64,000 bases of DNA from an uncultured Eisenbergiella sp. (GCA_947630215.1 CANRGX010000006.1:30407-94406); one strand, 5' to 3'; counted from the stretch's first letter, positions 1 to 64,000 are shown. Numbers and translations are program-made. Notes: generated from the sequence alone by a model not told the origin.

Positions 1-2
1 CC

Positions 3-602
3 TGTGTTTACCGGGATAACTTTTCCGAGTTTCTGCGTCAGCGGATCCAGAAAGCGGACGCTTTGGTCTATGCGTTCACCATCCGGGATCATTCCATGGG
101 CGCTTCTTTTAAACTCTATGACGACAGGCAGTTTTGCAACGGCCACCGCACTGTGACCATGGGAATGCCGGTAGGGTATCTGATCAACGGCGATTACGGG
201 TCCGAGGACAATCTGCGGATGCTGCTGGAAGCCAGGGCCGAAGTGGGGCACAATTATCTGGCCGGCGCAGCCTGGGACACAGACGGAGTGGGCCGTCTGT
301 GTCAGAAGCTGTGCTATGCGCTGGAAAACGGGTACGTTCCGCCTCAGAATTTCTACGGGGTGGGCGGCATGAAAATATTCCGGGATCTGATCTATGTGAT
401 GCGCGGCATGATGCGGGCCGATCACGCATTTTATAAAAAGCAGGGCTTTTACCGTGACATGCCCCACCGGCAGGCAGGGACGATCCTGGGGATGACGCTG
501 GTGGGAGAAATGCTGGCAAATCCGAAGCTGAAGGCCAAAATGGGCACGAAGATGCAGGAGGGAATGCTGGCGCCCTATCGGAAGGTGCTGGCGGAAAAAT
601 AA
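3..602 (+). CDS. NAD(P)H-dependent FMN reductase / flavodoxin-like protein, 5' truncated by window edge
   Basis: Open frame runs from base 3 without a stop (CVYRDNFSEFLRQRIQKADALVYAFTIRDHSMGASFKLYDDR...); resembles flavodoxin-fold iron-sulfur flavoproteins. Confidence 0.5.
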   Translation, partial: CVYRDNFSEFLRQRIQKADALVYAFTIRDHSMGASFKLYDDRQFCNGHRTVTMGMPVGYLINGDYGSEDNLRMLLEARAEVGHNYLAGAAWDTDGVGRLCQKLCYALENGYVPPQNFYGVGGMKIFRDLIYVMRGMMRADHAFYKKQGFYRDMPHRQAGTILGMTLVGEMLANPKLKAKMGTKMQEGMLAPYRKVLAEK

Positions 603-629
603 GCGGGAACCACAGAATGGGAAAAAGCG

Positions 630-659
630 GACGCTGCGTACAGGGCAGCGTCTTTTTTT
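630..659 (+). terminator. Rho-independent terminator
   Basis: GACGCTGC-gtacagg-GCAGCGTC followed by TTTTTTT. Confidence 0.9.
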
Positions 660-711
660 GCCGAATCGGTTCCGCTTCTTCTATGCAATATACATTTTAT
701 AAAGAAATACC

Positions 712-740
712 TTGACAGATGAGGTATATCATGTTATAAA
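712..740 (+). promoter_or_regulatory. SigA-type promoter for padR operon
   Basis: TTGACA (712-717), 17-bp spacer, TATAAA (735-740) with extended -10 TGt; ATACC/GGTAT inverted repeat flanks the -35. Confidence 0.8.
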
Positions 741-771
741 GAATAAAAAGGACAGGAGAGGAGGAAGGAAC

Positions 772-1119
772 TTGTCAATTTCAGCGGATACCCTGCGGGG
801 CTATACGGATACGATTCTGCTGACCCAGCTGATGCAGAAGGACAGCTATGGGTATGAGATCAACAGGAACGTACAGCAGCGCACCGATGGGGCATATGAG
901 TTTAAAGAAGCGACCCTGTATACCGCCTTTAAGAGACTGGAACAGGGGGGCCTGATCACTTCCTACTGGGGGGAGGACGGGCCAGGCGCCAGGAGGCGCT
1001 ATTATACGATCACGGAAGAAGGCAGACGTCAGTGGCAGGAACGCAGCCGCGAGTGGCTGGAAACGAGAGCGCTTTTAAACGCGCTGCTCACAGTGGAGGT
1101 GGAGCATGAATCGGATTGA
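772..1119 (+). CDS. PadR family transcriptional regulator
   Basis: TTG start after GGAGGAAGGAA RBS; LRGYTDTILLTQLMQKDSYGYEINRNVQQRT...LYTAFKRLEQGGLI typical PadR wHTH. Confidence 0.85.
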   Translation: MSISADTLRGYTDTILLTQLMQKDSYGYEINRNVQQRTDGAYEFKEATLYTAFKRLEQGGLITSYWGEDGPGARRRYYTITEEGRRQWQERSREWLETRALLNALLTVEVEHESD

Positions 1120-2386
1120 AATGAAAATTGTCCTTCTGGTGGCGGATCGCCTGTCCGCGGCAGAAGACAGTGAAGAAAAGACAGAGATGATAGAGGAACT
1201 GAGTGAAAACCTGTATCAGCACTATCTGGATCTGACGGCGGCGGGCGTGCCGGAGCAGGAGGCGCTGGGGCAGGCCATGGACGGACTGGGCGATGTGGAA
1301 GAACTTCTGGAATATCTGAAGGAGACGCAGGACGCCGGCCCGGATTCCGGCAGCTTTCAGGAGCAAAAGGACAGACAGAGCGGGAACTTTTCCAATGCGG
1401 CGGGCGAAAAAATTGAGGATATCGTCAAGCGTGCCAACAGTGTGGCCCGGACCGCGGTGGAGAACGCGCTGGATATGGCGCGGGATGTGACCGTTCAGAT
1501 TAAAGAGCGCTGCCCGAATGATCTCGGCATGTTTCTGTCGTTCCCGGAAGGAAAGGGACAGCGTGCGGAAGGGCCTATGGTCTGGCAGGGGGAGATCCGC
1601 TCTCTGGAGTGCCGGCTGACCAACGGCAACATCCGTGTGTGCATGGTGCCCGACGGGGAAGCGCCGGTGGAAATTGACGGAGAGGCGGACGAAATCGAGA
1701 GCGTCCTGAAAGAGGACGGTACCCTTGTGATCCGGCAGGGCAAGACGGCCAGTTCTTCCTTTTTGTTCCATAGAGGAATGCGGCGGTCGGATATCGAATT
1801 GCGGCTGCCGTCCCGGATGTGGGAGAAAATCGGGATCGTCACCACGAATGGGGACATCAGCGTGGAAGAAGGCATTTCCTGCCGCACCATGACGCTGCAG
1901 TCCATGAACGGGGACTGCGAACTGCAGGCCCCCGTCTGCGAACACATGAAGGTGCAGCTTTCCAACGGGGATTTGGGGATCCACGGAATGAAGGGGGATT
2001 TGACCGCGTCAGACACCAACGGCGATATCCGGGTTTCCGGGAATTTTGGCATCTGTACGCTCACTTCCGCCAGCGGCGATGTAAAGCTGGACGGGACAGG
2101 ACGGGAGATCGAATGCAGCAGCAACAGCGGCGATATCCGGATTCGGATGGAAGAACTGCCGGCAAAGCTCAAGGCGGTTTCCCGGGCCGGGGACTGCGAC
2201 GTGCGTGTACCGCGGGAAAAAGGATTCTTCCTGACCTACCGGGTGGGATGCGGGGATTTTCATACCGACTTTCCCCTCCATTACAGGGAGAGTAAGGACA
2301 AAACCCGGGAAGCGGTGTATCAGGACGGCGGCGAATGCCAGATTGTCCTGTCGGCGGTCAGCGGCGATCTGCATCTGCACACGTAA
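1106..2386 (+). CDS. HAAS/DUF1700-like N-terminus plus DUF4097-type beta-strand repeat protein
   Basis: Overlaps PadR gene; repeated TTNGDISVEE / SMNGDCELQA / SNGDLGIHG / TNGDIRVSG / SGDVKLDG ladder. Confidence 0.75.
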   Translation: MNRIEMKIVLLVADRLSAAEDSEEKTEMIEELSENLYQHYLDLTAAGVPEQEALGQAMDGLGDVEELLEYLKETQDAGPDSGSFQEQKDRQSGNFSNAAGEKIEDIVKRANSVARTAVENALDMARDVTVQIKERCPNDLGMFLSFPEGKGQRAEGPMVWQGEIRSLECRLTNGNIRVCMVPDGEAPVEIDGEADEIESVLKEDGTLVIRQGKTASSSFLFHRGMRRSDIELRLPSRMWEKIGIVTTNGDISVEEGISCRTMTLQSMNGDCELQAPVCEHMKVQLSNGDLGIHGMKGDLTASDTNGDIRVSGNFGICTLTSASGDVKLDGTGREIECSSNSGDIRIRMEELPAKLKAVSRAGDCDVRVPREKGFFLTYRVGCGDFHTDFPLHYRESKDKTREAVYQDGGECQIVLSAVSGDLHLHT

Positions 2387-2429
2387 CCCGTCCCGCCGGA
2401 TGCGGTCATAAAAGAGGACGAACAGGCAT

Positions 2430-2476
2430 AGGTTGTACCAGCGAACAAGCCCGCCGGTACAACCTGTGTTTTTTTT
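2430..2476 (+). terminator. Rho-independent terminator
   Basis: AGGTTGTACC ... GGTACAACCT then T8. Confidence 0.85.
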
Positions 2477-2526
2477 GCTTCAAAAAGCGCGCAGCGCCTG
2501 CCGCCGGCGAAAGGGGAGGGGAAAGA

Positions 2527-5208
2527 ATGTTTGAGCAAAAAACGGTTCCGGAAACCTGTCTGCTGCTGCGAACCGACGCACAAAAAGGAATTTCTGTCCG
2601 GGAAGCGCAAAACAGGCTGCGGATAAACGGGCCCAACGCGTTACAGGAGACGGGCCGGCGCAGCGCGTTGGAGGCTTTTCTCAGGCAGCTCAACGATCCG
2701 CTGATCTATGTGCTTTTGGCAGCCGCCCTGATTTCCGTTTTCCTGAAGGAATTCAGCGACGCCGGGATCATTCTGGCAGTGGTGGCGCTGAATGCGTTTG
2801 TGGGAGTGCTGCAGGAGGGAAAGGCGCAGCGGGCGCTGGATTCTCTCCGGAAGCTGACCCGGCCCCGGGCGCTGGTGATACGGGACGGAAAGGAATATGA
2901 GATTGCGGCTTGTGAGCTTGTGGCAGGGGATCTGGTCTGCCTGGAAGCGGGACGACAGGTGCCCGCGGATCTGCGGCTGGTAAAAACAGAGCATTTGCAG
3001 GCGGATGAGTCCGCCCTGACCGGCGAATCGGTTCCGACGGGCAAGGACGCGCAGTTTCTGGCGCAGCAGAAGACGATTCCTCTGGGAGATCGCCGGAACA
3101 TGGCCTATATGTCCACCGTCATTACCGGGGGCAGGGGAACCGGTCTGGTAACCGCTGTCGGAATGGAGACGGAAATCGGCAGGATCGCGGCCATGATGAC
3201 GGAAAACGCAGAAGAACGGACTCCTCTGCAGAAAAGACTGGGAGAACTGGGGAAGGGATTGAGTTTTTTATCCCTAGGCATTTGCGCAGCGCTGTTTCTG
3301 CTGTCGATCTGGCAGCACAGAAACGCGTTTGAGATGCTGCTGACGGCCATTTCTCTGGCGGTGGCGGCGGTTCCGGAGGGACTGCCGGCGGTGGTGACCC
3401 TGTGTCTGGCCCTGAGCGTGACCCGTATGGTGCGGGTCAATACGATTGTCCGGCGGCTGCCGGCGGTGGAAACGCTGGGCGCGGTCAACGTGGTCTGTTC
3501 GGACAAGACGGGCACGCTGACCTGTAACCGGATGACGGTGGTCTCCTGCTTTACGGATTGGAAAATACAGGAGGCCGAAAAGATAGACAGTGTTTCCGCC
3601 AGGGATTTTTTATGGGGAATGACACTGTGCAACGATGCGGTCCTTTCAGAACAGCGGATCGGGGATCCGACGGAGCTGGCCCTTTTGGATTTGGCGGAGA
3701 AACACGGCGTTTTCAAACGGGAGCTGGAGCGAAAGCTGCCCCGGGTAAAGGAACTGCCATTTGATTCGGAACGGAAAATGATGTCCACCTGTCACGCCGC
3801 GCCGGGATGGCGGGCGGTCTACACCAAGGGAGCGCCGGATCGGGTGCTGGAGCGCTGCAGCCGGATCCAGATAGACGGGAAGCCGGTTCCTCTGACGGAA
3901 AATGGCAGAAGGCAGATACAGGCGGCAATATCCGATCTTTCCGCCCGGGCGCTGCGGACGCTGGCGGTGGCCTGGCGTCCTGACGGCGTGCTCAAAGAGC
4001 AGGATCTGATCTTTTTAGGGCTGGTGGGGATGGAGGATCCCATCCGGCCGGAGGCGGCCGACGCGGTACGGATCTTTCGGCAGGCCGGCGTGGAGACGGT
4101 GATGATCACAGGCGATCACAGGCAGACCGCCTACGCCGTGGGCCGCAGGCTCGGTATCGCAAACGATACGGCCCAGTGCCTGACGGGGGAAGAAATGGAG
4201 CGCCTGTCCGAGGAGGAATTTTTGGACCGGCTGGAGCGGGTGCGCATTTTTGCCCGGGTCTCCCCGGCGGACAAGGTGCGGATCGTCAGGGCCTTCCGGA
4301 AAAAGGGCGGCGTTGTGGCGATGACCGGAGACGGCGTCAACGACGCCCCGTCCTTAAAAGCGGCGGACGTGGGAGTGGCCATGGGAAAAAACGGCACGGA
4401 TGTGGCGCGCCAGGCCTCGGATATTATCTTGACTGACGACAATTTTGCCACCATTGAAAAGGCCATCGAGGAGGGCAGAGGGGTCTACGAAAATATCAAA
4501 AAGACCGTGATTTTTCTGCTGTCTTCCAATCTGGGGGAAATCCTGACCATGTTTGCGGCGGTGCTTTTTCAGCTGGCGGCCCCGCTCCGATCCGCCCATA
4601 TCCTCTGGATCAATCTGATCACCGATTCCCTGCCGGCGCTGGCGCTGGGCGTGGACAGAAACGATGGGGAAAGTCTGATGCGCCGCCCGCCCCGGGAGCC
4701 GGAGGAGAGCCTGTTTTCCCAGGGCGGCCTGTCGTGTACGCTGTTGTACGGATTTTTGATCGGCCTGATCAGCCTTGCTGCGTATTTCACGATCCCCTAT
4801 GGGCTTGTGCGGACTGCAGGCGGTGAGGTGTCTTTGGCAAATCTGGCGGCGCTGCTGGGGCAGAAGGAGGTTCTGGTACGGGCGCAGACCTATGCGTTTA
4901 CCGTTCTGGGGATGTCGCAGCTGTTCCACGCGGTGGGCATGCGGGATGTGCACCGATCCATTTTTGGCAGGCGTCTGTTCGACAATAAAATGATGGCGGC
5001 AGCCTGTCTGATGGGGTTTTTATTGCAGTTTGCCGTGACGGAGATTCCGTTTCTGGTGCGTGCGTTTTCCACGGCTCGGCTCATGCCGGGGGAATGGCTG
5101 TATCTGACGGGGCTGGCGGCGTTTCCCCTGCTGGCCCACGAGATACTGGTGCTTTTGGGCGGCAGGACAGCCGGGGACAGACCGGAGAGGATGGAGGACG
5201 GAGAATGA
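2527..5208 (+). CDS. P-type (P2A-like) cation/calcium-transporting ATPase
   Basis: [62 protein letters not shown] motifs; ATG after GGGGAGGGGAAAGA RBS. Confidence 0.9.
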
Positions 5209-6164
5209 AGGACAGAGAGGAAAGCGTGCTGGGACTGTTTCCCGACGCCATGCGTCCCGGGTGGAAAAATGTGGCCTGTCAGGGAAATACGCTGCGGGAA
5301 ATCCGGCTGCGCGCACAGCGTCCCATACTGGTTTACTTAAAGGACGGAGAGTGGTTTTTGGACAGCCGGGGCAGGCTGACCCGGGAGAGCGGGCAGGGCA
5401 GGGTATCCTCCGTCGAGGAGATCCATTCCATTTTAAAGCATATCTGCAGGGGTTCCTTCTATGCCTATGAGGAGGAAATGGGAAACGGATATGTGAGCGC
5501 GGACGGCGGGATCCGCGTGGGACTGGCAGGGGAGGCGGTCCGCGATCCGGACGGCAGGGTGAAAAATCTCCGGTACATATCGGGGCTCAACATCCGTATG
5601 TCCCATGAGGTGAAGGGAGTAGCGCTGGGACTGCTGCCGTATCTGTACCGGGACGGCCGGTTTTTGAACGCGCTTATCGTTTCGCCGCCGGGATGCGGAA
5701 AAACCACGCTGCTGCGGGATATTATCCGGCTGGCGTCGGACGGCAACGACCTGGCGGGCGGACAGACGGTGGGCGTGGTGGATGAACGGTCGGAGATCGC
5801 GGGCTGTCATCGGGGCGTTCCCCAGAACGATGTGGGGATGCGCACGGATGTGCTGGACAACTGCCCCAAGGTCCAGGGAATGAGAATGCTGCTTCGTTCC
5901 ATGTCCCCGCAAATTATGGCGGTGGACGAACTGGGGACAGGGGAGGATGTGAAGGCGCTGGAACAGGTGGTCAAATGCGGCTGCGCCATACTGGCCACCC
6001 TGCACGCCGGTTCCTATGAGGATGTGTGCCGCAAACCGTTTATGCGGCCTGTTTTGGAGGAGCAGGTGTTTTGCCGGTTCCTGATTCTTGGCCGGAAGGA
6101 CGGCCGGTTTTTTGTGTCACAGATCCGGGACGGGAGGGGCGCCATTTTGGGGGAAAACCTGTGA
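5205..6164 (+). CDS. spoIIIAA: Stage III sporulation protein AA (ATPase)
   Basis: Walker A SPPGCGKTTLLRDIIR, DERSEIAG; first of eight ordered spoIIIA genes; ATGA overlap with ATPase stop. Confidence 0.93.
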   Translation: MKDREESVLGLFPDAMRPGWKNVACQGNTLREIRLRAQRPILVYLKDGEWFLDSRGRLTRESGQGRVSSVEEIHSILKHICRGSFYAYEEEMGNGYVSADGGIRVGLAGEAVRDPDGRVKNLRYISGLNIRMSHEVKGVALGLLPYLYRDGRFLNALIVSPPGCGKTTLLRDIIRLASDGNDLAGGQTVGVVDERSEIAGCHRGVPQNDVGMRTDVLDNCPKVQGMRMLLRSMSPQIMAVDELGTGEDVKALEQVVKCGCAILATLHAGSYEDVCRKPFMRPVLEEQVFCRFLILGRKDGRFFVSQIRDGRGAILGENL

Positions 6165-6691
6165 TCTGGTCTGTGGTGGGCGCGATCCTGACCCTGGCCG
6201 GAAGCGCCGGCGCGGGTGTCTGCATTTGCAGGGAGAGACAACAGCGGATTCGGCAGCTGACCCTTTTTTCCCGCGTCTTTACCCTGATCGCCGGGGAGGT
6301 GGGATACGGACGGATTCCCATGCCGGGCATTTTCCTGGAGGTCTCCGGGAAACTGGAGGCGCAGCCGGACGCCCTAGGAGAGATGCTTTTCCGGGTGGGG
6401 CAGCGCCTGGAGGACGGGAGCGGGCAGGGACTGGATCGGATCTGGAGAGAGGAGCTGGAACCGTTTCTTTCTCAGACCGGTCTGCGGGAACCGGAAAAAG
6501 AGAGGATTCTTTCGTTTCCCCATGCGGTCTGGTATCCGGACGGACAGCGGCAGCAGGAGGCCGTTGTTGCCTTCGCAAAGGAAATGGAGGAGACAGCACA
6601 GACAGCGCGGCTTGCCCTGCGGGAGGAAAACCGCATGACGATGGCGCTGAGCCTTGCAGCGGGCGCATTGGCGGCGATTTTGCTGGTATGA
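6161..6691 (+). CDS. spoIIIAB: Stage III sporulation protein AB
   Basis: GTGA overlap with spoIIIAA; N-terminal TM, size and operon position. Confidence 0.88.
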   Translation: MIWSVVGAILTLAGSAGAGVCICRERQQRIRQLTLFSRVFTLIAGEVGYGRIPMPGIFLEVSGKLEAQPDALGEMLFRVGQRLEDGSGQGLDRIWREELEPFLSQTGLREPEKERILSFPHAVWYPDGQRQQEAVVAFAKEMEETAQTARLALREENRMTMALSLAAGALAAILLV

Positions 6692-6725
6692 GGGGTCAAT
6701 TTGGAGAAAGGTGCATGAACGGGGA

Positions 6726-6920
6726 ATGGAAATCGGTCTGATTTTTAAAATTGCGGCAGTCGGGATTCTGGTGACGATTCTGAGTCAGGTGCTCAAACAC
6801 AGCGGGCGGGAGGAACACGCTTTTTTGCTGTCTTTGGCCGCCCTGATTCTGGTGTTAAGCTGGATTGTGCCCTATATCTATGATCTGTTCACGACGATTC
6901 AAAGTCTGTTTTCCCTGTAG
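6726..6920 (+). CDS. spoIIIAC: Stage III sporulation protein AC
   Basis: 64 aa two-TM protein MEIGLIFKIAAVGILVTILSQVLKHSGREE. Confidence 0.9.
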   Translation: MEIGLIFKIAAVGILVTILSQVLKHSGREEHAFLLSLAALILVLSWIVPYIYDLFTTIQSLFSL

Positions 6921-6946
6921 GAAAGCGGCAAAAAGGGGGCGATGCG

Positions 6947-7333
6947 GTGGAATTTGTCCGGATCGGCGCGATAGCGGTGCTGGGCGTGATGCTTGGGCTG
7001 ATGTTGAAAAGCGGGAAGCAGGAATACGGGCTGTATACCGGCATCGGGATCTGTCTGTTGATTTTTTCCTGTACCGTTTCCTATATGGGACAGATGAAGG
7101 AGCAGCTTTTGGAGCTGTTCTCCTATCTGTCTTCGGGCAGCCGGTATTTTCCGCTGCTTCTGCGGGTGGCCGGCATCGCCTGGCTGAGCGAGTTTGTATC
7201 AGGAATCTGCAAAGACAGCGGGTTTTCGGCCGTGGCCTCCCAGGTGGAGCTTTTGGGGAAAATCCTGATTCTGTTTTCCGGTATACCGGTTTTTGCAGCG
7301 CTGATGGAAACCATTTCCAATTTTGCAGGGTAA
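6947..7333 (+). CDS. spoIIIAD: Stage III sporulation protein AD
   Basis: Small multi-TM protein in operon position, GTG start. Confidence 0.88.
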   Translation: MEFVRIGAIAVLGVMLGLMLKSGKQEYGLYTGIGICLLIFSCTVSYMGQMKEQLLELFSYLSSGSRYFPLLLRVAGIAWLSEFVSGICKDSGFSAVASQVELLGKILILFSGIPVFAALMETISNFAG

Positions 7334-7361
7334 AAAGACGGCCGGCGGTAGGGAGGAGAAC

Positions 7362-8408
7362 ATGGAACAATATCTGGAGCAGCTGGACCTGGCGGAGATG
7401 ATGGAGGAACTGGATCGTTTTTTCCCGGAGCTTTCCCTGGATTTTCCCGCCCTCTTTGAACAGATCCTGCAGGGAGAGGCCAGACGTGCCTTCGGGTCGC
7501 TCTGGCAGGAGGTGACAGGCTGTGTCGCCGGGCAGCTTTCCGGTATGCGGGGCATACTGGTTTCCATTCTGATTCTGGGGCTGCTTTCCGTGCTGGTTTC
7601 CGGGCTTGCGGCAGGGGCGCAGAACCGGCAGATCGGGGATATCGCCCACTATCTCTTTTTTTTGTGTCTTCTGACGATTCTGCTGAAGGTTTTCTATCAG
7701 TGCTATCGGATCGCCTATGGCCTTCTGGATACGCTGACCCAGTTTTCCCGGCTCACCCTGCCGGCGCTGTGCCTTTCCCTGGGCCCGTCGTCGGGGACGC
7801 TGACGGCCGCCGGTTACTATGAGCTGGCGCTTTTTCTCCTCTTTCTGATCGAGTCCTTTTTCCTGCGGCTGTGTCTGCCGTTTCTGACCGCCTATATGCT
7901 GCTTTTGCTGATGAACGGCGTATGGGAGGAGGGCAGGCTGACCTCTCTTATGGAGCTTTTAGAAAAGGGAATTGGCATGGCGGTGAAGGCAGCGCTGACA
8001 GCCGTGACGGGTCTTGGCATCCTGCAGTCCATGGTGGCGCCCGCACTGGACAGTTTGCAGCGTACTGCCCTGCAGAAAACAATTGCCGCCATTCCGGGGC
8101 TGGGCGGGCTGGCGGAGAGCACGACGCAGCTTTTGCTCGGTTCCGCCGTGCTGATCAAAAACAGTCTGGGGCTGCTGCTTTTGCTTCTGCTGGGCGCGCT
8201 GGCGGCGATCCCGCTGCTTCGGCTCTGTCTGTACGGACTGCTGCTCAGAATTGGCGGCGCGCTGATTGGAATTGTGGCGGATAAACGGCTGGCGGCCTGT
8301 GTGAACAAAACGGCGGGCGCGGTTTTTCTGGCGTTCCGGCTGGCCGGATCGGGGGTGGTGTGTTTTTTTATCCTGACCGCAATTATCACGTGTCTGGTGG
8401 GGAGATGA
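7362..8408 (+). CDS. spoIIIAE: Stage III sporulation protein AE
   Basis: Polytopic membrane protein in operon position. Confidence 0.9.
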   Translation: MEQYLEQLDLAEMMEELDRFFPELSLDFPALFEQILQGEARRAFGSLWQEVTGCVAGQLSGMRGILVSILILGLLSVLVSGLAAGAQNRQIGDIAHYLFFLCLLTILLKVFYQCYRIAYGLLDTLTQFSRLTLPALCLSLGPSSGTLTAAGYYELALFLLFLIESFFLRLCLPFLTAYMLLLLMNGVWEEGRLTSLMELLEKGIGMAVKAALTAVTGLGILQSMVAPALDSLQRTALQKTIAAIPGLGGLAESTTQLLLGSAVLIKNSLGLLLLLLLGALAAIPLLRLCLYGLLLRIGGALIGIVADKRLAACVNKTAGAVFLAFRLAGSGVVCFFILTAIITCLVGR

Positions 8409-8411
8409 GAC

Positions 8412-8960
8412 ATGGACAGGATGCAGGGATGGCTGAAGGAAACGGCGGTTTTCATGCTGGTATCGCAGATGGTTTTCCATTTCATGCCCGGGGAAAAATA
8501 CGAGAAGTACGCCAGAATGCTGGCGGCGATCCTGGTTTTGGCGCAGCTGTGCGTTCCCCTGCTTTCCCTGGGAAAGGAGGGCACCGGACAGGAGTTTTTG
8601 CAGCTGACAGAGAGCGGGCAGCAGGAGCAGGAACTATTTTCCCAAAAACTGGAGGAACTGAAAACCGCAGAGGAAAAAGCGGCGCAGAACGACCTGCAGG
8701 AGTCGGTAAAAGAGCGGATTTTTGCGGCGGCCGCTGCGGCCGGTAAGACGGTGAGACGGGTGGAGCTAAAGGACGGCAGGCTCCGGATCGCCGTTTCCCC
8801 TCAAACGGGAACGAAAGGGGAAGGAGGATTGGAGGTGGAAGGGGTACAGCCGGTGGAAACACCGGATCGCGCTGCCGGAGGGCAGGAACCGTTAGCGGAA
8901 ATCTTTGCCAGGGAGCTGGGCATGTCGCCTGAGGAGGTGGAAGTCGTTGAAGTTAGATAA
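8412..8960 (+). CDS. spoIIIAF: Stage III sporulation protein AF
   Basis: N-terminal TMs plus soluble domain; operon position. Confidence 0.87.
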   Translation: MDRMQGWLKETAVFMLVSQMVFHFMPGEKYEKYARMLAAILVLAQLCVPLLSLGKEGTGQEFLQLTESGQQEQELFSQKLEELKTAEEKAAQNDLQESVKERIFAAAAAAGKTVRRVELKDGRLRIAVSPQTGTKGEGGLEVEGVQPVETPDRAAGGQEPLAEIFARELGMSPEEVEVVEVR

Positions 8961-9555
8961 AATCCGTGCGTGGTGCAGGGGGAAAATGAACCGGGACACC
9001 ATGATGATTCTGGCGCTGTCCGGAATCCTGATCATGATTCTGGCCATTCCGGCAGGCGGCAGGGAAGAAAAAAAAGAAGCTGTACAGTCCGGTCTATCGG
9101 ACGGAAAAAAAGATACGCTGATTGCAGAGACAGACACGGAGGAAACGGTTTGGGAAGCGGATCTGGAGCGCCGTCTGGAAGCGTTTTTGTCCCGCATGGA
9201 CGGGGTGGGGCAGGCGGTGGTTTTGCTCACCTTTTCTTCTTCCCAGGAGAGCGTGGTGGAGAAGGATGCTCCCTACAGCCAGTCCCGGACACAGGAACAG
9301 GATGCTTCCGGAACCGCCCGGGAGATCGCTTCCCGACAGCAGGAGGAGGATACGGTCTATACGACAGACGGGGAGGGCAGACAGGTGCCCTATGTGCGAA
9401 AGACGCTGGCGGCCCGTGTGGAGGGCGTGACGGTGCTGGCCCAGGGCGGGGGAGACGCCGCCGTGCAGGCCCAGATAACCGACGTGATGATGGTATTATT
9501 TGGGATAGGGCCACATAAAATAAAAGTAGCAAAGCTGAGCGGCGTCTCGGGGTGA
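8947..9555 (+). CDS. spoIIIAG: Stage III sporulation protein AG
   Basis: TTG start overlapping spoIIIAF; single TM; VRKTLAARVEGVTVLAQGGGDAAVQAQITD. Confidence 0.87.
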   Translation: MKLDKIRAWCRGKMNRDTMMILALSGILIMILAIPAGGREEKKEAVQSGLSDGKKDTLIAETDTEETVWEADLERRLEAFLSRMDGVGQAVVLLTFSSSQESVVEKDAPYSQSRTQEQDASGTAREIASRQQEEDTVYTTDGEGRQVPYVRKTLAARVEGVTVLAQGGGDAAVQAQITDVMMVLFGIGPHKIKVAKLSGVSG

Positions 9556-9603
9556 AGAAGCGTCCGCACAGGGAATTTATCAGGAAAGCAGAGGGAGCGG
9601 AAA

Positions 9604-10356
9604 TTGAAAAATGTGTTTAAACGGAATCAGGTCATGATCACAGCGCTGGCCATCATGATAGCCGTGGCGGGTTATCTGAATTTTGCGGGGACGAAGATCC
9701 AGAGCGAGGATCTGGTGAGCGCGGACGCGCCCGTATCGGAGGATGAGATGACGGCGCTTCTGGATCTGTCGGACGAGGATATTGCCGGGGAGATACCGGG
9801 GCTGGAGGACGACGGGGACGCCCTGCAGGCGGAGAATTTTCTGGACGCAGATATGCAGGTGGCGGATCAGGCCAGCGTGTCCGTTGTTTCCGACTATATC
9901 GACGAGGGAATGGCGGAGGAAGTACAGGAGGAGGCCGGATCCGGCGCAGAGGTACAGGATGGGGAGACGCCGGGAGAGGCGGTCTATACCAGCACGGCGG
10001 CCATGTCCTCTCTGGCCGGGGCGCGGCTTTTGAAGGAACAGACCAGGGCCCGGAATAAGGAGACGCTGTTAGAGATTATCAATAATGCGAATATCAGCGA
10101 GAGCCAGAAGCAGGAAGCGGTGAACAATATGATCGCCATGACGGATATGGCGGAACGGGAAACCGCCGCGGAGGTCATGCTGGAGGCCAAAGGCTATGAG
10201 AACGCCGTAGTGACCATCAGCGGGGAGACCGCCGACGTGGTAGTGGGCGAGACGACGCTGACGGATATCCAGTGCGCGCAGATCGAGGATATCGTATCGC
10301 GCAAGACCCAGATTGCGGCGGAAAATATTGTGATCAATCCGCTGTCCGGGGACTGA
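9604..10356 (+). CDS. spoIIIAH: Stage III sporulation protein AH (SpoIIQ partner)
   Basis: MKNVFKRNQVMITALAIMIAVAGYLNF; C-terminal ring-building-motif-like region. Confidence 0.9.
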   Translation: MKNVFKRNQVMITALAIMIAVAGYLNFAGTKIQSEDLVSADAPVSEDEMTALLDLSDEDIAGEIPGLEDDGDALQAENFLDADMQVADQASVSVVSDYIDEGMAEEVQEEAGSGAEVQDGETPGEAVYTSTAAMSSLAGARLLKEQTRARNKETLLEIINNANISESQKQEAVNNMIAMTDMAERETAAEVMLEAKGYENAVVTISGETADVVVGETTLTDIQCAQIEDIVSRKTQIAAENIVINPLSGD

Positions 10357-10514
10357 TCCGGCACTTTGCGCACAAAATGACGGCGGCGCAGAGAAAAGGC
10401 GTGCCAAAACGGGAGGAATGTGCTACACTGGATACAGTTCACTTTGCGCCGGACGCCGCTATAGGACAGAAGGCGCGCTGATCGAGAGAAAACTCCGCAG
10501 GGAAAGGAGAAGGA

Positions 10515-11666
10515 ATGAAACGGGTATTTTTAATCGTGCTGGACAGCGTCGGGATCGGAGAGATGCCGGATGCCGCGGCCTATGGAGATGCGGGGGCCAA
10601 TACGCTGAAAGCGGCGGCGTCCAGCCCGTATTTTCATATTCCGAATTTGGAAAGGCTGGGGATTTTCCATCTGGACGGCATCGGATGGCATGACAAAACC
10701 GGCCCGTTTACCGGCAGGATTGCGCGGATGCGGGAGGCGTCCTGCGGGAAGGACACGGTCATCGGGCACTGGGAAATTGCGGGGGTCTATTCGGACAGAC
10801 CGCTGCCCACCTACCCCAACGGATTTCCGGAGGATGTGATTTCGCGCTTCTGTGAACTGACCGGACACAGCGTTTTGTGCAACAGACCCTATTCGGGCAC
10901 CGATGTCATACGGGATTTCGGGGAGGAGCAGGTGCGGACAGGCGCCCTTATCGTCTATACTTCCGCGGACAGTGTGTTCCAGATTGCCGCGCATGAGGAC
11001 GTGGTCAGCCGGGAGGAACTGTACCGCTGCTGTGAGATTGCGCGCCGTCTCCTGGTGGGAGAACACGGCGTCGGACGGGTGATCGCACGCCCCTTCTGCG
11101 GGGAAAAGGGCGCGTATGTCAGGACAGCGGGCCGGCACGACTATGCGCTGCAGCCGCCTGCGCCCACCATGCTGGATCAGCTCAAGGAGGCGGGAAAGGA
11201 CGTGATCGCGGTGGGAAAGATAAAAGATATCTTTGCCGGCAGAGGGATCACACAGCACGAAGCGGCGGCGGGAAATGAGGCCGGGATGGACAGGACGTTT
11301 GCCTGTCTGAAACAGGAGTTTGAAGGACTGTGTTTTGTCAATCTGGTGGATTTCGATATGCTTTACGGGCACCGGCGGGACGTGGACGGATATGCCCGGG
11401 CGCTGACCGCCTTTGATGAGCAGCTGCCCAAGATGCTTTCCTTGCTGGGACGGGAGGACATTTTGATGATCACGGCGGATCACGGCTGCGATCCATCCTA
11501 TCAGCTCACCACGGACCATACCCGGGAGTATACGCCGTTTCTGATGACGGGGCCCTGTGTGGAGAGCGCCAATCTGGGCACCCGGGACACGTTTGCGGAT
11601 ATTGCGGCCACCGTCCTGGACTATTTCGGAATCGTTCCGGCCTTTGCCGGACATTCTATGCTCTGA
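10515..11666 (+). CDS. deoB: Phosphopentomutase
   Basis: MKRVFLIVLDSVGIGEMPDAAAYGDAGANTL; ITADHGCDPSYQLTTDHTREYTPFL. Confidence 0.95.
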   Translation: MKRVFLIVLDSVGIGEMPDAAAYGDAGANTLKAAASSPYFHIPNLERLGIFHLDGIGWHDKTGPFTGRIARMREASCGKDTVIGHWEIAGVYSDRPLPTYPNGFPEDVISRFCELTGHSVLCNRPYSGTDVIRDFGEEQVRTGALIVYTSADSVFQIAAHEDVVSREELYRCCEIARRLLVGEHGVGRVIARPFCGEKGAYVRTAGRHDYALQPPAPTMLDQLKEAGKDVIAVGKIKDIFAGRGITQHEAAAGNEAGMDRTFACLKQEFEGLCFVNLVDFDMLYGHRRDVDGYARALTAFDEQLPKMLSLLGREDILMITADHGCDPSYQLTTDHTREYTPFLMTGPCVESANLGTRDTFADIAATVLDYFGIVPAFAGHSML

Positions 11667-11724
11667 CGGCGGCATACCCAAAGTAGAGCACACGGACCAA
11701 TCATTTTAGCCGGAGGAAAAGAGT

Positions 11725-13320
11725 TTGAGCGACATAAGGAAAGAAATCAACAGAAGAAGGACATTTGCCATCATTTCCCATCCGGACGCGGGAAAAACGA
11801 CGCTGACGGAGAAGTTCCTGCTTTACGGGGGCGCCATCAATCTGGCCGGTTCCGTCAAGGGCAAGGCGACGGCGCGGCACGCCGTATCGGACTGGATGGA
11901 AATTGAAAAGCAGAGAGGAATTTCCGTCACGTCTTCTGTTTTACAGTTTGAATACGACGGTTACTGTATCAACATTTTGGACACGCCCGGACACCAGGAT
12001 TTCTCGGAGGATACCTACCGCACGCTGATGGCGGCGGATTCGGCGGTCATGGTGATCGACGCCAGCAAGGGGGTGGAGGCGCAGACCAGGAAGCTGTTCA
12101 AGGTGTGCGTCATGCGCCGGATCCCGATTTTTACCTTTATCAACAAAATGGATCGGGACGCCAACGACACCTTCGATCTGCTGGACGATATCGAAAAGGA
12201 ACTGGGAATCGCCACCTGTCCCATGAACTGGCCCATCGGCTCCGGAAAGAGCTTTAAGGGGGTGTATGACAGGCAGAAGCGCTGCGTCATCACCTATTCC
12301 GACACGGAAAAGGGGACAAAGGAGGGGGAGACCACCGAGATTTTGCTTTCGGAGCTGGACAAGCTCACCGGTTTTGTAGGGGAGAATCTGAAAGAAAAGC
12401 TGTTGGAGGAAATTGAACTGCTGGACGGCGCCGGAGCCGAACTGGATTTGGAGGAGGTGCAGGCGGGGCTGCTGACCCCGGTGTTTTTCGGATCGGCGCT
12501 GACGAATTTCGGCGTGGAGGATTTTCTGCGGCACTTTCTGGACATGACGACACCGCCCCTGCCGCGCAGGGCGGATAAGGGAGAAGTGGATCCGGTGGAG
12601 AATGACTTTTCCGCTTTTGTCTTTAAGATTCAGGCCAATATGAACAAGGCCCACCGGGACAGGATCGCGTTTCTGCGGATCTGTTCCGGACGGTTTGACG
12701 CCGATATGGAGGTGCGGCACGTGCAGGGGAACCGGGTGACGCGGCTGTCCCAGCCCCAGCAGCTGATGGCCAGTGACCGCAAAATCCTGTCGGAGGCCTA
12801 TGCGGGCGATATCATCGGCGTCTTTGATCCCGGTGTGTTTTCCATCGGAGACACGCTCTGTATGCCCAAAGAACAGTTCTGCTATGAGGGGATCCCTACC
12901 TTTGCGCCGGAGCATTTTGCGCGGGTGCGCCAGATGGATACCATGAAGCGCAAGCAGTTCGTTAAGGGGGTCAGTCAGATTGCGCAGGAAGGGGCGATCC
13001 AGATCTTTCAGGAGGTCAATTCCGGCATGGAGGAAATCATTGTGGGCGTGGTGGGCGTCCTTCAGTTCGATGTGCTCAAGTTCAGGCTGGAAAACGAGTA
13101 TAATGTGGAGATCCGGCTGGAGCTGCTGCCCTATGAGCACATCCGCTGGATAGAGGATCCCGAGGAAGTGGATCTGAACCGGCTGGTAGGAACTTCGGAT
13201 ATGAAAAAGGTATTGGATTTGAAGGGGAACCCGCTGCTTTTGTTTGTCAATGCCTGGAGCGTGGGGATGGTTCTCGAACGCAACAAGGGTCTGAAGCTTT
13301 CTGAATTTGGCCGGAATTAA
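11725..13320 (+). CDS. prfC: Peptide chain release factor 3
   Basis: RRRTFAIISHPDAGKTTLTEKFLLYGGAINLAGSVKG; NILDTPGHQDFSEDTYRTL. Confidence 0.95.
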   Translation: MSDIRKEINRRRTFAIISHPDAGKTTLTEKFLLYGGAINLAGSVKGKATARHAVSDWMEIEKQRGISVTSSVLQFEYDGYCINILDTPGHQDFSEDTYRTLMAADSAVMVIDASKGVEAQTRKLFKVCVMRRIPIFTFINKMDRDANDTFDLLDDIEKELGIATCPMNWPIGSGKSFKGVYDRQKRCVITYSDTEKGTKEGETTEILLSELDKLTGFVGENLKEKLLEEIELLDGAGAELDLEEVQAGLLTPVFFGSALTNFGVEDFLRHFLDMTTPPLPRRADKGEVDPVENDFSAFVFKIQANMNKAHRDRIAFLRICSGRFDADMEVRHVQGNRVTRLSQPQQLMASDRKILSEAYAGDIIGVFDPGVFSIGDTLCMPKEQFCYEGIPTFAPEHFARVRQMDTMKRKQFVKGVSQIAQEGAIQIFQEVNSGMEEIIVGVVGVLQFDVLKFRLENEYNVEIRLELLPYEHIRWIEDPEEVDLNRLVGTSDMKKVLDLKGNPLLLFVNAWSVGMVLERNKGLKLSEFGRN

Positions 13321-13369
13321 ATGCCAAAAGGCACGGCGTCTGTCTGTGGGACGCAGGATGGGGATGGGA

Positions 13370-14572
13370 ATGGGCAAAAAGCCGAAAGGACTGTGTCTGG
13401 CGCTTTTTCTGCTGCTTTTTCTCGGAGCGTGCGCGGAAACGGCGGATTTTGCGCCAAAAGAGTTACCGGAGGGGGAGAGTTTACAGCAACAGCAGCGGCC
13501 GAAGGAATCGCAAAAGGAACCGCAAAAGGATCCGCAGGAATTTTTTTATTACGGTTTTGCGTCGCTGGAAACAGAAACGGAGAGACAGGTCTATCGCGAA
13601 GTTCTTTCTTCTCTGGAAAACCGTGAGGAAAAAACGGAGCTTTCCACAACGGATGAAGGGATGCTGGAGCAGATTTTCCAGCGCGTGATGGCGGATCATC
13701 CGGAAATTTTCTATGCGGACGGATACTCGGCCGCCGCATATAAAAAAAACGGGGAAGCGGTACGTCTGGTATTTTCCGGCAGCTACACGATGGAGGAACA
13801 ACAGATAGCGTCCCGGCGCGTCCTGTTGGAAAACACGGTCCAAACCTGGCTGGACGGTCTGGACAGCGCTTTCGGTGAAAGCGGGGAAGGCAGCCCTGCA
13901 GATGACTATGGCAGGGTAAAGTATCTTTACGAATCCCTGATTTTGCATACGGACTATGAGACGGACTGCCCTGACAGCCAGAATATATGCTCCGTGCTGC
14001 TGCAGGGAAAATCTGTCTGCCAGGGTTATGCCAAGACTCTGCAGTATCTGTGCCAGAAGACCGGGATCCCGGCGATGCTGGTGACCGGGACGGTGGACGG
14101 ACAGGGCCATGCCTGGGATCTGGTGCGTATGGACGGCGCGTGGTATTATGTGGATCCCACCTGGGGCGACGCTTCCTATCGCCGGACAGAACAGGAAGGA
14201 TACCCACAGGAGGCCTTCCCGGCGGTCAATTATGAATACTTTTGCGTGACCACCGGACAGATTGCCAGGACCCATCGGATTTCGCCGGGACAAAAACTGC
14301 CGGAGTGCACGGCCGTGGCGGACCAGTATTACCGAAGGGAAGGACTGTATCTGGAGAAGGCGGATCTGAACGCCGTCGGGGAGATTTTTGAAAAAGCGAA
14401 GGAAACCCAAACTGCCGTTGTGACGTTTCAGTGCGCGGATGAGGAAGTGTACGCACAGCTGCACCGCCTGCTGATAGAGCAGCAGAAGATCTTTGATTAT
14501 CTGCCTGCGCAGAGCCATACCGTGACCTATGCGGATTCGGACGGGCAGCTGACTTTTACCTTCTGGCTGTGA
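13370..14572 (+). CDS. Lipoprotein with transglutaminase-like domain
   Basis: Lipobox LFLGAC; SVCQGYAKTLQYLCQKTGIPAMLVTG...HAWDLVRMDGAWYYVDPTWGDASY catalytic-type C/H/D motif. Confidence 0.8.
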   Translation: MGKKPKGLCLALFLLLFLGACAETADFAPKELPEGESLQQQQRPKESQKEPQKDPQEFFYYGFASLETETERQVYREVLSSLENREEKTELSTTDEGMLEQIFQRVMADHPEIFYADGYSAAAYKKNGEAVRLVFSGSYTMEEQQIASRRVLLENTVQTWLDGLDSAFGESGEGSPADDYGRVKYLYESLILHTDYETDCPDSQNICSVLLQGKSVCQGYAKTLQYLCQKTGIPAMLVTGTVDGQGHAWDLVRMDGAWYYVDPTWGDASYRRTEQEGYPQEAFPAVNYEYFCVTTGQIARTHRISPGQKLPECTAVADQYYRREGLYLEKADLNAVGEIFEKAKETQTAVVTFQCADEEVYAQLHRLLIEQQKIFDYLPAQSHTVTYADSDGQLTFTFWL

Positions 14573-14682
14573 CGGCTGCGCGATCCTTACTGCCGGGAAA
14601 GGAAACAAAACACTAGGCAAATGAAAGGGATTTTGATATAATGTCCGCAAAGGAATATCCGAAGAAAAAAGGAGGCACTGTT

Positions 14683-15069
14683 ATGGAGAAGGAAGTAAAC
14701 AAAAGCTACGTCCTGCGGGAAAATGAGAATATCGGTTCCGTACAGATCGCCGATGATGTGGTGGCAATGATTGCGTCGCTGGCGGCAACGGAAGTAGAGG
14801 GCGTGTCCTCCATGGCGGGGACGATTACCAATGAGCTGATGAGCAAAGTCGGCGTAAAAAAGCTCACCAAGGGGGTAAAGGTGGACGTGCTGGGATCGGA
14901 AGTTAAGGTGGATCTGGCGGTCCTGATGGAGTACGGCTATCACATCCCCATGACCTGTCAGAAGGTGCAGGAGCGGGTGAAGAATGCGATAGAGAATATG
15001 ACGGGACTGACCGTGACAGATGTAAACGTCCGGATAGCCGGCGTGAATATGAACGCCGACAGGCAGTGA
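14683..15069 (+). CDS. Asp23/Gls24 family envelope stress protein
   Basis: IADDVVAMIASLAATEVEGVSSM; RBS AAAGGAGGC; upstream TATAAT at 14637-14642. Confidence 0.88.
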   Translation: MEKEVNKSYVLRENENIGSVQIADDVVAMIASLAATEVEGVSSMAGTITNELMSKVGVKKLTKGVKVDVLGSEVKVDLAVLMEYGYHIPMTCQKVQERVKNAIENMTGLTVTDVNVRIAGVNMNADRQ

Positions 15070-15093
15070 GGGCGCGACGGGCGCAAAGGGCAT

Positions 15094-15492
15094 ATGAACA
15101 GGAGAGAACTGAGAGAACAGATTTTTAAGCTGCTGTTCCGCGTGGAGTTCAACGGGATGGAAGAAATGCCGCAGCAGTGCGACCTTTTCTTCTGTGAGGA
15201 AGAAAACGGCGCGTCGGAGAAGGATATGGCGTATATCCGCGGGAAATATGAGCGGATTGCGGACAAGCTCGGAGAGATAGACGCGCTCATCAACGAAAAA
15301 GCGAAGGGCTGGAGTACGGACAGGATGGGCAAGGTGGATCTGACCATTCTGCGTCTGGCCGTCTATGAAATCCGTTATGATGAGGATGTGCCCACCGGCG
15401 TGGCGATCAATGAAGCGGTGGAACTGGCCAAGAAATTCGGACAGGACGGATCCTCCGGGTTTGTAAACGGGGTGCTGGCAAAATTTGCGTGA
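15094..15492 (+). CDS. nusB: Transcription antitermination factor NusB
   Basis: RRELREQIFKLLFRVEF...YDEDVPTGVAINEAVELAKKFGQDGSSGFVNGVLAK. Confidence 0.93.
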   Translation: MNRRELREQIFKLLFRVEFNGMEEMPQQCDLFFCEEENGASEKDMAYIRGKYERIADKLGEIDALINEKAKGWSTDRMGKVDLTILRLAVYEIRYDEDVPTGVAINEAVELAKKFGQDGSSGFVNGVLAKFA

Positions 15493-15542
15493 CACGGCAT
15501 CCGGATGCGGAGCCGGCTTCGGATCTGATTACGGCGGGAAAA

Positions 15543-16760
15543 ATGAAAAACGTTTATACAGTATCTCAGGTGAATGCCTATATTAAAAATATGTTCACCC
15601 AGGATTTCATGCTGCAGTCCGTCCTGGTCAGAGGAGAAGTAAGCAACTGCAAGTATCATTCTTCCGGGCATCTTTATTTCACGCTCAAGGACGAAAAGGG
15701 CGCCATCGCCTGCGTGATGTTTGCAGGAAACCGCGGCGGTCTGAAATTCCGGCTGCAGGAGGGCCTGCAGGTAGTGGCGGCGGGAAGTGTGGACGTCTAT
15801 GAGCGGGACGGCAGATACCAGCTGTATGCAAAAGAAATATGGCCGGACGGCTCGGGATTTTTGTATGAGCGATTTGAACAGCTCAAGCGCTCTCTGCAGG
15901 AGCAGGGGCTGTTTGCGGGCGAATACAAAAGACCGATCCCTAAGTATATTCATACACTGGGCGTGGTGACGGCGCCCACGGGAGCCGCGGTGCGGGATAT
16001 TATCAACATCGCGTCCCGGCGCAATCCGTATGTGCAGATTATCCTGTATCCGGCCATCGTGCAGGGGCAGCAGGCCCCGGCCAGTATTGTCAACGGGATT
16101 CACGCCCTGGAGGCGCTGGGCGTGGATGTGATGATCGTGGGACGCGGCGGCGGTTCCATCGAAGATCTGTGGGCCTTTAATGAAGAATGCGTGGCGCAGG
16201 CTATCTTTGACTGCAGCGTGCCGGTTATTTCCGCGGTGGGACACGAGACGGATACGACTATCGCGGATTTTGTGGCAGATCTGCGGGCGCCCACTCCGTC
16301 CGCCGGAGCGGAACTGGCGGTCTATGATTACGGGCTTTTTCAGACACAGCTGGATCAGGCCGCAGTGGCGCTTTCCCAGCATATGCGGCATCGTCTGGAA
16401 GATATGTGCAGACAGACGGAGCGTTATCGAATGCAGCTGCAATATCTCAGCCCCGTCGGCCAGATACGGGAAAGACGCAGTTATATTGGCCAGATGGAGG
16501 AACGGCTGGAGGAGCGGATGAACGCCCGGCTGAAGGAAAGCAGACACAGGCTTTTACTGGCGGTAGAAAAAATGAAGGGGCTTTCCCCCTTGGAAAAGCT
16601 GAATCAGGGCTTTTCCCATGTGGCGGATGCAGCGGGGAAAACGCTGACGGACGTGAACCGGGTTCACAAGGGCGATCTTCTCTTGATCCATATGAAAAAC
16701 GGGCGGATCACGGCTGAGGTGAGAGAAAAGGAAGAATGGACATGGCAGAAAAACAAATGA
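15543..16760 (+). CDS. xseA: Exodeoxyribonuclease VII large subunit
   Basis: YTVSQVNAYIKNMFTQDFMLQSVLVRGEVSNCKYHSSGHLYFTLKDE. Confidence 0.94.
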   Translation: MKNVYTVSQVNAYIKNMFTQDFMLQSVLVRGEVSNCKYHSSGHLYFTLKDEKGAIACVMFAGNRGGLKFRLQEGLQVVAAGSVDVYERDGRYQLYAKEIWPDGSGFLYERFEQLKRSLQEQGLFAGEYKRPIPKYIHTLGVVTAPTGAAVRDIINIASRRNPYVQIILYPAIVQGQQAPASIVNGIHALEALGVDVMIVGRGGGSIEDLWAFNEECVAQAIFDCSVPVISAVGHETDTTIADFVADLRAPTPSAGAELAVYDYGLFQTQLDQAAVALSQHMRHRLEDMCRQTERYRMQLQYLSPVGQIRERRSYIGQMEERLEERMNARLKESRHRLLLAVEKMKGLSPLEKLNQGFSHVADAAGKTLTDVNRVHKGDLLLIHMKNGRITAEVREKEEWTWQKNK

Positions 16761-16951
16761 CCCTGGAAGACGCTTTTTTACAGCTGGAAGAAGTGATGAA
16801 GCAGCTGGAGGATGAAACTATTTCTCTGGAGGATTCGTTTGCGGTCTATCAGCGGGGAATGCAGCTTTTGAAATATTGCAACGAGAGCATCGACAAGGTG
16901 GAAAAGAAGGTGCTTATGCTGAACGGAGAGGGGAAGCTGGATGAATTTTGA
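16736..16951 (+). CDS. xseB: Exodeoxyribonuclease VII small subunit
   Basis: LEDAFLQLEEVMKQLEDETISLEDSFAVYQRGMQLLKYC. Confidence 0.92.
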   Translation: MDMAEKQMTLEDAFLQLEEVMKQLEDETISLEDSFAVYQRGMQLLKYCNESIDKVEKKVLMLNGEGKLDEF

Positions 16952-17864
16952 GGAGACGCTTGCGCAGCGGACAAAAGAGGCCCAGGCTGTTTTGGAATCG
17001 TTTCTGCCCAGGCAGGAGGGTTATGCCAAAACCGTATTGGAAGCCATGCATTACAGTGTGCTGGCGGGTGGAAAACGTCTGCGGCCCGTGCTGATGGCGG
17101 AGGTTTTTTCGCTGTTTGGCGGACAGGGAGATGTGATCCGCCCTTTTATGGCCGCTTTGGAGATGATACATAACTATTCTCTGGTTCATGACGATCTGCC
17201 TGCCATGGATAACGACGAATACCGCAGGGGGCGAAAGACCACCTGGCGCGTCTACGGTGAAGGCATGGCCGTGCTGGCCGGAGACGGACTGCTCAATTAT
17301 GCGTATGAAACGGCCTGCAGCGCTTTCGGAATGCTGGAGAGTAAATCGGGATCCGAGTGCGCCGCGCAGTACCGTGCCGTGGCGAAGGCCCTCGCGATCC
17401 TTACCCGCAAAGCGGGCGTCTATGGAATGGTAGGGGGCCAGTGCGCGGATCTGGCGGCGGAGGAAAGCAGCCCGGAGGATGTCACCGAGGAAATGCTGCT
17501 GTTCATTCACCGCAATAAGACGGCGGCGCTCATGGAGAGCGCCATGATGATTGGCGCCGTTCTGGCGGGGGCCTCGGAAGCGGAGATAGCGCAGATGGAG
17601 CACGTGGCAGAAAACATCGGTCTCGCTTTTCAGATCCGGGACGATATTCTGGATGTGACGGGGCAGCAGGAGGTGCTGGGCAAGCCCGTGGGCAGCGATG
17701 AGAAGAATCATAAGGTTACTTATGTGAGTTTAAACGGGCTGGACAGGGCGCGGGAGGAAGTGGACAGGCTCACCCGGGAGGCACTGGATACGCTCCGTGG
17801 GCTCGACCGCCGCAGTCCGTTTTTGGAGGAACTGCTGCAAAGGCTGGTATACCGCGACAAATAA
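16941..17864 (+). CDS. ispA: Polyprenyl (farnesyl/geranylgeranyl) diphosphate synthase
   Basis: GGKRLRP; HDDLPAMDNDEYRRGRKT; QIRDDILDVTG. Confidence 0.93.
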   Translation: MNFEETLAQRTKEAQAVLESFLPRQEGYAKTVLEAMHYSVLAGGKRLRPVLMAEVFSLFGGQGDVIRPFMAALEMIHNYSLVHDDLPAMDNDEYRRGRKTTWRVYGEGMAVLAGDGLLNYAYETACSAFGMLESKSGSECAAQYRAVAKALAILTRKAGVYGMVGGQCADLAAEESSPEDVTEEMLLFIHRNKTAALMESAMMIGAVLAGASEAEIAQMEHVAENIGLAFQIRDDILDVTGQQEVLGKPVGSDEKNHKVTYVSLNGLDRAREEVDRLTREALDTLRGLDRRSPFLEELLQRLVYRDK

Positions 17865-17880
17865 GAAAAGGGAGGCAGTT

Positions 17881-19740
17881 ATGCTTCTGGAGCAAATACA
17901 GCAGACAAACGACATCAAAAAGATTGAACGGAAGGACTATGCGGCCCTGGCGGAGGAGATCCGGCAGTTTCTGATTGAAAAGATCAGCGTGACCGGCGGG
18001 CACCTGGGTTCCAATCTGGGCGCTGTGGAGCTGACCATGGCGCTGCATCTGGCGCTGAATCTGCCGGAGGACAAGATTGTCTGGGACGTGGGCCATCAAT
18101 CCTATACCCACAAGCTGCTGACCGGCAGGCGGGAAGGGTTTGATACCCTGCGAAAGTACGGCGGTATGAGCGGCTTCCCCAAACGGAAGGAAAGCGACTG
18201 CGACAGCTTTGATACCGGACACAGTTCCACTTCGATTTCCGCCGGTCTGGGGCTGGTGCGCGCCCGGGATCTGGCCGGGGGCAACCATACCATTGTGTCC
18301 GTCATCGGGGACGGCGCCCTGACCGGAGGCATGGCCTATGAGGCGTTAAACAACGCGGCGCGGATGGAGACTAACTTCATCATTATCCTGAACGACAACA
18401 ATATGTCCATTTCGGAGAACGTGGGGGGCGTTTCCAAATATCTGAACAACATCCGTACGTCCAACGCCTATCTGGATGTGAAGGACGGTATCTACAACAC
18501 CATCCGCAAAACCAAATACGGGGACGGCATTGTGACCGGGGTGCGGCGTGCGAAAAACAGCCTGAAGCAGCTGGTCATTCCCGGTATGTGGTTTGAGGAC
18601 ATCGGCATTACCTATCTGGGCCCGGTGGACGGCCACGATGTGAACGGGCTGGTGCGCGTCATCCGGGAGGCCAAGCGGCGCAAAAACTGTGTTCTGATCC
18701 ATGTCCTGACCCAGAAGGGGAGAGGATATGCGCCGGCGGAGAAGCACCCCGCCCGTTTTCATGGGGCGGAGCCCTTTGACGTGCAGACCGGCCTTCCGCT
18801 TCGGAAAAAGACAAAGGCCAATTACACGGATGTTTTTTCCACCGTCATGGTAAAGCTGGCGGCGAGGAAGCAGGACGTGGTGGCCATTACCGCCGCCATG
18901 CCGGACGGCACGGGGCTGAAGCGGTTCCGCAGCGTCTATCCGGATCGCTTTTTCGATGTGGGAATCGCGGAAGAACACGCGGTGACCTTCGCGGCCGGAC
19001 TGGCCGTGGGAGGACTGCATCCGGTGGTGGCAATCTATTCGTCCTTTCTGCAGAGGGCATACGATCAGATTTTACATGACGTATGCCTCCAGAACCTTCC
19101 CGTGATTTTTGCCATCGACCGGGCGGGACTGGTGGGCAGCGACGGGGAGACCCACCAGGGGATCTTCGATCTTTCCTACCTTTCCTCCATTCCCAATATG
19201 CACATCATGGCTCCGAAAAACAAATGGGAGCTTTCCGATATGATAAAGTTCGCTTATGACTTCAACGGGCCGATTGCGATCCGCTATCCGCGGGGGGAAG
19301 CCTATGACGGACTGGCGGACGCGCGCAGTCCCATCGTGTACGGAAAGAGTGAAATGCTGGCGGAAGAAAGCGGCATCGCCCTGTTTGCGCTGGGCAGTAT
19401 GGTAGAAACCGCCGTGGAGGTAAGGAACCGGCTCAAGCAACAGGGACTGTCCTGTACGCTTGTAAACGCACGTTTTGCAAAACCGATTGACGCAGAGAGG
19501 ATCCGGAGTCTGGCCGGAAATCATACGCTCCTTGTGACCATGGAAGAAAACGTGGCCAGCGGCGGACTGGGCGAAAAGGTCAGGGCACTGGCGGAGGAGG
19601 AAAGGCTGGGGATTCGCGTGCTGAGCGTGCATATTCCCGACGAGTACGTGGAACATGGAAATGTGGACATCCTGAAAAAAGAAATCGGCATCGATGTGGA
19701 TTCCATCTGCGAAAAGATCCGGAAGGAAATACAGGGCTGA
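17881..19740 (+). CDS. dxs: 1-deoxy-D-xylulose-5-phosphate synthase
   Basis: GGHLGSNLGAVELTMALH; VIGDGALTGGMAYEALNNA; DRAGLVGSDGETHQGIFDLSYL. Confidence 0.96.
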   Translation: MLLEQIQQTNDIKKIERKDYAALAEEIRQFLIEKISVTGGHLGSNLGAVELTMALHLALNLPEDKIVWDVGHQSYTHKLLTGRREGFDTLRKYGGMSGFPKRKESDCDSFDTGHSSTSISAGLGLVRARDLAGGNHTIVSVIGDGALTGGMAYEALNNAARMETNFIIILNDNNMSISENVGGVSKYLNNIRTSNAYLDVKDGIYNTIRKTKYGDGIVTGVRRAKNSLKQLVIPGMWFEDIGITYLGPVDGHDVNGLVRVIREAKRRKNCVLIHVLTQKGRGYAPAEKHPARFHGAEPFDVQTGLPLRKKTKANYTDVFSTVMVKLAARKQDVVAITAAMPDGTGLKRFRSVYPDRFFDVGIAEEHAVTFAAGLAVGGLHPVVAIYSSFLQRAYDQILHDVCLQNLPVIFAIDRAGLVGSDGETHQGIFDLSYLSSIPNMHIMAPKNKWELSDMIKFAYDFNGPIAIRYPRGEAYDGLADARSPIVYGKSEMLAEESGIALFALGSMVETAVEVRNRLKQQGLSCTLVNARFAKPIDAERIRSLAGNHTLLVTMEENVASGGLGEKVRALAEEERLGIRVLSVHIPDEYVEHGNVDILKKEIGIDVDSICEKIRKEIQG

Positions 19741-20630
19741 TGAAAGAGCGATTGGATGTGCTTCTGGTAAAGCAGGGGCTTGCGCCGTCCCGGGAAAGGG
19801 CGAAAGCCATCATCATGGCGGGCAATGTCTACGTACAGGGCCAGAGGGAGGATAAAGCCGGCGCCATGTTCGAGGAGGAGAAGGTGCAAATCGCCGTAAA
19901 GGCCAGCGGCATGAAATATGTCAGCCGCGGCGGCTATAAGCTGGAAAAGGCGATGACGACGTTTTCCCTGGAACTGAAAGATCTTATCTGTATGGATATC
20001 GGCGCTTCCACCGGGGGATTTACGGACTGTATGCTGCAGAACGGAGCGGCAAAGGTGTATGCGGTGGACGTGGGGCAGGGACAGCTTGCCTGGACGCTGC
20101 GCAGCGACAGCCGGGTGGTCTGTATGGAAAAGACAAATTTCCGTTACCTGACCCGGGAACAGATCGAAGACGATCTGGATTTTGCTTCCGTGGACGTTTC
20201 TTTCATCTCCCTGACAAAGATTCTGCTTCCCGCCAGAAAGCTCCTGAAGGCGGACGCCGGAATGGTCTGTCTGATCAAGCCCCAGTTTGAGGCCGGGCGG
20301 GAGAAGGTGGGGAAAAAGGGCGTTGTCCGGGATCTGGGCGTGCATCGGGAGGTCATCGCAAAGATTCTGGATTTTGCGGATCTGATCGGTTTTGGAATTT
20401 CAGGACTGACCTATTCCCCCATCAAAGGGCCCGAGGGCAATATCGAATATCTGGTGTATCTGCAAAAGGAAAAGAGGGAGACGGGCGGCGCGTTGCCGGA
20501 CACGGAAGCAGAGGCGCACAACGGCCTGCATTCCCTGCAGGAGCGTGCGGCGGGGATTTCCTGCCGGGAGGATATCGCAGCGCGGATAGAGCGGGTGGTG
20601 CGGGAAGCGCACAGCGCGCTGCAGGGATGA
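19740..20630 (+). CDS. tlyA: TlyA family rRNA methyltransferase / hemolysin
   Basis: KERLDVLLVKQGLAPSRERAKAIIMAGNVYV; MDIGASTGGFTDCMLQNGA. Confidence 0.93.
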   Translation: MKERLDVLLVKQGLAPSRERAKAIIMAGNVYVQGQREDKAGAMFEEEKVQIAVKASGMKYVSRGGYKLEKAMTTFSLELKDLICMDIGASTGGFTDCMLQNGAAKVYAVDVGQGQLAWTLRSDSRVVCMEKTNFRYLTREQIEDDLDFASVDVSFISLTKILLPARKLLKADAGMVCLIKPQFEAGREKVGKKGVVRDLGVHREVIAKILDFADLIGFGISGLTYSPIKGPEGNIEYLVYLQKEKRETGGALPDTEAEAHNGLHSLQERAAGISCREDIAARIERVVREAHSALQG

Positions 20631-20652
20631 CCCGGCGCCAAAGGAGAGTCAG

Positions 20653-21510
20653 GTGGACAAAAAGCATTTTATCATCGTCACAAACCGGGTGAAGGATCCG
20701 GATTTTTCCATTACCGATCAGATTGTGTCCTATCTGGAAAAAGCCGGATGTTCCTGCAGCGTCCATGCGGGGGAGCTTTCTGCGGGACAGTGGGAAGAAA
20801 TCTTGGGGCAGGAAGCGGCGGAAACGGACGGGATCCTGGTTTTGGGCGGAGACGGCACGCTGCTTCGGACGGCCAGGGATACGGTGGACAGCCGGATCCC
20901 GGTACTGGGCATCAATCTCGGGACGCTGGGGTATCTGGCGGAAGTGGAGCAGAGCAATTTAAAGCCGGCGCTTCAAAGGCTGGTGCAGGGCGCGTATCAC
21001 GTGGAGAGACGGATGATGCTTTCGGGGCAGGTGCTGCGGGAAGGACAGATCCTGGAGGATACCTGTGCGCTCAACGATATTACCATCACCAGAAACGGCC
21101 GTCTGCAGATGCTGTATTTTCTGATTTATGTCAATGGCCGCCTGCTCAAGGAATATCATGCCGACGGCATCATTCTGGCGACGCCTACCGGTTCCACCGG
21201 CTATAATATGTCTGCGGGAGGCCCCATCGTGGAGCCGGGCGCGGAGATGATTCTGCTGACCCCCATCTGCGCGCATACGCTGCAGACCAGAAGCGTGATC
21301 CTGCGGCCGGAGGACGAGATTCTCGTCCGGATCCGGGAACGCATGGACCGGGCGGATCAGCCCATGGAGGTCTGTTTTGACGGCAGCCGCAACCTGGCGC
21401 TTCTGCCGGGAGATGAGGTGCGAATTACCAGGAGTCAGAAAAGCATTTCGATCATTAAGCTGGAAGAAACCAGCTTTCTGGATGTGCTCCGTCGGAAGAT
21501 GAGCGAGTGA
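20653..21510 (+). CDS. nadK: NAD kinase
   Basis: LVLGGDGTLLRTAR; GINLGTLGYLAEVE; ATPTGSTGYNMSAGGPIVEP; GTG start. Confidence 0.94.
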   Translation: MDKKHFIIVTNRVKDPDFSITDQIVSYLEKAGCSCSVHAGELSAGQWEEILGQEAAETDGILVLGGDGTLLRTARDTVDSRIPVLGINLGTLGYLAEVEQSNLKPALQRLVQGAYHVERRMMLSGQVLREGQILEDTCALNDITITRNGRLQMLYFLIYVNGRLLKEYHADGIILATPTGSTGYNMSAGGPIVEPGAEMILLTPICAHTLQTRSVILRPEDEILVRIRERMDRADQPMEVCFDGSRNLALLPGDEVRITRSQKSISIIKLEETSFLDVLRRKMSE

Positions 21511-21532
21511 AAGGCGGCGCAGGAAAACGGAA

Positions 21533-21985
21533 ATGAAGCAGAGCAGACATCAAAAAATTGCGGAACTGATCGAAGAATATGAGATAGAAACCCAGGAAGA
21601 ATTGGCGGACAGGCTCCGGGAAGCCGGTTTTTCCGTGACCCAGGCGACCGTGTCCCGGGATATCCGGCAGATGCGGCTGTATAAAACGCCTGCGGGAAAC
21701 GGACGGCAGAAATATGCGCTGCTTTCGCAGGAGGAAGGACTGACCGAGAAGTATACCCGCATTTTGCGGGAGGGCTTTGTTTCCATGGATATGGCGCAGA
21801 ACATCCTGGTGCTGCGCACGGTTTCGGGGATGGCCATGGCGGTGGCGGCCGCGCTGGACGCCATGCATTTCCCGGAGGTGGTCGGCTGTATCGCCGGGGA
21901 CGATACCATCATGGCGGCCGTCCGTTCCACAGAGGAAACGAAAGCGCTGATGGAGAAAATACGGGAACTGATGCAGAACCGTTGA
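21533..21985 (+). CDS. argR: Arginine repressor
   Basis: RHQKIAELIEEYEIETQEELADRLREAGFSVTQATVSRDIRQMRL. Confidence 0.94.
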   Translation: MKQSRHQKIAELIEEYEIETQEELADRLREAGFSVTQATVSRDIRQMRLYKTPAGNGRQKYALLSQEEGLTEKYTRILREGFVSMDMAQNILVLRTVSGMAMAVAAALDAMHFPEVVGCIAGDDTIMAAVRSTEETKALMEKIRELMQNR

Positions 21986-22004
21986 CAGGAAGAAGGGACG
22001 GGAA

Positions 22005-23678
22005 GTGTTAGTAGGTTTATATGTAAAAAATCTGGCGCTGATCCGGGAAACCGAGGTTTCCTTCGGCCCCGGCCTCAACATTCTCACCGGGGAAACCGGC
22101 GCCGGGAAATCGATCCTTTTAGGATCTATCGCACTGGCGCTGGGCGCCAAGGCGGACCGGGATCTGATCCGCACCGGCGCGGAATATGCGCTGATTGAAC
22201 TTACCTTCGAAGTCGGGGAGGAAGTGATTAAAGCGCTGGAGGCGCTGGATCTTCCGGTGGAGGGCAATCTGGTGATCCTGCAGAGGAGGATCGCGGAAAA
22301 CAGGAGTCTGTGCCGTGTCAACGGCGAGACGGTCAACGCCAGGGCCCTGCGGGAGCTGGCGGGGCTGCTCATCGATATTTACGGGCAGCATGACAGCCAG
22401 GTGCTGCTGCAGCAGAAGCGCCATCTGGAAATTCTGGACGCCTATGCGGGCGCGGATTTGCTGCGGCAGAAGGAAAGGATGCACAGCATATGGCACAGCT
22501 GCCGGGCAGTCCGGCAGGAAATAGAAGAAAATGAACTGGATGACGCTGCCAGAAAGCGGGAACTGTCGCTGGCGCAGTTTGAACTGGATGAGATTGGGCA
22601 GGCCCATCTGACGCCGGGGGAGGATGAACAGCTGGAAAAGGATTACCGTCGGATGAGCAATGCCAGACGGATTGCGGAGGGACTGAACGCAGCCCACAGC
22701 CTGACCGGCTACGAGAGCGCGGAAGGGGCCGGGGAATCCATCGGAAGGGCGATGCGGGAGCTGTCCGGCATTCTGGCATACGACGATAATTTGGAAGATT
22801 TTTACAGTCAGCTCAATGAGGTGGACGCGCTGCTCAACGATTTTAACCGCAGCATATCGGAATATCTTACCGTCATGGAATTTGACGATCAGACGTTTCG
22901 GATGACGGAAGATCGGTTAAACTATATCAACCGGCTGAAGGAGAAATACGGCAGACAAATTGAGGACATTCTGGAATACGCCGACAGGCGCCGGCAGGAA
23001 GTGGACAAACTTCTGCATCAGGACGAATGGCTGGCCGGCAAGCGAAGCGAACTGCAAAAAACCGAAGCAGAAATGATGTCCTGCGCCAGGACGCTTTCTA
23101 AACTGCGCAAAAAGGCCGCAGAGCAGTTTTGCGCGGCCATGCAGGACGCCCTTTCGGATCTCAATTTTTTGCAGGTCAATTTTTCCGTGTCCCTGACGGA
23201 AAAAGAAAACTGCAGCGCAGACGGGCTGGACGAGGCAGTGTTTTTCATTTCCACCAATCCCGGCGAACCGCAGAAGCCGCTGGCTTCCATTGCCAGCGGG
23301 GGAGAACTTTCCCGTATCATGCTGGCGCTCAAAACCGTGACGGCGGGACAGGAGGCTGTGGGAACCTTTATTTTTGATGAAATAGACGCGGGGATCAGCG
23401 GGAAGACGGCGTGGAAGGTATCGGAAAAGCTGGGCGTTCTGGCAAAGACCCATCAGATCCTCTGTATCACGCATCTGCCCCAGATTGCGGCCATGGCGGA
23501 CCGGCATTTCTGTATAGAAAAGGAAGCGGTAAAAGACGTCACCGTGACAAGCATCAGGCAGCTGGATTACGGAGGCAGTTTACAGGAACTGGCAAGACTG
23601 TCCGGGGTGGCGCAGATAGACGAGGGAGCGCTGGATGGGGCCCGGCGAATGAAAGAATTGGCAGAAAAAAATAAATAA
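22005..23678 (+). CDS. recN: DNA repair protein RecN
   Basis: GLNILTGETGAGKSILLGSIALALGAKAD; SGGELSRIMLALKTV; FDEIDAGISGKTAWKV; GTG/TTG-type start not resolved. Confidence 0.95.
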   Translation: MLVGLYVKNLALIRETEVSFGPGLNILTGETGAGKSILLGSIALALGAKADRDLIRTGAEYALIELTFEVGEEVIKALEALDLPVEGNLVILQRRIAENRSLCRVNGETVNARALRELAGLLIDIYGQHDSQVLLQQKRHLEILDAYAGADLLRQKERMHSIWHSCRAVRQEIEENELDDAARKRELSLAQFELDEIGQAHLTPGEDEQLEKDYRRMSNARRIAEGLNAAHSLTGYESAEGAGESIGRAMRELSGILAYDDNLEDFYSQLNEVDALLNDFNRSISEYLTVMEFDDQTFRMTEDRLNYINRLKEKYGRQIEDILEYADRRRQEVDKLLHQDEWLAGKRSELQKTEAEMMSCARTLSKLRKKAAEQFCAAMQDALSDLNFLQVNFSVSLTEKENCSADGLDEAVFFISTNPGEPQKPLASIASGGELSRIMLALKTVTAGQEAVGTFIFDEIDAGISGKTAWKVSEKLGVLAKTHQILCITHLPQIAAMADRHFCIEKEAVKDVTVTSIRQLDYGGSLQELARLSGVAQIDEGALDGARRMKELAEKNK

Positions 23679-23691
23679 GAGAGAACATACT

Positions 23692-23724
23692 AAAGAGGAC
23701 ATTGCAACGATGTCCTCTTTTTTT
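23692..23724 (+). terminator. Rho-independent terminator between recN and spoIVB
   Basis: AAAGAGGACAT-tgcaacg-ATGTCCTCTTT followed by T run. Confidence 0.92.
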
Positions 23725-23770
23725 GCCCTTTATAGGAGGAAGAACCGTTGTCTGGAAAGGAGGTGTGGGT

Positions 23771-25078
23771 GTGGGAAACAGAAAAAAACTGAAAAAAAGG
23801 CTGCTGGCAGGCAGTTTTTTATGCCTGACATTTTCTCTGCTGGGCGGCTGGCTTTTTCATACATGGGAAAGGATTCCGGCCTCCATTCGGATCAAGGCAG
23901 GGGTGGAACAGCAGATTGCGCTGAATGTGCCGGCCCTGGGAGAGGTGCATCCTGCCGAAAAAAAGCGGGAGGAAGCGATTCTGGCCACGGGGATGCAAGT
24001 CCGGCAGACCGGGACGGGAGAGTCCTTGCGGATCGATTTTAGCAGACCGGTGACGCTGATTGCCAATCAGACGCAGAATTACATGATGGACGTCCGGCTG
24101 TTCGGGGTGCTTCCCTTTAAATCGGTGGATGTGGAGGTCATTCCGGACGCCATGCTGATCCCGGCGGGCGTACCCGTGGGAATTTATGTGAAAACCGACG
24201 GGGTGCTGGTCATTGCGCAGGGAGATTTTGAGGGGCCGGATGGGAGCCGCAGGGAACCCGCCGCGCATCTGCTCTGTGAGGGAGACTACATTCTAAAGGC
24301 CGACGGAGAGGAAATTGAGTCCAAACAGCAGCTCCTCGACAAAATTGCCGGTACTTACGGGAAAGAGATGGTGCTCACCATCCGCCGGGGAGAGGAAGTA
24401 TTCGATGTAAAGGTAAAGCCGGAACAGAACGCGGCAGGCGAATATAAGCTGGGTATCTGGATCCGGGACAACGCGCAGGGGGTGGGTACCATGACCTATC
24501 TGGATCAGGATCGTACCTTCGGCGCGCTGGGGCACGGGATCAACGATGTGGATACCACCATGCTGATGGACGTCAAAAGCGGAAGCCTTTACCGGACGGA
24601 AATCATTGCAGTAAAGAAAGGAGAGGGCGGAAGCCCCGGGGAACTGACGGGGATCATCGACTATAATCCGGCCAACAGGATCGGAACCATCGACGTCAAC
24701 TCCTCGGGCGGGATCTTCGGCGTTCTGAATGAGGAGGTGGCACAGGGGCTCTCCGGGCAGGCGCTGCCCATCGGGCTGAAGCAGGACGTGAAAACGGGTC
24801 CCGCGCAGATCCTTTGCTGCGTGGACGGGGAACTGACGCCGCAGCTTTATGATATCGAGATCCGCCAGGTACACCTGGATCACGACAATGTGAACCGGGG
24901 AATCGAGCTTACCGTCACGGATCAGGAGCTGTTGGAGAAGACCGGAGGCATTGTGCAGGGCATGTCCGGCTCTCCCATTTTGCAGGATGGAAAATTCATC
25001 GGGGCGGTTACCCATGTGCTGGTAAACGATCCGTCCAGGGGCTATGGGATATTCATAGAGAATATGTTGTCACAGTAA
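23771..25078 (+). CDS. spoIVB: SpoIVB peptidase (PDZ plus S55-type serine protease)
   Basis: GHGINDVDT; GGIVQGMSGSPILQDGKFIGAVTHVLVNDP; position between recN and spo0A. Confidence 0.93.
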   Translation: MGNRKKLKKRLLAGSFLCLTFSLLGGWLFHTWERIPASIRIKAGVEQQIALNVPALGEVHPAEKKREEAILATGMQVRQTGTGESLRIDFSRPVTLIANQTQNYMMDVRLFGVLPFKSVDVEVIPDAMLIPAGVPVGIYVKTDGVLVIAQGDFEGPDGSRREPAAHLLCEGDYILKADGEEIESKQQLLDKIAGTYGKEMVLTIRRGEEVFDVKVKPEQNAAGEYKLGIWIRDNAQGVGTMTYLDQDRTFGALGHGINDVDTTMLMDVKSGSLYRTEIIAVKKGEGGSPGELTGIIDYNPANRIGTIDVNSSGGIFGVLNEEVAQGLSGQALPIGLKQDVKTGPAQILCCVDGELTPQLYDIEIRQVHLDHDNVNRGIELTVTDQELLEKTGGIVQGMSGSPILQDGKFIGAVTHVLVNDPSRGYGIFIENMLSQ

Positions 25079-25198
25079 AGCGGATGGAAGGCAGAAATTT
25101 CGCGATTCTTCGCCACCGTTCGAGATTTTTTTTGTCGTCTGATGGAGAAAAAACGCGAAAATAAGCACATATGCGCGCTTTTTACCGATACCATTTTC

Positions 25199-25228
25199 TT
25201 GCCACAGGGCTTTATTTGAAGCTATAAT
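25199..25228 (+). promoter_or_regulatory. Putative promoter for short spo0A
   Basis: TTGCCA, 18-bp spacer, TATAAT (25223-25228). Confidence 0.6.
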
Positions 25229-25251
25229 GTGCCTGTCAGTACAAAGGGAAA

Positions 25252-25279
25252 CGGCCGGATCCCAGAAAGGATACGGCCG
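25252..25279 (+). promoter_or_regulatory. Hairpin in spo0A 5' UTR
   Basis: CGGCCGGATCC-cagaaa-GGATACGGCCG, 11-bp stem with one mismatch, no T run. Confidence 0.6.
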
Positions 25280-25311
25280 GATACAGGCGCAGACCGGCAA
25301 GGAGGAGAAGC

Positions 25312-25839
25312 ATGGAACAGCTCAGCATGACAGTGGGAAAGGAAAGCGAAAGAGTGGTACAGATCCTGACGGATCTGATGAAAAACAATAGAGAATTTCA
25401 GATTATGATCACCGTACCGGCGGCGGACAATCCGGGCCGGGAGGGAGGAGAGCAGGCGCGGCAGGAGACGGCGCAGCCCGCTGTCGTTCATAATCTGGAA
25501 AAGGACGTGACCGACATGATTCATGAGATCGGTGTGCCCGCCCATATCAAGGGATACCAGTATTTGCGGGACGCGATTCAGATGTCGGTCAACGACATGG
25601 ATATGCTGGGGGCCATCACCAAGACGCTGTACCCCTCTATCGCGCTCAAATATCAGACCACCTCCAGCCGCGTAGAACGCGCCATCCGGCATGCCATCGA
25701 GGTGGCATGGAACAGAGGAAGAATGGAAACGCTGGACGCTCTGTTTGGCTATACGATCAACACGGGCAAGGGAAAACCTACCAATTCGGAGTTCATTGCC
25801 CTGATTGCCGACAAGATCCGCCTGCAGTACAAAGGATGA
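25312..25839 (+). CDS. spo0A: Spo0A-type DNA-binding protein lacking the receiver domain
   Basis: [19 protein letters not shown]...[19 protein letters not shown]...[18 protein letters not shown] is the Spo0A C-terminal domain; only ~60 aa precede it; RBS AAGGAGGAGAAGC. Confidence 0.92.
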
Positions 25840-25924
25840 AAAAGGTCTTTCATTCAATGCGGAAATAGTGTATAATAAAGTCTGCAAAGATGGATTACAG
25901 TAGATCTGCATGGGAGGATACGAC

Positions 25925-27373
25925 ATGAAGAACATTTTGTTTGTGGCGTCAGAGGGGGTGCCCTTTATCAAGACCGGCGGCCTTGCGGATGTGGTCGGTT
26001 CGCTGCCGAAATGTATCGACAAGGAATATTACGATGTGCGGGTGATACTACCCAAGTATAACTGTATGCACCAGAATAAGAAGGATATGCTCCGCTACCG
26101 GGATCATTTTTACATGGATTTCCACTGGAAAAATGAGTATGTGGGGATTCTGGAGGCAGAATATAACGGCATTCAGTATTATTTTATAGATAACGAATAC
26201 TACTTTAACGGCTTTAAGCCTTACTGTGACAACGCGCTGTTTGAAATTGAGAAGTTCGCGTTTTTCTCCAAGGCGGCGCTTTCCATTCTGCCGGTGATCG
26301 GGTTCCGGCCGGATCTGATCCATTGTCATGACTGGCAGACGGGCCTGATTCCGGTCTATCTGCACGAACGGTTCGGAGAGGGAGAGTTTTATAAGGGCAT
26401 CAAGACCGTGATGACCATTCACAATCTGAAATTCCAGGGGAAATGGAGCATCCGGGAGGTGCAGGATATCACCGGGCTTCCTTTCAGCTATTTCACGCCG
26501 GATAAACTGGAGGCCTATAAGGACGCCAATCTGTTAAAGGGCGGACTGGTTTACGCGGACGCCATTACGACGGTGAGCGATACCTATGCAAAGGAAATTC
26601 AGACCCCGTTTTACGGCGAGGGGCTGGACGGCCTGATGCGGGCCAGACAGCACGATCTGCGGGGAATCGTAAACGGCATCGATTACGATGATTTCAGCCC
26701 GGATAAGGATCGCTACATCGTGAAACCCTACAACGCGGTGAATTTCCGCAAGGAGAAGATCAAGAACAAGAGAGCACTGCAGGAGGAGCTGGGGCTGGAA
26801 AAGAACGACAGGACGATGATGATCGGCATTGTCTCCCGTCTGACTGATCAGAAGGGATTTGATCTGATCGCCTATGTGATGGATGAGCTCTGTCAGGACA
26901 ATGTGCAGATCGTGGTGCTGGGCACCGGCGAAGAACGCTATGAGAATATGTTCCGCCACTTTGCCTGGAAGTACAACGGGAAGGTTTCGGCGCAGATCTA
27001 CTACTCCGAGGAGCTGTCCCACAAGATCTATGCGGCCAGCGACGCGTTTTTGATGCCGTCCCTGTTTGAGCCCTGCGGACTGAGCCAGCTGATGAGCCTG
27101 CGTTACGGCACGGTTCCCATTGTCCGGGAGACCGGCGGCTTAAAGGATACGGTGGAGCCGTACAACGAGTATGAATCCACCGGAACCGGGTTTTCCTTTA
27201 CGAACTATAACGCGCATGAAATGCTGCGCACCATCCGCTATGCGGAGCAGATCTATTACGATAAAAAACGCGAGTGGAACAAGATTGTGGATCGGGCCAT
27301 GGCGGCAGACTTTTCCTGGTATGTATCGGCGAAGAAGTATCAGGAGATGTACGACTGGCTGATTGGAAGGTAA
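25925..27373 (+). CDS. glgA: Glycogen synthase
   Basis: MKNILFVASEGVPFIKTGGLADVVGSLPK. Confidence 0.95.
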   Translation: MKNILFVASEGVPFIKTGGLADVVGSLPKCIDKEYYDVRVILPKYNCMHQNKKDMLRYRDHFYMDFHWKNEYVGILEAEYNGIQYYFIDNEYYFNGFKPYCDNALFEIEKFAFFSKAALSILPVIGFRPDLIHCHDWQTGLIPVYLHERFGEGEFYKGIKTVMTIHNLKFQGKWSIREVQDITGLPFSYFTPDKLEAYKDANLLKGGLVYADAITTVSDTYAKEIQTPFYGEGLDGLMRARQHDLRGIVNGIDYDDFSPDKDRYIVKPYNAVNFRKEKIKNKRALQEELGLEKNDRTMMIGIVSRLTDQKGFDLIAYVMDELCQDNVQIVVLGTGEERYENMFRHFAWKYNGKVSAQIYYSEELSHKIYAASDAFLMPSLFEPCGLSQLMSLRYGTVPIVRETGGLKDTVEPYNEYESTGTGFSFTNYNAHEMLRTIRYAEQIYYDKKREWNKIVDRAMAADFSWYVSAKKYQEMYDWLIGR

Positions 27374-27405
27374 AACATACAGACAGCAAAAGAAAGACCT
27401 GTTAC

Positions 27406-27444
27406 ATACACCGGGGCATTTGGACGCCCCGGTGTATATTTTTT
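27406..27444 (+). terminator. Rho-independent terminator after glgA
   Basis: ATACACCGGGGC-atttggac-GCCCCGGTGTAT then ATTTTTT. Confidence 0.93.
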
Positions 27445-27495
27445 GGCAGAACGGGTATTCTCTCCATAAAAAAGATCCGACAGGAAAAGGGAGAG

Positions 27496-28419
27496 ATGCA
27501 GATGAAACGGATCGGAGAATGGAAGCTTTTTGTTTTGCTGCTCTGTCTGCCGGCAGTTTTGTTGTCCGCCTGCCATGTGAGCACGGTGGATCCGCCCGAA
27601 ACAAAGGAAAGCGGGCAGGAGGAAAGTAGGCAGGGAAAAGAACAACAGGAGGAGGGCAACGGGGAGGAAAGTGACCCGGCACAGGAGGATATGGCGGCCA
27701 ATGCAGCCGGAAGCCGTGAAACGCAGGCGGATCGCCTGGCGGGGGGAGGAACGGGCGAACTGACCTACGAGGTATCCTCTCTGGATCGGCAGTACACGGC
27801 GGAGGACGGGACGGTCATCTTTCAGGCGAAGATATCCTATCCCAGTTTTTCGGGGCCGGCAGAAGGGACAGAGGCGATCAACCTCTTTTTCCGGAACTGG
27901 GTGGCTGCGAAAATAAGAGAGTATGAGGAGGGGGAGGACTCGCTTTGGCACTCCGCGCTGGAGGTTTACCGGGAAAGCCGGGACAGCGGCTGGATGGGCC
28001 CCTGGAGCGAGGAATACCGGGTGTCCTCCGTCAGAGTACAGAGCGGCTATCTGAGCGTTTTGCTGGATTCCTATTTGGAAGAAGGGGGCGCTCATGGAAT
28101 GCCCTGCCGGGAAGGATATGTCTTCCGCGTGCGGGACGGACAGCCGGTGGATCTGACGGAGATGAGCGAGATGACGCGGGTAGAATGGGACAAGCTGTTG
28201 CGCGCCCGGTTTGCGGATCTGATTGATAAAGAGGACGCATCGCTGTTTTATGAGGACGCTTCCGAACGGATCAAGACCTACGATATGGGGCGGGCGGACT
28301 ATTATTTTGCCGCGGACGGCATCGTCTTTTATCTGGCGCCCTATGAGATCGCCCCCTATGCCACCGGGTATGTGGAAATTCTGATCCCCTATGAGGAGGC
28401 GTGCCTGAAGGAGGAATAA
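27496..28419 (+). CDS. Lipoprotein with DUF3298-like domain
   Basis: Signal with lipobox LLSAC; LDSYLEEGGAHGMPCREGYVFRVRDGQPVDLTEM. Confidence 0.65.
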   Translation: MQMKRIGEWKLFVLLLCLPAVLLSACHVSTVDPPETKESGQEESRQGKEQQEEGNGEESDPAQEDMAANAAGSRETQADRLAGGGTGELTYEVSSLDRQYTAEDGTVIFQAKISYPSFSGPAEGTEAINLFFRNWVAAKIREYEEGEDSLWHSALEVYRESRDSGWMGPWSEEYRVSSVRVQSGYLSVLLDSYLEEGGAHGMPCREGYVFRVRDGQPVDLTEMSEMTRVEWDKLLRARFADLIDKEDASLFYEDASERIKTYDMGRADYYFAADGIVFYLAPYEIAPYATGYVEILIPYEEACLKEE

Positions 28420-28421
28420 AA

Positions 28422-28600
28422 CCTGCGGGCGAAATGAATAAAGCCCGTCCGCAGGAGGCATACTGTAACCGTAAGCCGTAGGGGACGAAACGGCGTAAAA
28501 AAGCCGCAGCGTCCCTGCGTGACACAAAAACCCAAAGTGCGCCGGCTTTTGCGGACAGGCAAAGACGCAAGCTGCACGGCCGGCGGGAAGGAGGCAGAGC
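28422..28600 (+). ncRNA. Candidate structured leader RNA upstream of CotF-like gene
   Basis: Three consecutive paired elements (28422-28455, 28482-28515, 28540-28585) ending just before the RBS; family not recognised. Confidence 0.4.
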
Positions 28601-28786
28601 ATGGCGAATTTATCGGAGTTGGAGCTGCAGAATCTGCGGCATCTGATCGGAGGGTACGACACGACCCACTGCAAGCTGCAGGAGTATGCGGACTGCGCGC
28701 AGGATCCGAAGGTGAAGCAGTTTTTTGAAAAAGGGGCGAAATCCGCAATGGAGAACAAGCAGGCCCTGATGAAGTTTTTGCAGTAG
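28601..28786 (+). CDS. Small CotF/spore-coat-like protein
   Basis: MANLSELELQNLRHLIGGYDTTHCKLQEYADCAQDPKVKQFFEKGAK; RBS AAGGAGG. Confidence 0.6.
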   Translation: MANLSELELQNLRHLIGGYDTTHCKLQEYADCAQDPKVKQFFEKGAKSAMENKQALMKFLQ

Positions 28787-28811
28787 CCCACAGCGGCGGA
28801 AGGGAGACAGT

Positions 28812-29069
28812 ATGATCGAAGAAAAGACAATGGTGGCGGACACGCTGACCGGTATCAACGGAGAACTGATCCGTTTCGGCGAGATGATCCCCCAGACGGA
28901 AAATCAGGAGCTCAAGACCACGTTAAAGCAGTTCCGCAACGCCTGTGAACAGTCCCAGGAGGAGCTGTACCAGATCGCCAGGGAAAAGGCCTATTATGTG
29001 CCGGCCAGCAAGGCGACCCAGGAGGAAATTGATCACGTCAAGAGCCTGTTTACCCAAAAGACAAACTGA
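28812..29069 (+). CDS. CotF-like spore coat protein
   Basis: MIEEKTMVADTLTGINGELIRFGEMIPQTENQELKTTLKQFRNACEQSQEELYQIAREKAYYVPASKA. Confidence 0.7.
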   Translation: MIEEKTMVADTLTGINGELIRFGEMIPQTENQELKTTLKQFRNACEQSQEELYQIAREKAYYVPASKATQEEIDHVKSLFTQKTN

Positions 29070-29134
29070 GACGGTACAGGTTTTGTACGTTCCCAGCGGG
29101 AATTCCCAGCGGGCATTCCCGCAGGAAAAAAGGA

Positions 29135-29169
29135 CGGGGCTCCTCTCAAAAAGGAGGGCCCCGCTTTTT
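29135..29169 (+). terminator. Bidirectional terminator between convergent cotF-like gene and rqcH
   Basis: CGGGGC-TCCT...AGGA-gg-GCCCCG then TTTTT; A6 on the other flank gives a T run on the - strand. Confidence 0.85.
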
Positions 29170-29175
29170 GACGGC

Positions 29176-30942
29176 CTATTCTACGGCGCGGATATCGGAA
29201 ATATCCGGATCGATCAGCATGGAATAGTTGGTGTGGTAAATCACAAATCCCGGCTTGGCGCCGGCCACTTTGCGCACCTGTTTTTTCTCCACATAGTCCA
29301 CCTCCACCTTGTCCTGGGAACGTCCCTTGGAGTAGTGGGCGGCCAGACGCGCGGCCTCCTCGAAGGTGGAATCGGGCAGCGGGCGTCCCTCTGTTTTTAC
29401 GATGACGTGGGAACCGGGCCTGCCCTTGGCGTGGAACCACCAGTCGTTTCCGGAGGCAAACCGGAAGGTCAGTTCCTCGTTTTGCAGATTATTTTTTCCC
29501 ACATACATATGAAATCCGTCGCTGCTGAGATAGTGGAAGGGGCGGCTGGTGATCTTTCCCCTTTTTTCCCCGCTTTTGCGGCGGAGATACCCGCTTTCGA
29601 TGAGCTCCTCCCGGATCTGAATCAGATCCTCCTCCTTCTGCGCGATATCCAGCGCGACGGAGATGGATTCCAGGTGGAGGATTTCGGCCTCCACTTCCCG
29701 GGTCAGTTCCGAAAGGGCCTCAAAGGTGCGTTTTTGTTTGTTGTATTTTTCAAAATAGCGTTTTGCGTTTTCTCCCGCGCTCAAAAGGGGATCCAAAGGG
29801 ATGGTGACAGGCTGTCCGGTATAGTAATTGACTGCCTTTAGGGAATCCGCCCCGGGCGGACAGTCGTAGCCATAGGTGTTGAGCAGTTCCCCGTAAATCC
29901 GGTATTGCTCCCGTTTCTGCGTGTCCCGGATCTGTTTTTGCTGCAGATCGTATTTTTTGACGTTCCGTTCCAGCGCGGTGGAAACGATCCGGCGCAGATC
30001 GGCGGAGCGCTGCCGGATGCGGGTGATCCGGTTTTTCTCCGCGTAGTAATCGCAAAGAAGGGCCGAAATGCTGTCGTATTCCCGGCGCAGGGCAGCCGGA
30101 TAGGAGGTGAGGGGGACGGCGGCATATTCGGCGGGCACCCGGTTTTCATAAACGATGCAGGGGGCAAACTGCCCCTGCCGTACCGTTTCCATCAGGGCAG
30201 AGAAGGACTGCCAGAGCGCCTCTTTTTCTTCCTCCTGCAAAGACAGCGCGCTGCGATCCCCGTCGATATGACTGCGGGAACAGATTTCGTGCGCGATGGC
30301 CGGGGAGAGTCCCGTGCAGGAAAGATAGAGCGCCTTATAACATTCCTGCGGCCGGGAGAGGACGCGGGACCAAAAAAGGGAGCGATCCAAAGTGAGAGGA
30401 TCCAGTTTTTCCTGTGTCTGCACAATGAACCAGCGTTTGCCCGGCAGCACCTCCCGCACGGAGCTGACAAAGGCGGAAATATGCTTGATACTGTCGAGAA
30501 TCGTATCGTTTTCGTCGCAGAAAATGATGTTGCTGTGTTTGCCCATGAGTTCCACGATCAGTTTTTTGCGGCGCAGATCCCCCATCTCATCCAGATGCTC
30601 GATCTCAAAAAGGAGGATTCGTTCCAGCCCCGGCTGGGTGACGGAGACAATCCTGCCGTTCTGCAGATGCTTGCGCAGAAGCATACAGAAATTGGGGGCG
30701 GTCAGGGGACTCGGTTTGTTTTCCCCGGTCAGATAAAGGAGCGGCAGGGAAGCGCTGGCGGAAATGCACAGGCGCAGCTGTCCGGCCGCGGCAGCGTCGG
30801 GCAGCCGCCGGTTGGGAGCCGTCTTTATGGTCAGAAGCAGCTCGTCCGGCTCCGGCTGTGCGATCTTGGACAGCCTGCCGTCGGAGAGCAGCGTATGGAG
30901 TTCTTTTGCCAGACAGGCGATGGTAATTCCGTCAAAAGCCAT
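29176..30942 (-). CDS. rqcH: Rqc2/RqcH (NFACT) family protein, fibronectin-binding A
   Basis: MAFDGITIACLAKELHTLLSDGRLSKIAQPEPDELLL; ...NDWWFHAKGRPGSHVIVKTEGRPLPDSTFEEAARLAAHYSKGRSQDKVEVDYVEKKQVRK. Confidence 0.93.
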   Translation of the reverse strand: MAFDGITIACLAKELHTLLSDGRLSKIAQPEPDELLLTIKTAPNRRLPDAAAAGQLRLCISASASLPLLYLTGENKPSPLTAPNFCMLLRKHLQNGRIVSVTQPGLERILLFEIEHLDEMGDLRRKKLIVELMGKHSNIIFCDENDTILDSIKHISAFVSSVREVLPGKRWFIVQTQEKLDPLTLDRSLFWSRVLSRPQECYKALYLSCTGLSPAIAHEICSRSHIDGDRSALSLQEEEKEALWQSFSALMETVRQGQFAPCIVYENRVPAEYAAVPLTSYPAALRREYDSISALLCDYYAEKNRITRIRQRSADLRRIVSTALERNVKKYDLQQKQIRDTQKREQYRIYGELLNTYGYDCPPGADSLKAVNYYTGQPVTIPLDPLLSAGENAKRYFEKYNKQKRTFEALSELTREVEAEILHLESISVALDIAQKEEDLIQIREELIESGYLRRKSGEKRGKITSRPFHYLSSDGFHMYVGKNNLQNEELTFRFASGNDWWFHAKGRPGSHVIVKTEGRPLPDSTFEEAARLAAHYSKGRSQDKVEVDYVEKKQVRKVAGAKPGFVIYHTNYSMLIDPDISDIRAVE

Positions 30943-31000
30943 CTGCGTCAGTTCCTTTCCTTTCCGAAAATGGATGTCTGCCGTTAGTATAACAGAATAC

Positions 31001-31029
31001 TTGACGGAAGGAAAGCCTTACTTTATAAT
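31001..31029 (+). promoter_or_regulatory. SigA-type promoter for yicC operon
   Basis: TTGACG (31001-31006), 17-bp spacer, TATAAT (31024-31029). Confidence 0.85.
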
Positions 31030-31069
31030 GGGGAAGATAAGGTGGGGTTTTTTCGCAGAGGAGGTACAG

Positions 31070-31948
31070 ATGATTAAAAGTATGACAGGTTTCGGCAGCT
31101 GTGAGATCTCTGAAGCCGGTCGCAAATTCACGGTAGAGATGAAGTCGGTCAACCACAGGTATCTGGATGTGAACTTAAAGATGCCCAAGCGCCTGAATTT
31201 CTTTGAAGCCGCTATCCGCAGCCTGTTGAAGGAATATATGCAGCGCGGCAAAGTGGATATTTTCATTTCCTATGAGGAAGAAGCGGGCGAGGATATCTGC
31301 ATCCGTTACAACCGGGATATCGCGGCCAAATATCTGGAATATCTGAGACAGATGGCGGTAGATTTCAAAATGGCGGACAATGTGGATCTGCTGGCGCTTT
31401 CCCGTTTCCCGGAGGTCTTTTCCATGGAAGAAGCGCAGATAGACGAGCAGGGACTGTGGAAGCTGCTGGAGAAGGCGCTGCGGGGGGCGGCCCAGGGACT
31501 GTCCGATTCCCGGATCCGGGAAGGCGAGCAGCTGAAGGCGGATCTGGACGGCAAGCTGGAGGAGATGGCCGGTCATGTGGCCTTTCTGGAAGAACGTTCC
31601 CCTCAGATCGTGGCAGAGTACCGCAGGAAGATAAACGAGCGGATGCGGGAGATTCTGGGGGATATCCGGGTAGATGAGGGACGGCTGCTGACGGAGGTTG
31701 CCATATTTGCGGATAAGGTGTGTGTGGACGAGGAGATCGTGCGTCTGACAAGTCATGTGGCCGCCATGCGCCATGCGCTCAAAGAGGGCGGAAGCATCGG
31801 GCGCAAGCTGGACTTTCTGGCCCAGGAGATGAACCGGGAGGCCAACACCATTCTGTCCAAGACGACGGATCTGGCGATCTCGGAAAGAGGGATTGAGTTA
31901 AAGACGCTGATTGAAAAGGTGCGCGAGCAGATCCAGAATATCGAGTGA
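31070..31948 (+). CDS. yicC: YicC/YloC family endoribonuclease
   Basis: MIKSMTGFGSCEISEAGRKFTVEMKSVNHRYLDVNLKMPK; RBS GAGGAGG. Confidence 0.93.
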   Translation: MIKSMTGFGSCEISEAGRKFTVEMKSVNHRYLDVNLKMPKRLNFFEAAIRSLLKEYMQRGKVDIFISYEEEAGEDICIRYNRDIAAKYLEYLRQMAVDFKMADNVDLLALSRFPEVFSMEEAQIDEQGLWKLLEKALRGAAQGLSDSRIREGEQLKADLDGKLEEMAGHVAFLEERSPQIVAEYRRKINERMREILGDIRVDEGRLLTEVAIFADKVCVDEEIVRLTSHVAAMRHALKEGGSIGRKLDFLAQEMNREANTILSKTTDLAISERGIELKTLIEKVREQIQNIE

Positions 31949-31976
31949 GCGCCCTGTAGGGCGGAAAGAGGGCAGA

Positions 31977-32261
31977 GTGAGCCAGTTTATTCATATCGGA
32001 TTTGGAAATATTGTAAACACGGATAAGATCATCGCCGTGGTCAGTCCCGAGTCCGCGCCGGTCAAGCGGCTGGTGCAGAAGGCAAAGGAGACGGGGACGG
32101 CGGTGGACGCGACCCAGGGCCGCAGAACCAAGGCCGTCCTGGTGATGGAAAACAGTCAGTTGATTTTATCTGCGCTGCTGCCCGAGACGATTTGCGCCAG
32201 GACACAGGGCAGGGAGTTAAAGAGCGCCGGAGGCAGGGAAGAAGACGTCGGCGAACAGTGA
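31977..32261 (+). CDS. remA: RemA/DUF370 family regulatory protein
   Basis: HIGFGNIVNTDKIIAVVSPESAPVKRLVQKAKETGTAVDATQGRRTKAVLV; GTG start. Confidence 0.92.
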   Translation: MSQFIHIGFGNIVNTDKIIAVVSPESAPVKRLVQKAKETGTAVDATQGRRTKAVLVMENSQLILSALLPETICARTQGRELKSAGGREEDVGEQ

Positions 32262-32342
32262 CGGCCTGCCGGCTGCCGCCGGGAAAAAAGGGAAAAGAAG
32301 TGCGGAACACAGACCGCAGCTATGTGGAAAGGAGAAAGAAAA

Positions 32343-32597
32343 ATGTTGCATCCGTCCTATTCTGATTTGATGAGGGTCATTAACAGCGAGGTGGAGCCGG
32401 GAGACGAAAAGGTTGTCAACAGCCGGTATTCCATCGTGATGGCTACGTCCAAGCGGGCCAGGCAGATCATTGCCGGACATGAGCCGATGGTAAAGGCGAA
32501 GGAAGGGGAGAAGCCGCTTTCTATCGCCGTTGAGGAATTTATGCAGGGCAAGATCCGCATCCTGGGCGATGAGGAGGAGCAGGAGCAGGAGGCGTAA
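32343..32597 (+). CDS. rpoZ: DNA-directed RNA polymerase omega subunit
   Basis: MLHPSYSDLMRVINSEVEPGDEKVVNSRYSIVMATSKRARQI. Confidence 0.9.
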   Translation: MLHPSYSDLMRVINSEVEPGDEKVVNSRYSIVMATSKRARQIIAGHEPMVKAKEGEKPLSIAVEEFMQGKIRILGDEEEQEQEA

Positions 32598-33934
32598 TGC
32601 GAATCCTGTTTGTATCCCTGGGCTGCGATAAAAATTTAGTGGATTCGGAGATGATGATCGCCCAGCTGGCCCGAAGCGGCCACACCTTCACAGACGACGA
32701 GGCGGAGGCGGAGGCAGTGATCGTCAACAGCTGCTGTTTTATCGGAGACGCCAAGGAAGAAAGTATCCAGACCATTCTGCAGTTCGCCCAGCGAAAGAAC
32801 GAGGGCACCTTAAAGGCGCTGATCGTATGCGGCTGCCTGGCACAGCGGTACCAAAAGGAAATCCGGGAGGAAATCCCGGAGGTGGACGCGCTGGTGGGGA
32901 CGACCGCCATCGACCGGATTGTGCGGACGGTGGAGTCTGTCCTGGAAGAAAAGCCGGAAGATGCCGTGGAGGATCCGGAACGCGCCTGCGTCTGCGGGAT
33001 GCCCAGAAGCGTCACCACGGGAGGGCATTACGCGTATCTGAAAATCGCGGAGGGCTGCAATAAACGCTGTACCTACTGTGTGATTCCTTCCGTGCGCGGC
33101 GGATACCGTTCCGTTCCCATGGAGGAGCTGATCCGCCAGGCACGCACGCTGGCGGAGGGCGGTGTCAAAGAACTGATTCTGGTGGCCCAGGAGACCACGC
33201 TTTACGGGACGGATCTGTACGGCGAGAAGGCTTTGCCCAGGCTTTTGCACGAACTGGCCGGAATCGAGGGCATTGTCTGGATCCGGCTTTTGTATTGTTA
33301 TCCGGAGGAAATCACCCAGGCGCTCATCGACGCCATCCGCAGGGAAAAGAAGGTCTGTCATTATCTGGACATTCCCATCCAGCACGCCTCGGATCGGATT
33401 CTGGCCAAAATGGGGCGGCGCACCCGGCGGGAGGAGCTCGAGACGCGGATTGCAAATTTGCGCGCCCAGATTCCCGATATCTGTCTGCGCACCACGCTCA
33501 TTACCGGGTTCCCGGGGGAGACGGAGGAGGATCATGAAGCCTCCCTGGCGTTTGTGGACGCCATGGAGTTTGATCGGCTGGGCGTATTTCCCTATTCCCA
33601 GGAGGAGGGGACGCCGGCGGCCGAAATGCCGGAACAGATCCCGGAGGATGTGAAACTGGCGCGGCAAGCCGAGATCATGGAGCTGCAGCAGGAGATCGCC
33701 TTTGAAAAGGCGGAGGGCCTGGTGGGACAGGTCATGGATGCCATGGTGGAGGGCCGGTTGACGGATGAGGACGCCTATGTCGCCAGAACTTACCGGGACG
33801 CGCCCGACGTGGACGGGTATCTGTTCCTTCGGACCGGGAGGGAGCTCATGACGGGGGATTTTGTCCGGGTCCGGATCACAGGATCTTACGAATACGATCT
33901 GATAGGAGAGTTGGAAGATGAATTTACCGAATAA
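32597..33934 (+). CDS. rimO: Ribosomal protein S12 methylthiotransferase
   Basis: VSLGCDKNLVDSEMM; EGCNKRCTYCVIPSVRGGYRS radical SAM motif. Confidence 0.95.
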   Translation: MRILFVSLGCDKNLVDSEMMIAQLARSGHTFTDDEAEAEAVIVNSCCFIGDAKEESIQTILQFAQRKNEGTLKALIVCGCLAQRYQKEIREEIPEVDALVGTTAIDRIVRTVESVLEEKPEDAVEDPERACVCGMPRSVTTGGHYAYLKIAEGCNKRCTYCVIPSVRGGYRSVPMEELIRQARTLAEGGVKELILVAQETTLYGTDLYGEKALPRLLHELAGIEGIVWIRLLYCYPEEITQALIDAIRREKKVCHYLDIPIQHASDRILAKMGRRTRREELETRIANLRAQIPDICLRTTLITGFPGETEEDHEASLAFVDAMEFDRLGVFPYSQEEGTPAAEMPEQIPEDVKLARQAEIMELQQEIAFEKAEGLVGQVMDAMVEGRLTDEDAYVARTYRDAPDVDGYLFLRTGRELMTGDFVRVRITGSYEYDLIGELEDEFTE

Positions 33935-34454
33935 GCTGACGGTTGCGCGGGTGATCATGATTCCTTTTTTTGTGGTGTTTCTGCTGACGCCTTTGGGCGG
34001 GGCGGCCTCCAACTGGATTGCGCTGGGGCTGTTTATTGCAGCCAGCCTGACGGATCTTTGGGATGGGAAGATTGCGCGCAAATACGGTCTGGTAACTAAT
34101 TTTGGGAAATTTATGGATCCGCTGGCGGATAAGCTGCTGGTCTGCGCGGCGCTGATCTGTCTGGTGGCGCTGGAGCGGATCCCGGCCTGGATGGTCATTC
34201 TTATCATCAGCAGGGAATTTATCATCAGCGGCTTCCGGCTGATCGCGTCGGACAACGGCCGGGTGATTGCGGCCAGCTATTGGGGAAAATTCAAGACCAC
34301 CTTCCAGATGGTGATGGTCTGCCTGATGATCGCCGACATCAAAGCGCTGTCCGTGCTGACGGACGTGGTGATGTGGGCCGCGCTGATCCTGACGGTGGTT
34401 TCGCTGGCAGACTATATTGTGAAGAACAGGGACGTGTTGGCGGAACAGCACTGA
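33918..34454 (+). CDS. pgsA: CDP-diacylglycerol-glycerol-3-phosphate 3-phosphatidyltransferase
   Basis: MNLPNKLTVARVIMIPFFVVF; SLTDLWDGKIARKYGLVTNFGKFMDPLADK. Confidence 0.94.
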   Translation: MNLPNKLTVARVIMIPFFVVFLLTPLGGAASNWIALGLFIAASLTDLWDGKIARKYGLVTNFGKFMDPLADKLLVCAALICLVALERIPAWMVILIISREFIISGFRLIASDNGRVIAASYWGKFKTTFQMVMVCLMIADIKALSVLTDVVMWAALILTVVSLADYIVKNRDVLAEQH

Positions 34455-34487
34455 CGGGCCCCGTATGGCCCGGACTGGGGGACAATC

Positions 34488-35750
34488 ATGATCGTGGAAC
34501 TGATATCGGTAGGGACCGAATTGCTGCTGGGCAACATTGTCAATACCAATGCCGCTTATCTGGCACAGCAGTGCGCCAGTCTGGGCCTGTCCTGCTATTA
34601 CCAGAGCGTAGTGGGGGACAATGTGGATCGTCTCAGAAGGGCGCTGCTGACCGCGCTGGAGCGGGCGGATATTGTGATGTTATCCGGCGGGCTCGGGCCC
34701 ACGACGGACGATCTGACAAAGGAGACCGCCGCGGACGTGATGCAGATGCCCCTGGAGATGGACGGGCACAGTCTGGAGAGGATAACGTCCTTTTTTGAAA
34801 AAATCGGGACGAAGATGACCGAAAACAATAAAAAGCAGGCGCTGGTGCCGCGGGGCGCCCTCGTTTTGGACAATGAAAACGGGACTGCTCCAGGACTGAT
34901 TCTGGAAAAAGATCACAAACGCCTGATTCTGCTGCCCGGCCCGCCCAACGAACTGCGGCCCATGTTTGAAAACAGCGTCAGACCCTACCTGGAGCCGCTT
35001 TGCACCGGGACACTCTATACGCGGACGGTAAAGATCTGCGGCATGGGGGAGAGCAAAGCCGCCTCCGTGATTCAGGATCTGATCGACGGGCAGACCAACC
35101 CCACAATCGCGCCCTACGCCAAGACGGGTGAGGTGCATCTTCGCGTGACGGCGAAGGCGGCCGACGGGAAAGAAGGGGCAAAGCTGGTCAAGCCTGTGGT
35201 CAAGGAACTGAAAGCCAGGTTCGGCGTGCATATTTATACGACAGATCCGGAGGTGACGCTGGAGCAGGCGGTGGTGGAACTGCTTGCGGCCAACCATCTG
35301 ACGGCCTGCACGGTGGAATCCTGCACGGGCGGTATGCTGGCTTCCCGGCTGATCAATGTGCCGGGGGTTTCCGAAACCTTTAAAGCCGGGTACGTCACCT
35401 ACTCCAATAAGGCCAAGCGCAGGATATTGGGGGTCAAGAAGGGCACTTTGCACAAGTATGGGGCGGTCAGCGCCCAGGTGGCGCAGGAGATGGCCGAAAA
35501 GGCGGCGCTGGTGTCCAAATGCGATGTCACGGTGTCTGTTACGGGGATTGCCGGGCCGGACGGCGGAACGCCGGAAAAGCCGGTGGGGCTGGTCTATATC
35601 GGCTGCTGTGTCTGCAAAAAGACCACGGTCAGGGAGTGCCGGTTTACAGGCAGCCGGGAAAAGATCCGGGAGAGCGCGGTTTCGGCGGCGCTGACCCTGA
35701 TGCGCCAGTGCGTACTGGAATATTACAGTCAGGTGACGTTCGGGAAATGA
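34488..35750 (+). CDS. cinA: CinA family competence/damage-inducible protein
   Basis: MIVELISVGTELLLGNIVNTNAAYLA; GGLGPTTDDLTKE; TVESCTGGMLASRL. Confidence 0.95.
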   Translation: MIVELISVGTELLLGNIVNTNAAYLAQQCASLGLSCYYQSVVGDNVDRLRRALLTALERADIVMLSGGLGPTTDDLTKETAADVMQMPLEMDGHSLERITSFFEKIGTKMTENNKKQALVPRGALVLDNENGTAPGLILEKDHKRLILLPGPPNELRPMFENSVRPYLEPLCTGTLYTRTVKICGMGESKAASVIQDLIDGQTNPTIAPYAKTGEVHLRVTAKAADGKEGAKLVKPVVKELKARFGVHIYTTDPEVTLEQAVVELLAANHLTACTVESCTGGMLASRLINVPGVSETFKAGYVTYSNKAKRRILGVKKGTLHKYGAVSAQVAQEMAEKAALVSKCDVTVSVTGIAGPDGGTPEKPVGLVYIGCCVCKKTTVRECRFTGSREKIRESAVSAALTLMRQCVLEYYSQVTFGK

Positions 35751-35798
35751 GAAAGGCCAAAACAGCCGGCAGGGACCGGCGTCCGGAGCGGATAGAGA

Positions 35799-36806
35799 AT
35801 GGAAACCAAGCGGATCATCTATGATTTTTGCCCAAAGTGCGGCGGGCTGACAAAGGACGGGGTCTGTACCGCCTGCGGCAGCGTATGGGACGGAAAGGAA
35901 ACGGAAACCAAACAGCCGGAAGCGCTACCTTCTCCAAAAGCAAAACAGGAGGCGGTGCCGTTTTCCGATCTGCCCATGGAAAAATGCGCGCCCACGGAAA
36001 AGAACTTAAAAAAGAATACGACCATGGCGTTTCTCCTGGTTGGCGTCGGTATGGCGGCTGTCCTTCTTCTTCTGGCGTTGGTCATTCCTCCGGTGGTGCG
36101 GCTGATTTCCCCAAAGCGGGAGACACAGGAAACAGAGGAGGATATCTACAGACCGGATCCCGGGGACGAGTATTATGTGCAGCTTTCCGACGCGCTGCGC
36201 TACGATCTTTCCTATCAGGTAGAATGGCAGGAGGAGGTACAGAAGGACGAGGAGGGCAGTTCCTATTTTTCAGCCGAGTACCCGCAGCTGACGGGAGAGA
36301 TTCCCCATCTGGAGCAGATCAATGCGCTGTTAAAGGAAAAGGCGCTGTACTACGAGAAGGAATATGAGGCGTTTGAGGGAAAAACGCAGGAGGATTATCT
36401 TTATATTTATGTTTTCCCCTATGTGACCCGTATGGAGGAGAATTACATCAGCGTGGCCTTTGATAACCGGCTCTGTTCGGACGGGGTCGAGCGGCCGGTG
36501 CTGACGGACATTACCCTGGATCTGACGACGGGCCGTCAGCTTGCCCATACGGATATGATCCGGTACACAAAAGAACTGGCGGAATTTTTCCGTTCGCAGA
36601 ACCGGAAACAGAATACCAATTCCCTGGAGCAGGCGGGATGGACAGAGGAAACCTTTCTGCAGCTTTTGGAATCGGAGGACGGCGTTGCGTTCTTTACGCC
36701 GGTCGGACTGGAGATCGGTTTTAATTACGACGCGCCCGAAATCGACGCCGCCGGATGGGTTACGGTTACCGCAAAAGAGTATGCGCAATACGTAAAAATG
36801 CCGTAA
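35799..36806 (+). CDS. Zinc-ribbon, single-TM protein with DUF3298-like extracytoplasmic domain
   Basis: FCPKCGGLTKDGVCTACGSVW zinc ribbon; TM FLLVGVGMAAVLLLLALVIPPVV. Confidence 0.65.
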   Translation: METKRIIYDFCPKCGGLTKDGVCTACGSVWDGKETETKQPEALPSPKAKQEAVPFSDLPMEKCAPTEKNLKKNTTMAFLLVGVGMAAVLLLLALVIPPVVRLISPKRETQETEEDIYRPDPGDEYYVQLSDALRYDLSYQVEWQEEVQKDEEGSSYFSAEYPQLTGEIPHLEQINALLKEKALYYEKEYEAFEGKTQEDYLYIYVFPYVTRMEENYISVAFDNRLCSDGVERPVLTDITLDLTTGRQLAHTDMIRYTKELAEFFRSQNRKQNTNSLEQAGWTEETFLQLLESEDGVAFFTPVGLEIGFNYDAPEIDAAGWVTVTAKEYAQYVKMP

Positions 36807-36835
36807 TTTATTCGCAAGAAATTTGAAAAAAGATG

Positions 36836-36864
36836 TTGCACAATCAGTAAAATAATTATATGAT
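36836..36864 (+). promoter_or_regulatory. SigA-type promoter for ftsZ
   Basis: TTGCAC, 17-bp spacer, TATGAT. Confidence 0.65.
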
Positions 36865-36900
36865 AGAGCGTGTGGAGTTATTCTGTGGTAGGAGGAGGTA

Positions 36901-38118
36901 GTGGCCTTGCTGGAGATAAAAGAGAAAGATGCGGAGTCCGCAGCGAAGATCATTGTGATCGGAGTAGGGGGTGCGGGCAATAATGCTGTCAATAGAATGA
37001 TTTCCGAACAGATCGGCGGCGTAGAGTTTATCGGAGCCAATACGGATAAGCAGGCACTGCAGCTGTGCAAGGCGAGGGATCAGATTCAGATTGGCGAGAA
37101 GCTGACCAAAGGGCTGGGCGCAGGCGCAAGACCGGAGATTGGCGAGCAGGCCGCTGTAGAGAGTTCAGAAGAAATTTCCAAGCATCTGGAAGGCGCGGAC
37201 ATGGTTTTCGTGACCTGCGGCATGGGCGGCGGTACAGGTACCGGCGCGGCTCCCGTGGTAGCGAAGCTGGCAAAGGACAAGGGGATCCTGACCGTCGGTG
37301 TCGTGACCAAGCCCTTCCGGTTTGAAGCCAGAACCCGTATGAACAATGCGCTTTCCGGCATAGAGAAGCTGCGGGAGAACGTGGATACCCTGATCGTGAT
37401 CCCCAACGATAAGATCCTTGAAATTGTGGACAAGCGCACCAGTATGCCCCAGGCGCTGATGAAAGCGGATGAGGTGCTGCAGCAGGCCGTACAGGGCATT
37501 ACTGACTTGATCAATGTGCCCGCCGTCATCAATCTTGATTTTGCGGATGTGCAGACGGTCATGCGGGACAAGGGGATTGCCCATATTGGGATCGGCGAAG
37601 GAGAGGGCGAGGAAAAAGCGGTGCAGGCTGTCAAGGCAGCGGTGGAGAGCCCGCTTTTAGAGACCACCATTTCCGGCGCCACCGATATTATTGTCAATAT
37701 TTCCGGCGATATTTCCATGTTTGACGCTTCGGATGCCGTGGACTATGTGAGGGAGCTCACCGGCGACGATGTGAATATCATTTTCGGCGCCATGTACGAC
37801 GAGTCCCAGACCGACACCTGCCGCGTCACGGTAATCGCCACGGGGATCGACGAAGCGCCCGCTTCGAGGTTTTCGACCTCGTTTGCGAAGAAGCCCGGGA
37901 TACCCGGTATGCCGGGGATTGCCGGCAAAAAGAGCACGGTGAACGCATCCGGCACCACGACGGCCAAGCCCTATGCGGGATCCCTGCAGCCCGGAGGCGG
38001 TCAGGGAGAGGGCAGACCGATGCCCACAGGTATTCCGAAGGCACCCACCAGTCTCCGGAGCCAGGTAGAGGAAAAATCCTTAAAGATTCCGGATTTTCTG
38101 CAAAAGAACAACCGATAA
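36901..38118 (+). CDS. ftsZ: Cell division protein FtsZ
   Basis: [31 protein letters not shown] tubulin signature; GTG start. Confidence 0.96.
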
Positions 38119-38129
38119 GAGAACACAGC

Positions 38130-38158
38130 AAGGGACGGCGCAAGGCCGTCCCTTTTTT
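38130..38158 (+). terminator. Rho-independent terminator after ftsZ
   Basis: AAGGGACGGC-gcaag-GCCGTCCCTT then T run. Confidence 0.93.
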
Positions 38159-38176
38159 CGCCTAAATGGGACATCC

Positions 38177-38252
38177 TGTCGAAAAGATGCGAAAAATTCA
38201 GATAATATCCTGACGGAATCCGACAAATTCCGCGCAGGATTTTTTTTATAAT
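38177..38252 (+). promoter_or_regulatory. spoIIG-type promoter with 0A-box-like sites
   Basis: TGTCGAA (38177-38183, exact 0A-box core); TCCGACA (38219-38225, one mismatch to TTCGACA); TATAAT 38247-38252; long -35/-10 spacing. Confidence 0.65.
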
Positions 38253-38310
38253 GCAGAAAGGACAGGGCGGTGCCGCCTGCCTGCCGCACAGACAAAGGGG
38301 AGGCGAGAGA

Positions 38311-39171
38311 ATGCGTTACAGCCTTTATGTGGATCGGCTCTTTCTTTTGCACTTTGGCATGGAAGTGCTGCTGCTTTGGCTGACGGCCCTGCTGGCGCAG
38401 ATGCGGCTGAAGCGTCGGCGGCTGCTGCTCTGCGCGGCGCTTGGCGCAGCGGTTTCTCTGGCGCTGCTGTTGTGGGGCGGGCCGCTGATGCGCAGACCGG
38501 GTTGGCGGATCTGTCTCATGGCGGTAAAAAGCCTGCTTTTGGTGCAGGCAGCCTTTGGCCTGCAGGAGAGAAAAGCGCTGCGAAACGCCCTGGGGTGGTA
38601 TGCTGCGGCCTCCCTTCTGCTGGGCGGGGCGCTGACAGCCTGGGACGGTCTTCTGGGCACCGGGCAGAAAAAGAGCGCGCTCCAGATCTGGATCCCGGCT
38701 GCGGTGGCCGCGGCCGTCGGCGGTTTCTTTTTAAAGAAGGAGAGGAGGCAGAAAAAAGAACTTCTGTGCACCGTCCGTCTGCGGGAAGGGGAGCGGGAGA
38801 CAGAAATCACCGCATTCTGGGACAGCGGGAATGGGCTGCGCGATCCGATATCGGGCCGTCCCGTCTGCGTGGCGGAAAGATCCGTGCTGGAAGAACTGGG
38901 GCTTTTGAACCGGCCGGAGCGGATCCGGGCCATCCCCTATCACTCCGTCGGAAGGGCGCATGGAATCCTCTACGCGGCCGAGGTGGAGAGGCTCTACATC
39001 AGAAGGAACGGCCAGGAAATTGAAAAGAGGGGCGTTCTGATCGCCGCCAGCGGGCAGAAGCTGTCCGCGCGCGGAACCTGTCGGATGCTTTTGCATCCCA
39101 CACTTTTGGAAGAAAAGAAAGGAGAAAACCATGATATTGAAAGTCGCGATGCCGGGAAAGATGCAGTTTAA
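38311..39171 (+). CDS. spoIIGA: Sigma-E processing peptidase SpoIIGA
   Basis: N-terminal multi-TM region; [19 protein letters not shown] aspartic-protease-like motif; precedes sigE. Confidence 0.9.
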
Positions 39172-39871
39172 GATCATCCGCAGGGAACCGGCGTTTTTTC
39201 TGGCAAAGGAAGGGGATATCCATTACATAGGGGGAGCGGAAATCCTGCCGCCGCCCTTAGAGAGCGCCCAGGAGAGCGAAGTGATTGAGGATCTCAATTC
39301 GGAGGAATTTGCGCAGGAGGCCCGTTCCATCCTCATTGAACACAATCTGCGGCTGGTCGTATACATAGCAAAGAAATTTGACAATACGGGAGTGGGCGTG
39401 GAGGACCTGATCTCCATCGGAACCATCGGTCTGATCAAGTCTATCAACACTTTTAATCCGGGGAAAAAGATCAAGCTGGCAACCTATGCTTCCCGGTGCA
39501 TTGAGAATGAGATCCTCATGTATCTGCGCCGCAACAGCAAGACCCGCATGGAGGTTTCCATCGACGAACCGCTGAATGTGGACTGGGACGGCAACGAGCT
39601 TTTGCTGTCCGATATTCTGGGGACAGATGAGGATGTCATTTATAAGGATTTGGAAAACGAAGCGGAACGCAGGATTTTACGGAAGGCCGTGAGCACCCTT
39701 TCGGAACGGGAGCAGCGGATCATCAATCTCCGCTTCGGCCTGAATTCGCCCGACGGCCGGGAGATGACCCAGAAAGAAGTGGCGGCTTGTCTGGGCATTT
39801 CCCAGTCCTACATTTCCCGCCTGGAAAAAAAGATCATGCGGAGACTGAAAAAAGAGATTGTCAGACAGTGA
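39131..39871 (+). CDS. sigE: Sporulation sigma factor SigE
   Basis: [62 protein letters not shown]. Confidence 0.95.
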
Positions 39872-39912
39872 CCGGCCGCCGGGAAACGTTGTCTTAGTCC
39901 GGCTGTAGGAAT

Positions 39913-39967
39913 GCCCTGCGTTTTATGCGCTTAAGTAAGCGCGCATAAGACGCAGGGCGTTTTTTTC
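39913..39967 (+). terminator. Terminator for sigE embedded in the 3' end of antisense sigG
   Basis: GCCCTGCGTTTTATGCGC ... GCGCATAAGACGCAGGGC then TTTTTTT; sigG stop codon lies in the stem. Confidence 0.85.
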
Positions 39968-40702
39968 CAGACGGGAGACCTGAGCCTGGGAAATGCCGAT
40001 CAGATCCGCCACCTCCATCTGGGTTTTGCCCTCAAAGAAGCGCAGAACGATGATCTCGTGTTCCCGCTTTCCCAGATGGGCGATGGCATCGGAGAGGGAA
40101 AGCCGGTCGATCCAGTTGTCCTCCCGGTTTTTTTTATCCCGGATCTGATCCATCACATAGAGCGTATCCCCGCCGTCCGTATAGACGGGCTCGTATAGGC
40201 TCATGGGATTCTGGATGGCGTCCAGCGCGTAGACGATATCCTCCCGGGAGATTCCCACCTCGGCCGCCACTTCCGTGATGGTGGGTTCCTTCTGATTTTT
40301 TTTCATCAGATTTTCCCGGGCATAAATGGCCTTATAGGCGGTGTCCCTGAGGGAGCGGCTGACGCGGATGGAATTGTTGTCCCGCAGGAAACGGCGGATC
40401 TCTCCGATGATCATAGGTACGGCGTAGGTGGAAAAGCGCACGCCCAGATCGGTATTGAAGTTGTCAATGGCCTTGATCAGTCCGATGCAGCCTATCTGGA
40501 ACAGATCGTCCACATTTTCACTGCTGGAGGAAAACCGTTTGATAATGCTTAACACGAGCCGGAGATTCCCTTTAATAAAGCGTTCGCGGGCTTTTTCGTC
40601 CCCCTGCCGGATCTGTTGGAACAGCGCTTCTTTTTCCTCGTTTGTGAGTACGGGCAGCTTTGAAGTGTTCACGCCGCAGATTTCCACTTTATTTGGTGCC
40701 AT
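39923..40702 (-). CDS. sigG: Sporulation sigma factor SigG
   Basis: MAPNKVEICGVNTSKLPVLTNEEKEALF...; start set at the third Met, preceded by AGGAGG; ORF extends to 40723. Confidence 0.95.
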   Translation of the reverse strand: MAPNKVEICGVNTSKLPVLTNEEKEALFQQIRQGDEKARERFIKGNLRLVLSIIKRFSSSSENVDDLFQIGCIGLIKAIDNFNTDLGVRFSTYAVPMIIGEIRRFLRDNNSIRVSRSLRDTAYKAIYARENLMKKNQKEPTITEVAAEVGISREDIVYALDAIQNPMSLYEPVYTDGGDTLYVMDQIRDKKNREDNWIDRLSLSDAIAHLGKREHEIIVLRFFEGKTQMEVADLIGISQAQVSRLEKNALRLMRAYLSA

Positions 40703-40871
40703 GGCCTTTGCCTCCTGCATCATTGCTTACTACAAGCATGGACAGGAAGGCGGTTTTTTATTCCGTCCGGTGTCTTTACGGGCCGACGTAGCATCCGCCT
40801 TTTTCGACGGAAAAAGGTACGCCGGGAAACGATCCGCATAGTATGTAAAAAGGACGTTTGGGGGAAGAAAG

Positions 40872-41102
40872 ATGCTGTTTTCGGAGTTTAAGGGAAAGGA
40901 AGTCGTAAACCTGAGGGATTGTCGGAAAATGGGACATGTAATCGATTTTGAATTTGACGAGGGGACGGGATGTATCAGCAAGATCATCGTGCCGGGCGTG
41001 GGCAAAATCAAATTTCTGTTCCATTCCGATACGGATTATGCCATCTGCTATCAGGATATCAAGCAGATCGGGCCGGATATCATTCTGGTGGATGTGCCGT
41101 AG
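40872..41102 (+). CDS. ymxH: YlmC/YmxH family PRC-barrel sporulation protein
   Basis: FKGKEVVNLRDCRKMGHVIDFEFDEGTGCISKIIVPG. Confidence 0.85.
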   Translation: MLFSEFKGKEVVNLRDCRKMGHVIDFEFDEGTGCISKIIVPGVGKIKFLFHSDTDYAICYQDIKQIGPDIILVDVP

Positions 41103-41144
41103 GTGAAAATAGAATACTTTTGTTAAAAATACAGTTAAATAATC

Positions 41145-41173
41145 TTGACTCTTTAAGACAAAAGTGCTATAAA
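41145..41173 (+). promoter_or_regulatory. SigA-type promoter for giant adhesin
   Basis: TTGACT, 17-bp spacer, TATAAA in AT-rich intergenic DNA. Confidence 0.8.
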
Positions 41174-41239
41174 TACTATATATATAATTAAATATAATTG
41201 GGTAAATATTTTCAGATTGTTACAGGTGAGGTGGCAAAT

Positions 41240-44200
41240 ATGAAAACATTATGGACAATTCGGAGAAGGCTTTTGGCGGCAATGCTGTGTTTGTGCATGA
41301 TTCTTCCTGCTTTTGCCCTGATGGATACGACGTATGTGATGGCGGAATCTTTGGAGGAATCGGAGGAGATGGCTTCTTTGCCGCAAAGTGAAGCGGAAAC
41401 AAAACTGGAGGAAGAAGGGGACGGAATGGTGCAGTCGTCCCTGGAATCTGAAGACTATGATCAGGAAGAACCGGAATCAGAGCAGGAAATAGGTGCGGAT
41501 CCCGAAACCAAACCGGAAGAGACAGAATCTGACGGACAGGGAGAAACCGTCTTGATCCGTGGATTTGTTCCGTTGGAAGATACGGTGTCAAGGCAAACGT
41601 ATCCGGTAGGGACGCCGCAGGAGGCCCTCCTTTTGCCGGGCGAACTGGAAGCCGAAAACGAGGGAGGAACGGAGATACTGCGGATCCCTGTAGCATGGGT
41701 TTCTGAACCGGGATTTGACGGGAATACGCAGGGAGAATATGCTTTTTCACCGGTACTGTCGGATGGAACAGAGTATAAGGTGGCGGAAGGCACAGAGCTG
41801 CCTGTCATTGTCGTGTCCGTGACTGCGGAACCGTCCGACGGGGAAAATGCAGAAGACGGGACGGAGACGGCGGAGAGCCAGGAGACGCAGAGCATATCGG
41901 AAATCGAAACGGAAACGGAAATCGAAACGGAAACAGAAATAGAGAGTGAAACAGAAATAGAGAGTGAAACAGAAATAGAGAGTGAAACAGAAACAGAGAG
42001 CCAAACAGAAGGGGAGACAGAACTTGAAACGGAAAGCCCTACGGACGGACTGAAAAAAATAGACGGCCGCAGGTCGTTGCGCCGTTCTGCGTCCGGTGAT
42101 CCTGTGGCCTCTGGAGATCTGACGGTCCATAAGACTGTGGTAGATAGAGACGGAAGCCCGAGCAAAAAGGAATGGCATTTCAAAGTCGAACTTAGCGACA
42201 GTTCGATTAACGGAACGTATGGGGGCATGACCTTTACGGACGGCGTTTCCGAGTTCACGCTGAAAAACGGGACTGATATAACGGCGGAGGGACTGCCGGA
42301 TGGGATTACCTATACGGTAACAGAGAAGGAAGCGGATACGGACGGATATATCACGACCGTGTCCAAAACGGTGCGCAGCGAGGGAGCAGACGATGCAACC
42401 TACAGCGGAACGGATGCGCAGGAGGGGACGATACAGAATGAAGCGACGGCGGATCTTTATTTTGTGAATGAGAAGGAAGTGATTTATCTCCCCGCGTCCG
42501 GAGATCTCACCGTTCATAAGGAAGTAAAAGGCAGCAGCGCAGATGGGGACAGAGAATGGCATTTTACGGTACAACTCAGCGACAACTCGATCAACGGGTG
42601 GTATGGCGATCTCTACTTTGACTACGGCGTTGCTGACTTTACGCTGACAGACGGGGAGACCGTAGCAGCAACGAATCTGCCGGTGGGGATTACCTATACG
42701 GTAACGGAGCAGGAAGCGAATACAGACGGATATACGACGACGGTAGGCAAAGAAATCAGAAGGGACCGTTACGGGTACGCGTATGTCGAGGAAACCTACA
42801 GCGGGACAGATGCACAGGAAGGGATCATAGAGGACGGCGCGACAGCGGATCTTTATTATGTCAATAATATGGAACCTGTCGGGGATCTGGCTGTTTATAA
42901 GAAAGTGTTGGGCAGTGGTGCGGACCGGAGCAAAGAATGGCACTTTAGAGTAGAACTCAGCGACCGCTCGATTAAGGGGCAGTACGGGGATATGAACTTT
43001 GCGGACGGCGTTGCTGAATTTACGCTGCGCGACGGGCAGGATATCTGGGCCTATGATTTGCCGGCAGGCGTTACTTATACGGTACAGGAAAAGGAAGCCG
43101 ATCAGGACGGGTATGCGACCACGGTAACCAAGGAAATCACAAGGGATGGTTCCTGGGGAAAAGATGAAGCATACAGCGGGACCGGCGCCCAGACGGGGAC
43201 GATAGAAGACGATGCTGCAAACAAGATTACCTTTGTAAACAATGCGGAACCCGCCGGCAAGCTGAAAGTCGGGAAGAAAGTCATAGGGACGGCCACGAAA
43301 AAGGAATGGCATTTCACGGTGACGCTCAGCGACACTTCCATTACCGGCACTTACGGAGAGATGGAGTTTCAAAAGGGTGTTGCTGAGTTTACGCTGAAAG
43401 GCGGATATGATAAAACGGCAAAAGGTCTGCCGGTGGGGATTACCTATACGGTAACAGAAGAAGAAGCTAACCAGGACGGAAATATTACGACCGTGACCAA
43501 AAAAGTCAGCAATGATGACAACGGGCGCGACTTGGAAACATATACCGGGGAGGATGCACAGAAGGGGACGATTCAGGACCGCAGGAGTTCGGATATCCTT
43601 TTCGTGAATGCTTCTGGCGATTTGGTTTCTTCCACCGGTGATCTGCTTATAACAAAGACCGTAGAAGGAAATGCCGGTGAAAAAGAGGATAAGAAATGGA
43701 ATTTTAAGATAGAACTCGGCGACAAAAAGATCAATGGATGGTATGGGGATCTGTATTTTACAAACGGCGTCTCCTACTTTAACCTGGCGCACCAGGAAAA
43801 AGCTGCTGTGAGAGATTTGCCGGCAGGCGTCACCTATACGGTGACAGAAGTCGAAGCAAATGAGAACGGATATACGACAACCGTAAAGGAGATTGTTCAT
43901 GGCAGGGAAATTACAGGAGACGGTGCAGGCGTCGTTGAAAGCGATGCCACAGGCAACCTTGCATTCCTGAACAGACGGGATACTTTCGGCACCGGGGATC
44001 TGGAGATTTCAAAGACGGTGGAAGGCGATTCTGGTGACCAGAAGACGGAATTTCCCTTTACGGTTACCCTGAGAGACTCCTCGATCAACGGGAAATACGG
44101 AGATATGGAATTTAAAAACGGGGTTGCGCACTTTACCCTGAAGCATGGAGAGACCAAAACGGCAACGGGTCTTCCGGGCGGCCTTCTCTATACGGTGACG

Positions 44201-47200
44201 GAACCGGGGGAGGAGTACGGCTACACGGTGAGGGCGACAAACGCAAAAGGGAAAATTATTGATAAAGAAACCGTCCGGGCAGCGTTTACCAATTCCAGAT
44301 CCGGATTTGGAAATCTGGAGATTCATAAGTCAATTTATGCCGATACTATTGACAGCAAACAGGAGTTCCATTTTACGGTCACCCTGTCCGATCCCACGAT
44401 CAATGGGAAATACGGAGATATGGAATTTAAAAACGGGGTTGCGCAATTTGAAATGACTGTTTGGGACGTCAAGAAGGCAGAGAAGCTTCCGGCGGGCGTT
44501 ACCTATACGGTAACGGAGGAAGAAAACCCCGACAGATATCTGGCAGTTGAGAATAACTTAACCGGGAAAATCAAAAAAGGAGAAACTGTTTCCGAAACCA
44601 TTACAAATTATCGTCACTATGTCTACAAAGATTGGTGGTGTCCTGACGAGGGGGACACCGGTCCGCAGGTAGGCGATACCATTCGGTATAGTATTACGTA
44701 TGGAAACGGTTCCCAGGAGACACAGACAGTCGTCATTACGGATCCGTTGGATCCGGGGGTGGATTTTGTATCCGCCACAGATGGAGGTGTGTACGATCCG
44801 GCAACCCACACGGTGACCTGGACACTGAATGACGTGGTACCGTACCCCAGCCTCAGCATTAAACCCCCTCAGGTGTATCTCTATGTGAGGATCAATGAAA
44901 AGGCCCTGGAGGACGCCGAAAGGACGGTAGAAAACCAGGCGGCAATTCAGTTTGGACACGATCCCAAGATTACAACAGATACGGTAACCACGGAGGTCGG
45001 ATGCGGGAATTTATCGGTTAAAAAGACCGTGACAGGCAACGCGGGGGAACTGAACCGGTATTGGAACTTTACGGTCGTATTGAGCGACACCAGTCTCTCG
45101 GGATGGTACGGGAATATGAGCTTTAGAAACGGTATCGCCACATTTACGCTGAGAAGCGGAGATACCAAGACGGCGAAAGGCCTCCCGCCGGGGATTCGCT
45201 ATACGGTAACGGAGACAGAAGCGAACGCGGACGGTTATACGACGGTAAAAGAGAATGATACAGGCGAAATTCTGGAAGACCGCACGGCTGTTGCAACCTT
45301 TATCAATAGACGCAGCTTTGCGCAGGCTTCCCTGGCGGCCCATAAGGATTTAAAGGGAATGGAAACGGGCGATACCGGAACGTATCGATTTGACTTTACG
45401 CTGACGCCGGTTGCAGGTAGCGGAACGGATGCTCCGGAAAATCCTGTGAAATCGGCCCAGTCACAGAGTGTAACCGTCAACCAGGGGAACGGGTGGACAC
45501 AGACCACCGGCAATTTCTTCGAGGGCGTGTCCTTCCGGGAGAATGGCAAATATTACTACACGCTTGAGGAGACGGGTGGTTCATACGACGATGTGGAAAA
45601 TGACGGAACGAAATACGACATACAGATCGATGTGACGGAAAACCCGGCGGGAGAGCGACAGGCCCAGGTATTTTACCGGATCGCAGGCAGCGGGGACGAT
45701 TGGACCCAGGCCGATGCGGACGCAGGAACAGGACTATATTCCCTGACGTTTACCAACCGGAGGAAAGCGACCGCATCCTTAAAGGTGAAGAAGATCTTTG
45801 AAGTCGGCCCTCACGGAAGTCATCTGGGTCCGAAGACCTTTACATTCCATCTGATGCCGGATGCGGGTAACACGGTGATACCGGCAAAGGATACGGTAAC
45901 GGTGACAGTTGACAGCGACCATGCTGAGGGAGACGGCAGTAAATGGGTCAATATCAGTACGGAGGATTTCTTTGACGGTGTTGTATTTGAGGCAGGCGCC
46001 TATTCCTATACGCTGCAGGAAGAAAGTGTAACGCTTTATCCGGGCGTACACTATGACCATAGCGTTTATAAGGTTGTAGTGACTGTGTCAGAGGCAGGGG
46101 ACGGCTCGCTTCAGTCAGTGGTGACGATTGACGGTACAGGCAGTTCGGATAGTGCGGTCGTCAATTTTACAAACAGCTATGAGCCGACGAAGGCGTCCGT
46201 GAACCTGAAGGGTAAAAAGACGCTGAAAGGCGGTACGTTTACAGACGGGGAGTTTACCTTTGTCCTGTCGGCGGATAAGAATACGCCGTGGCCTGACGAT
46301 GTGACTCCGATAATGGAAACGGACGGCTGGACGTGTGAGGCGAAAAACATAGGCAATACCTTCTCATTTGGAAATATCACCTATGAAAAAACCGGCACAT
46401 ATATCTATCAGATTTGTGAAAAGCTTGGCACGCGTACAGATATCAAATACGATGACACCACATATACGGTGACGGTGGTCGTAGAGGAAGGAACGATTGC
46501 CGGCGACGACACCTCTGAGGGTGTGGAGAGCATGACGAGAACGATCTCCTATAAGAAGAACGGCGAACCTGTTTCGATCACAGACGGCTATGTTCCCTTT
46601 ACGAATGAAAAGAAGTTTGGCGATCTGACACTCACAAAGACAGTGGAGGGCAGCGCAGGCGAAACGGACAGGGAATGGCACTTTACGGTTACCTTAAGTG
46701 ACAAGACGATTTCCGGGATCTATGGGGATATGGAATTTACGGACGGTGTTGCGCAGGTGACGTTGAAGCATGGGGAGTCAAAGACAGCTCGGGATCTGCC
46801 GGCAGGCGTTGCTTATACCGTAACGGAGAAAGAAGCGAACCAGGACGGTTATGAGACGTCTCAGGAAGGGGAAACAGGAAGTATTCTTGCAGGTGCCGAG
46901 ATGCAGGCAGATTTTGTCAATCAAAGGCAGAAAAAAGAGAGCTCCAGTTCAGAAGAAACCAAGGAAGAACAAGATGTACCGCCCGAGGAGACCCCTTCGG
47001 ATCCTCCGGTTGAGCATTCGTCCGTGCAAGAGATCAAAGAAACGATGCCCATAGATGAAGAAGGGATGCATGCAGATGTGCATGCAGATGTGCTTGCAGA
47101 GGTGCATGCGGAGGTGCTGGCAGAGGTGAAAACGGAGGACGCTCAAGGCGTGCTTTCCTCTGTGAAAACCGGAGACGACGCTCCTCTTGTGCCCTATGTT

Positions 47201-47275
47201 TGTTCCGCAATAGCAGCGATGCTCCTTCTGGGCGTACAGATGACATGCAGGCGGAGAAAAAAACGGGGAGAATAA
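41240..47275 (+). CDS. Giant surface protein: signal peptide, E/T/S-rich stalk, about nine DUF7601/CnaB-like repeats, DUF11-like module, three FctA-type pilin modules, C-terminal sortase-like signal
   Basis: Repeated GDLTVHKTV...EWHF.V.LSD.SI.G.YGDM.F..GVA.FTL..G....A..LP.G.TYTVTE.EA..DGY; C-terminus SVKTGDDAPLVPYVCSAIAAMLLLGVQMTCRRRKKRGE. Confidence 0.85.
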   Translation: MKTLWTIRRRLLAAMLCLCMILPAFALMDTTYVMAESLEESEEMASLPQSEAETKLEEEGDGMVQSSLESEDYDQEEPESEQEIGADPETKPEETESDGQGETVLIRGFVPLEDTVSRQTYPVGTPQEALLLPGELEAENEGGTEILRIPVAWVSEPGFDGNTQGEYAFSPVLSDGTEYKVAEGTELPVIVVSVTAEPSDGENAEDGTETAESQETQSISEIETETEIETETEIESETEIESETEIESETETESQTEGETELETESPTDGLKKIDGRRSLRRSASGDPVASGDLTVHKTVVDRDGSPSKKEWHFKVELSDSSINGTYGGMTFTDGVSEFTLKNGTDITAEGLPDGITYTVTEKEADTDGYITTVSKTVRSEGADDATYSGTDAQEGTIQNEATADLYFVNEKEVIYLPASGDLTVHKEVKGSSADGDREWHFTVQLSDNSINGWYGDLYFDYGVADFTLTDGETVAATNLPVGITYTVTEQEANTDGYTTTVGKEIRRDRYGYAYVEETYSGTDAQEGIIEDGATADLYYVNNMEPVGDLAVYKKVLGSGADRSKEWHFRVELSDRSIKGQYGDMNFADGVAEFTLRDGQDIWAYDLPAGVTYTVQEKEADQDGYATTVTKEITRDGSWGKDEAYSGTGAQTGTIEDDAANKITFVNNAEPAGKLKVGKKVIGTATKKEWHFTVTLSDTSITGTYGEMEFQKGVAEFTLKGGYDKTAKGLPVGITYTVTEEEANQDGNITTVTKKVSNDDNGRDLETYTGEDAQKGTIQDRRSSDILFVNASGDLVSSTGDLLITKTVEGNAGEKEDKKWNFKIELGDKKINGWYGDLYFTNGVSYFNLAHQEKAAVRDLPAGVTYTVTEVEANENGYTTTVKEIVHGREITGDGAGVVESDATGNLAFLNRRDTFGTGDLEISKTVEGDSGDQKTEFPFTVTLRDSSINGKYGDMEFKNGVAHFTLKHGETKTATGLPGGLLYTVTEPGEEYGYTVRATNAKGKIIDKETVRAAFTNSRSGFGNLEIHKSIYADTIDSKQEFHFTVTLSDPTINGKYGDMEFKNGVAQFEMTVWDVKKAEKLPAGVTYTVTEEENPDRYLAVENNLTGKIKKGETVSETITNYRHYVYKDWWCPDEGDTGPQVGDTIRYSITYGNGSQETQTVVITDPLDPGVDFVSATDGGVYDPATHTVTWTLNDVVPYPSLSIKPPQVYLYVRINEKALEDAERTVENQAAIQFGHDPKITTDTVTTEVGCGNLSVKKTVTGNAGELNRYWNFTVVLSDTSLSGWYGNMSFRNGIATFTLRSGDTKTAKGLPPGIRYTVTETEANADGYTTVKENDTGEILEDRTAVATFINRRSFAQASLAAHKDLKGMETGDTGTYRFDFTLTPVAGSGTDAPENPVKSAQSQSVTVNQGNGWTQTTGNFFEGVSFRENGKYYYTLEETGGSYDDVENDGTKYDIQIDVTENPAGERQAQVFYRIAGSGDDWTQADADAGTGLYSLTFTNRRKATASLKVKKIFEVGPHGSHLGPKTFTFHLMPDAGNTVIPAKDTVTVTVDSDHAEGDGSKWVNISTEDFFDGVVFEAGAYSYTLQEESVTLYPGVHYDHSVYKVVVTVSEAGDGSLQSVVTIDGTGSSDSAVVNFTNSYEPTKASVNLKGKKTLKGGTFTDGEFTFVLSADKNTPWPDDVTPIMETDGWTCEAKNIGNTFSFGNITYEKTGTYIYQICEKLGTRTDIKYDDTTYTVTVVVEEGTIAGDDTSEGVESMTRTISYKKNGEPVSITDGYVPFTNEKKFGDLTLTKTVEGSAGETDREWHFTVTLSDKTISGIYGDMEFTDGVAQVTLKHGESKTARDLPAGVAYTVTEKEANQDGYETSQEGETGSILAGAEMQADFVNQRQKKESSSSEETKEEQDVPPEETPSDPPVEHSSVQEIKETMPIDEEGMHADVHADVLAEVHAEVLAEVKTEDAQGVLSSVKTGDDAPLVPYVCSAIAAMLLLGVQMTCRRRKKRGE
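41930..42001 (+). repeat. 18-bp tandem repeat (GAAACAGAAATAGAGAGT) encoding ETEIES
   Basis: Three identical copies plus a fourth degenerate copy, with related 12/18-bp units upstream. Confidence 0.9.
47072..47131 (+). repeat. 12-bp degenerate tandem repeat encoding (H/L)ADV/AEV units
   Basis: GCAGATGTGCAT GCAGATGTGCTT GCAGAGGTGCAT GCGGAGGTGCTG GCAGAGGTGAAA. Confidence 0.85.
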
Positions 47276-47320
47276 ATTTTCATACGCCTTGCAGGGAAGA
47301 ATAAAAAGGTAAGACAAAGG

Positions 47321-47347
47321 CGGCGGATCAGGAATACCGATCCGCCG
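47321..47347 (+). other. Perfect 9-bp inverted repeat downstream of adhesin (weak terminator candidate)
   Basis: CGGCGGATC-aggaatacc-GATCCGCCG; no T tract. Confidence 0.5.
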
Positions 47348-47398
47348 TAGTCTGTTAAAATGTAAAGCGGCCGTTTACGAACCGCAGAAGGAGAGGGC

Positions 47399-48154
47399 AT
47401 GAAAGAGTCCCTGGAAAGCCCGGAAATTTTCAACGTGCGGTTTGATAATATGGTATTAGAGCAAGCCAGTCAGAAGGCCCAGGAAATGCTGCAAAGCGAT
47501 TCCTGGCATTATATTGCCGGTACGAACGCCAATCTGCTGCGGATGGCCCGCCGGAATCAGCGGTACCGCGACGCGATCAATCACGCCGATCTGTCCCTGG
47601 CGGATGGGTACGGGGTGATCTGCGCATCCCGCATTCTGGGGACTCCTCTGGTGGAAAGGGTTGCCTGTATCGATCTTTTGGATCAGCTTTTGCCCCAGCT
47701 GCAGGGGGTACGGGTCTTTCTTTTGGGAGGAGAGCCGGGAAGGGCCAAAAAAGCGGCAGACCGCCTGCAGCAGCAATATCCGGGGTTGATTCTGTGCGGT
47801 TTTTGCCATGGCTATCTGGATTCGGACGAAATGGCAAAAGCGGCGGCCCGGTACCGGCCGGATCTTCTTCTGGTCTGTCTGGGCTCTCCCAAGCAGGAGC
47901 TGTGGATGGCGGAATATGGGCCAAAAACAGGAGCCAGACTTGCCTGCGGCTGCGGGGGCTGGATCGACATCTGTGCGGGAAAGCTGAAGCGGGCTCCGGA
48001 GAGCTGGCGCCACCGGAACCTGGAATGGGCGTTTCGTCTTCTGCAGGAGCCCTGGCGCATCGGAAGGGTTTTTTTGTCCCTGTCCCTGCCCCTTCTGGCT
48101 CTCTGGGAAGCAGCAGGAAAAAGACTGGCATGCCTATGGGAAAAAGAGGAGTAG
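47399..48154 (+). CDS. WecG/TagA/CpsF family glycosyltransferase
   Basis: HYIAGTNANLLRMARRN...HADLSLADGYGVICASRILGTPLVERVACIDLL; LLLVCLGSPKQELWM. Confidence 0.9.
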   Translation: MKESLESPEIFNVRFDNMVLEQASQKAQEMLQSDSWHYIAGTNANLLRMARRNQRYRDAINHADLSLADGYGVICASRILGTPLVERVACIDLLDQLLPQLQGVRVFLLGGEPGRAKKAADRLQQQYPGLILCGFCHGYLDSDEMAKAAARYRPDLLLVCLGSPKQELWMAEYGPKTGARLACGCGGWIDICAGKLKRAPESWRHRNLEWAFRLLQEPWRIGRVFLSLSLPLLALWEAAGKRLACLWEKEE

Positions 48155-48158
48155 CATC

Positions 48159-49568
48159 ATGGCGGGGAAAAAGAAAAAGAAGGCCGTGCGCAGGCCGGCG
48201 CAGCCGGCCGGAAAAAAACTGGAACCCCAGCAGGTCTGTGAGGATATGGCAGAACTGTATCTTCTGGCAGTTTTCGGCTTTTTTCCTCTGATGATTGGAA
48301 TGGGAGACTACGGGTACGCCAATCTGGTGGAAATGAAAGCCTACATCTGGTTTGGGCTCACTGCTTTCTGGGCTCTCTGCCTGGGTGGCTATCTGCTCTG
48401 GTGCAAAAAGACAAAACAGCCCATTACCGTGCGCTTTCACTGGTTTCACGGTGTTGTGGCGGCTTTTTTTGTGATCTGCGTCCTTTCCGCGTGTCTTTCC
48501 GGGTCGGTTGGGGACAGTTTGTTTCTGATGCAGTCTTCCAACACCAACAGCGTCCTTTTTATGGCTTCCTACGCGGCTGCGTTTCTTGGCGTCTCGCTTT
48601 TTGGACATCTGAAGGCTATCCATATCCGGGCGCTTGGCGTCTCTGCTTTTTTGACCGGACTGCTTTCGGTGTTGCAGCTGGGCGGGCGCAATCCGCTGCT
48701 CATGTATCCGGAAGGACTGAATTATTATAACAAATATCAGGAGTATACAGGCGCGTATCTTGGAACGCTGGGGAACGTGGATGTCTTTGCCGCATTTCTC
48801 TGTTTTACGGTTCCGGTACTTACCGTTTATGCCTGGCGTTCCGACTGCAGGAAGGATCGTCTTTTGTGGATTCCTGCGCTGCTGTCTCTCTATGTGCTGT
48901 TTGCGTGCGATGTGGACGCAGGAAAGGTGGCGTTCCTGGCCGGCCTGCTGTTTGTCCTGCCGGTGGTTATTCCGAATCCGGTATGGGCCAGAAGGGTAGG
49001 AATTCTCTGTGCAATAACAGCTGTCCTGGGGGTGGTCGTCATTTATTTCTGGCCGGGGGAGTCGGGTTTATTCCATGAGGCGTCCGCTATTCTGCACGGA
49101 CAGATGGCCCCATCCTTCGGACATGATCGGGTGGGAATCTGGCAGCAGGCCTGGGCATCTGTCACCCGAAGGCCTGTTTTGGGCAACGGGCCGGGTTCCG
49201 GCGCCTGGCTGATTGATATGCGGACGGTGAATGAGGAACGCGGCCGGATTGTAAGCGTCCGCAACGCGCATAATACCTACCTGGGCTATTGGATGGACAC
49301 CGGCATTCTGGGATTGTCCTGTTATCTGATCCTGATTGGAGCCGGGTGTTTTGCCTGGGTGAAAAACCGGAAGGAAGCTTTGACGGCCGCTCTGGGCGCG
49401 GGGGTAGTCTGGTATCTGATTCAGGATTTTTTCAATATCAATGTGGTGACCACCGCTCCGTTTCTCTGGATCAGCCTGGGACTACTGGCCGGAAAATGGG
49501 GAGAAAAAGGAGAGAAGACATATGGGGCGCACCAGGCTGCGGAACAAAAGAAACCAATCCGGGGATGA
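48159..49568 (+). CDS. O-antigen ligase (WaaL/Wzy-like) family membrane protein
   Basis: Polytopic; GHDRVGIWQQAWASVTRRPVLGNGPGSGAWLID...NAHNTYLGYWMDTGILGL. Confidence 0.82.
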   Translation: MAGKKKKKAVRRPAQPAGKKLEPQQVCEDMAELYLLAVFGFFPLMIGMGDYGYANLVEMKAYIWFGLTAFWALCLGGYLLWCKKTKQPITVRFHWFHGVVAAFFVICVLSACLSGSVGDSLFLMQSSNTNSVLFMASYAAAFLGVSLFGHLKAIHIRALGVSAFLTGLLSVLQLGGRNPLLMYPEGLNYYNKYQEYTGAYLGTLGNVDVFAAFLCFTVPVLTVYAWRSDCRKDRLLWIPALLSLYVLFACDVDAGKVAFLAGLLFVLPVVIPNPVWARRVGILCAITAVLGVVVIYFWPGESGLFHEASAILHGQMAPSFGHDRVGIWQQAWASVTRRPVLGNGPGSGAWLIDMRTVNEERGRIVSVRNAHNTYLGYWMDTGILGLSCYLILIGAGCFAWVKNRKEALTAALGAGVVWYLIQDFFNINVVTTAPFLWISLGLLAGKWGEKGEKTYGAHQAAEQKKPIRG

Positions 49569-50391
49569 ATTGAGACCGCAGGAGGTTCTGGACAGACTTT
49601 TTTCCATGCTCAGCACGTTTGCCGATTATTGTGATGCCAACAAAATCCGCTATTATCTTTGCAGCGGGACCTTGCTGGGAGCGGTACGCAATCAGGATCT
49701 GATTCCATGGGACAATGATCTGGATGTGTTAGTCCCGCGGCCCGATTATGACCGGCTGCTTTTGAGCGTTTCGGGGACCACCCTGGGAGGATATATGCTC
49801 TTTGCCTACGAAAAGGGCAATTCTTTTTTTCCACACGCAAAACTGGCGGATACCGGAACCTATATTCCGGATCCCTCCCTGGGCGTTCCTCATCTGTGGC
49901 TGGATATTTTCCCCATGGACGGACTGCCGCAAAATCCGGTTGTTTCCGCTTTCTGGCTTAAGTTTGCGCAGGGACTCAAGCGCTTCCCCTCATGGGACGC
50001 CCTTCCCTGGCTGTTATCCCGGCCTACGCTGGGAAAACAGATCGGACGCCTGCTTTTTGTCCCACCGGTCAAACTGATTGGTCATTTGGGGGGAAAGGGA
50101 TTCTGGACTAGGAAGGTCATCCGGTATGCAAAACGGTTTTCTTTTACAGAAAGTGAATTTGTAGGAGGTGTGGTTTCCAGCTCCGGGCCGGGGGAGAGGA
50201 TGCCCCGGGATGAGTTTTTACAAAGGGTAGAGGTTACCATACGGGACAGGACGTTTCACGCTCCCGCCTGCTGGGAAAGGTATCTGCGGCAGTTGATAGG
50301 CAGCGACTGGCGGATACCGCCGGAGAAAGCAAAACGGCCGTCCATGCAGAGGGTACTGTTAGTGGAAACGACAGAGAAACCGGCCGTCTGA
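49522..50391 (+). CDS. LicD family phosphotransferase
   Basis: YLCSGTLLGAVRNQDLIPWDNDLDVLVPRPDYDRLL. Confidence 0.88.
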   Translation: MGRTRLRNKRNQSGDELRPQEVLDRLFSMLSTFADYCDANKIRYYLCSGTLLGAVRNQDLIPWDNDLDVLVPRPDYDRLLLSVSGTTLGGYMLFAYEKGNSFFPHAKLADTGTYIPDPSLGVPHLWLDIFPMDGLPQNPVVSAFWLKFAQGLKRFPSWDALPWLLSRPTLGKQIGRLLFVPPVKLIGHLGGKGFWTRKVIRYAKRFSFTESEFVGGVVSSSGPGERMPRDEFLQRVEVTIRDRTFHAPACWERYLRQLIGSDWRIPPEKAKRPSMQRVLLVETTEKPAV

Positions 50392-50410
50392 CTGCAGTGG
50401 AGGTGGCGAG

Positions 50411-51151
50411 ATGCGGGTAAAAAAAATAGCGCTGATCTTTGCGGGCGGCTCCGGAGAACGGATGGCGAACGCATCGGCCCCGAAACAGTTCTGGGAACTG
50501 CAGGGCAAGCCGGTTCTGGCATATACGCTGGAACAGTTTCAGGTTCATAAGGAAATTGACGGGATTGTGCTGGCGGCTCCGGCGGACTGGCTGGAGTATT
50601 GCACAGAAATGGGAAAGCGCTGGCATTTTGATAAGCTTTCGGCGGTGGTTCCCGGCGGAACGTCCGGCCAGGCGTCCATTTTTGCCGGCCTGCAGAAAGT
50701 GAGGCAGTTATACGGAGAGGAAGCGGTGGTTCTGATCCACGACGGCGTGCGGCCGCTGATTGACGGGGAGACGATTACAAAATGTATCCAATGCGTGCAG
50801 CGCTTCGGTTCCGCCGTCACCGTATCGCCCCAGACGGAAACGGTTATGATTCGGGAAACAGACGGGGATCGCTGCCGGATCGTGGATCGGGACAAATGCC
50901 TGGTGGCCAGGGCGCCGCAGTGTTTTCCCGTGCGGGACATCCTGAGGGCGCATGACAGGGCGGCGGCCGACGGTAAACACGGTTTTATCGATTCCGCCAG
51001 CCTGATGGAGCACTACGGATACGAGATCCATCCTGTGATGGGTCCTTCAGATAATATCAAGATTACCACAGCGCTGGATTTTCGGATTTTCTGTGCCGTC
51101 ATAAAGGAGCGGGAAAAAAAAGAGCAGGACGGGGGGAGTGTGGGCCCATGA
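50411..51151 (+). CDS. IspD/TarI family cytidylyltransferase
   Basis: IFAGGSGERMANASAPKQFWELQGKPVLAYTLEQFQ; IHDGVRPLID; APQCFPVRDI. Confidence 0.87.
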   Translation: MRVKKIALIFAGGSGERMANASAPKQFWELQGKPVLAYTLEQFQVHKEIDGIVLAAPADWLEYCTEMGKRWHFDKLSAVVPGGTSGQASIFAGLQKVRQLYGEEAVVLIHDGVRPLIDGETITKCIQCVQRFGSAVTVSPQTETVMIRETDGDRCRIVDRDKCLVARAPQCFPVRDILRAHDRAAADGKHGFIDSASLMEHYGYEIHPVMGPSDNIKITTALDFRIFCAVIKEREKKEQDGGSVGP

Positions 51152-52227
51152 TTCCGGAAGACGACTGTGCTTACATTTGTGCGGCAGATTTTCTGCCCTG
51201 GGAGAAACTGCGGGGGAAGGTTATCCTGCTCACCGGGGCGACGGGACTGATTGGGCGCACCCTGACGGATGCGCTGCTTTTTGCAGGGGAAAAAAGAAAA
51301 CTGGGCCTGTCTGTCCTGGCTCTTGTAAGAGATGAAACGCAGGCACGGAAAGTATTTGCAAAACATCTGGAGAACGGACGCCCTCTGCGTCTGCTGGAAG
51401 GGACCGTGGAACATCTGCCCAAAATCAGTGGGCCGGTGGATTACATTTTGCACGGTGCGGCCCGGACGGAGAGTAGTGCTTTTGTCCGGCAGCCCGTGGA
51501 GACGGTAAAAACCGCTGTGCTGGGGACTTTGCAGCTGTTGGAACTGGCACGGCGAAAGCAGATATCCGGTTTTGTCTTTTTGTCCAGCATGGAGGTATAC
51601 GGCTATCCGGCGCGCGGACACAGGGCGCAGGAGACGGATGCGTGCGCTCTGCGGCCCGGTGAGGTGCGCCACAGCTATCCGATCAGTAAGCTGCAGTGCG
51701 AGAATCTGTGTTGCGCATATGCGTCCGAATATGGCGTCCCCGCCAGAATCATCCGGCTGACCCAGACCTTCGGCCCGGGCGTACGTCAGGAGGATCCCCG
51801 CATCTTTGCGGAGTTTGGCCGCTGTGTCCGCGACGGGCAGGATATTGTGCTGCACACGCAGGGCAGGACCGAACGCAGTTATCTGTATACCGCCGACGCG
51901 GCCACGGCGATTCTGACCGTCCTGTTAAAGGGGGAAAACGGGCAGGCCTATAACGCGGCGGACGAACGCACCTATTGCTCGGTGGCGCAGATGGCGCAAA
52001 AGGTGGCCGGCGCCTATGGGATCGGCTTGCGTTTTCAGCCGGAGGACGGTCAGGAACACGGGTATGCTGATCTGCTGTTTATGGATTTGGATACCTCCCG
52101 GCTGAAAAAACTAGGGTGGTATGCGGGAAGCTGCAAAGAGGGGGATCCGCTGCTGTATCTGTACGAACGGATGATACAGGACAGCTTCGGCGGCGGGAAG
52201 ACCGCCGAAAGGGGCCGGATCGGATAA
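51148..52227 (+). CDS. NAD-dependent epimerase/dehydratase (extended SDR)
   Basis: VILLTGATGLIGRTLTDALL; FLSSMEVYG; YPISKLQCENLC. Confidence 0.88.
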   Translation: MIPEDDCAYICAADFLPWEKLRGKVILLTGATGLIGRTLTDALLFAGEKRKLGLSVLALVRDETQARKVFAKHLENGRPLRLLEGTVEHLPKISGPVDYILHGAARTESSAFVRQPVETVKTAVLGTLQLLELARRKQISGFVFLSSMEVYGYPARGHRAQETDACALRPGEVRHSYPISKLQCENLCCAYASEYGVPARIIRLTQTFGPGVRQEDPRIFAEFGRCVRDGQDIVLHTQGRTERSYLYTADAATAILTVLLKGENGQAYNAADERTYCSVAQMAQKVAGAYGIGLRFQPEDGQEHGYADLLFMDLDTSRLKKLGWYAGSCKEGDPLLYLYERMIQDSFGGGKTAERGRIG

Positions 52228-52238
52228 AGGAAACGAAG

Positions 52239-55200
52239 ATGCGAGAAGACTGTACGCAGCAGATTGCCGGAGAAGCAAAAAAGCAGTCCCTGTTGGATCC
52301 GAAAGGATGCGCAGGCGTACTGGATATTGTTCGGCTTTTTTTTGCCATATGTGTGGTCGCCATTCATACCCATGCGCCAGACGGTCTGCCCCAGGCGCCG
52401 GCCTTCTGGATCACCCAGGGCATTTTGCGGCTGGCGGTGCCGTTCTTTTTTGTCACGTCCGGGTTTTTCCTGGGAAGAAAAATAGACGGACAGGGGCAGG
52501 ATGTGCTGGCGGTGCTTTCCCGGTATACCCGCCGGCTTCTGATTCTCCTTCTTCTGGCGGGCGGGGCGAATGGGGTGCTGGAACTGTTCACCCAGCGGCT
52601 GGTGTATCATAAAGGCCTGCGGTACCTGGCGGGCGATTTTATCCGGCATGTCCTGTTTTATCCCTATGGAGCCATGTGGTTTGTGCAGGCGTGCATCGTT
52701 GGGGCGTGGATGTTGTATCCGTTTTTAAAAAGAAAGAAAAACGGCCTTGCCCTGCTTGCCGGAGGCGTGCTCTACAGCTGGGCCCTGTTGTGCAATACGT
52801 ATTATTTTCTCGCCCAGAAAGCGGGATGGGACAGCGCGGCAGATTCCTTCCTGGATTGGTTTCTTTCGGCAAGAAACGGTGTGTTTGTGGGCTTCTTTTT
52901 CCTTTCTCTGGGAATCGGGACATGGAAATGGTACCGTGCAGGACGCGGTAGAAATGCACGATACAAATTTCTGGCCTGTGCCGCGGCCCTGTATGCGGCA
53001 GAAATTTATCTGACGCAAGGCTGCGCCTATCGGGACGACCGGGCGCTGTACCTGGCGCATATCCTGTTGGTGCCTGCGCTGATTCTCTGTCTGGCGGACA
53101 GCAGGCTGCCGATTCCGGCCCGTCTCGCCTGCAGGTTCCGAAGGGCCAGCGCGTGGCTGTATGTTTCCCATCGCTTTCTTTATGGGCTGGGAGGACTGAT
53201 TTGTTTGTCGGTCTATCGGACGCAATGGCGGGGAGCAGGCGCCTTTACGGCGGTGCTGGCGGCGGGTGCGTTGGGCTTTTTGGTGCTGGAAGGCTGGCGC
53301 AGGACCCGCAAGAGGGCACGGGCCGCGCTCTCTTTATTTGCGGCTGTCGGGATGCCGGTTCTGATTTGTTTTTTCTTATTCCTGGAGTTTCGGGATCACA
53401 AAATCTGGGAATTTTCCGCCTACGGGGTCGGTACGGATTTGGCAGGGACGGCCTGCACCGGCAGTTTCGATCAGGGAGAGGTGGTTCTGGAAAATACCGG
53501 AAGCGGCAAACTGGTGCCTTACGGAGCGGACGGTCTGAGCTTTTATTATACGAAGCTGGACGCCGGGCGGGACAATTTTGTGTTGTCCGCGCTGGTGACT
53601 GTAGATTCCTGGACGTTGACCAACGGGGAGGACGACGGCTTCGGCCTGATGGTCAGCGATGCCGTGGGCAGACATGGGGACAATACGGATTTCTGGAACA
53701 ACGGGTATCAGGCGGTGGTCACAAAAGTGGAATACCGATGGAATCCCGAAACAAAGAAAGCGTCCAATGTGGGGGATCCTGTGATCATGCGTCTGGGGAT
53801 TGGGGCACGGGAAAAAAGCGGTTCCACAGAGCCGTATCCGGAGGATACGCAGAAAGCGGCGCATACGCAGAAGGTCACAACCTGTACCCTGGAGGAATCC
53901 CAGGGACGAAAGGGCCCGGGCACGTATAACCTAATCGGAAACGGCACGCCCATTGCCGGATCCGGAGGAGAACAACATCTGCCGGCAGGAACGGTGGGAG
54001 AGGAAGAACGGCTCACATCGGTCAGGCTCGAGATATGCAGGGATAACACCGGGTACCGGGTCCGTTATCTGGAAGAAGACGGGACCGTGCATGAAAAGCT
54101 GTTTTACGATCTTGCGGGAGAGAAGCTGACCGCAATCGATCCGGAACATATTTATGTGGGATTTTTTGTGACAAGGCAGGCGAAGGTTTCCTTTCGGGAG
54201 ATGAAGCTGACGGTAACGGACAGAAAGACGGATCCGGCGGCGGAGAAAATCCTGCCCGAAGTGCTGGAACCGGATTACCAGGTGATCAGTTCCCATACGT
54301 CGAACACGGCGGACTATGAACTGATCTTTGAGACAAACTGGGACGGCGCGCTGTCCGTAAGAGAGGAAAACGGCGCCTGGCTTGTGACTGACAGGGCCCT
54401 GAAAGCCGGGGAGCAGTTTTCCCTTTCCTGTCGGCTTAAGGAGGGAGAAAACCGCTATGAGATTGTCTTCCGCCCAACCCCCGGGGAAGCGGCCGGGCGT
54501 GTCCTGTCTGACGTTTCCCGGACGGTCTTCTGGCATACGGTCTTATGGAAAAAGATCGGGGACCGGAAGGGCGATATTTACACTTCTCCGGATCCCCAGG
54601 GGCCGGGAACCGGGACGAAGGACAGCCCGATCAGCCTGACGGAGGCGATACAGTACGCCGCGCCCGGCCAGAGGATCCTTTTGACGCAGGGAGAATATCT
54701 GCTGTCGGAACCGCTTACCATAGAACGGGGGCATGACGGGACGCTGTCTGCGCCTGTCCGTCTGATGTCCGATCCGACAAATACGCAAAGACCGATCCTG
54801 AATTTCCAGGGGAAATGCAAAGGACTGACGCTGTCTGCCGATCACTGGGTTTTGGAAGGCTTTGCCTGCACCGGATCCGCCGCAAACGAATATGGGATCC
54901 ATCTGACCGGAAGCCATAACCGGCTGGAGGATCTGCAGCTTTATCGAAACGGCAACACCGGCTTGCATATCAGCAGTTTATCCCTCTGGGATGAGAAGGC
55001 ACAGTGGCCGTCAGACAACCTGATCCGAAACTGTGCGTCCTATGGCAACTGTGACGATGCCTATGCGGACGCGGACGGATTTGCCTGCCAGTTTACGGCG
55101 GGCCCCGGCAATGTGTTCGACGGATGCTGCGCCCACCACAACGCGGATGACGGCTGGGATCTTTATGCGAAGGTATGGCTGGATGTGCTGGGGCCGGTCA

Positions 55201-55649
55201 CGCTGCGAAACTGTACCGCCTATTGCAACGGGTATCTGGAGGATGGCAGACCGGCCGGAAACGGAAACGGGTTCAAGCTGGGCGGCGACGGTATGCCGGG
55301 AGGGCACCGGCTGGAAAACTGTCTTTCCTATGAAAACAGGAGGGACGGTTTTACCTCCAACTGCTGCCCGGATGTCACGCTGATTGACTGCACGGCAGTG
55401 GATAACGGAGACCGCAACCTCCGCCTGTATACAAATAACGGAAAAAACACCTCCTATCTGGTGCGGGGCTTCTGTTCCTGGCGGACGGGGGAAAAGACCG
55501 GAAATTCTGACGTTCTGCAAGGATACGGGACACAGAAAGCGGAGGATTTGTATCGGGAAGATAACTATTATTGGGATGCCACGCGACAGGCGGCGATCAA
55601 CAGCAAAGGGGAAGGGAAGGGATCGATTCCTTTTTTGCTGGGGGACTAG
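52239..55649 (+). CDS. Multi-domain protein: acyltransferase-3 membrane domain, LamG-like region, PL9-like right-handed beta-helix lyase
   Basis: GVLDIVRLFFAICVVAIHTH...GILRLAVPFFFVTSGFFLGRK (AT3); GDIYTSPDPQGPGTGTKDSPISLTEAIQYAAPGQRILLTQGEY...NADDGWDLYAKV...GNGFKLGG (PL9-type). Confidence 0.82.
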   Translation: MREDCTQQIAGEAKKQSLLDPKGCAGVLDIVRLFFAICVVAIHTHAPDGLPQAPAFWITQGILRLAVPFFFVTSGFFLGRKIDGQGQDVLAVLSRYTRRLLILLLLAGGANGVLELFTQRLVYHKGLRYLAGDFIRHVLFYPYGAMWFVQACIVGAWMLYPFLKRKKNGLALLAGGVLYSWALLCNTYYFLAQKAGWDSAADSFLDWFLSARNGVFVGFFFLSLGIGTWKWYRAGRGRNARYKFLACAAALYAAEIYLTQGCAYRDDRALYLAHILLVPALILCLADSRLPIPARLACRFRRASAWLYVSHRFLYGLGGLICLSVYRTQWRGAGAFTAVLAAGALGFLVLEGWRRTRKRARAALSLFAAVGMPVLICFFLFLEFRDHKIWEFSAYGVGTDLAGTACTGSFDQGEVVLENTGSGKLVPYGADGLSFYYTKLDAGRDNFVLSALVTVDSWTLTNGEDDGFGLMVSDAVGRHGDNTDFWNNGYQAVVTKVEYRWNPETKKASNVGDPVIMRLGIGAREKSGSTEPYPEDTQKAAHTQKVTTCTLEESQGRKGPGTYNLIGNGTPIAGSGGEQHLPAGTVGEEERLTSVRLEICRDNTGYRVRYLEEDGTVHEKLFYDLAGEKLTAIDPEHIYVGFFVTRQAKVSFREMKLTVTDRKTDPAAEKILPEVLEPDYQVISSHTSNTADYELIFETNWDGALSVREENGAWLVTDRALKAGEQFSLSCRLKEGENRYEIVFRPTPGEAAGRVLSDVSRTVFWHTVLWKKIGDRKGDIYTSPDPQGPGTGTKDSPISLTEAIQYAAPGQRILLTQGEYLLSEPLTIERGHDGTLSAPVRLMSDPTNTQRPILNFQGKCKGLTLSADHWVLEGFACTGSAANEYGIHLTGSHNRLEDLQLYRNGNTGLHISSLSLWDEKAQWPSDNLIRNCASYGNCDDAYADADGFACQFTAGPGNVFDGCCAHHNADDGWDLYAKVWLDVLGPVTLRNCTAYCNGYLEDGRPAGNGNGFKLGGDGMPGGHRLENCLSYENRRDGFTSNCCPDVTLIDCTAVDNGDRNLRLYTNNGKNTSYLVRGFCSWRTGEKTGNSDVLQGYGTQKAEDLYREDNYYWDATRQAAINSKGEGKGSIPFLLGD

Positions 55650-55670
55650 AACGTCGGTTTTGAAAAAGGG

Positions 55671-55699
55671 TTGACATAAAATGGGATTTTCGTTATAAT
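55671..55699 (+). promoter_or_regulatory. SigA-type promoter for nrdR
   Basis: TTGACA, 17-bp spacer, TATAAT; followed by GTATAA-AA-TTATAC inverted repeat (55700-55713). Confidence 0.88.
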
Positions 55700-55738
55700 G
55701 TATAAAATTATACGTTGTCTTAGAGGGGGAAGCCAAAT

Positions 55739-56197
55739 ATGAAATGCCCATTTTGTGGTCATGAAAATACGAGAGTCATTGATTCCAGGCCTTCGGACGA
55801 AAATAATTCCATCCGCAGGCGCCGGGTCTGCGACGAGTGCCAGAAACGGTTTACTACCTATGAAAAGGTGGAGACGATTCCGCTGATTGTCATTAAAAAG
55901 GACAGCAAGCGGGAGTCCTACGACCGCTCCAAGCTGGAGGCCGGCGTGCTGCGCGCCTGTTATAAGCGCCCGGTCAGCGCCGATGCGATCAATCAGCTGG
56001 TGGATCAGGTGGAAACGGAGCTCTTTTCCAAAGAGGAACGGGAGATTCCCAGCTCCGTCATCGGGGAGTTGGTGATGGATAAGCTCAAGGATCTGGAGGC
56101 GGTGGCCTATGTGCGGTTCGCTTCCGTGTACCGGCAGTTTAAGGATATCGACACCTTCATGGAGGAGTTAAAGAAGGTTATCGAGAAGGAAAACTAA
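55739..56197 (+). CDS. nrdR: Transcriptional repressor NrdR
   Basis: MKCPFCGHENTRVIDSRPSDENNSIRRRRVCDECQKRFTTYEKVE. Confidence 0.96.
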   Translation: MKCPFCGHENTRVIDSRPSDENNSIRRRRVCDECQKRFTTYEKVETIPLIVIKKDSKRESYDRSKLEAGVLRACYKRPVSADAINQLVDQVETELFSKEEREIPSSVIGELVMDKLKDLEAVAYVRFASVYRQFKDIDTFMEELKKVIEKEN

Positions 56198-56237
56198 AGG
56201 AAAGGTCTTGCTTTTTCCCATGAAGTTGTATAAAATG

Positions 56238-56272
56238 AACAGGTCAGGGCATAGAGTGTCCTGACCTGTTTT
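56238..56272 (+). terminator. Hairpin terminator after nrdR
   Basis: AACAGGTCAGG-loop-CCTGACCTGTT then TT. Confidence 0.75.
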
Positions 56273-56379
56273 AGGACGGATCGCAGGGCGTGAAGTCCGG
56301 CGTTTGGTATGCGGACCCTTTGGCCGCAATACGCAAAACGCAGACAACTGAATAAAGGAAAGGAAAAGGAGAAAGACAC

Positions 56380-57897
56380 ATGAAAGCAAAAGCAGCAAAA
56401 AGGGTTCTTTTGGCTTTGGTGTGCACAGCACTGACTATTGCACTGGGCGCGTGCGCAGGCGATAAGGCGAGTGAGAACACATCCCGGATCACCATCGGCA
56501 TTCCGCAGGATATCGAGGACAGTCTCGATCCCCATAAAGCGGTGGCCGCAGGAACGAAAGAAATTTTGTTCAACCTGTTTGAAGGGCTTGTGAAACCTGA
56601 CAGCGACGGGAATTTAGTCGATGCTTTGGCGCAGAGCCATACGATGTCGGAGGACGGAAAAGTCTATACGTTTTCGCTCCGCAGCGGGGTCAAGTTTCAT
56701 GACGGCAGTCTGGTGACGGCAGAGGATGTGAAGTATTCCCTGGACAGGTGTGCCGATACCAGCAGCGGAGCTTCCCTGGTACCGGCTTTTTCTGCGGTTG
56801 AGTCCGTGGACATTCTGGACGAAAGCACGGTGCAGGTCACCCTGAAAGAGCCGGATAAGGATTTCCTGGCCTATATGGATGCCGCGATCATTCCCGCCGC
56901 CAACAAGACGCCGGAGACGAATCCCATCGGAACGGGCCCGTACCGGTTTGTATCCCGTTCTCCCCAGGAAAATTTCATTCTGGAAAAATTTGACGATTAC
57001 TGGGGCACCCCGGCCCATATTGACAGGGTCGAATTAAAGATCATTGCCAACGCGGATTCCATTGTCACCAGCTTAAACGGCGGTTCCATCGATATGTTCG
57101 CCCGGGTTTCCCAGGCCATGACGGAGCAGCTTTCCGATGACTTTGAGGTGCTGGAGGGCACCATGAACCTGGTGCAGGCGATGTATCTGAACAATCAGGT
57201 AGAGCCCTTTGACGATGTGCGGGTGCGGCAGGCGCTCTGCTATGCGGTGGATCCGAAGGAAATCATGGACATCATTTCCGACGGAAAAGGGACGCAGCTG
57301 GGAAGCAGTATGTTCCCGGCGTTTGGGAAATATTACCTGGAGGAATTAAACGATCTGTATCCGACCGATTATGATAAGGCCAAGGAGCTTCTGACGCAGG
57401 CCGGGTACCCCGACGGTTTTTCCTTTACGTTGACCGTGCCTTCCAATTATCAGCAGCATATCGACACGGCGCAGGTCATCGCAGAGCAGTTAAAACGGAT
57501 TGGCGTGGATGCCAAAATACAGCTGGTGGAATGGGAAAGCTGGGTGTCCGACGTCTATGCGGGCCGCAATTTCGAGGCCACCGTGGTGGGGCTTGACGCT
57601 TCCAGCCTGACGGCGCCGGCGCTGTTGGATCGGTTCCATTCTGCGGCGGGGAAAAATTTCATCAATTTTTCCAGCGAAGCCTACGATGAAGCCTACGCGA
57701 ACGCGCAGGCAGCGGCGGACGACGCAGAAAAGACAGAGTATTATAAGGAATGTGAGAGAATCCTGGCCCAGGAGGCGGCCAATGTTTACATTCAGGATCT
57801 GCCCTGCTTTGTGGCGCTGAATAAGAAATACGCGGGATATGAGTTCTATCCGCTTTACGTGCAGGATCTGGCGAAGCTCTACCTCGTGGAGGAGTAA
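56380..57897 (+). CDS. Peptide/nickel-type ABC transporter substrate-binding lipoprotein
   Basis: Lipobox ALGAC; DIEDSLDPHKAVAAGTKEILFNLFEGLVKPDSDG...GTGPYRFVS SBP_bac_5 pattern. Confidence 0.9.
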   Translation: MKAKAAKRVLLALVCTALTIALGACAGDKASENTSRITIGIPQDIEDSLDPHKAVAAGTKEILFNLFEGLVKPDSDGNLVDALAQSHTMSEDGKVYTFSLRSGVKFHDGSLVTAEDVKYSLDRCADTSSGASLVPAFSAVESVDILDESTVQVTLKEPDKDFLAYMDAAIIPAANKTPETNPIGTGPYRFVSRSPQENFILEKFDDYWGTPAHIDRVELKIIANADSIVTSLNGGSIDMFARVSQAMTEQLSDDFEVLEGTMNLVQAMYLNNQVEPFDDVRVRQALCYAVDPKEIMDIISDGKGTQLGSSMFPAFGKYYLEELNDLYPTDYDKAKELLTQAGYPDGFSFTLTVPSNYQQHIDTAQVIAEQLKRIGVDAKIQLVEWESWVSDVYAGRNFEATVVGLDASSLTAPALLDRFHSAAGKNFINFSSEAYDEAYANAQAAADDAEKTEYYKECERILAQEAANVYIQDLPCFVALNKKYAGYEFYPLYVQDLAKLYLVEE

Positions 57898-57903
57898 AAC
57901 GGG

Positions 57904-58845
57904 ATGAAGTATTTTGCGAAGAAGCTGGCAGGTTTTATAGCGACGCTTCTGGCGGTGTCCTTTCTGGTGTTTCTGGCCTTTGCCGTGATACCGGGGGATC
58001 CCGCCACCGCAATGCTGGGCACGCAGGCCACGCCGGAGCGGGTGGAAGCGCTGCGGGAAGAAATGGGACTGTCCGATCCGCTGGCCGTGCGCTATGTGCG
58101 CTGGGCGGCCGATTTTGTGCGGGGGGATTTTGGCACTTCCTACAGCTATCATATTCCTGTGACGCAGATGATTGGGGATAAGCTGCCGGTGACGCTGACA
58201 CTGACGGTGCTCTCCTTTCTTTTGATTGTCTGCATCTCGCTTCCGCTGGGCATTACCTGTGCCCGCCGCTGCGGCGGTATGCTGGATCACGTGATTGTGG
58301 TGGCAAACCAGATTGTGATGGCGGTGCCCGGCTTTTTCTCCGGTATTTTGCTCACCCTGGTCTTCGGCCTTATACTGCATTGGTTTACCCCGGGAGGCTA
58401 TGTGTCCTACCGCACGGACTGGTGGAGATTTCTGGGCTATCTGTTCTTCCCGTCCCTGGCCATTGCGCTGCCCAAAATCGCCATGACGACAAAGCTGCTC
58501 CGCACATCGGTGCTCGCGGAGACGAAACTGGATTATGTGCGCACCGCATACAGCCGGGGAAATGGGACAAAAGCGGTTCTTTACCGCCATGTGCTCAAAA
58601 ACGCGCTGATTCCGGTGATGACGTTTCTGGGAATGGCGCTGACGGATATGGTCGCAGGCAGCATCATTGTGGAACAGGTGTTCAATATACCCGGTCTGGG
58701 CCGGATTCTGCTGACCTCTATCTCGAACCGGGACTATCCTGTGGTGCAGGCCATCATCGTTTGCATCGCCTTTCTCGTCATTTCCATCAATTTTCTGGTG
58801 GATCTGCTTTACAAGCTGGTGGATCCGAGGATCACAATTGAGTGA
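57904..58845 (+). CDS. ABC transporter permease (DppB-like)
   Basis: FAVIPGDPATAMLG...ALIPVMTFLGMALTDMVAGSIIVEQVFNIPGLGRIL. Confidence 0.92.
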   Translation: MKYFAKKLAGFIATLLAVSFLVFLAFAVIPGDPATAMLGTQATPERVEALREEMGLSDPLAVRYVRWAADFVRGDFGTSYSYHIPVTQMIGDKLPVTLTLTVLSFLLIVCISLPLGITCARRCGGMLDHVIVVANQIVMAVPGFFSGILLTLVFGLILHWFTPGGYVSYRTDWWRFLGYLFFPSLAIALPKIAMTTKLLRTSVLAETKLDYVRTAYSRGNGTKAVLYRHVLKNALIPVMTFLGMALTDMVAGSIIVEQVFNIPGLGRILLTSISNRDYPVVQAIIVCIAFLVISINFLVDLLYKLVDPRITIE

Positions 58846-58854
58846 GAGAAATCC

Positions 58855-59646
58855 ATGAAAAGGAAACGGAGTAAAAATTTCATGATGGGAGCGATCCTGA
58901 CCGGTGTCATGCTGCTTTTTGTGCTGGTGGGCTTTTTTTGGACGCCCTACGATCCGGAAGCGATGGACAGGAGCGTAAAACTGGCGGGCGTTTCCCTTTC
59001 GCATCCCATGGGCTGCGACAACTTCGGACGGGATATTTTAAGCCGTGTGCTGAAGGGAAGCGGGACGACGCTGCTGGTTGCAGTGGGGACCGTGTCCATC
59101 GGTACGGCCTGCGGGATTCTTCTGGGCGCCTTTACCGGATATTTCGGCGGACTGGTGGATGAGATCTTCATGCGCATCAACGATGCGCTGTTCGCGTTTC
59201 CCAGCATTTTGCTGGGGCTGGTTTTTATCAGCCTGCTGGGCAGCGGGAAGTACAATGTCATCATAGCGCTGGGCATTGCGTTTATCCCCAGCTTTGCCCG
59301 TATCGTGCGCAGCGAGTTCATCCGCTGTAAAAACATGGATTATGTCAGAAGCGCCAGACTGGCCGGGGCAGGAGATCTGCGGATCATGTTTGTCCACATT
59401 CTGCCCAATATCATGACGGTGCTTTCTTCTTCTATTATGATAGGATTTAACAATGCCGTGCTGGCGGAGGCCGGCATGAGTTATCTGGGCATCGGGGTGC
59501 AGCCGCCGGACGCAAGCCTGGGGCGCATGCTTTCCGAGGCCCAGACCTATCTGTTTTCCGCCCCCGGCTACGCGATTTTCCCGGGAGTTGTCCTGATCCT
59601 GATGGTGCTGGGGTTTTCCCTGCTTTCGGAAGGACTGAAGGAATGA
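58855..59646 (+). CDS. ABC transporter permease (DppC-like)
   Basis: HPMGCDNFGRDILSRVLKGSGTTLLVA...EAGMSYLGIGVQPPDASLGRML. Confidence 0.92.
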   Translation: MKRKRSKNFMMGAILTGVMLLFVLVGFFWTPYDPEAMDRSVKLAGVSLSHPMGCDNFGRDILSRVLKGSGTTLLVAVGTVSIGTACGILLGAFTGYFGGLVDEIFMRINDALFAFPSILLGLVFISLLGSGKYNVIIALGIAFIPSFARIVRSEFIRCKNMDYVRSARLAGAGDLRIMFVHILPNIMTVLSSSIMIGFNNAVLAEAGMSYLGIGVQPPDASLGRMLSEAQTYLFSAPGYAIFPGVVLILMVLGFSLLSEGLKE

Positions 59647-59674
59647 GGCGCGCCGCAGCCGGAAAGGAGATCCT

Positions 59675-61270
59675 ATGCTGGACGTGATCGATCTGAATCT
59701 GGAATTTCACGATCATCTTGTGCCGGAAACGGTCGTCTATGACTTTGACCTGCATATGGAACCCGGCGAGATCGTGGGGCTGGTGGGAGAATCTGGCTCC
59801 GGAAAATCCATGACGGCGCTGGCCATTGCGGGCCTTCTGTCCCGGCACGATATGCAGAAGCGGGGACAGATCCTCTTTGAGGGAAAGGATCTGCTGCACT
59901 GCAGGCGAAGTGAACTGCGTGAGCTCCAGGGCGACGATATCGCCATCATTTTCCAGGAACCCATGACCTCCCTGAATCCGGTCTACCGCGTCGGCCCCCA
60001 GGTGGAGGAGGCGCTGCGGATCCACCGGCCCGAACTGTCCGCAGAGGAGATTCGGCAGCGGGCGATGGAGATGTTAAAGGAAGTGGATCTGGAGGATGCA
60101 CAGCGGGTGTACGACTCTTATCCGCATCAGCTTTCCGGAGGCATGCGCCAGCGGGTGATGATTGCGGCCGCCATGATCTGTGACCCGAAACTGTTGATTG
60201 CGGATGAACCGACCACGGCGCTGGACGTGACCGTGCAGGCGCAGATTGTAAAGCTGCTGCGGCGGATCAACCGGGAAAAGAAGACGGCGATCCTGTTCAT
60301 TTCCCACGATTTGAGCCTGATCCGTCAGCTTTGTAAACGGGTGGTGGTCATGCAGGGCGGCAACATCGTAGAGAGCGGTACGATAGAGGAAATCTACGAA
60401 CACCCCCGCATGGCGTATACGAAAAAGCTGATCGCCGCCATCCCCGGATATGAAAAAAAGTATGACAGCGGGGAGCCAAACCTTCGCCAAAACGAGATCC
60501 TGCGGGTAGAGGATGTGCGGATCCGTTTTGCGCTGGAACGGCATTCCCTTTTGGAAAAGAGAAAATACAAAGAGGTGTTAAAGGGCGTTTCCCTGACCGT
60601 CCGCGAAGGAGAGGTCCTGGGACTGGTGGGGGAATCGGGCTGTGGAAAGTCCACGCTGGCAAAGGTGATTCTGGGTCTGGAAAAACCGGACGAAGGAAGC
60701 GTGTTCCACCAGAGCCAGCGGCCGCAGATGGTGTTCCAGGACCCGTACGGCTCTCTCAATCCTGCCAGAAAGGTGGGATGGATCCTGGAAGAACCGCTTC
60801 GCATCCGCGGCGGGATGACCGGACAGGAGAAAAAACAACGCGTGCGTTTTATGCTGGAGAAGGTGGGGCTGGAGGAAAAGATTGCGGAACGGTATCCCCG
60901 GCAGCTATCCGGCGGACAAAGACAGCGGGTGTGTCTTGCCGCAGCGCTGATGCTGGGCCCTCGGCTGTTAGTGGCGGACGAGGCGGTTTCCGCGCTGGAT
61001 GTGACCATCCAGGGACAAATTCTGGAGCTGTTGTTTTCTCTCAAGAAGGAAATGGGACTGGCGATTTTGTTTATTTCCCACGATATGAGAGTGGTCTATC
61101 AGGTCAGTGACCGGGTATTGGTCATGAAGGACGGACTGATTGTGGAAAGCGGCGATGTGGACGACGTCTACTTTGCCCCGAAGCATCCTTATACAAAGGA
61201 GCTGCTGGCTGCGGCCGCTTTACAGGAAGAAAAGGGCGGTGAACGGGATGCTGGAACGGTTTTATCCTGA
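59675..61270 (+). CDS. ABC transporter ATP-binding protein with two fused nucleotide-binding domains (DppD-DppF-like)
   Basis: Two Walker A ([16 protein letters not shown]) and two LSGG signatures. Confidence 0.93.
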
Positions 61271-61763
61271 CGAAACGGCCGATTCGGCCTATGAAATCGA
61301 CTATGAAGGGTATTACCGGCAGGGATACCGGGGGATCGTCTACGATGTGGACAATACGCTGGTGCCCCACGGAGCGCCGGCGGATGATCGGGCGAAGGCG
61401 CTGTTTGAAAGACTGCATGAAATCGGCTATGCAGCGCTTTTGCTTTCCAACAATAAGGAGCCCCGGGTCAGGAGCTTTTCTGAAGATGTGAAATACGCGG
61501 ACTACATTTTCAAGGCCGGAAAGCCATCGCCCGCCGGGTATCGCAGGGCGATGGAGCGGATGGGGACGAACGAGCGGACCACCCTTTTGGTAGGGGATCA
61601 GCTTTTTACCGATGTATGGGGAGCAAAAAACGCCAACATTCACAGCATTTTGGTTAAGCCCATTCACCCGAAGGAAGAAATTCAGATCGTTTTTAAGAGA
61701 CAACTGGAGAAAATTGTGCTATATTTTTATTGGAGAAAGCGGAGAAAGGAAGGGCTGTCATGA
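61248..61763 (+). CDS. yqeG: YqeG family HAD IIIA-type phosphatase
   Basis: GIVYDVDNTLVPHGAPADDRAKALFERL...FKAGKPSPAGYRRAM...LVGDQLFTDVWGAKNA; overlaps ABC gene end. Confidence 0.9.
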   Translation: MLERFYPDETADSAYEIDYEGYYRQGYRGIVYDVDNTLVPHGAPADDRAKALFERLHEIGYAALLLSNNKEPRVRSFSEDVKYADYIFKAGKPSPAGYRRAMERMGTNERTTLLVGDQLFTDVWGAKNANIHSILVKPIHPKEEIQIVFKRQLEKIVLYFYWRKRRKEGLS

Positions 61764-62656
61764 AGGAAACCGATCCGACGGGAAGGATTGACGGGAAGAC
61801 CCGGCTGCTGGGTTTGATCGGGAATCCGGTAGAGCATACCCTGTCTCCCGATATCCACAATACGCTGGCAAGGCTGTGCGGTCTCAATCTGGTCTATGTC
61901 CCGTTCCCGGTGGAGAGCGGAAAGCTGGGAGACGCCGTGCGCGGCGCGTGGGCGCTGCAAGTGCTGGGGCTGAATATCACCGTGCCCTATAAGCAGGAGG
62001 TGACCGCTTTTCTGCACAGCCAGGATCCGCTGGCCGCCGCAGTGGGCTCGGTCAATACGCTGGTGAGGGAAGCGGACGGTTATAAAGGATATAACACCGA
62101 CATGAGCGGACTGCTGCGCGCCATGGCAGAGGATGGCGTATCCCTGGAAAAAGAGAACGTGATCCTTTTGGGCGCTGGCGGCGTAGGCAGGGCCATCGCG
62201 TTTTTGTGCGCCATGAAGGGAGCGGCCCATGTGTGGCTGCTCAACAGAAACGAAAAACGGGCGCAGGAAGTGGCGCTGGAGGTGAACCGGACAGTCGGAA
62301 GAAACTGTGTAACGGCGGGAAATCTGGAGCAATGGAGAGAACTGCCCAAGGGCAGCTATCTGGCAATCCAGGCCACCAGCGTGGGCCTCTATCCGGACGT
62401 AACCCGTGCGGTGATTGAGGACAGCGCTTTTTACGGACTTTTACATACGGGTTACGACTTGATTTACCGGCCGGGGCGGACCAGGTTTATGGCGTTGTGC
62501 GAACAGGCCGGAGCGCGCGCCTTCAACGGGTTAAGGATGCTGGTCTATCAGGGAGTGGAGGCATTTGAACTCTGGAACCGGACGGCGGTAACCCGGGAAC
62601 AGGCCGGACAGATTTATCGGATGCTTTCGGAAAAGCTGACAGAAAACGGGAAGTAG
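61760..62656 (+). CDS. aroE: Shikimate dehydrogenase
   Basis: LLGLIGNPVEHTLSPDIHNTL; NITVPYKQEV; GYNTDMSGLLRAM; LLGAGGVGRAIAF. Confidence 0.94.
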   Translation: MKETDPTGRIDGKTRLLGLIGNPVEHTLSPDIHNTLARLCGLNLVYVPFPVESGKLGDAVRGAWALQVLGLNITVPYKQEVTAFLHSQDPLAAAVGSVNTLVREADGYKGYNTDMSGLLRAMAEDGVSLEKENVILLGAGGVGRAIAFLCAMKGAAHVWLLNRNEKRAQEVALEVNRTVGRNCVTAGNLEQWRELPKGSYLAIQATSVGLYPDVTRAVIEDSAFYGLLHTGYDLIYRPGRTRFMALCEQAGARAFNGLRMLVYQGVEAFELWNRTAVTREQAGQIYRMLSEKLTENGK

Positions 62657-62694
62657 GAAAGTGGGATTGGACAGTACGAAGGAGAGGAAAGACG

Positions 62695-63855
62695 ATGGGC
62701 AATGTAATACTGATCGGATTTATGGGATGCGGAAAGAGCAGCGTGGCGGTGAAACTGTCTTATCGGCTCAAGCAGTCGATGACGGATACGGACAGATGGA
62801 TTGAGAAGAAGCAGGGGAAAAAGATCGCCGAGATTTTTGAACAGGACGGCGAGGAGGCCTTCCGGCAGATGGAGACCCAGGCGCTGCAGTATCTGAAGGA
62901 AAATGCGAAAAATCAGGTGATTTCAGTGGGCGGCGGTATGCCTGTCCGGGAAGAAAACCGGGCGCTGATGAAGGAAATCGGGAAGGTGGTCTATCTGCGG
63001 GCAACGGCGGAAACGCTGTATGAGCGCGTGAAGGAAGACGGCGCGCGCCCCCTTTTACAGTGCGAGAATCCCTTTGAACGCATACAGGATCTCCTGGAGG
63101 CCCGCAAAGGGGCTTACGAAGCGGCGGCGGATATTGTGGTGGATGTGGACGGAAAGAATTTCGGACAGATCCTGTTTGAGATTGAACGGGCGCTGCGGCC
63201 CGCGCCCCGTCCTTATCCCGGCCCTTACCGCGCCGGGGAAGAAGGCAGATTTATCGGGAGGCTGCCCGGATTGGGGCGGTACGGACACCAGAATCCGGCA
63301 CACGATCTGGATCCGCTGACTGCCGGCCTGCTCGACCAGCCGGAGGAGACGGAGAAAGAGGCCGCGCAGAATATGCCGGAGGAAGAAGAAAAAGAGCCCG
63401 GCTGTGAGTTGAAACGGCTTTTGGTGATCAACGGCCCGAATCTGAACTTTTTGGGAATCCGGGAAAAAGGCGTATACGGAACCAAGGACTATGCCTATCT
63501 GCTGGATCTGATCGCGCGGAAGGCAAATTCCTGCAAGGCGCGGATAGAGGTGTTCCAGTCCAACCACGAAGGGGCCATCATCGACCGCATTCAGGCGGCG
63601 TATTTTGACGGGACCCAGGGAATTGTCATCAATCCCGGCGCATATACGCATTACAGTTACGCGATCCGGGACGCGCTGGCCAGCGTTTCCATGCCCAAGG
63701 TGGAGGTGCACATCTCCAATATCATGGAGCGGGAGGAGTTCCGCAAGGTATCCGTAACGGCTCCCGCCTGTGACAGACAGATTTACGGACACGGGCTGGA
63801 AGGGTATCTGGAGGCCGTCGATTTTATCCTGGCCGGCGGTCTGGAAGATAGATAA
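62695..63855 (+). CDS. Fused shikimate kinase and type II 3-dehydroquinate dehydratase
   Basis: N-term NVILIGFMGCGKSSVAVKLSYRL..DTDRWIE; C-term RLLVINGPNLNFLGIREKGVYG...INPGAYTHYSYAIRDAL...VEVHISNIMEREEFR. Confidence 0.93.
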   Translation: MGNVILIGFMGCGKSSVAVKLSYRLKQSMTDTDRWIEKKQGKKIAEIFEQDGEEAFRQMETQALQYLKENAKNQVISVGGGMPVREENRALMKEIGKVVYLRATAETLYERVKEDGARPLLQCENPFERIQDLLEARKGAYEAAADIVVDVDGKNFGQILFEIERALRPAPRPYPGPYRAGEEGRFIGRLPGLGRYGHQNPAHDLDPLTAGLLDQPEETEKEAAQNMPEEEEKEPGCELKRLLVINGPNLNFLGIREKGVYGTKDYAYLLDLIARKANSCKARIEVFQSNHEGAIIDRIQAAYFDGTQGIVINPGAYTHYSYAIRDALASVSMPKVEVHISNIMEREEFRKVSVTAPACDRQIYGHGLEGYLEAVDFILAGGLEDR

Positions 63856-63894
63856 AAAGATAGATAAAAAGATAGATAAAAAGATAGATAAAAA
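63847..63894 (+). repeat. 12-bp tandem repeat GATAGATAAAAA, four copies
   Basis: Four exact copies; the first contains the aroK-aroQ stop codon. Confidence 0.97.
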
Positions 63895-63910
63895 AATGTA
63901 AAAAAAGTGC

Positions 63911-63939
63911 TTGACAGCGGCCTGGGTGCGTGATAGTAT
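63911..63939 (+). promoter_or_regulatory. Strong promoter near window end (possible rRNA operon promoter)
   Basis: TTGACA, 17-bp spacer, TAGTAT; leader-like CCTTGACAAATAAACAGTAATG downstream. Confidence 0.55.
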
Positions 63940-64000
63940 AGACACGTTCGGCGGTCGGACTGCCGCAGCTGTACCTTGACAAATAAACAGTAATGCAGCC

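Follow-up and report, generated by a model that had tools for sequence, protein, structure and literature searches.

Gene cluster and reading frame

The window, a stretch of 64,000 nucleotides from an uncultured Eisenbergiella sp., carries a surface-glycan gene cluster on the plus strand. The cluster contains genes encoding a WecG/TagA-type glycosyltransferase (positions 47399–48154; PF03808), a Wzy_C/O-antigen ligase family protein (48159–49568; PF04932), a LicD family protein (49522–50391; PF04991), an IspD/TarI-type cytidylyltransferase (50411–51151; PF01128), an SDR sugar epimerase/dehydratase (51148–52227; PF01370) and a protein in which an acyltransferase-3 (AT3) domain is fused to a domain of polysaccharide lyase family 9 (PL9) (52239–55649). 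These genes form a tight run with gaps of 4, −47, 19, −4 and 11 bases; the 47 bases shared by the Wzy and LicD frames occupy positions 49522–49568. A 12/12 sigma-70 promoter (55671–55699, plus strand), recognized by its match to the consensus, precedes nrdR, which suggests that the operon probably ends after the AT3–PL9 gene. The Rfam scan of the window gave no match.

The continuous frame of 1136 amino acids reported in the preliminary description is open throughout at 52239–55649. Its ATG codon at 52239 is located 11 bases after the stop codon of the preceding SDR gene, with AAAGGA seven bases before the start codon; GTG at 52116 in the same frame is an alternative upstream start, possible in principle. 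The encoded protein is composed of the Acyl_transf_3 domain, a membrane helix, a module of about 390 amino acids and the PL9 beta-helix, and the domain search proposed earlier detected both ends above the Pfam cut-offs.

AT3 domain and predicted membrane topology

The AT3 domain (residues 28–341; 52320–53261, plus strand) matched PF01757 with 61.3 bits at a cut-off of 31; the scores of the four orthologs described below (L035, L036, L037 and G820) range from 55.7 to 74. The motif R-X10-H, assigned to AT3 helix 1 in PMC9833829, is represented by R32…H43 (52332–52367, plus strand) and is present also in L036 and G820, with K-X10-H instead in L035 and L037. In helix 3, the window protein and L036 contain RYTRR, and the split orthologs contain RYTIR, RYTVR and RYTLR; the arginine spacing kept across all five is R-X3-R, the family motif on the cytoplasmic face of this helix being RXXR. 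Because of this spacing, and of the lysine in place of the first arginine in L035 and L037, AT3-mediated acyl transfer by the window protein is treated here as a predicted activity.

Of the initial designation ‘OatA-type acyltransferase-3’, the AT3 assignment stands, but no SGNH family was matched in the protein with Pfam, and the best curated neighbor of the N-terminal domain in NCBIfam is the membrane domain of VanT, far under its cut-off (60.9 bits versus 900). A sequence search of the PDB with the AT3 domain gave no match, and the full-length AlphaFold model (pLDDT 42, pTM 0.31) is unusable.

Simple hydropathy analysis resolved eight peaks, against the ten helices expected for AT3 and an 11th for an outer domain. 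These peaks include an extra membrane helix at residues about 364–382 (53328–53384, plus strand; peak 2.54), a homologue of the helix that anchors the split orthologs. PMC7448272, PMC9558356 and PMC9833829 describe AT3 domains as moving acyl groups through the membrane, and the 11th helix of AT3–SGNH proteins as placing the partner domain outside. Since this logic carries over to helix 364–382, the PL9 domain is likewise predicted to be extracellular and close to the membrane, a position from which it could reach polymer during synthesis or anchoring.

Spacer module and PL9 domain

Residues about 388–777 (53400–54569, plus strand) form a spacer module of no known family. The region had been called LamG-like, but no LamG match was obtained, and neither Pfam nor the PDB gave a match with the single sequence or with a seven-member profile. 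The spacer is not peculiar to the AT3–PL9 protein, being present also in PelX-type PL9 proteins of Lachnospiraceae.

The C-terminal part (residues about 778–1136; 54570–55646, plus strand) is assigned to the right-handed beta-helix lyases of PL9. The beta-helix anticipated there was recovered by two families above their cut-offs, Beta_helix (PF13229; residues 877–998; 39.4 bits, cut-off 25.9) and Pel9A-like_beta_helix (PF22842; residues 925–1058; 31.4 bits, cut-off 25.2). The closest solved structure in the phmmer search against the PDB is Pel9A (1ru4, E 1.6e-26), followed by a PL9 rhamnogalacturonan lyase (5olq, E 1.4e-12). The PelX equivalog NF041903 matched the stretch 591–1058 with 200.8 bits versus a cut-off of 1490.

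The site of Pel9A, which we take to comprise the Ca2+-binding residues D209, D233, D234 and D237 and the lysine base K273, has its counterparts in the putative Ca2+-binding D946 (55074–55076), in D970, D971 and D974 of the motif DDGWD (55146–55160) and in K1013 (55275–55277), the presumed catalytic base, all on the plus strand. The 1ru4 alignment pairs ADGF, DDGWD and NGFKLGG of the window protein with ADGF, DDGFD and NGFKLGG of Pel9A, with all five residues matching, and the distance from the first aspartate to the DDGWD motif is 24 in both proteins, which bears out the spacing claimed earlier. K1013 sits three residues further along than the lysine of Pel9A, and a loop accounts for the shift. 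The five residues are identical in 25 of 25 aligned sequences, including the five AT3-linked proteins. Judging by this alignment, the lyase site is intact, and the predicted activity is Ca2+-dependent beta-elimination of a uronate polymer.

The AlphaFold model of the PL9 part, built with four sequences (pLDDT 60, pTM 0.69), does not allow conclusions on the geometry of the active site. The top five PDB matches of this model in Foldseek are the PL9 structures 5olq/5olr and 1ru4 (TM 0.54–0.55, rmsd 4.5–5.7), followed by a PL6 lyase; the low-confidence model agrees with the PL9 assignment made from sequence.

Fused and split orthologs

The pair of AT3 and PL9 was found in five genomes, namely, those of the window, L035, L036, L037 and G820, and the orthologs are 62–71% identical to the window protein per half. 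L035, L036 and L037, uncultured Lachnospiraceae MAGs with isolate names starting with ‘Lapin’, were retrieved by a scan of GTDB species genomes, with residues 1–1125 covered and an identity of 64–66% in the best segment. G820 was found among 47 genomes of the genus of L035.

In L036, AT3 and PL9 are encoded in one frame, as in the window. The continuity of the window frame is confirmed by this independent genome, and the window fusion is therefore not an assembly join. An assembly join or a frameshift error merging two genes in the window, an explanation to which the split genes of three orthologs lend some color, is extremely improbable, since the frame of L036 also runs unbroken across this linker, whose length differs between the two genomes by a single gap of 36 bases, divisible by three. 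By these comparisons, the fusion in the window is genuine, though not the defining feature of the system.

L035, L037 and G820 encode the halves in separate ORFs that overlap in different frames, G820 being split as L035 and L037 are. A frameshift revealing two genes, which the preliminary description had set against its own reading, is absent from the window but is literally present in these three genomes. In L035 and L037, a TAG codon in the linker ends the AT3 frame, and the PL9 frame is already open upstream of it. In all three split orthologs, PL9 lies in the −1 frame relative to AT3. Each of the three has an ATG codon of the PL9 frame at the same place, with GGAGGA five bases upstream (start context GGAGGACTTTTATG in L035 and L037 and GGAGGATTTCTATG in G820), and separate initiation of PL9 is for this reason preferred over programmed −1 frameshifting; inspection of the AT3 frame of the split overlaps by eye revealed no canonical X XXY YYZ heptamer. 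At their N-terminus, the split PL9 proteins would have a cationic tail plus one membrane helix that corresponds to the final helix of the fused proteins; membrane tethering of PL9 is thus predicted to be retained in either arrangement.

The dN/dS values of the window gene versus its orthologs are 0.13–0.25. For L035 and L037, the two closest split orthologs, the values are 0.31 for AT3 and 0.22 for PL9, and both halves are therefore apparently kept by selection as separate genes also; purifying selection appears to act on AT3 and PL9 alike, split genes included. With two genes in three of the five genomes, it is the partnership that is conserved among them, and not the covalent fusion.

The PL9 tree leaves the branching of L036, G820 and the L035/L037 pair undecided. 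The identity of AT3 is 73–88% among the three split forms and 67–71% between them and L036; because these values group the split forms, a single split of an ancestral fusion is the more economical history, two fusions being a possible alternative.

Distribution and phylogeny

The full-length query was searched at the level of the family (396 genomes), the class (388), the order around the genome of L035 (391) and the two genera (13 and 47), with overlap among these sets. For long queries, scoring mostly covered only the two best candidates of each genome, so weak and distant cases could escape. Within this scope, closely related AT3 and PL9 occur together only in the genome of the window, the three ‘Lapin’ MAGs and G820; the 12 further members of the window’s genus gave no such pair, with the best two candidates per genome mostly scored.

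PL9 with the spacer is widespread in the family, but no match starts before about residue 385, and no AT3-like sequence is present in the stretches upstream of 29 such matches. The tree of spacer and PL9 places the five AT3-linked proteins in a single clade (100/100), which a long branch separates from 20 PelX-like relatives. Another protein with PL9 and the spacer, encoded in L085 (6055–8394), apparently has no signal peptide (start MSKRKLEW) and is perhaps cytoplasmic; its gene directly follows an ORF resembling a GH43 by look.

Conservation of the gene neighborhood

Each of the four orthologous loci has homologues of TagA, Wzy and LicD upstream of the pair (five of five with the window). 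The SDR gene is also upstream in all of them except L036, where a glycosyltransferase gene occupies its place. At the position of IspD, L035 contains a Bac_transf sugar transferase gene, and the other orthologous loci contain similar ORFs. Downstream of the pair, the orthologous loci continue with runs of ORFs that resemble glycosyltransferases by look.

In G820, the next gene encodes a nucleotide-sugar dehydrogenase (TIGR03026, 306.7 bits, cut-off 189.8), with its ATG codon one base past the PL9 stop codon; the nearest equivalog is UDP-glucose 6-dehydrogenase, with 539.8 bits, under its cut-off of 757. Because a homologue of UDP-glucose 6-dehydrogenase directly follows PL9, the G820 cluster probably makes a uronate polymer, as the lyase would require. 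The window’s own cluster contains no uronate-making gene; two dehydrogenase-family matches of the window’s genome are both on another contig, and the genome of L036, a MAG of completeness not established, gave no such match. The earlier proposal of a link to the adjacent glycan genes gains from the neighborhood kept in five genomes and from the UDP-glucose dehydrogenase homologue in one.

Just upstream of the glycan genes, the window encodes a surface protein of 2025 amino acids (41198–47275) with matches to DUF7601/DUF5979 and FctA (Spy0128-like isopeptide). Similar repeat proteins are encoded upstream of the cluster in L035, L036, L037 and G820, and the adhesin and the glycan cluster may travel together.

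Proposed function and alternative explanations

The proposed role of the membrane-tethered lyase and acyltransferase is to edit, as a pair, the cell’s own uronate glycan, to which we assign a probability of about 0.55, with substrate and activity predicted. The N-terminal AT3 domain would take acyl groups, probably acetyl, over the membrane; the 11th helix would lead the chain outside, and the spacer would keep the PL9 lyase close to the outer face of the membrane. There, the Ca2+-dependent PL9 domain would cut by beta-elimination a uronate polymer made via the flanking TagA/Wzy/LicD genes, limiting chain length, clearing stalled polymer or releasing polymer, and the AT3 part would O-acylate the same polymer. 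The halves would act as a pair, with one chain being optional. Topology, substrate, acyl group, chemistry and the trimming role are all predictions; the cell’s own glycan is the likeliest substrate because of the placement outside the membrane and the conserved gene neighborhood. Pointing against glycan editing are the resemblance of the nearest outside PL9 relatives to PelX pectinases, K-X10-H in place of R-X10-H in L035 and L037, the window cluster’s lack of a uronate-making gene and the GH88/GH105 matches described below.

Alternatively, a PelX-type dietary pectate lyase was captured behind AT3, which would serve mainly as an anchor, the substrate being plant polygalacturonate and the neighborhood incidental. 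Such a surface pectinase is rather unlikely, though the homology of PL9 and the spacer to PelX-type proteins and the pectin encountered by gut Lachnospiraceae speak for it. The window’s genome, moreover, contains four GH88/GH105 matches, because of which its organism may use unsaturated uronides. However, no GH88/GH105 match was found in the genomes L035–L037, and no PL1 match in four genomes checked, these three included (MAGs of completeness not established), which argues against pectin feeding in L035–L037. The glycan-gene neighborhood is maintained in five genomes, purifying selection acts on AT3 even as a separate gene, and the long branch separates the AT3-linked clade from the secreted PelX-like proteins; a membrane-held lyase beneath a Gram-positive wall would also be ill placed for large plant polymers.

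That AT3 acylates the cell’s glycan and PL9 cuts something else, the two being joined by co-transcription and gene overlap, would suit the two genes in three of five genomes, and nothing points to functional coupling; independent activities are nevertheless improbable, given that in each of the five genomes the two lie side by side within this cluster and that the pair is absent elsewhere in the searched genomes (best two candidates per genome in most cases). Carbohydrate-active folds with binding-only roles are known generally, but a PL9 domain acting as a binder or a dead enzyme that holds polymer for acylation is very unlikely, considering that all five catalytic residues are invariant in 25 relatives, the five AT3-linked ones included, and that the PL9 half shows the lowest dN/dS.

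Editing of the cell’s own glycan by the pair is thus the reading preferred here. The preliminary description had proposed a single tethered enzyme that acylates and cleaves a uronate polymer; AT3 and PL9 on one chain and a site intact by sequence remain of this, with the outside placement predicted, but a single enzyme is not essential, as three orthologs have two genes. Partially supported, the interpretation no longer centers on one enzyme with two functions; in its place stands a conserved pair, AT3 and a membrane-tethered PL9, encoded in a surface-glycan cluster. A more specific and decidedly tentative scheme is that the AT3 half acylates the emerging polymer and the fused PL9 cuts only unacylated sites, the ratio of activities setting chain length or release. 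If true, one membrane enzyme would write and read an acyl code of its own uronate glycan.

Comparison with known systems

Pel9A (1ru4) and other PL9 pectate lyases, as well as PelX-type pectate disaccharide-lyases, have the same beta-helix and the same order of four Ca2+-binding aspartates and lysine. PelX-like proteins of Lachnospiraceae share the module of spacer and PL9 with the AT3–PL9 protein; unlike it, most of them are large and composed of many domains, a signal peptide is visible in several, and none was seen with AT3 in the genomes searched.

The acyltransferases of the AT3–SGNH type (OatA, OafA, OafB and PglI) resemble the AT3–PL9 protein in the N-terminal AT3 domain, the 11th helix and the extracytoplasmic sugar-acting C-terminal domain, according to PMC7448272 and PMC9558356; their C-terminus is an acyl-transferring SGNH domain, whereas a lyase is found in the AT3–PL9 protein. 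Fusions of the VanT type similarly join an AT3-like membrane domain to a foreign C-terminal enzyme, which is a racemase and not a lyase, and the score of the window protein is far below the VanT cut-off, as given above. The fusions of AT3 commonly described in the available parts of PMC9558356 and PMC9833829 are those with SGNH and racemase domains, and a lyase partner is not mentioned there; no AT3–lyase fusion was found in the literature searched, consisting mostly of freely readable papers.

AlgL clears alginate from the periplasm (PMC8829089), RbmB is a predicted beta-helix lyase in the biofilm gene cluster of Vibrio cholerae (PMC11637428), and PelA and PgaB join a deacetylase to a hydrolase (PMC5933820). 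In these systems, as with AT3–PL9, a degradative enzyme is encoded with the genes of the cell’s own polysaccharide, and PelA and PgaB also combine an acyl-modifying and a cutting domain. They differ in belonging to other folds or families and to Gram-negative bacteria, and the acyl modification runs the other way, acetyl groups being taken off by PelA and PgaB and acyl groups put on by AT3. Accordingly, AT3–PL9 is a variation on known kinds, namely, AT3 partner fusions and glycan-cluster lyases; the parts and the way they are paired are well supported, and substrate and mechanism are predicted.

Fused in two genomes and encoded by overlapping genes in three, the same two activities provide a natural test of how AT3 proteins cooperate with partner domains. 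The system suggests that a pectinase-type fold has been recruited to edit the own surface glycan of a gut Gram-positive bacterium, as with AlgL and RbmB in Gram-negatives. Annotations as ‘pectate lyase’ in such clusters could mislead when fiber degradation is deduced from genomes.

Other genes of the window

Close upstream of the glycan cluster, genes encoding FtsZ, SpoIIGA and a sigma factor, probably SigE, were found (36901–39871). An ORF of 386 amino acids at 62695–63855 has matches to shikimate kinase (residues 10–165) and type II dehydroquinase (residues 242–378), an apparent aroK–aroQ fusion.
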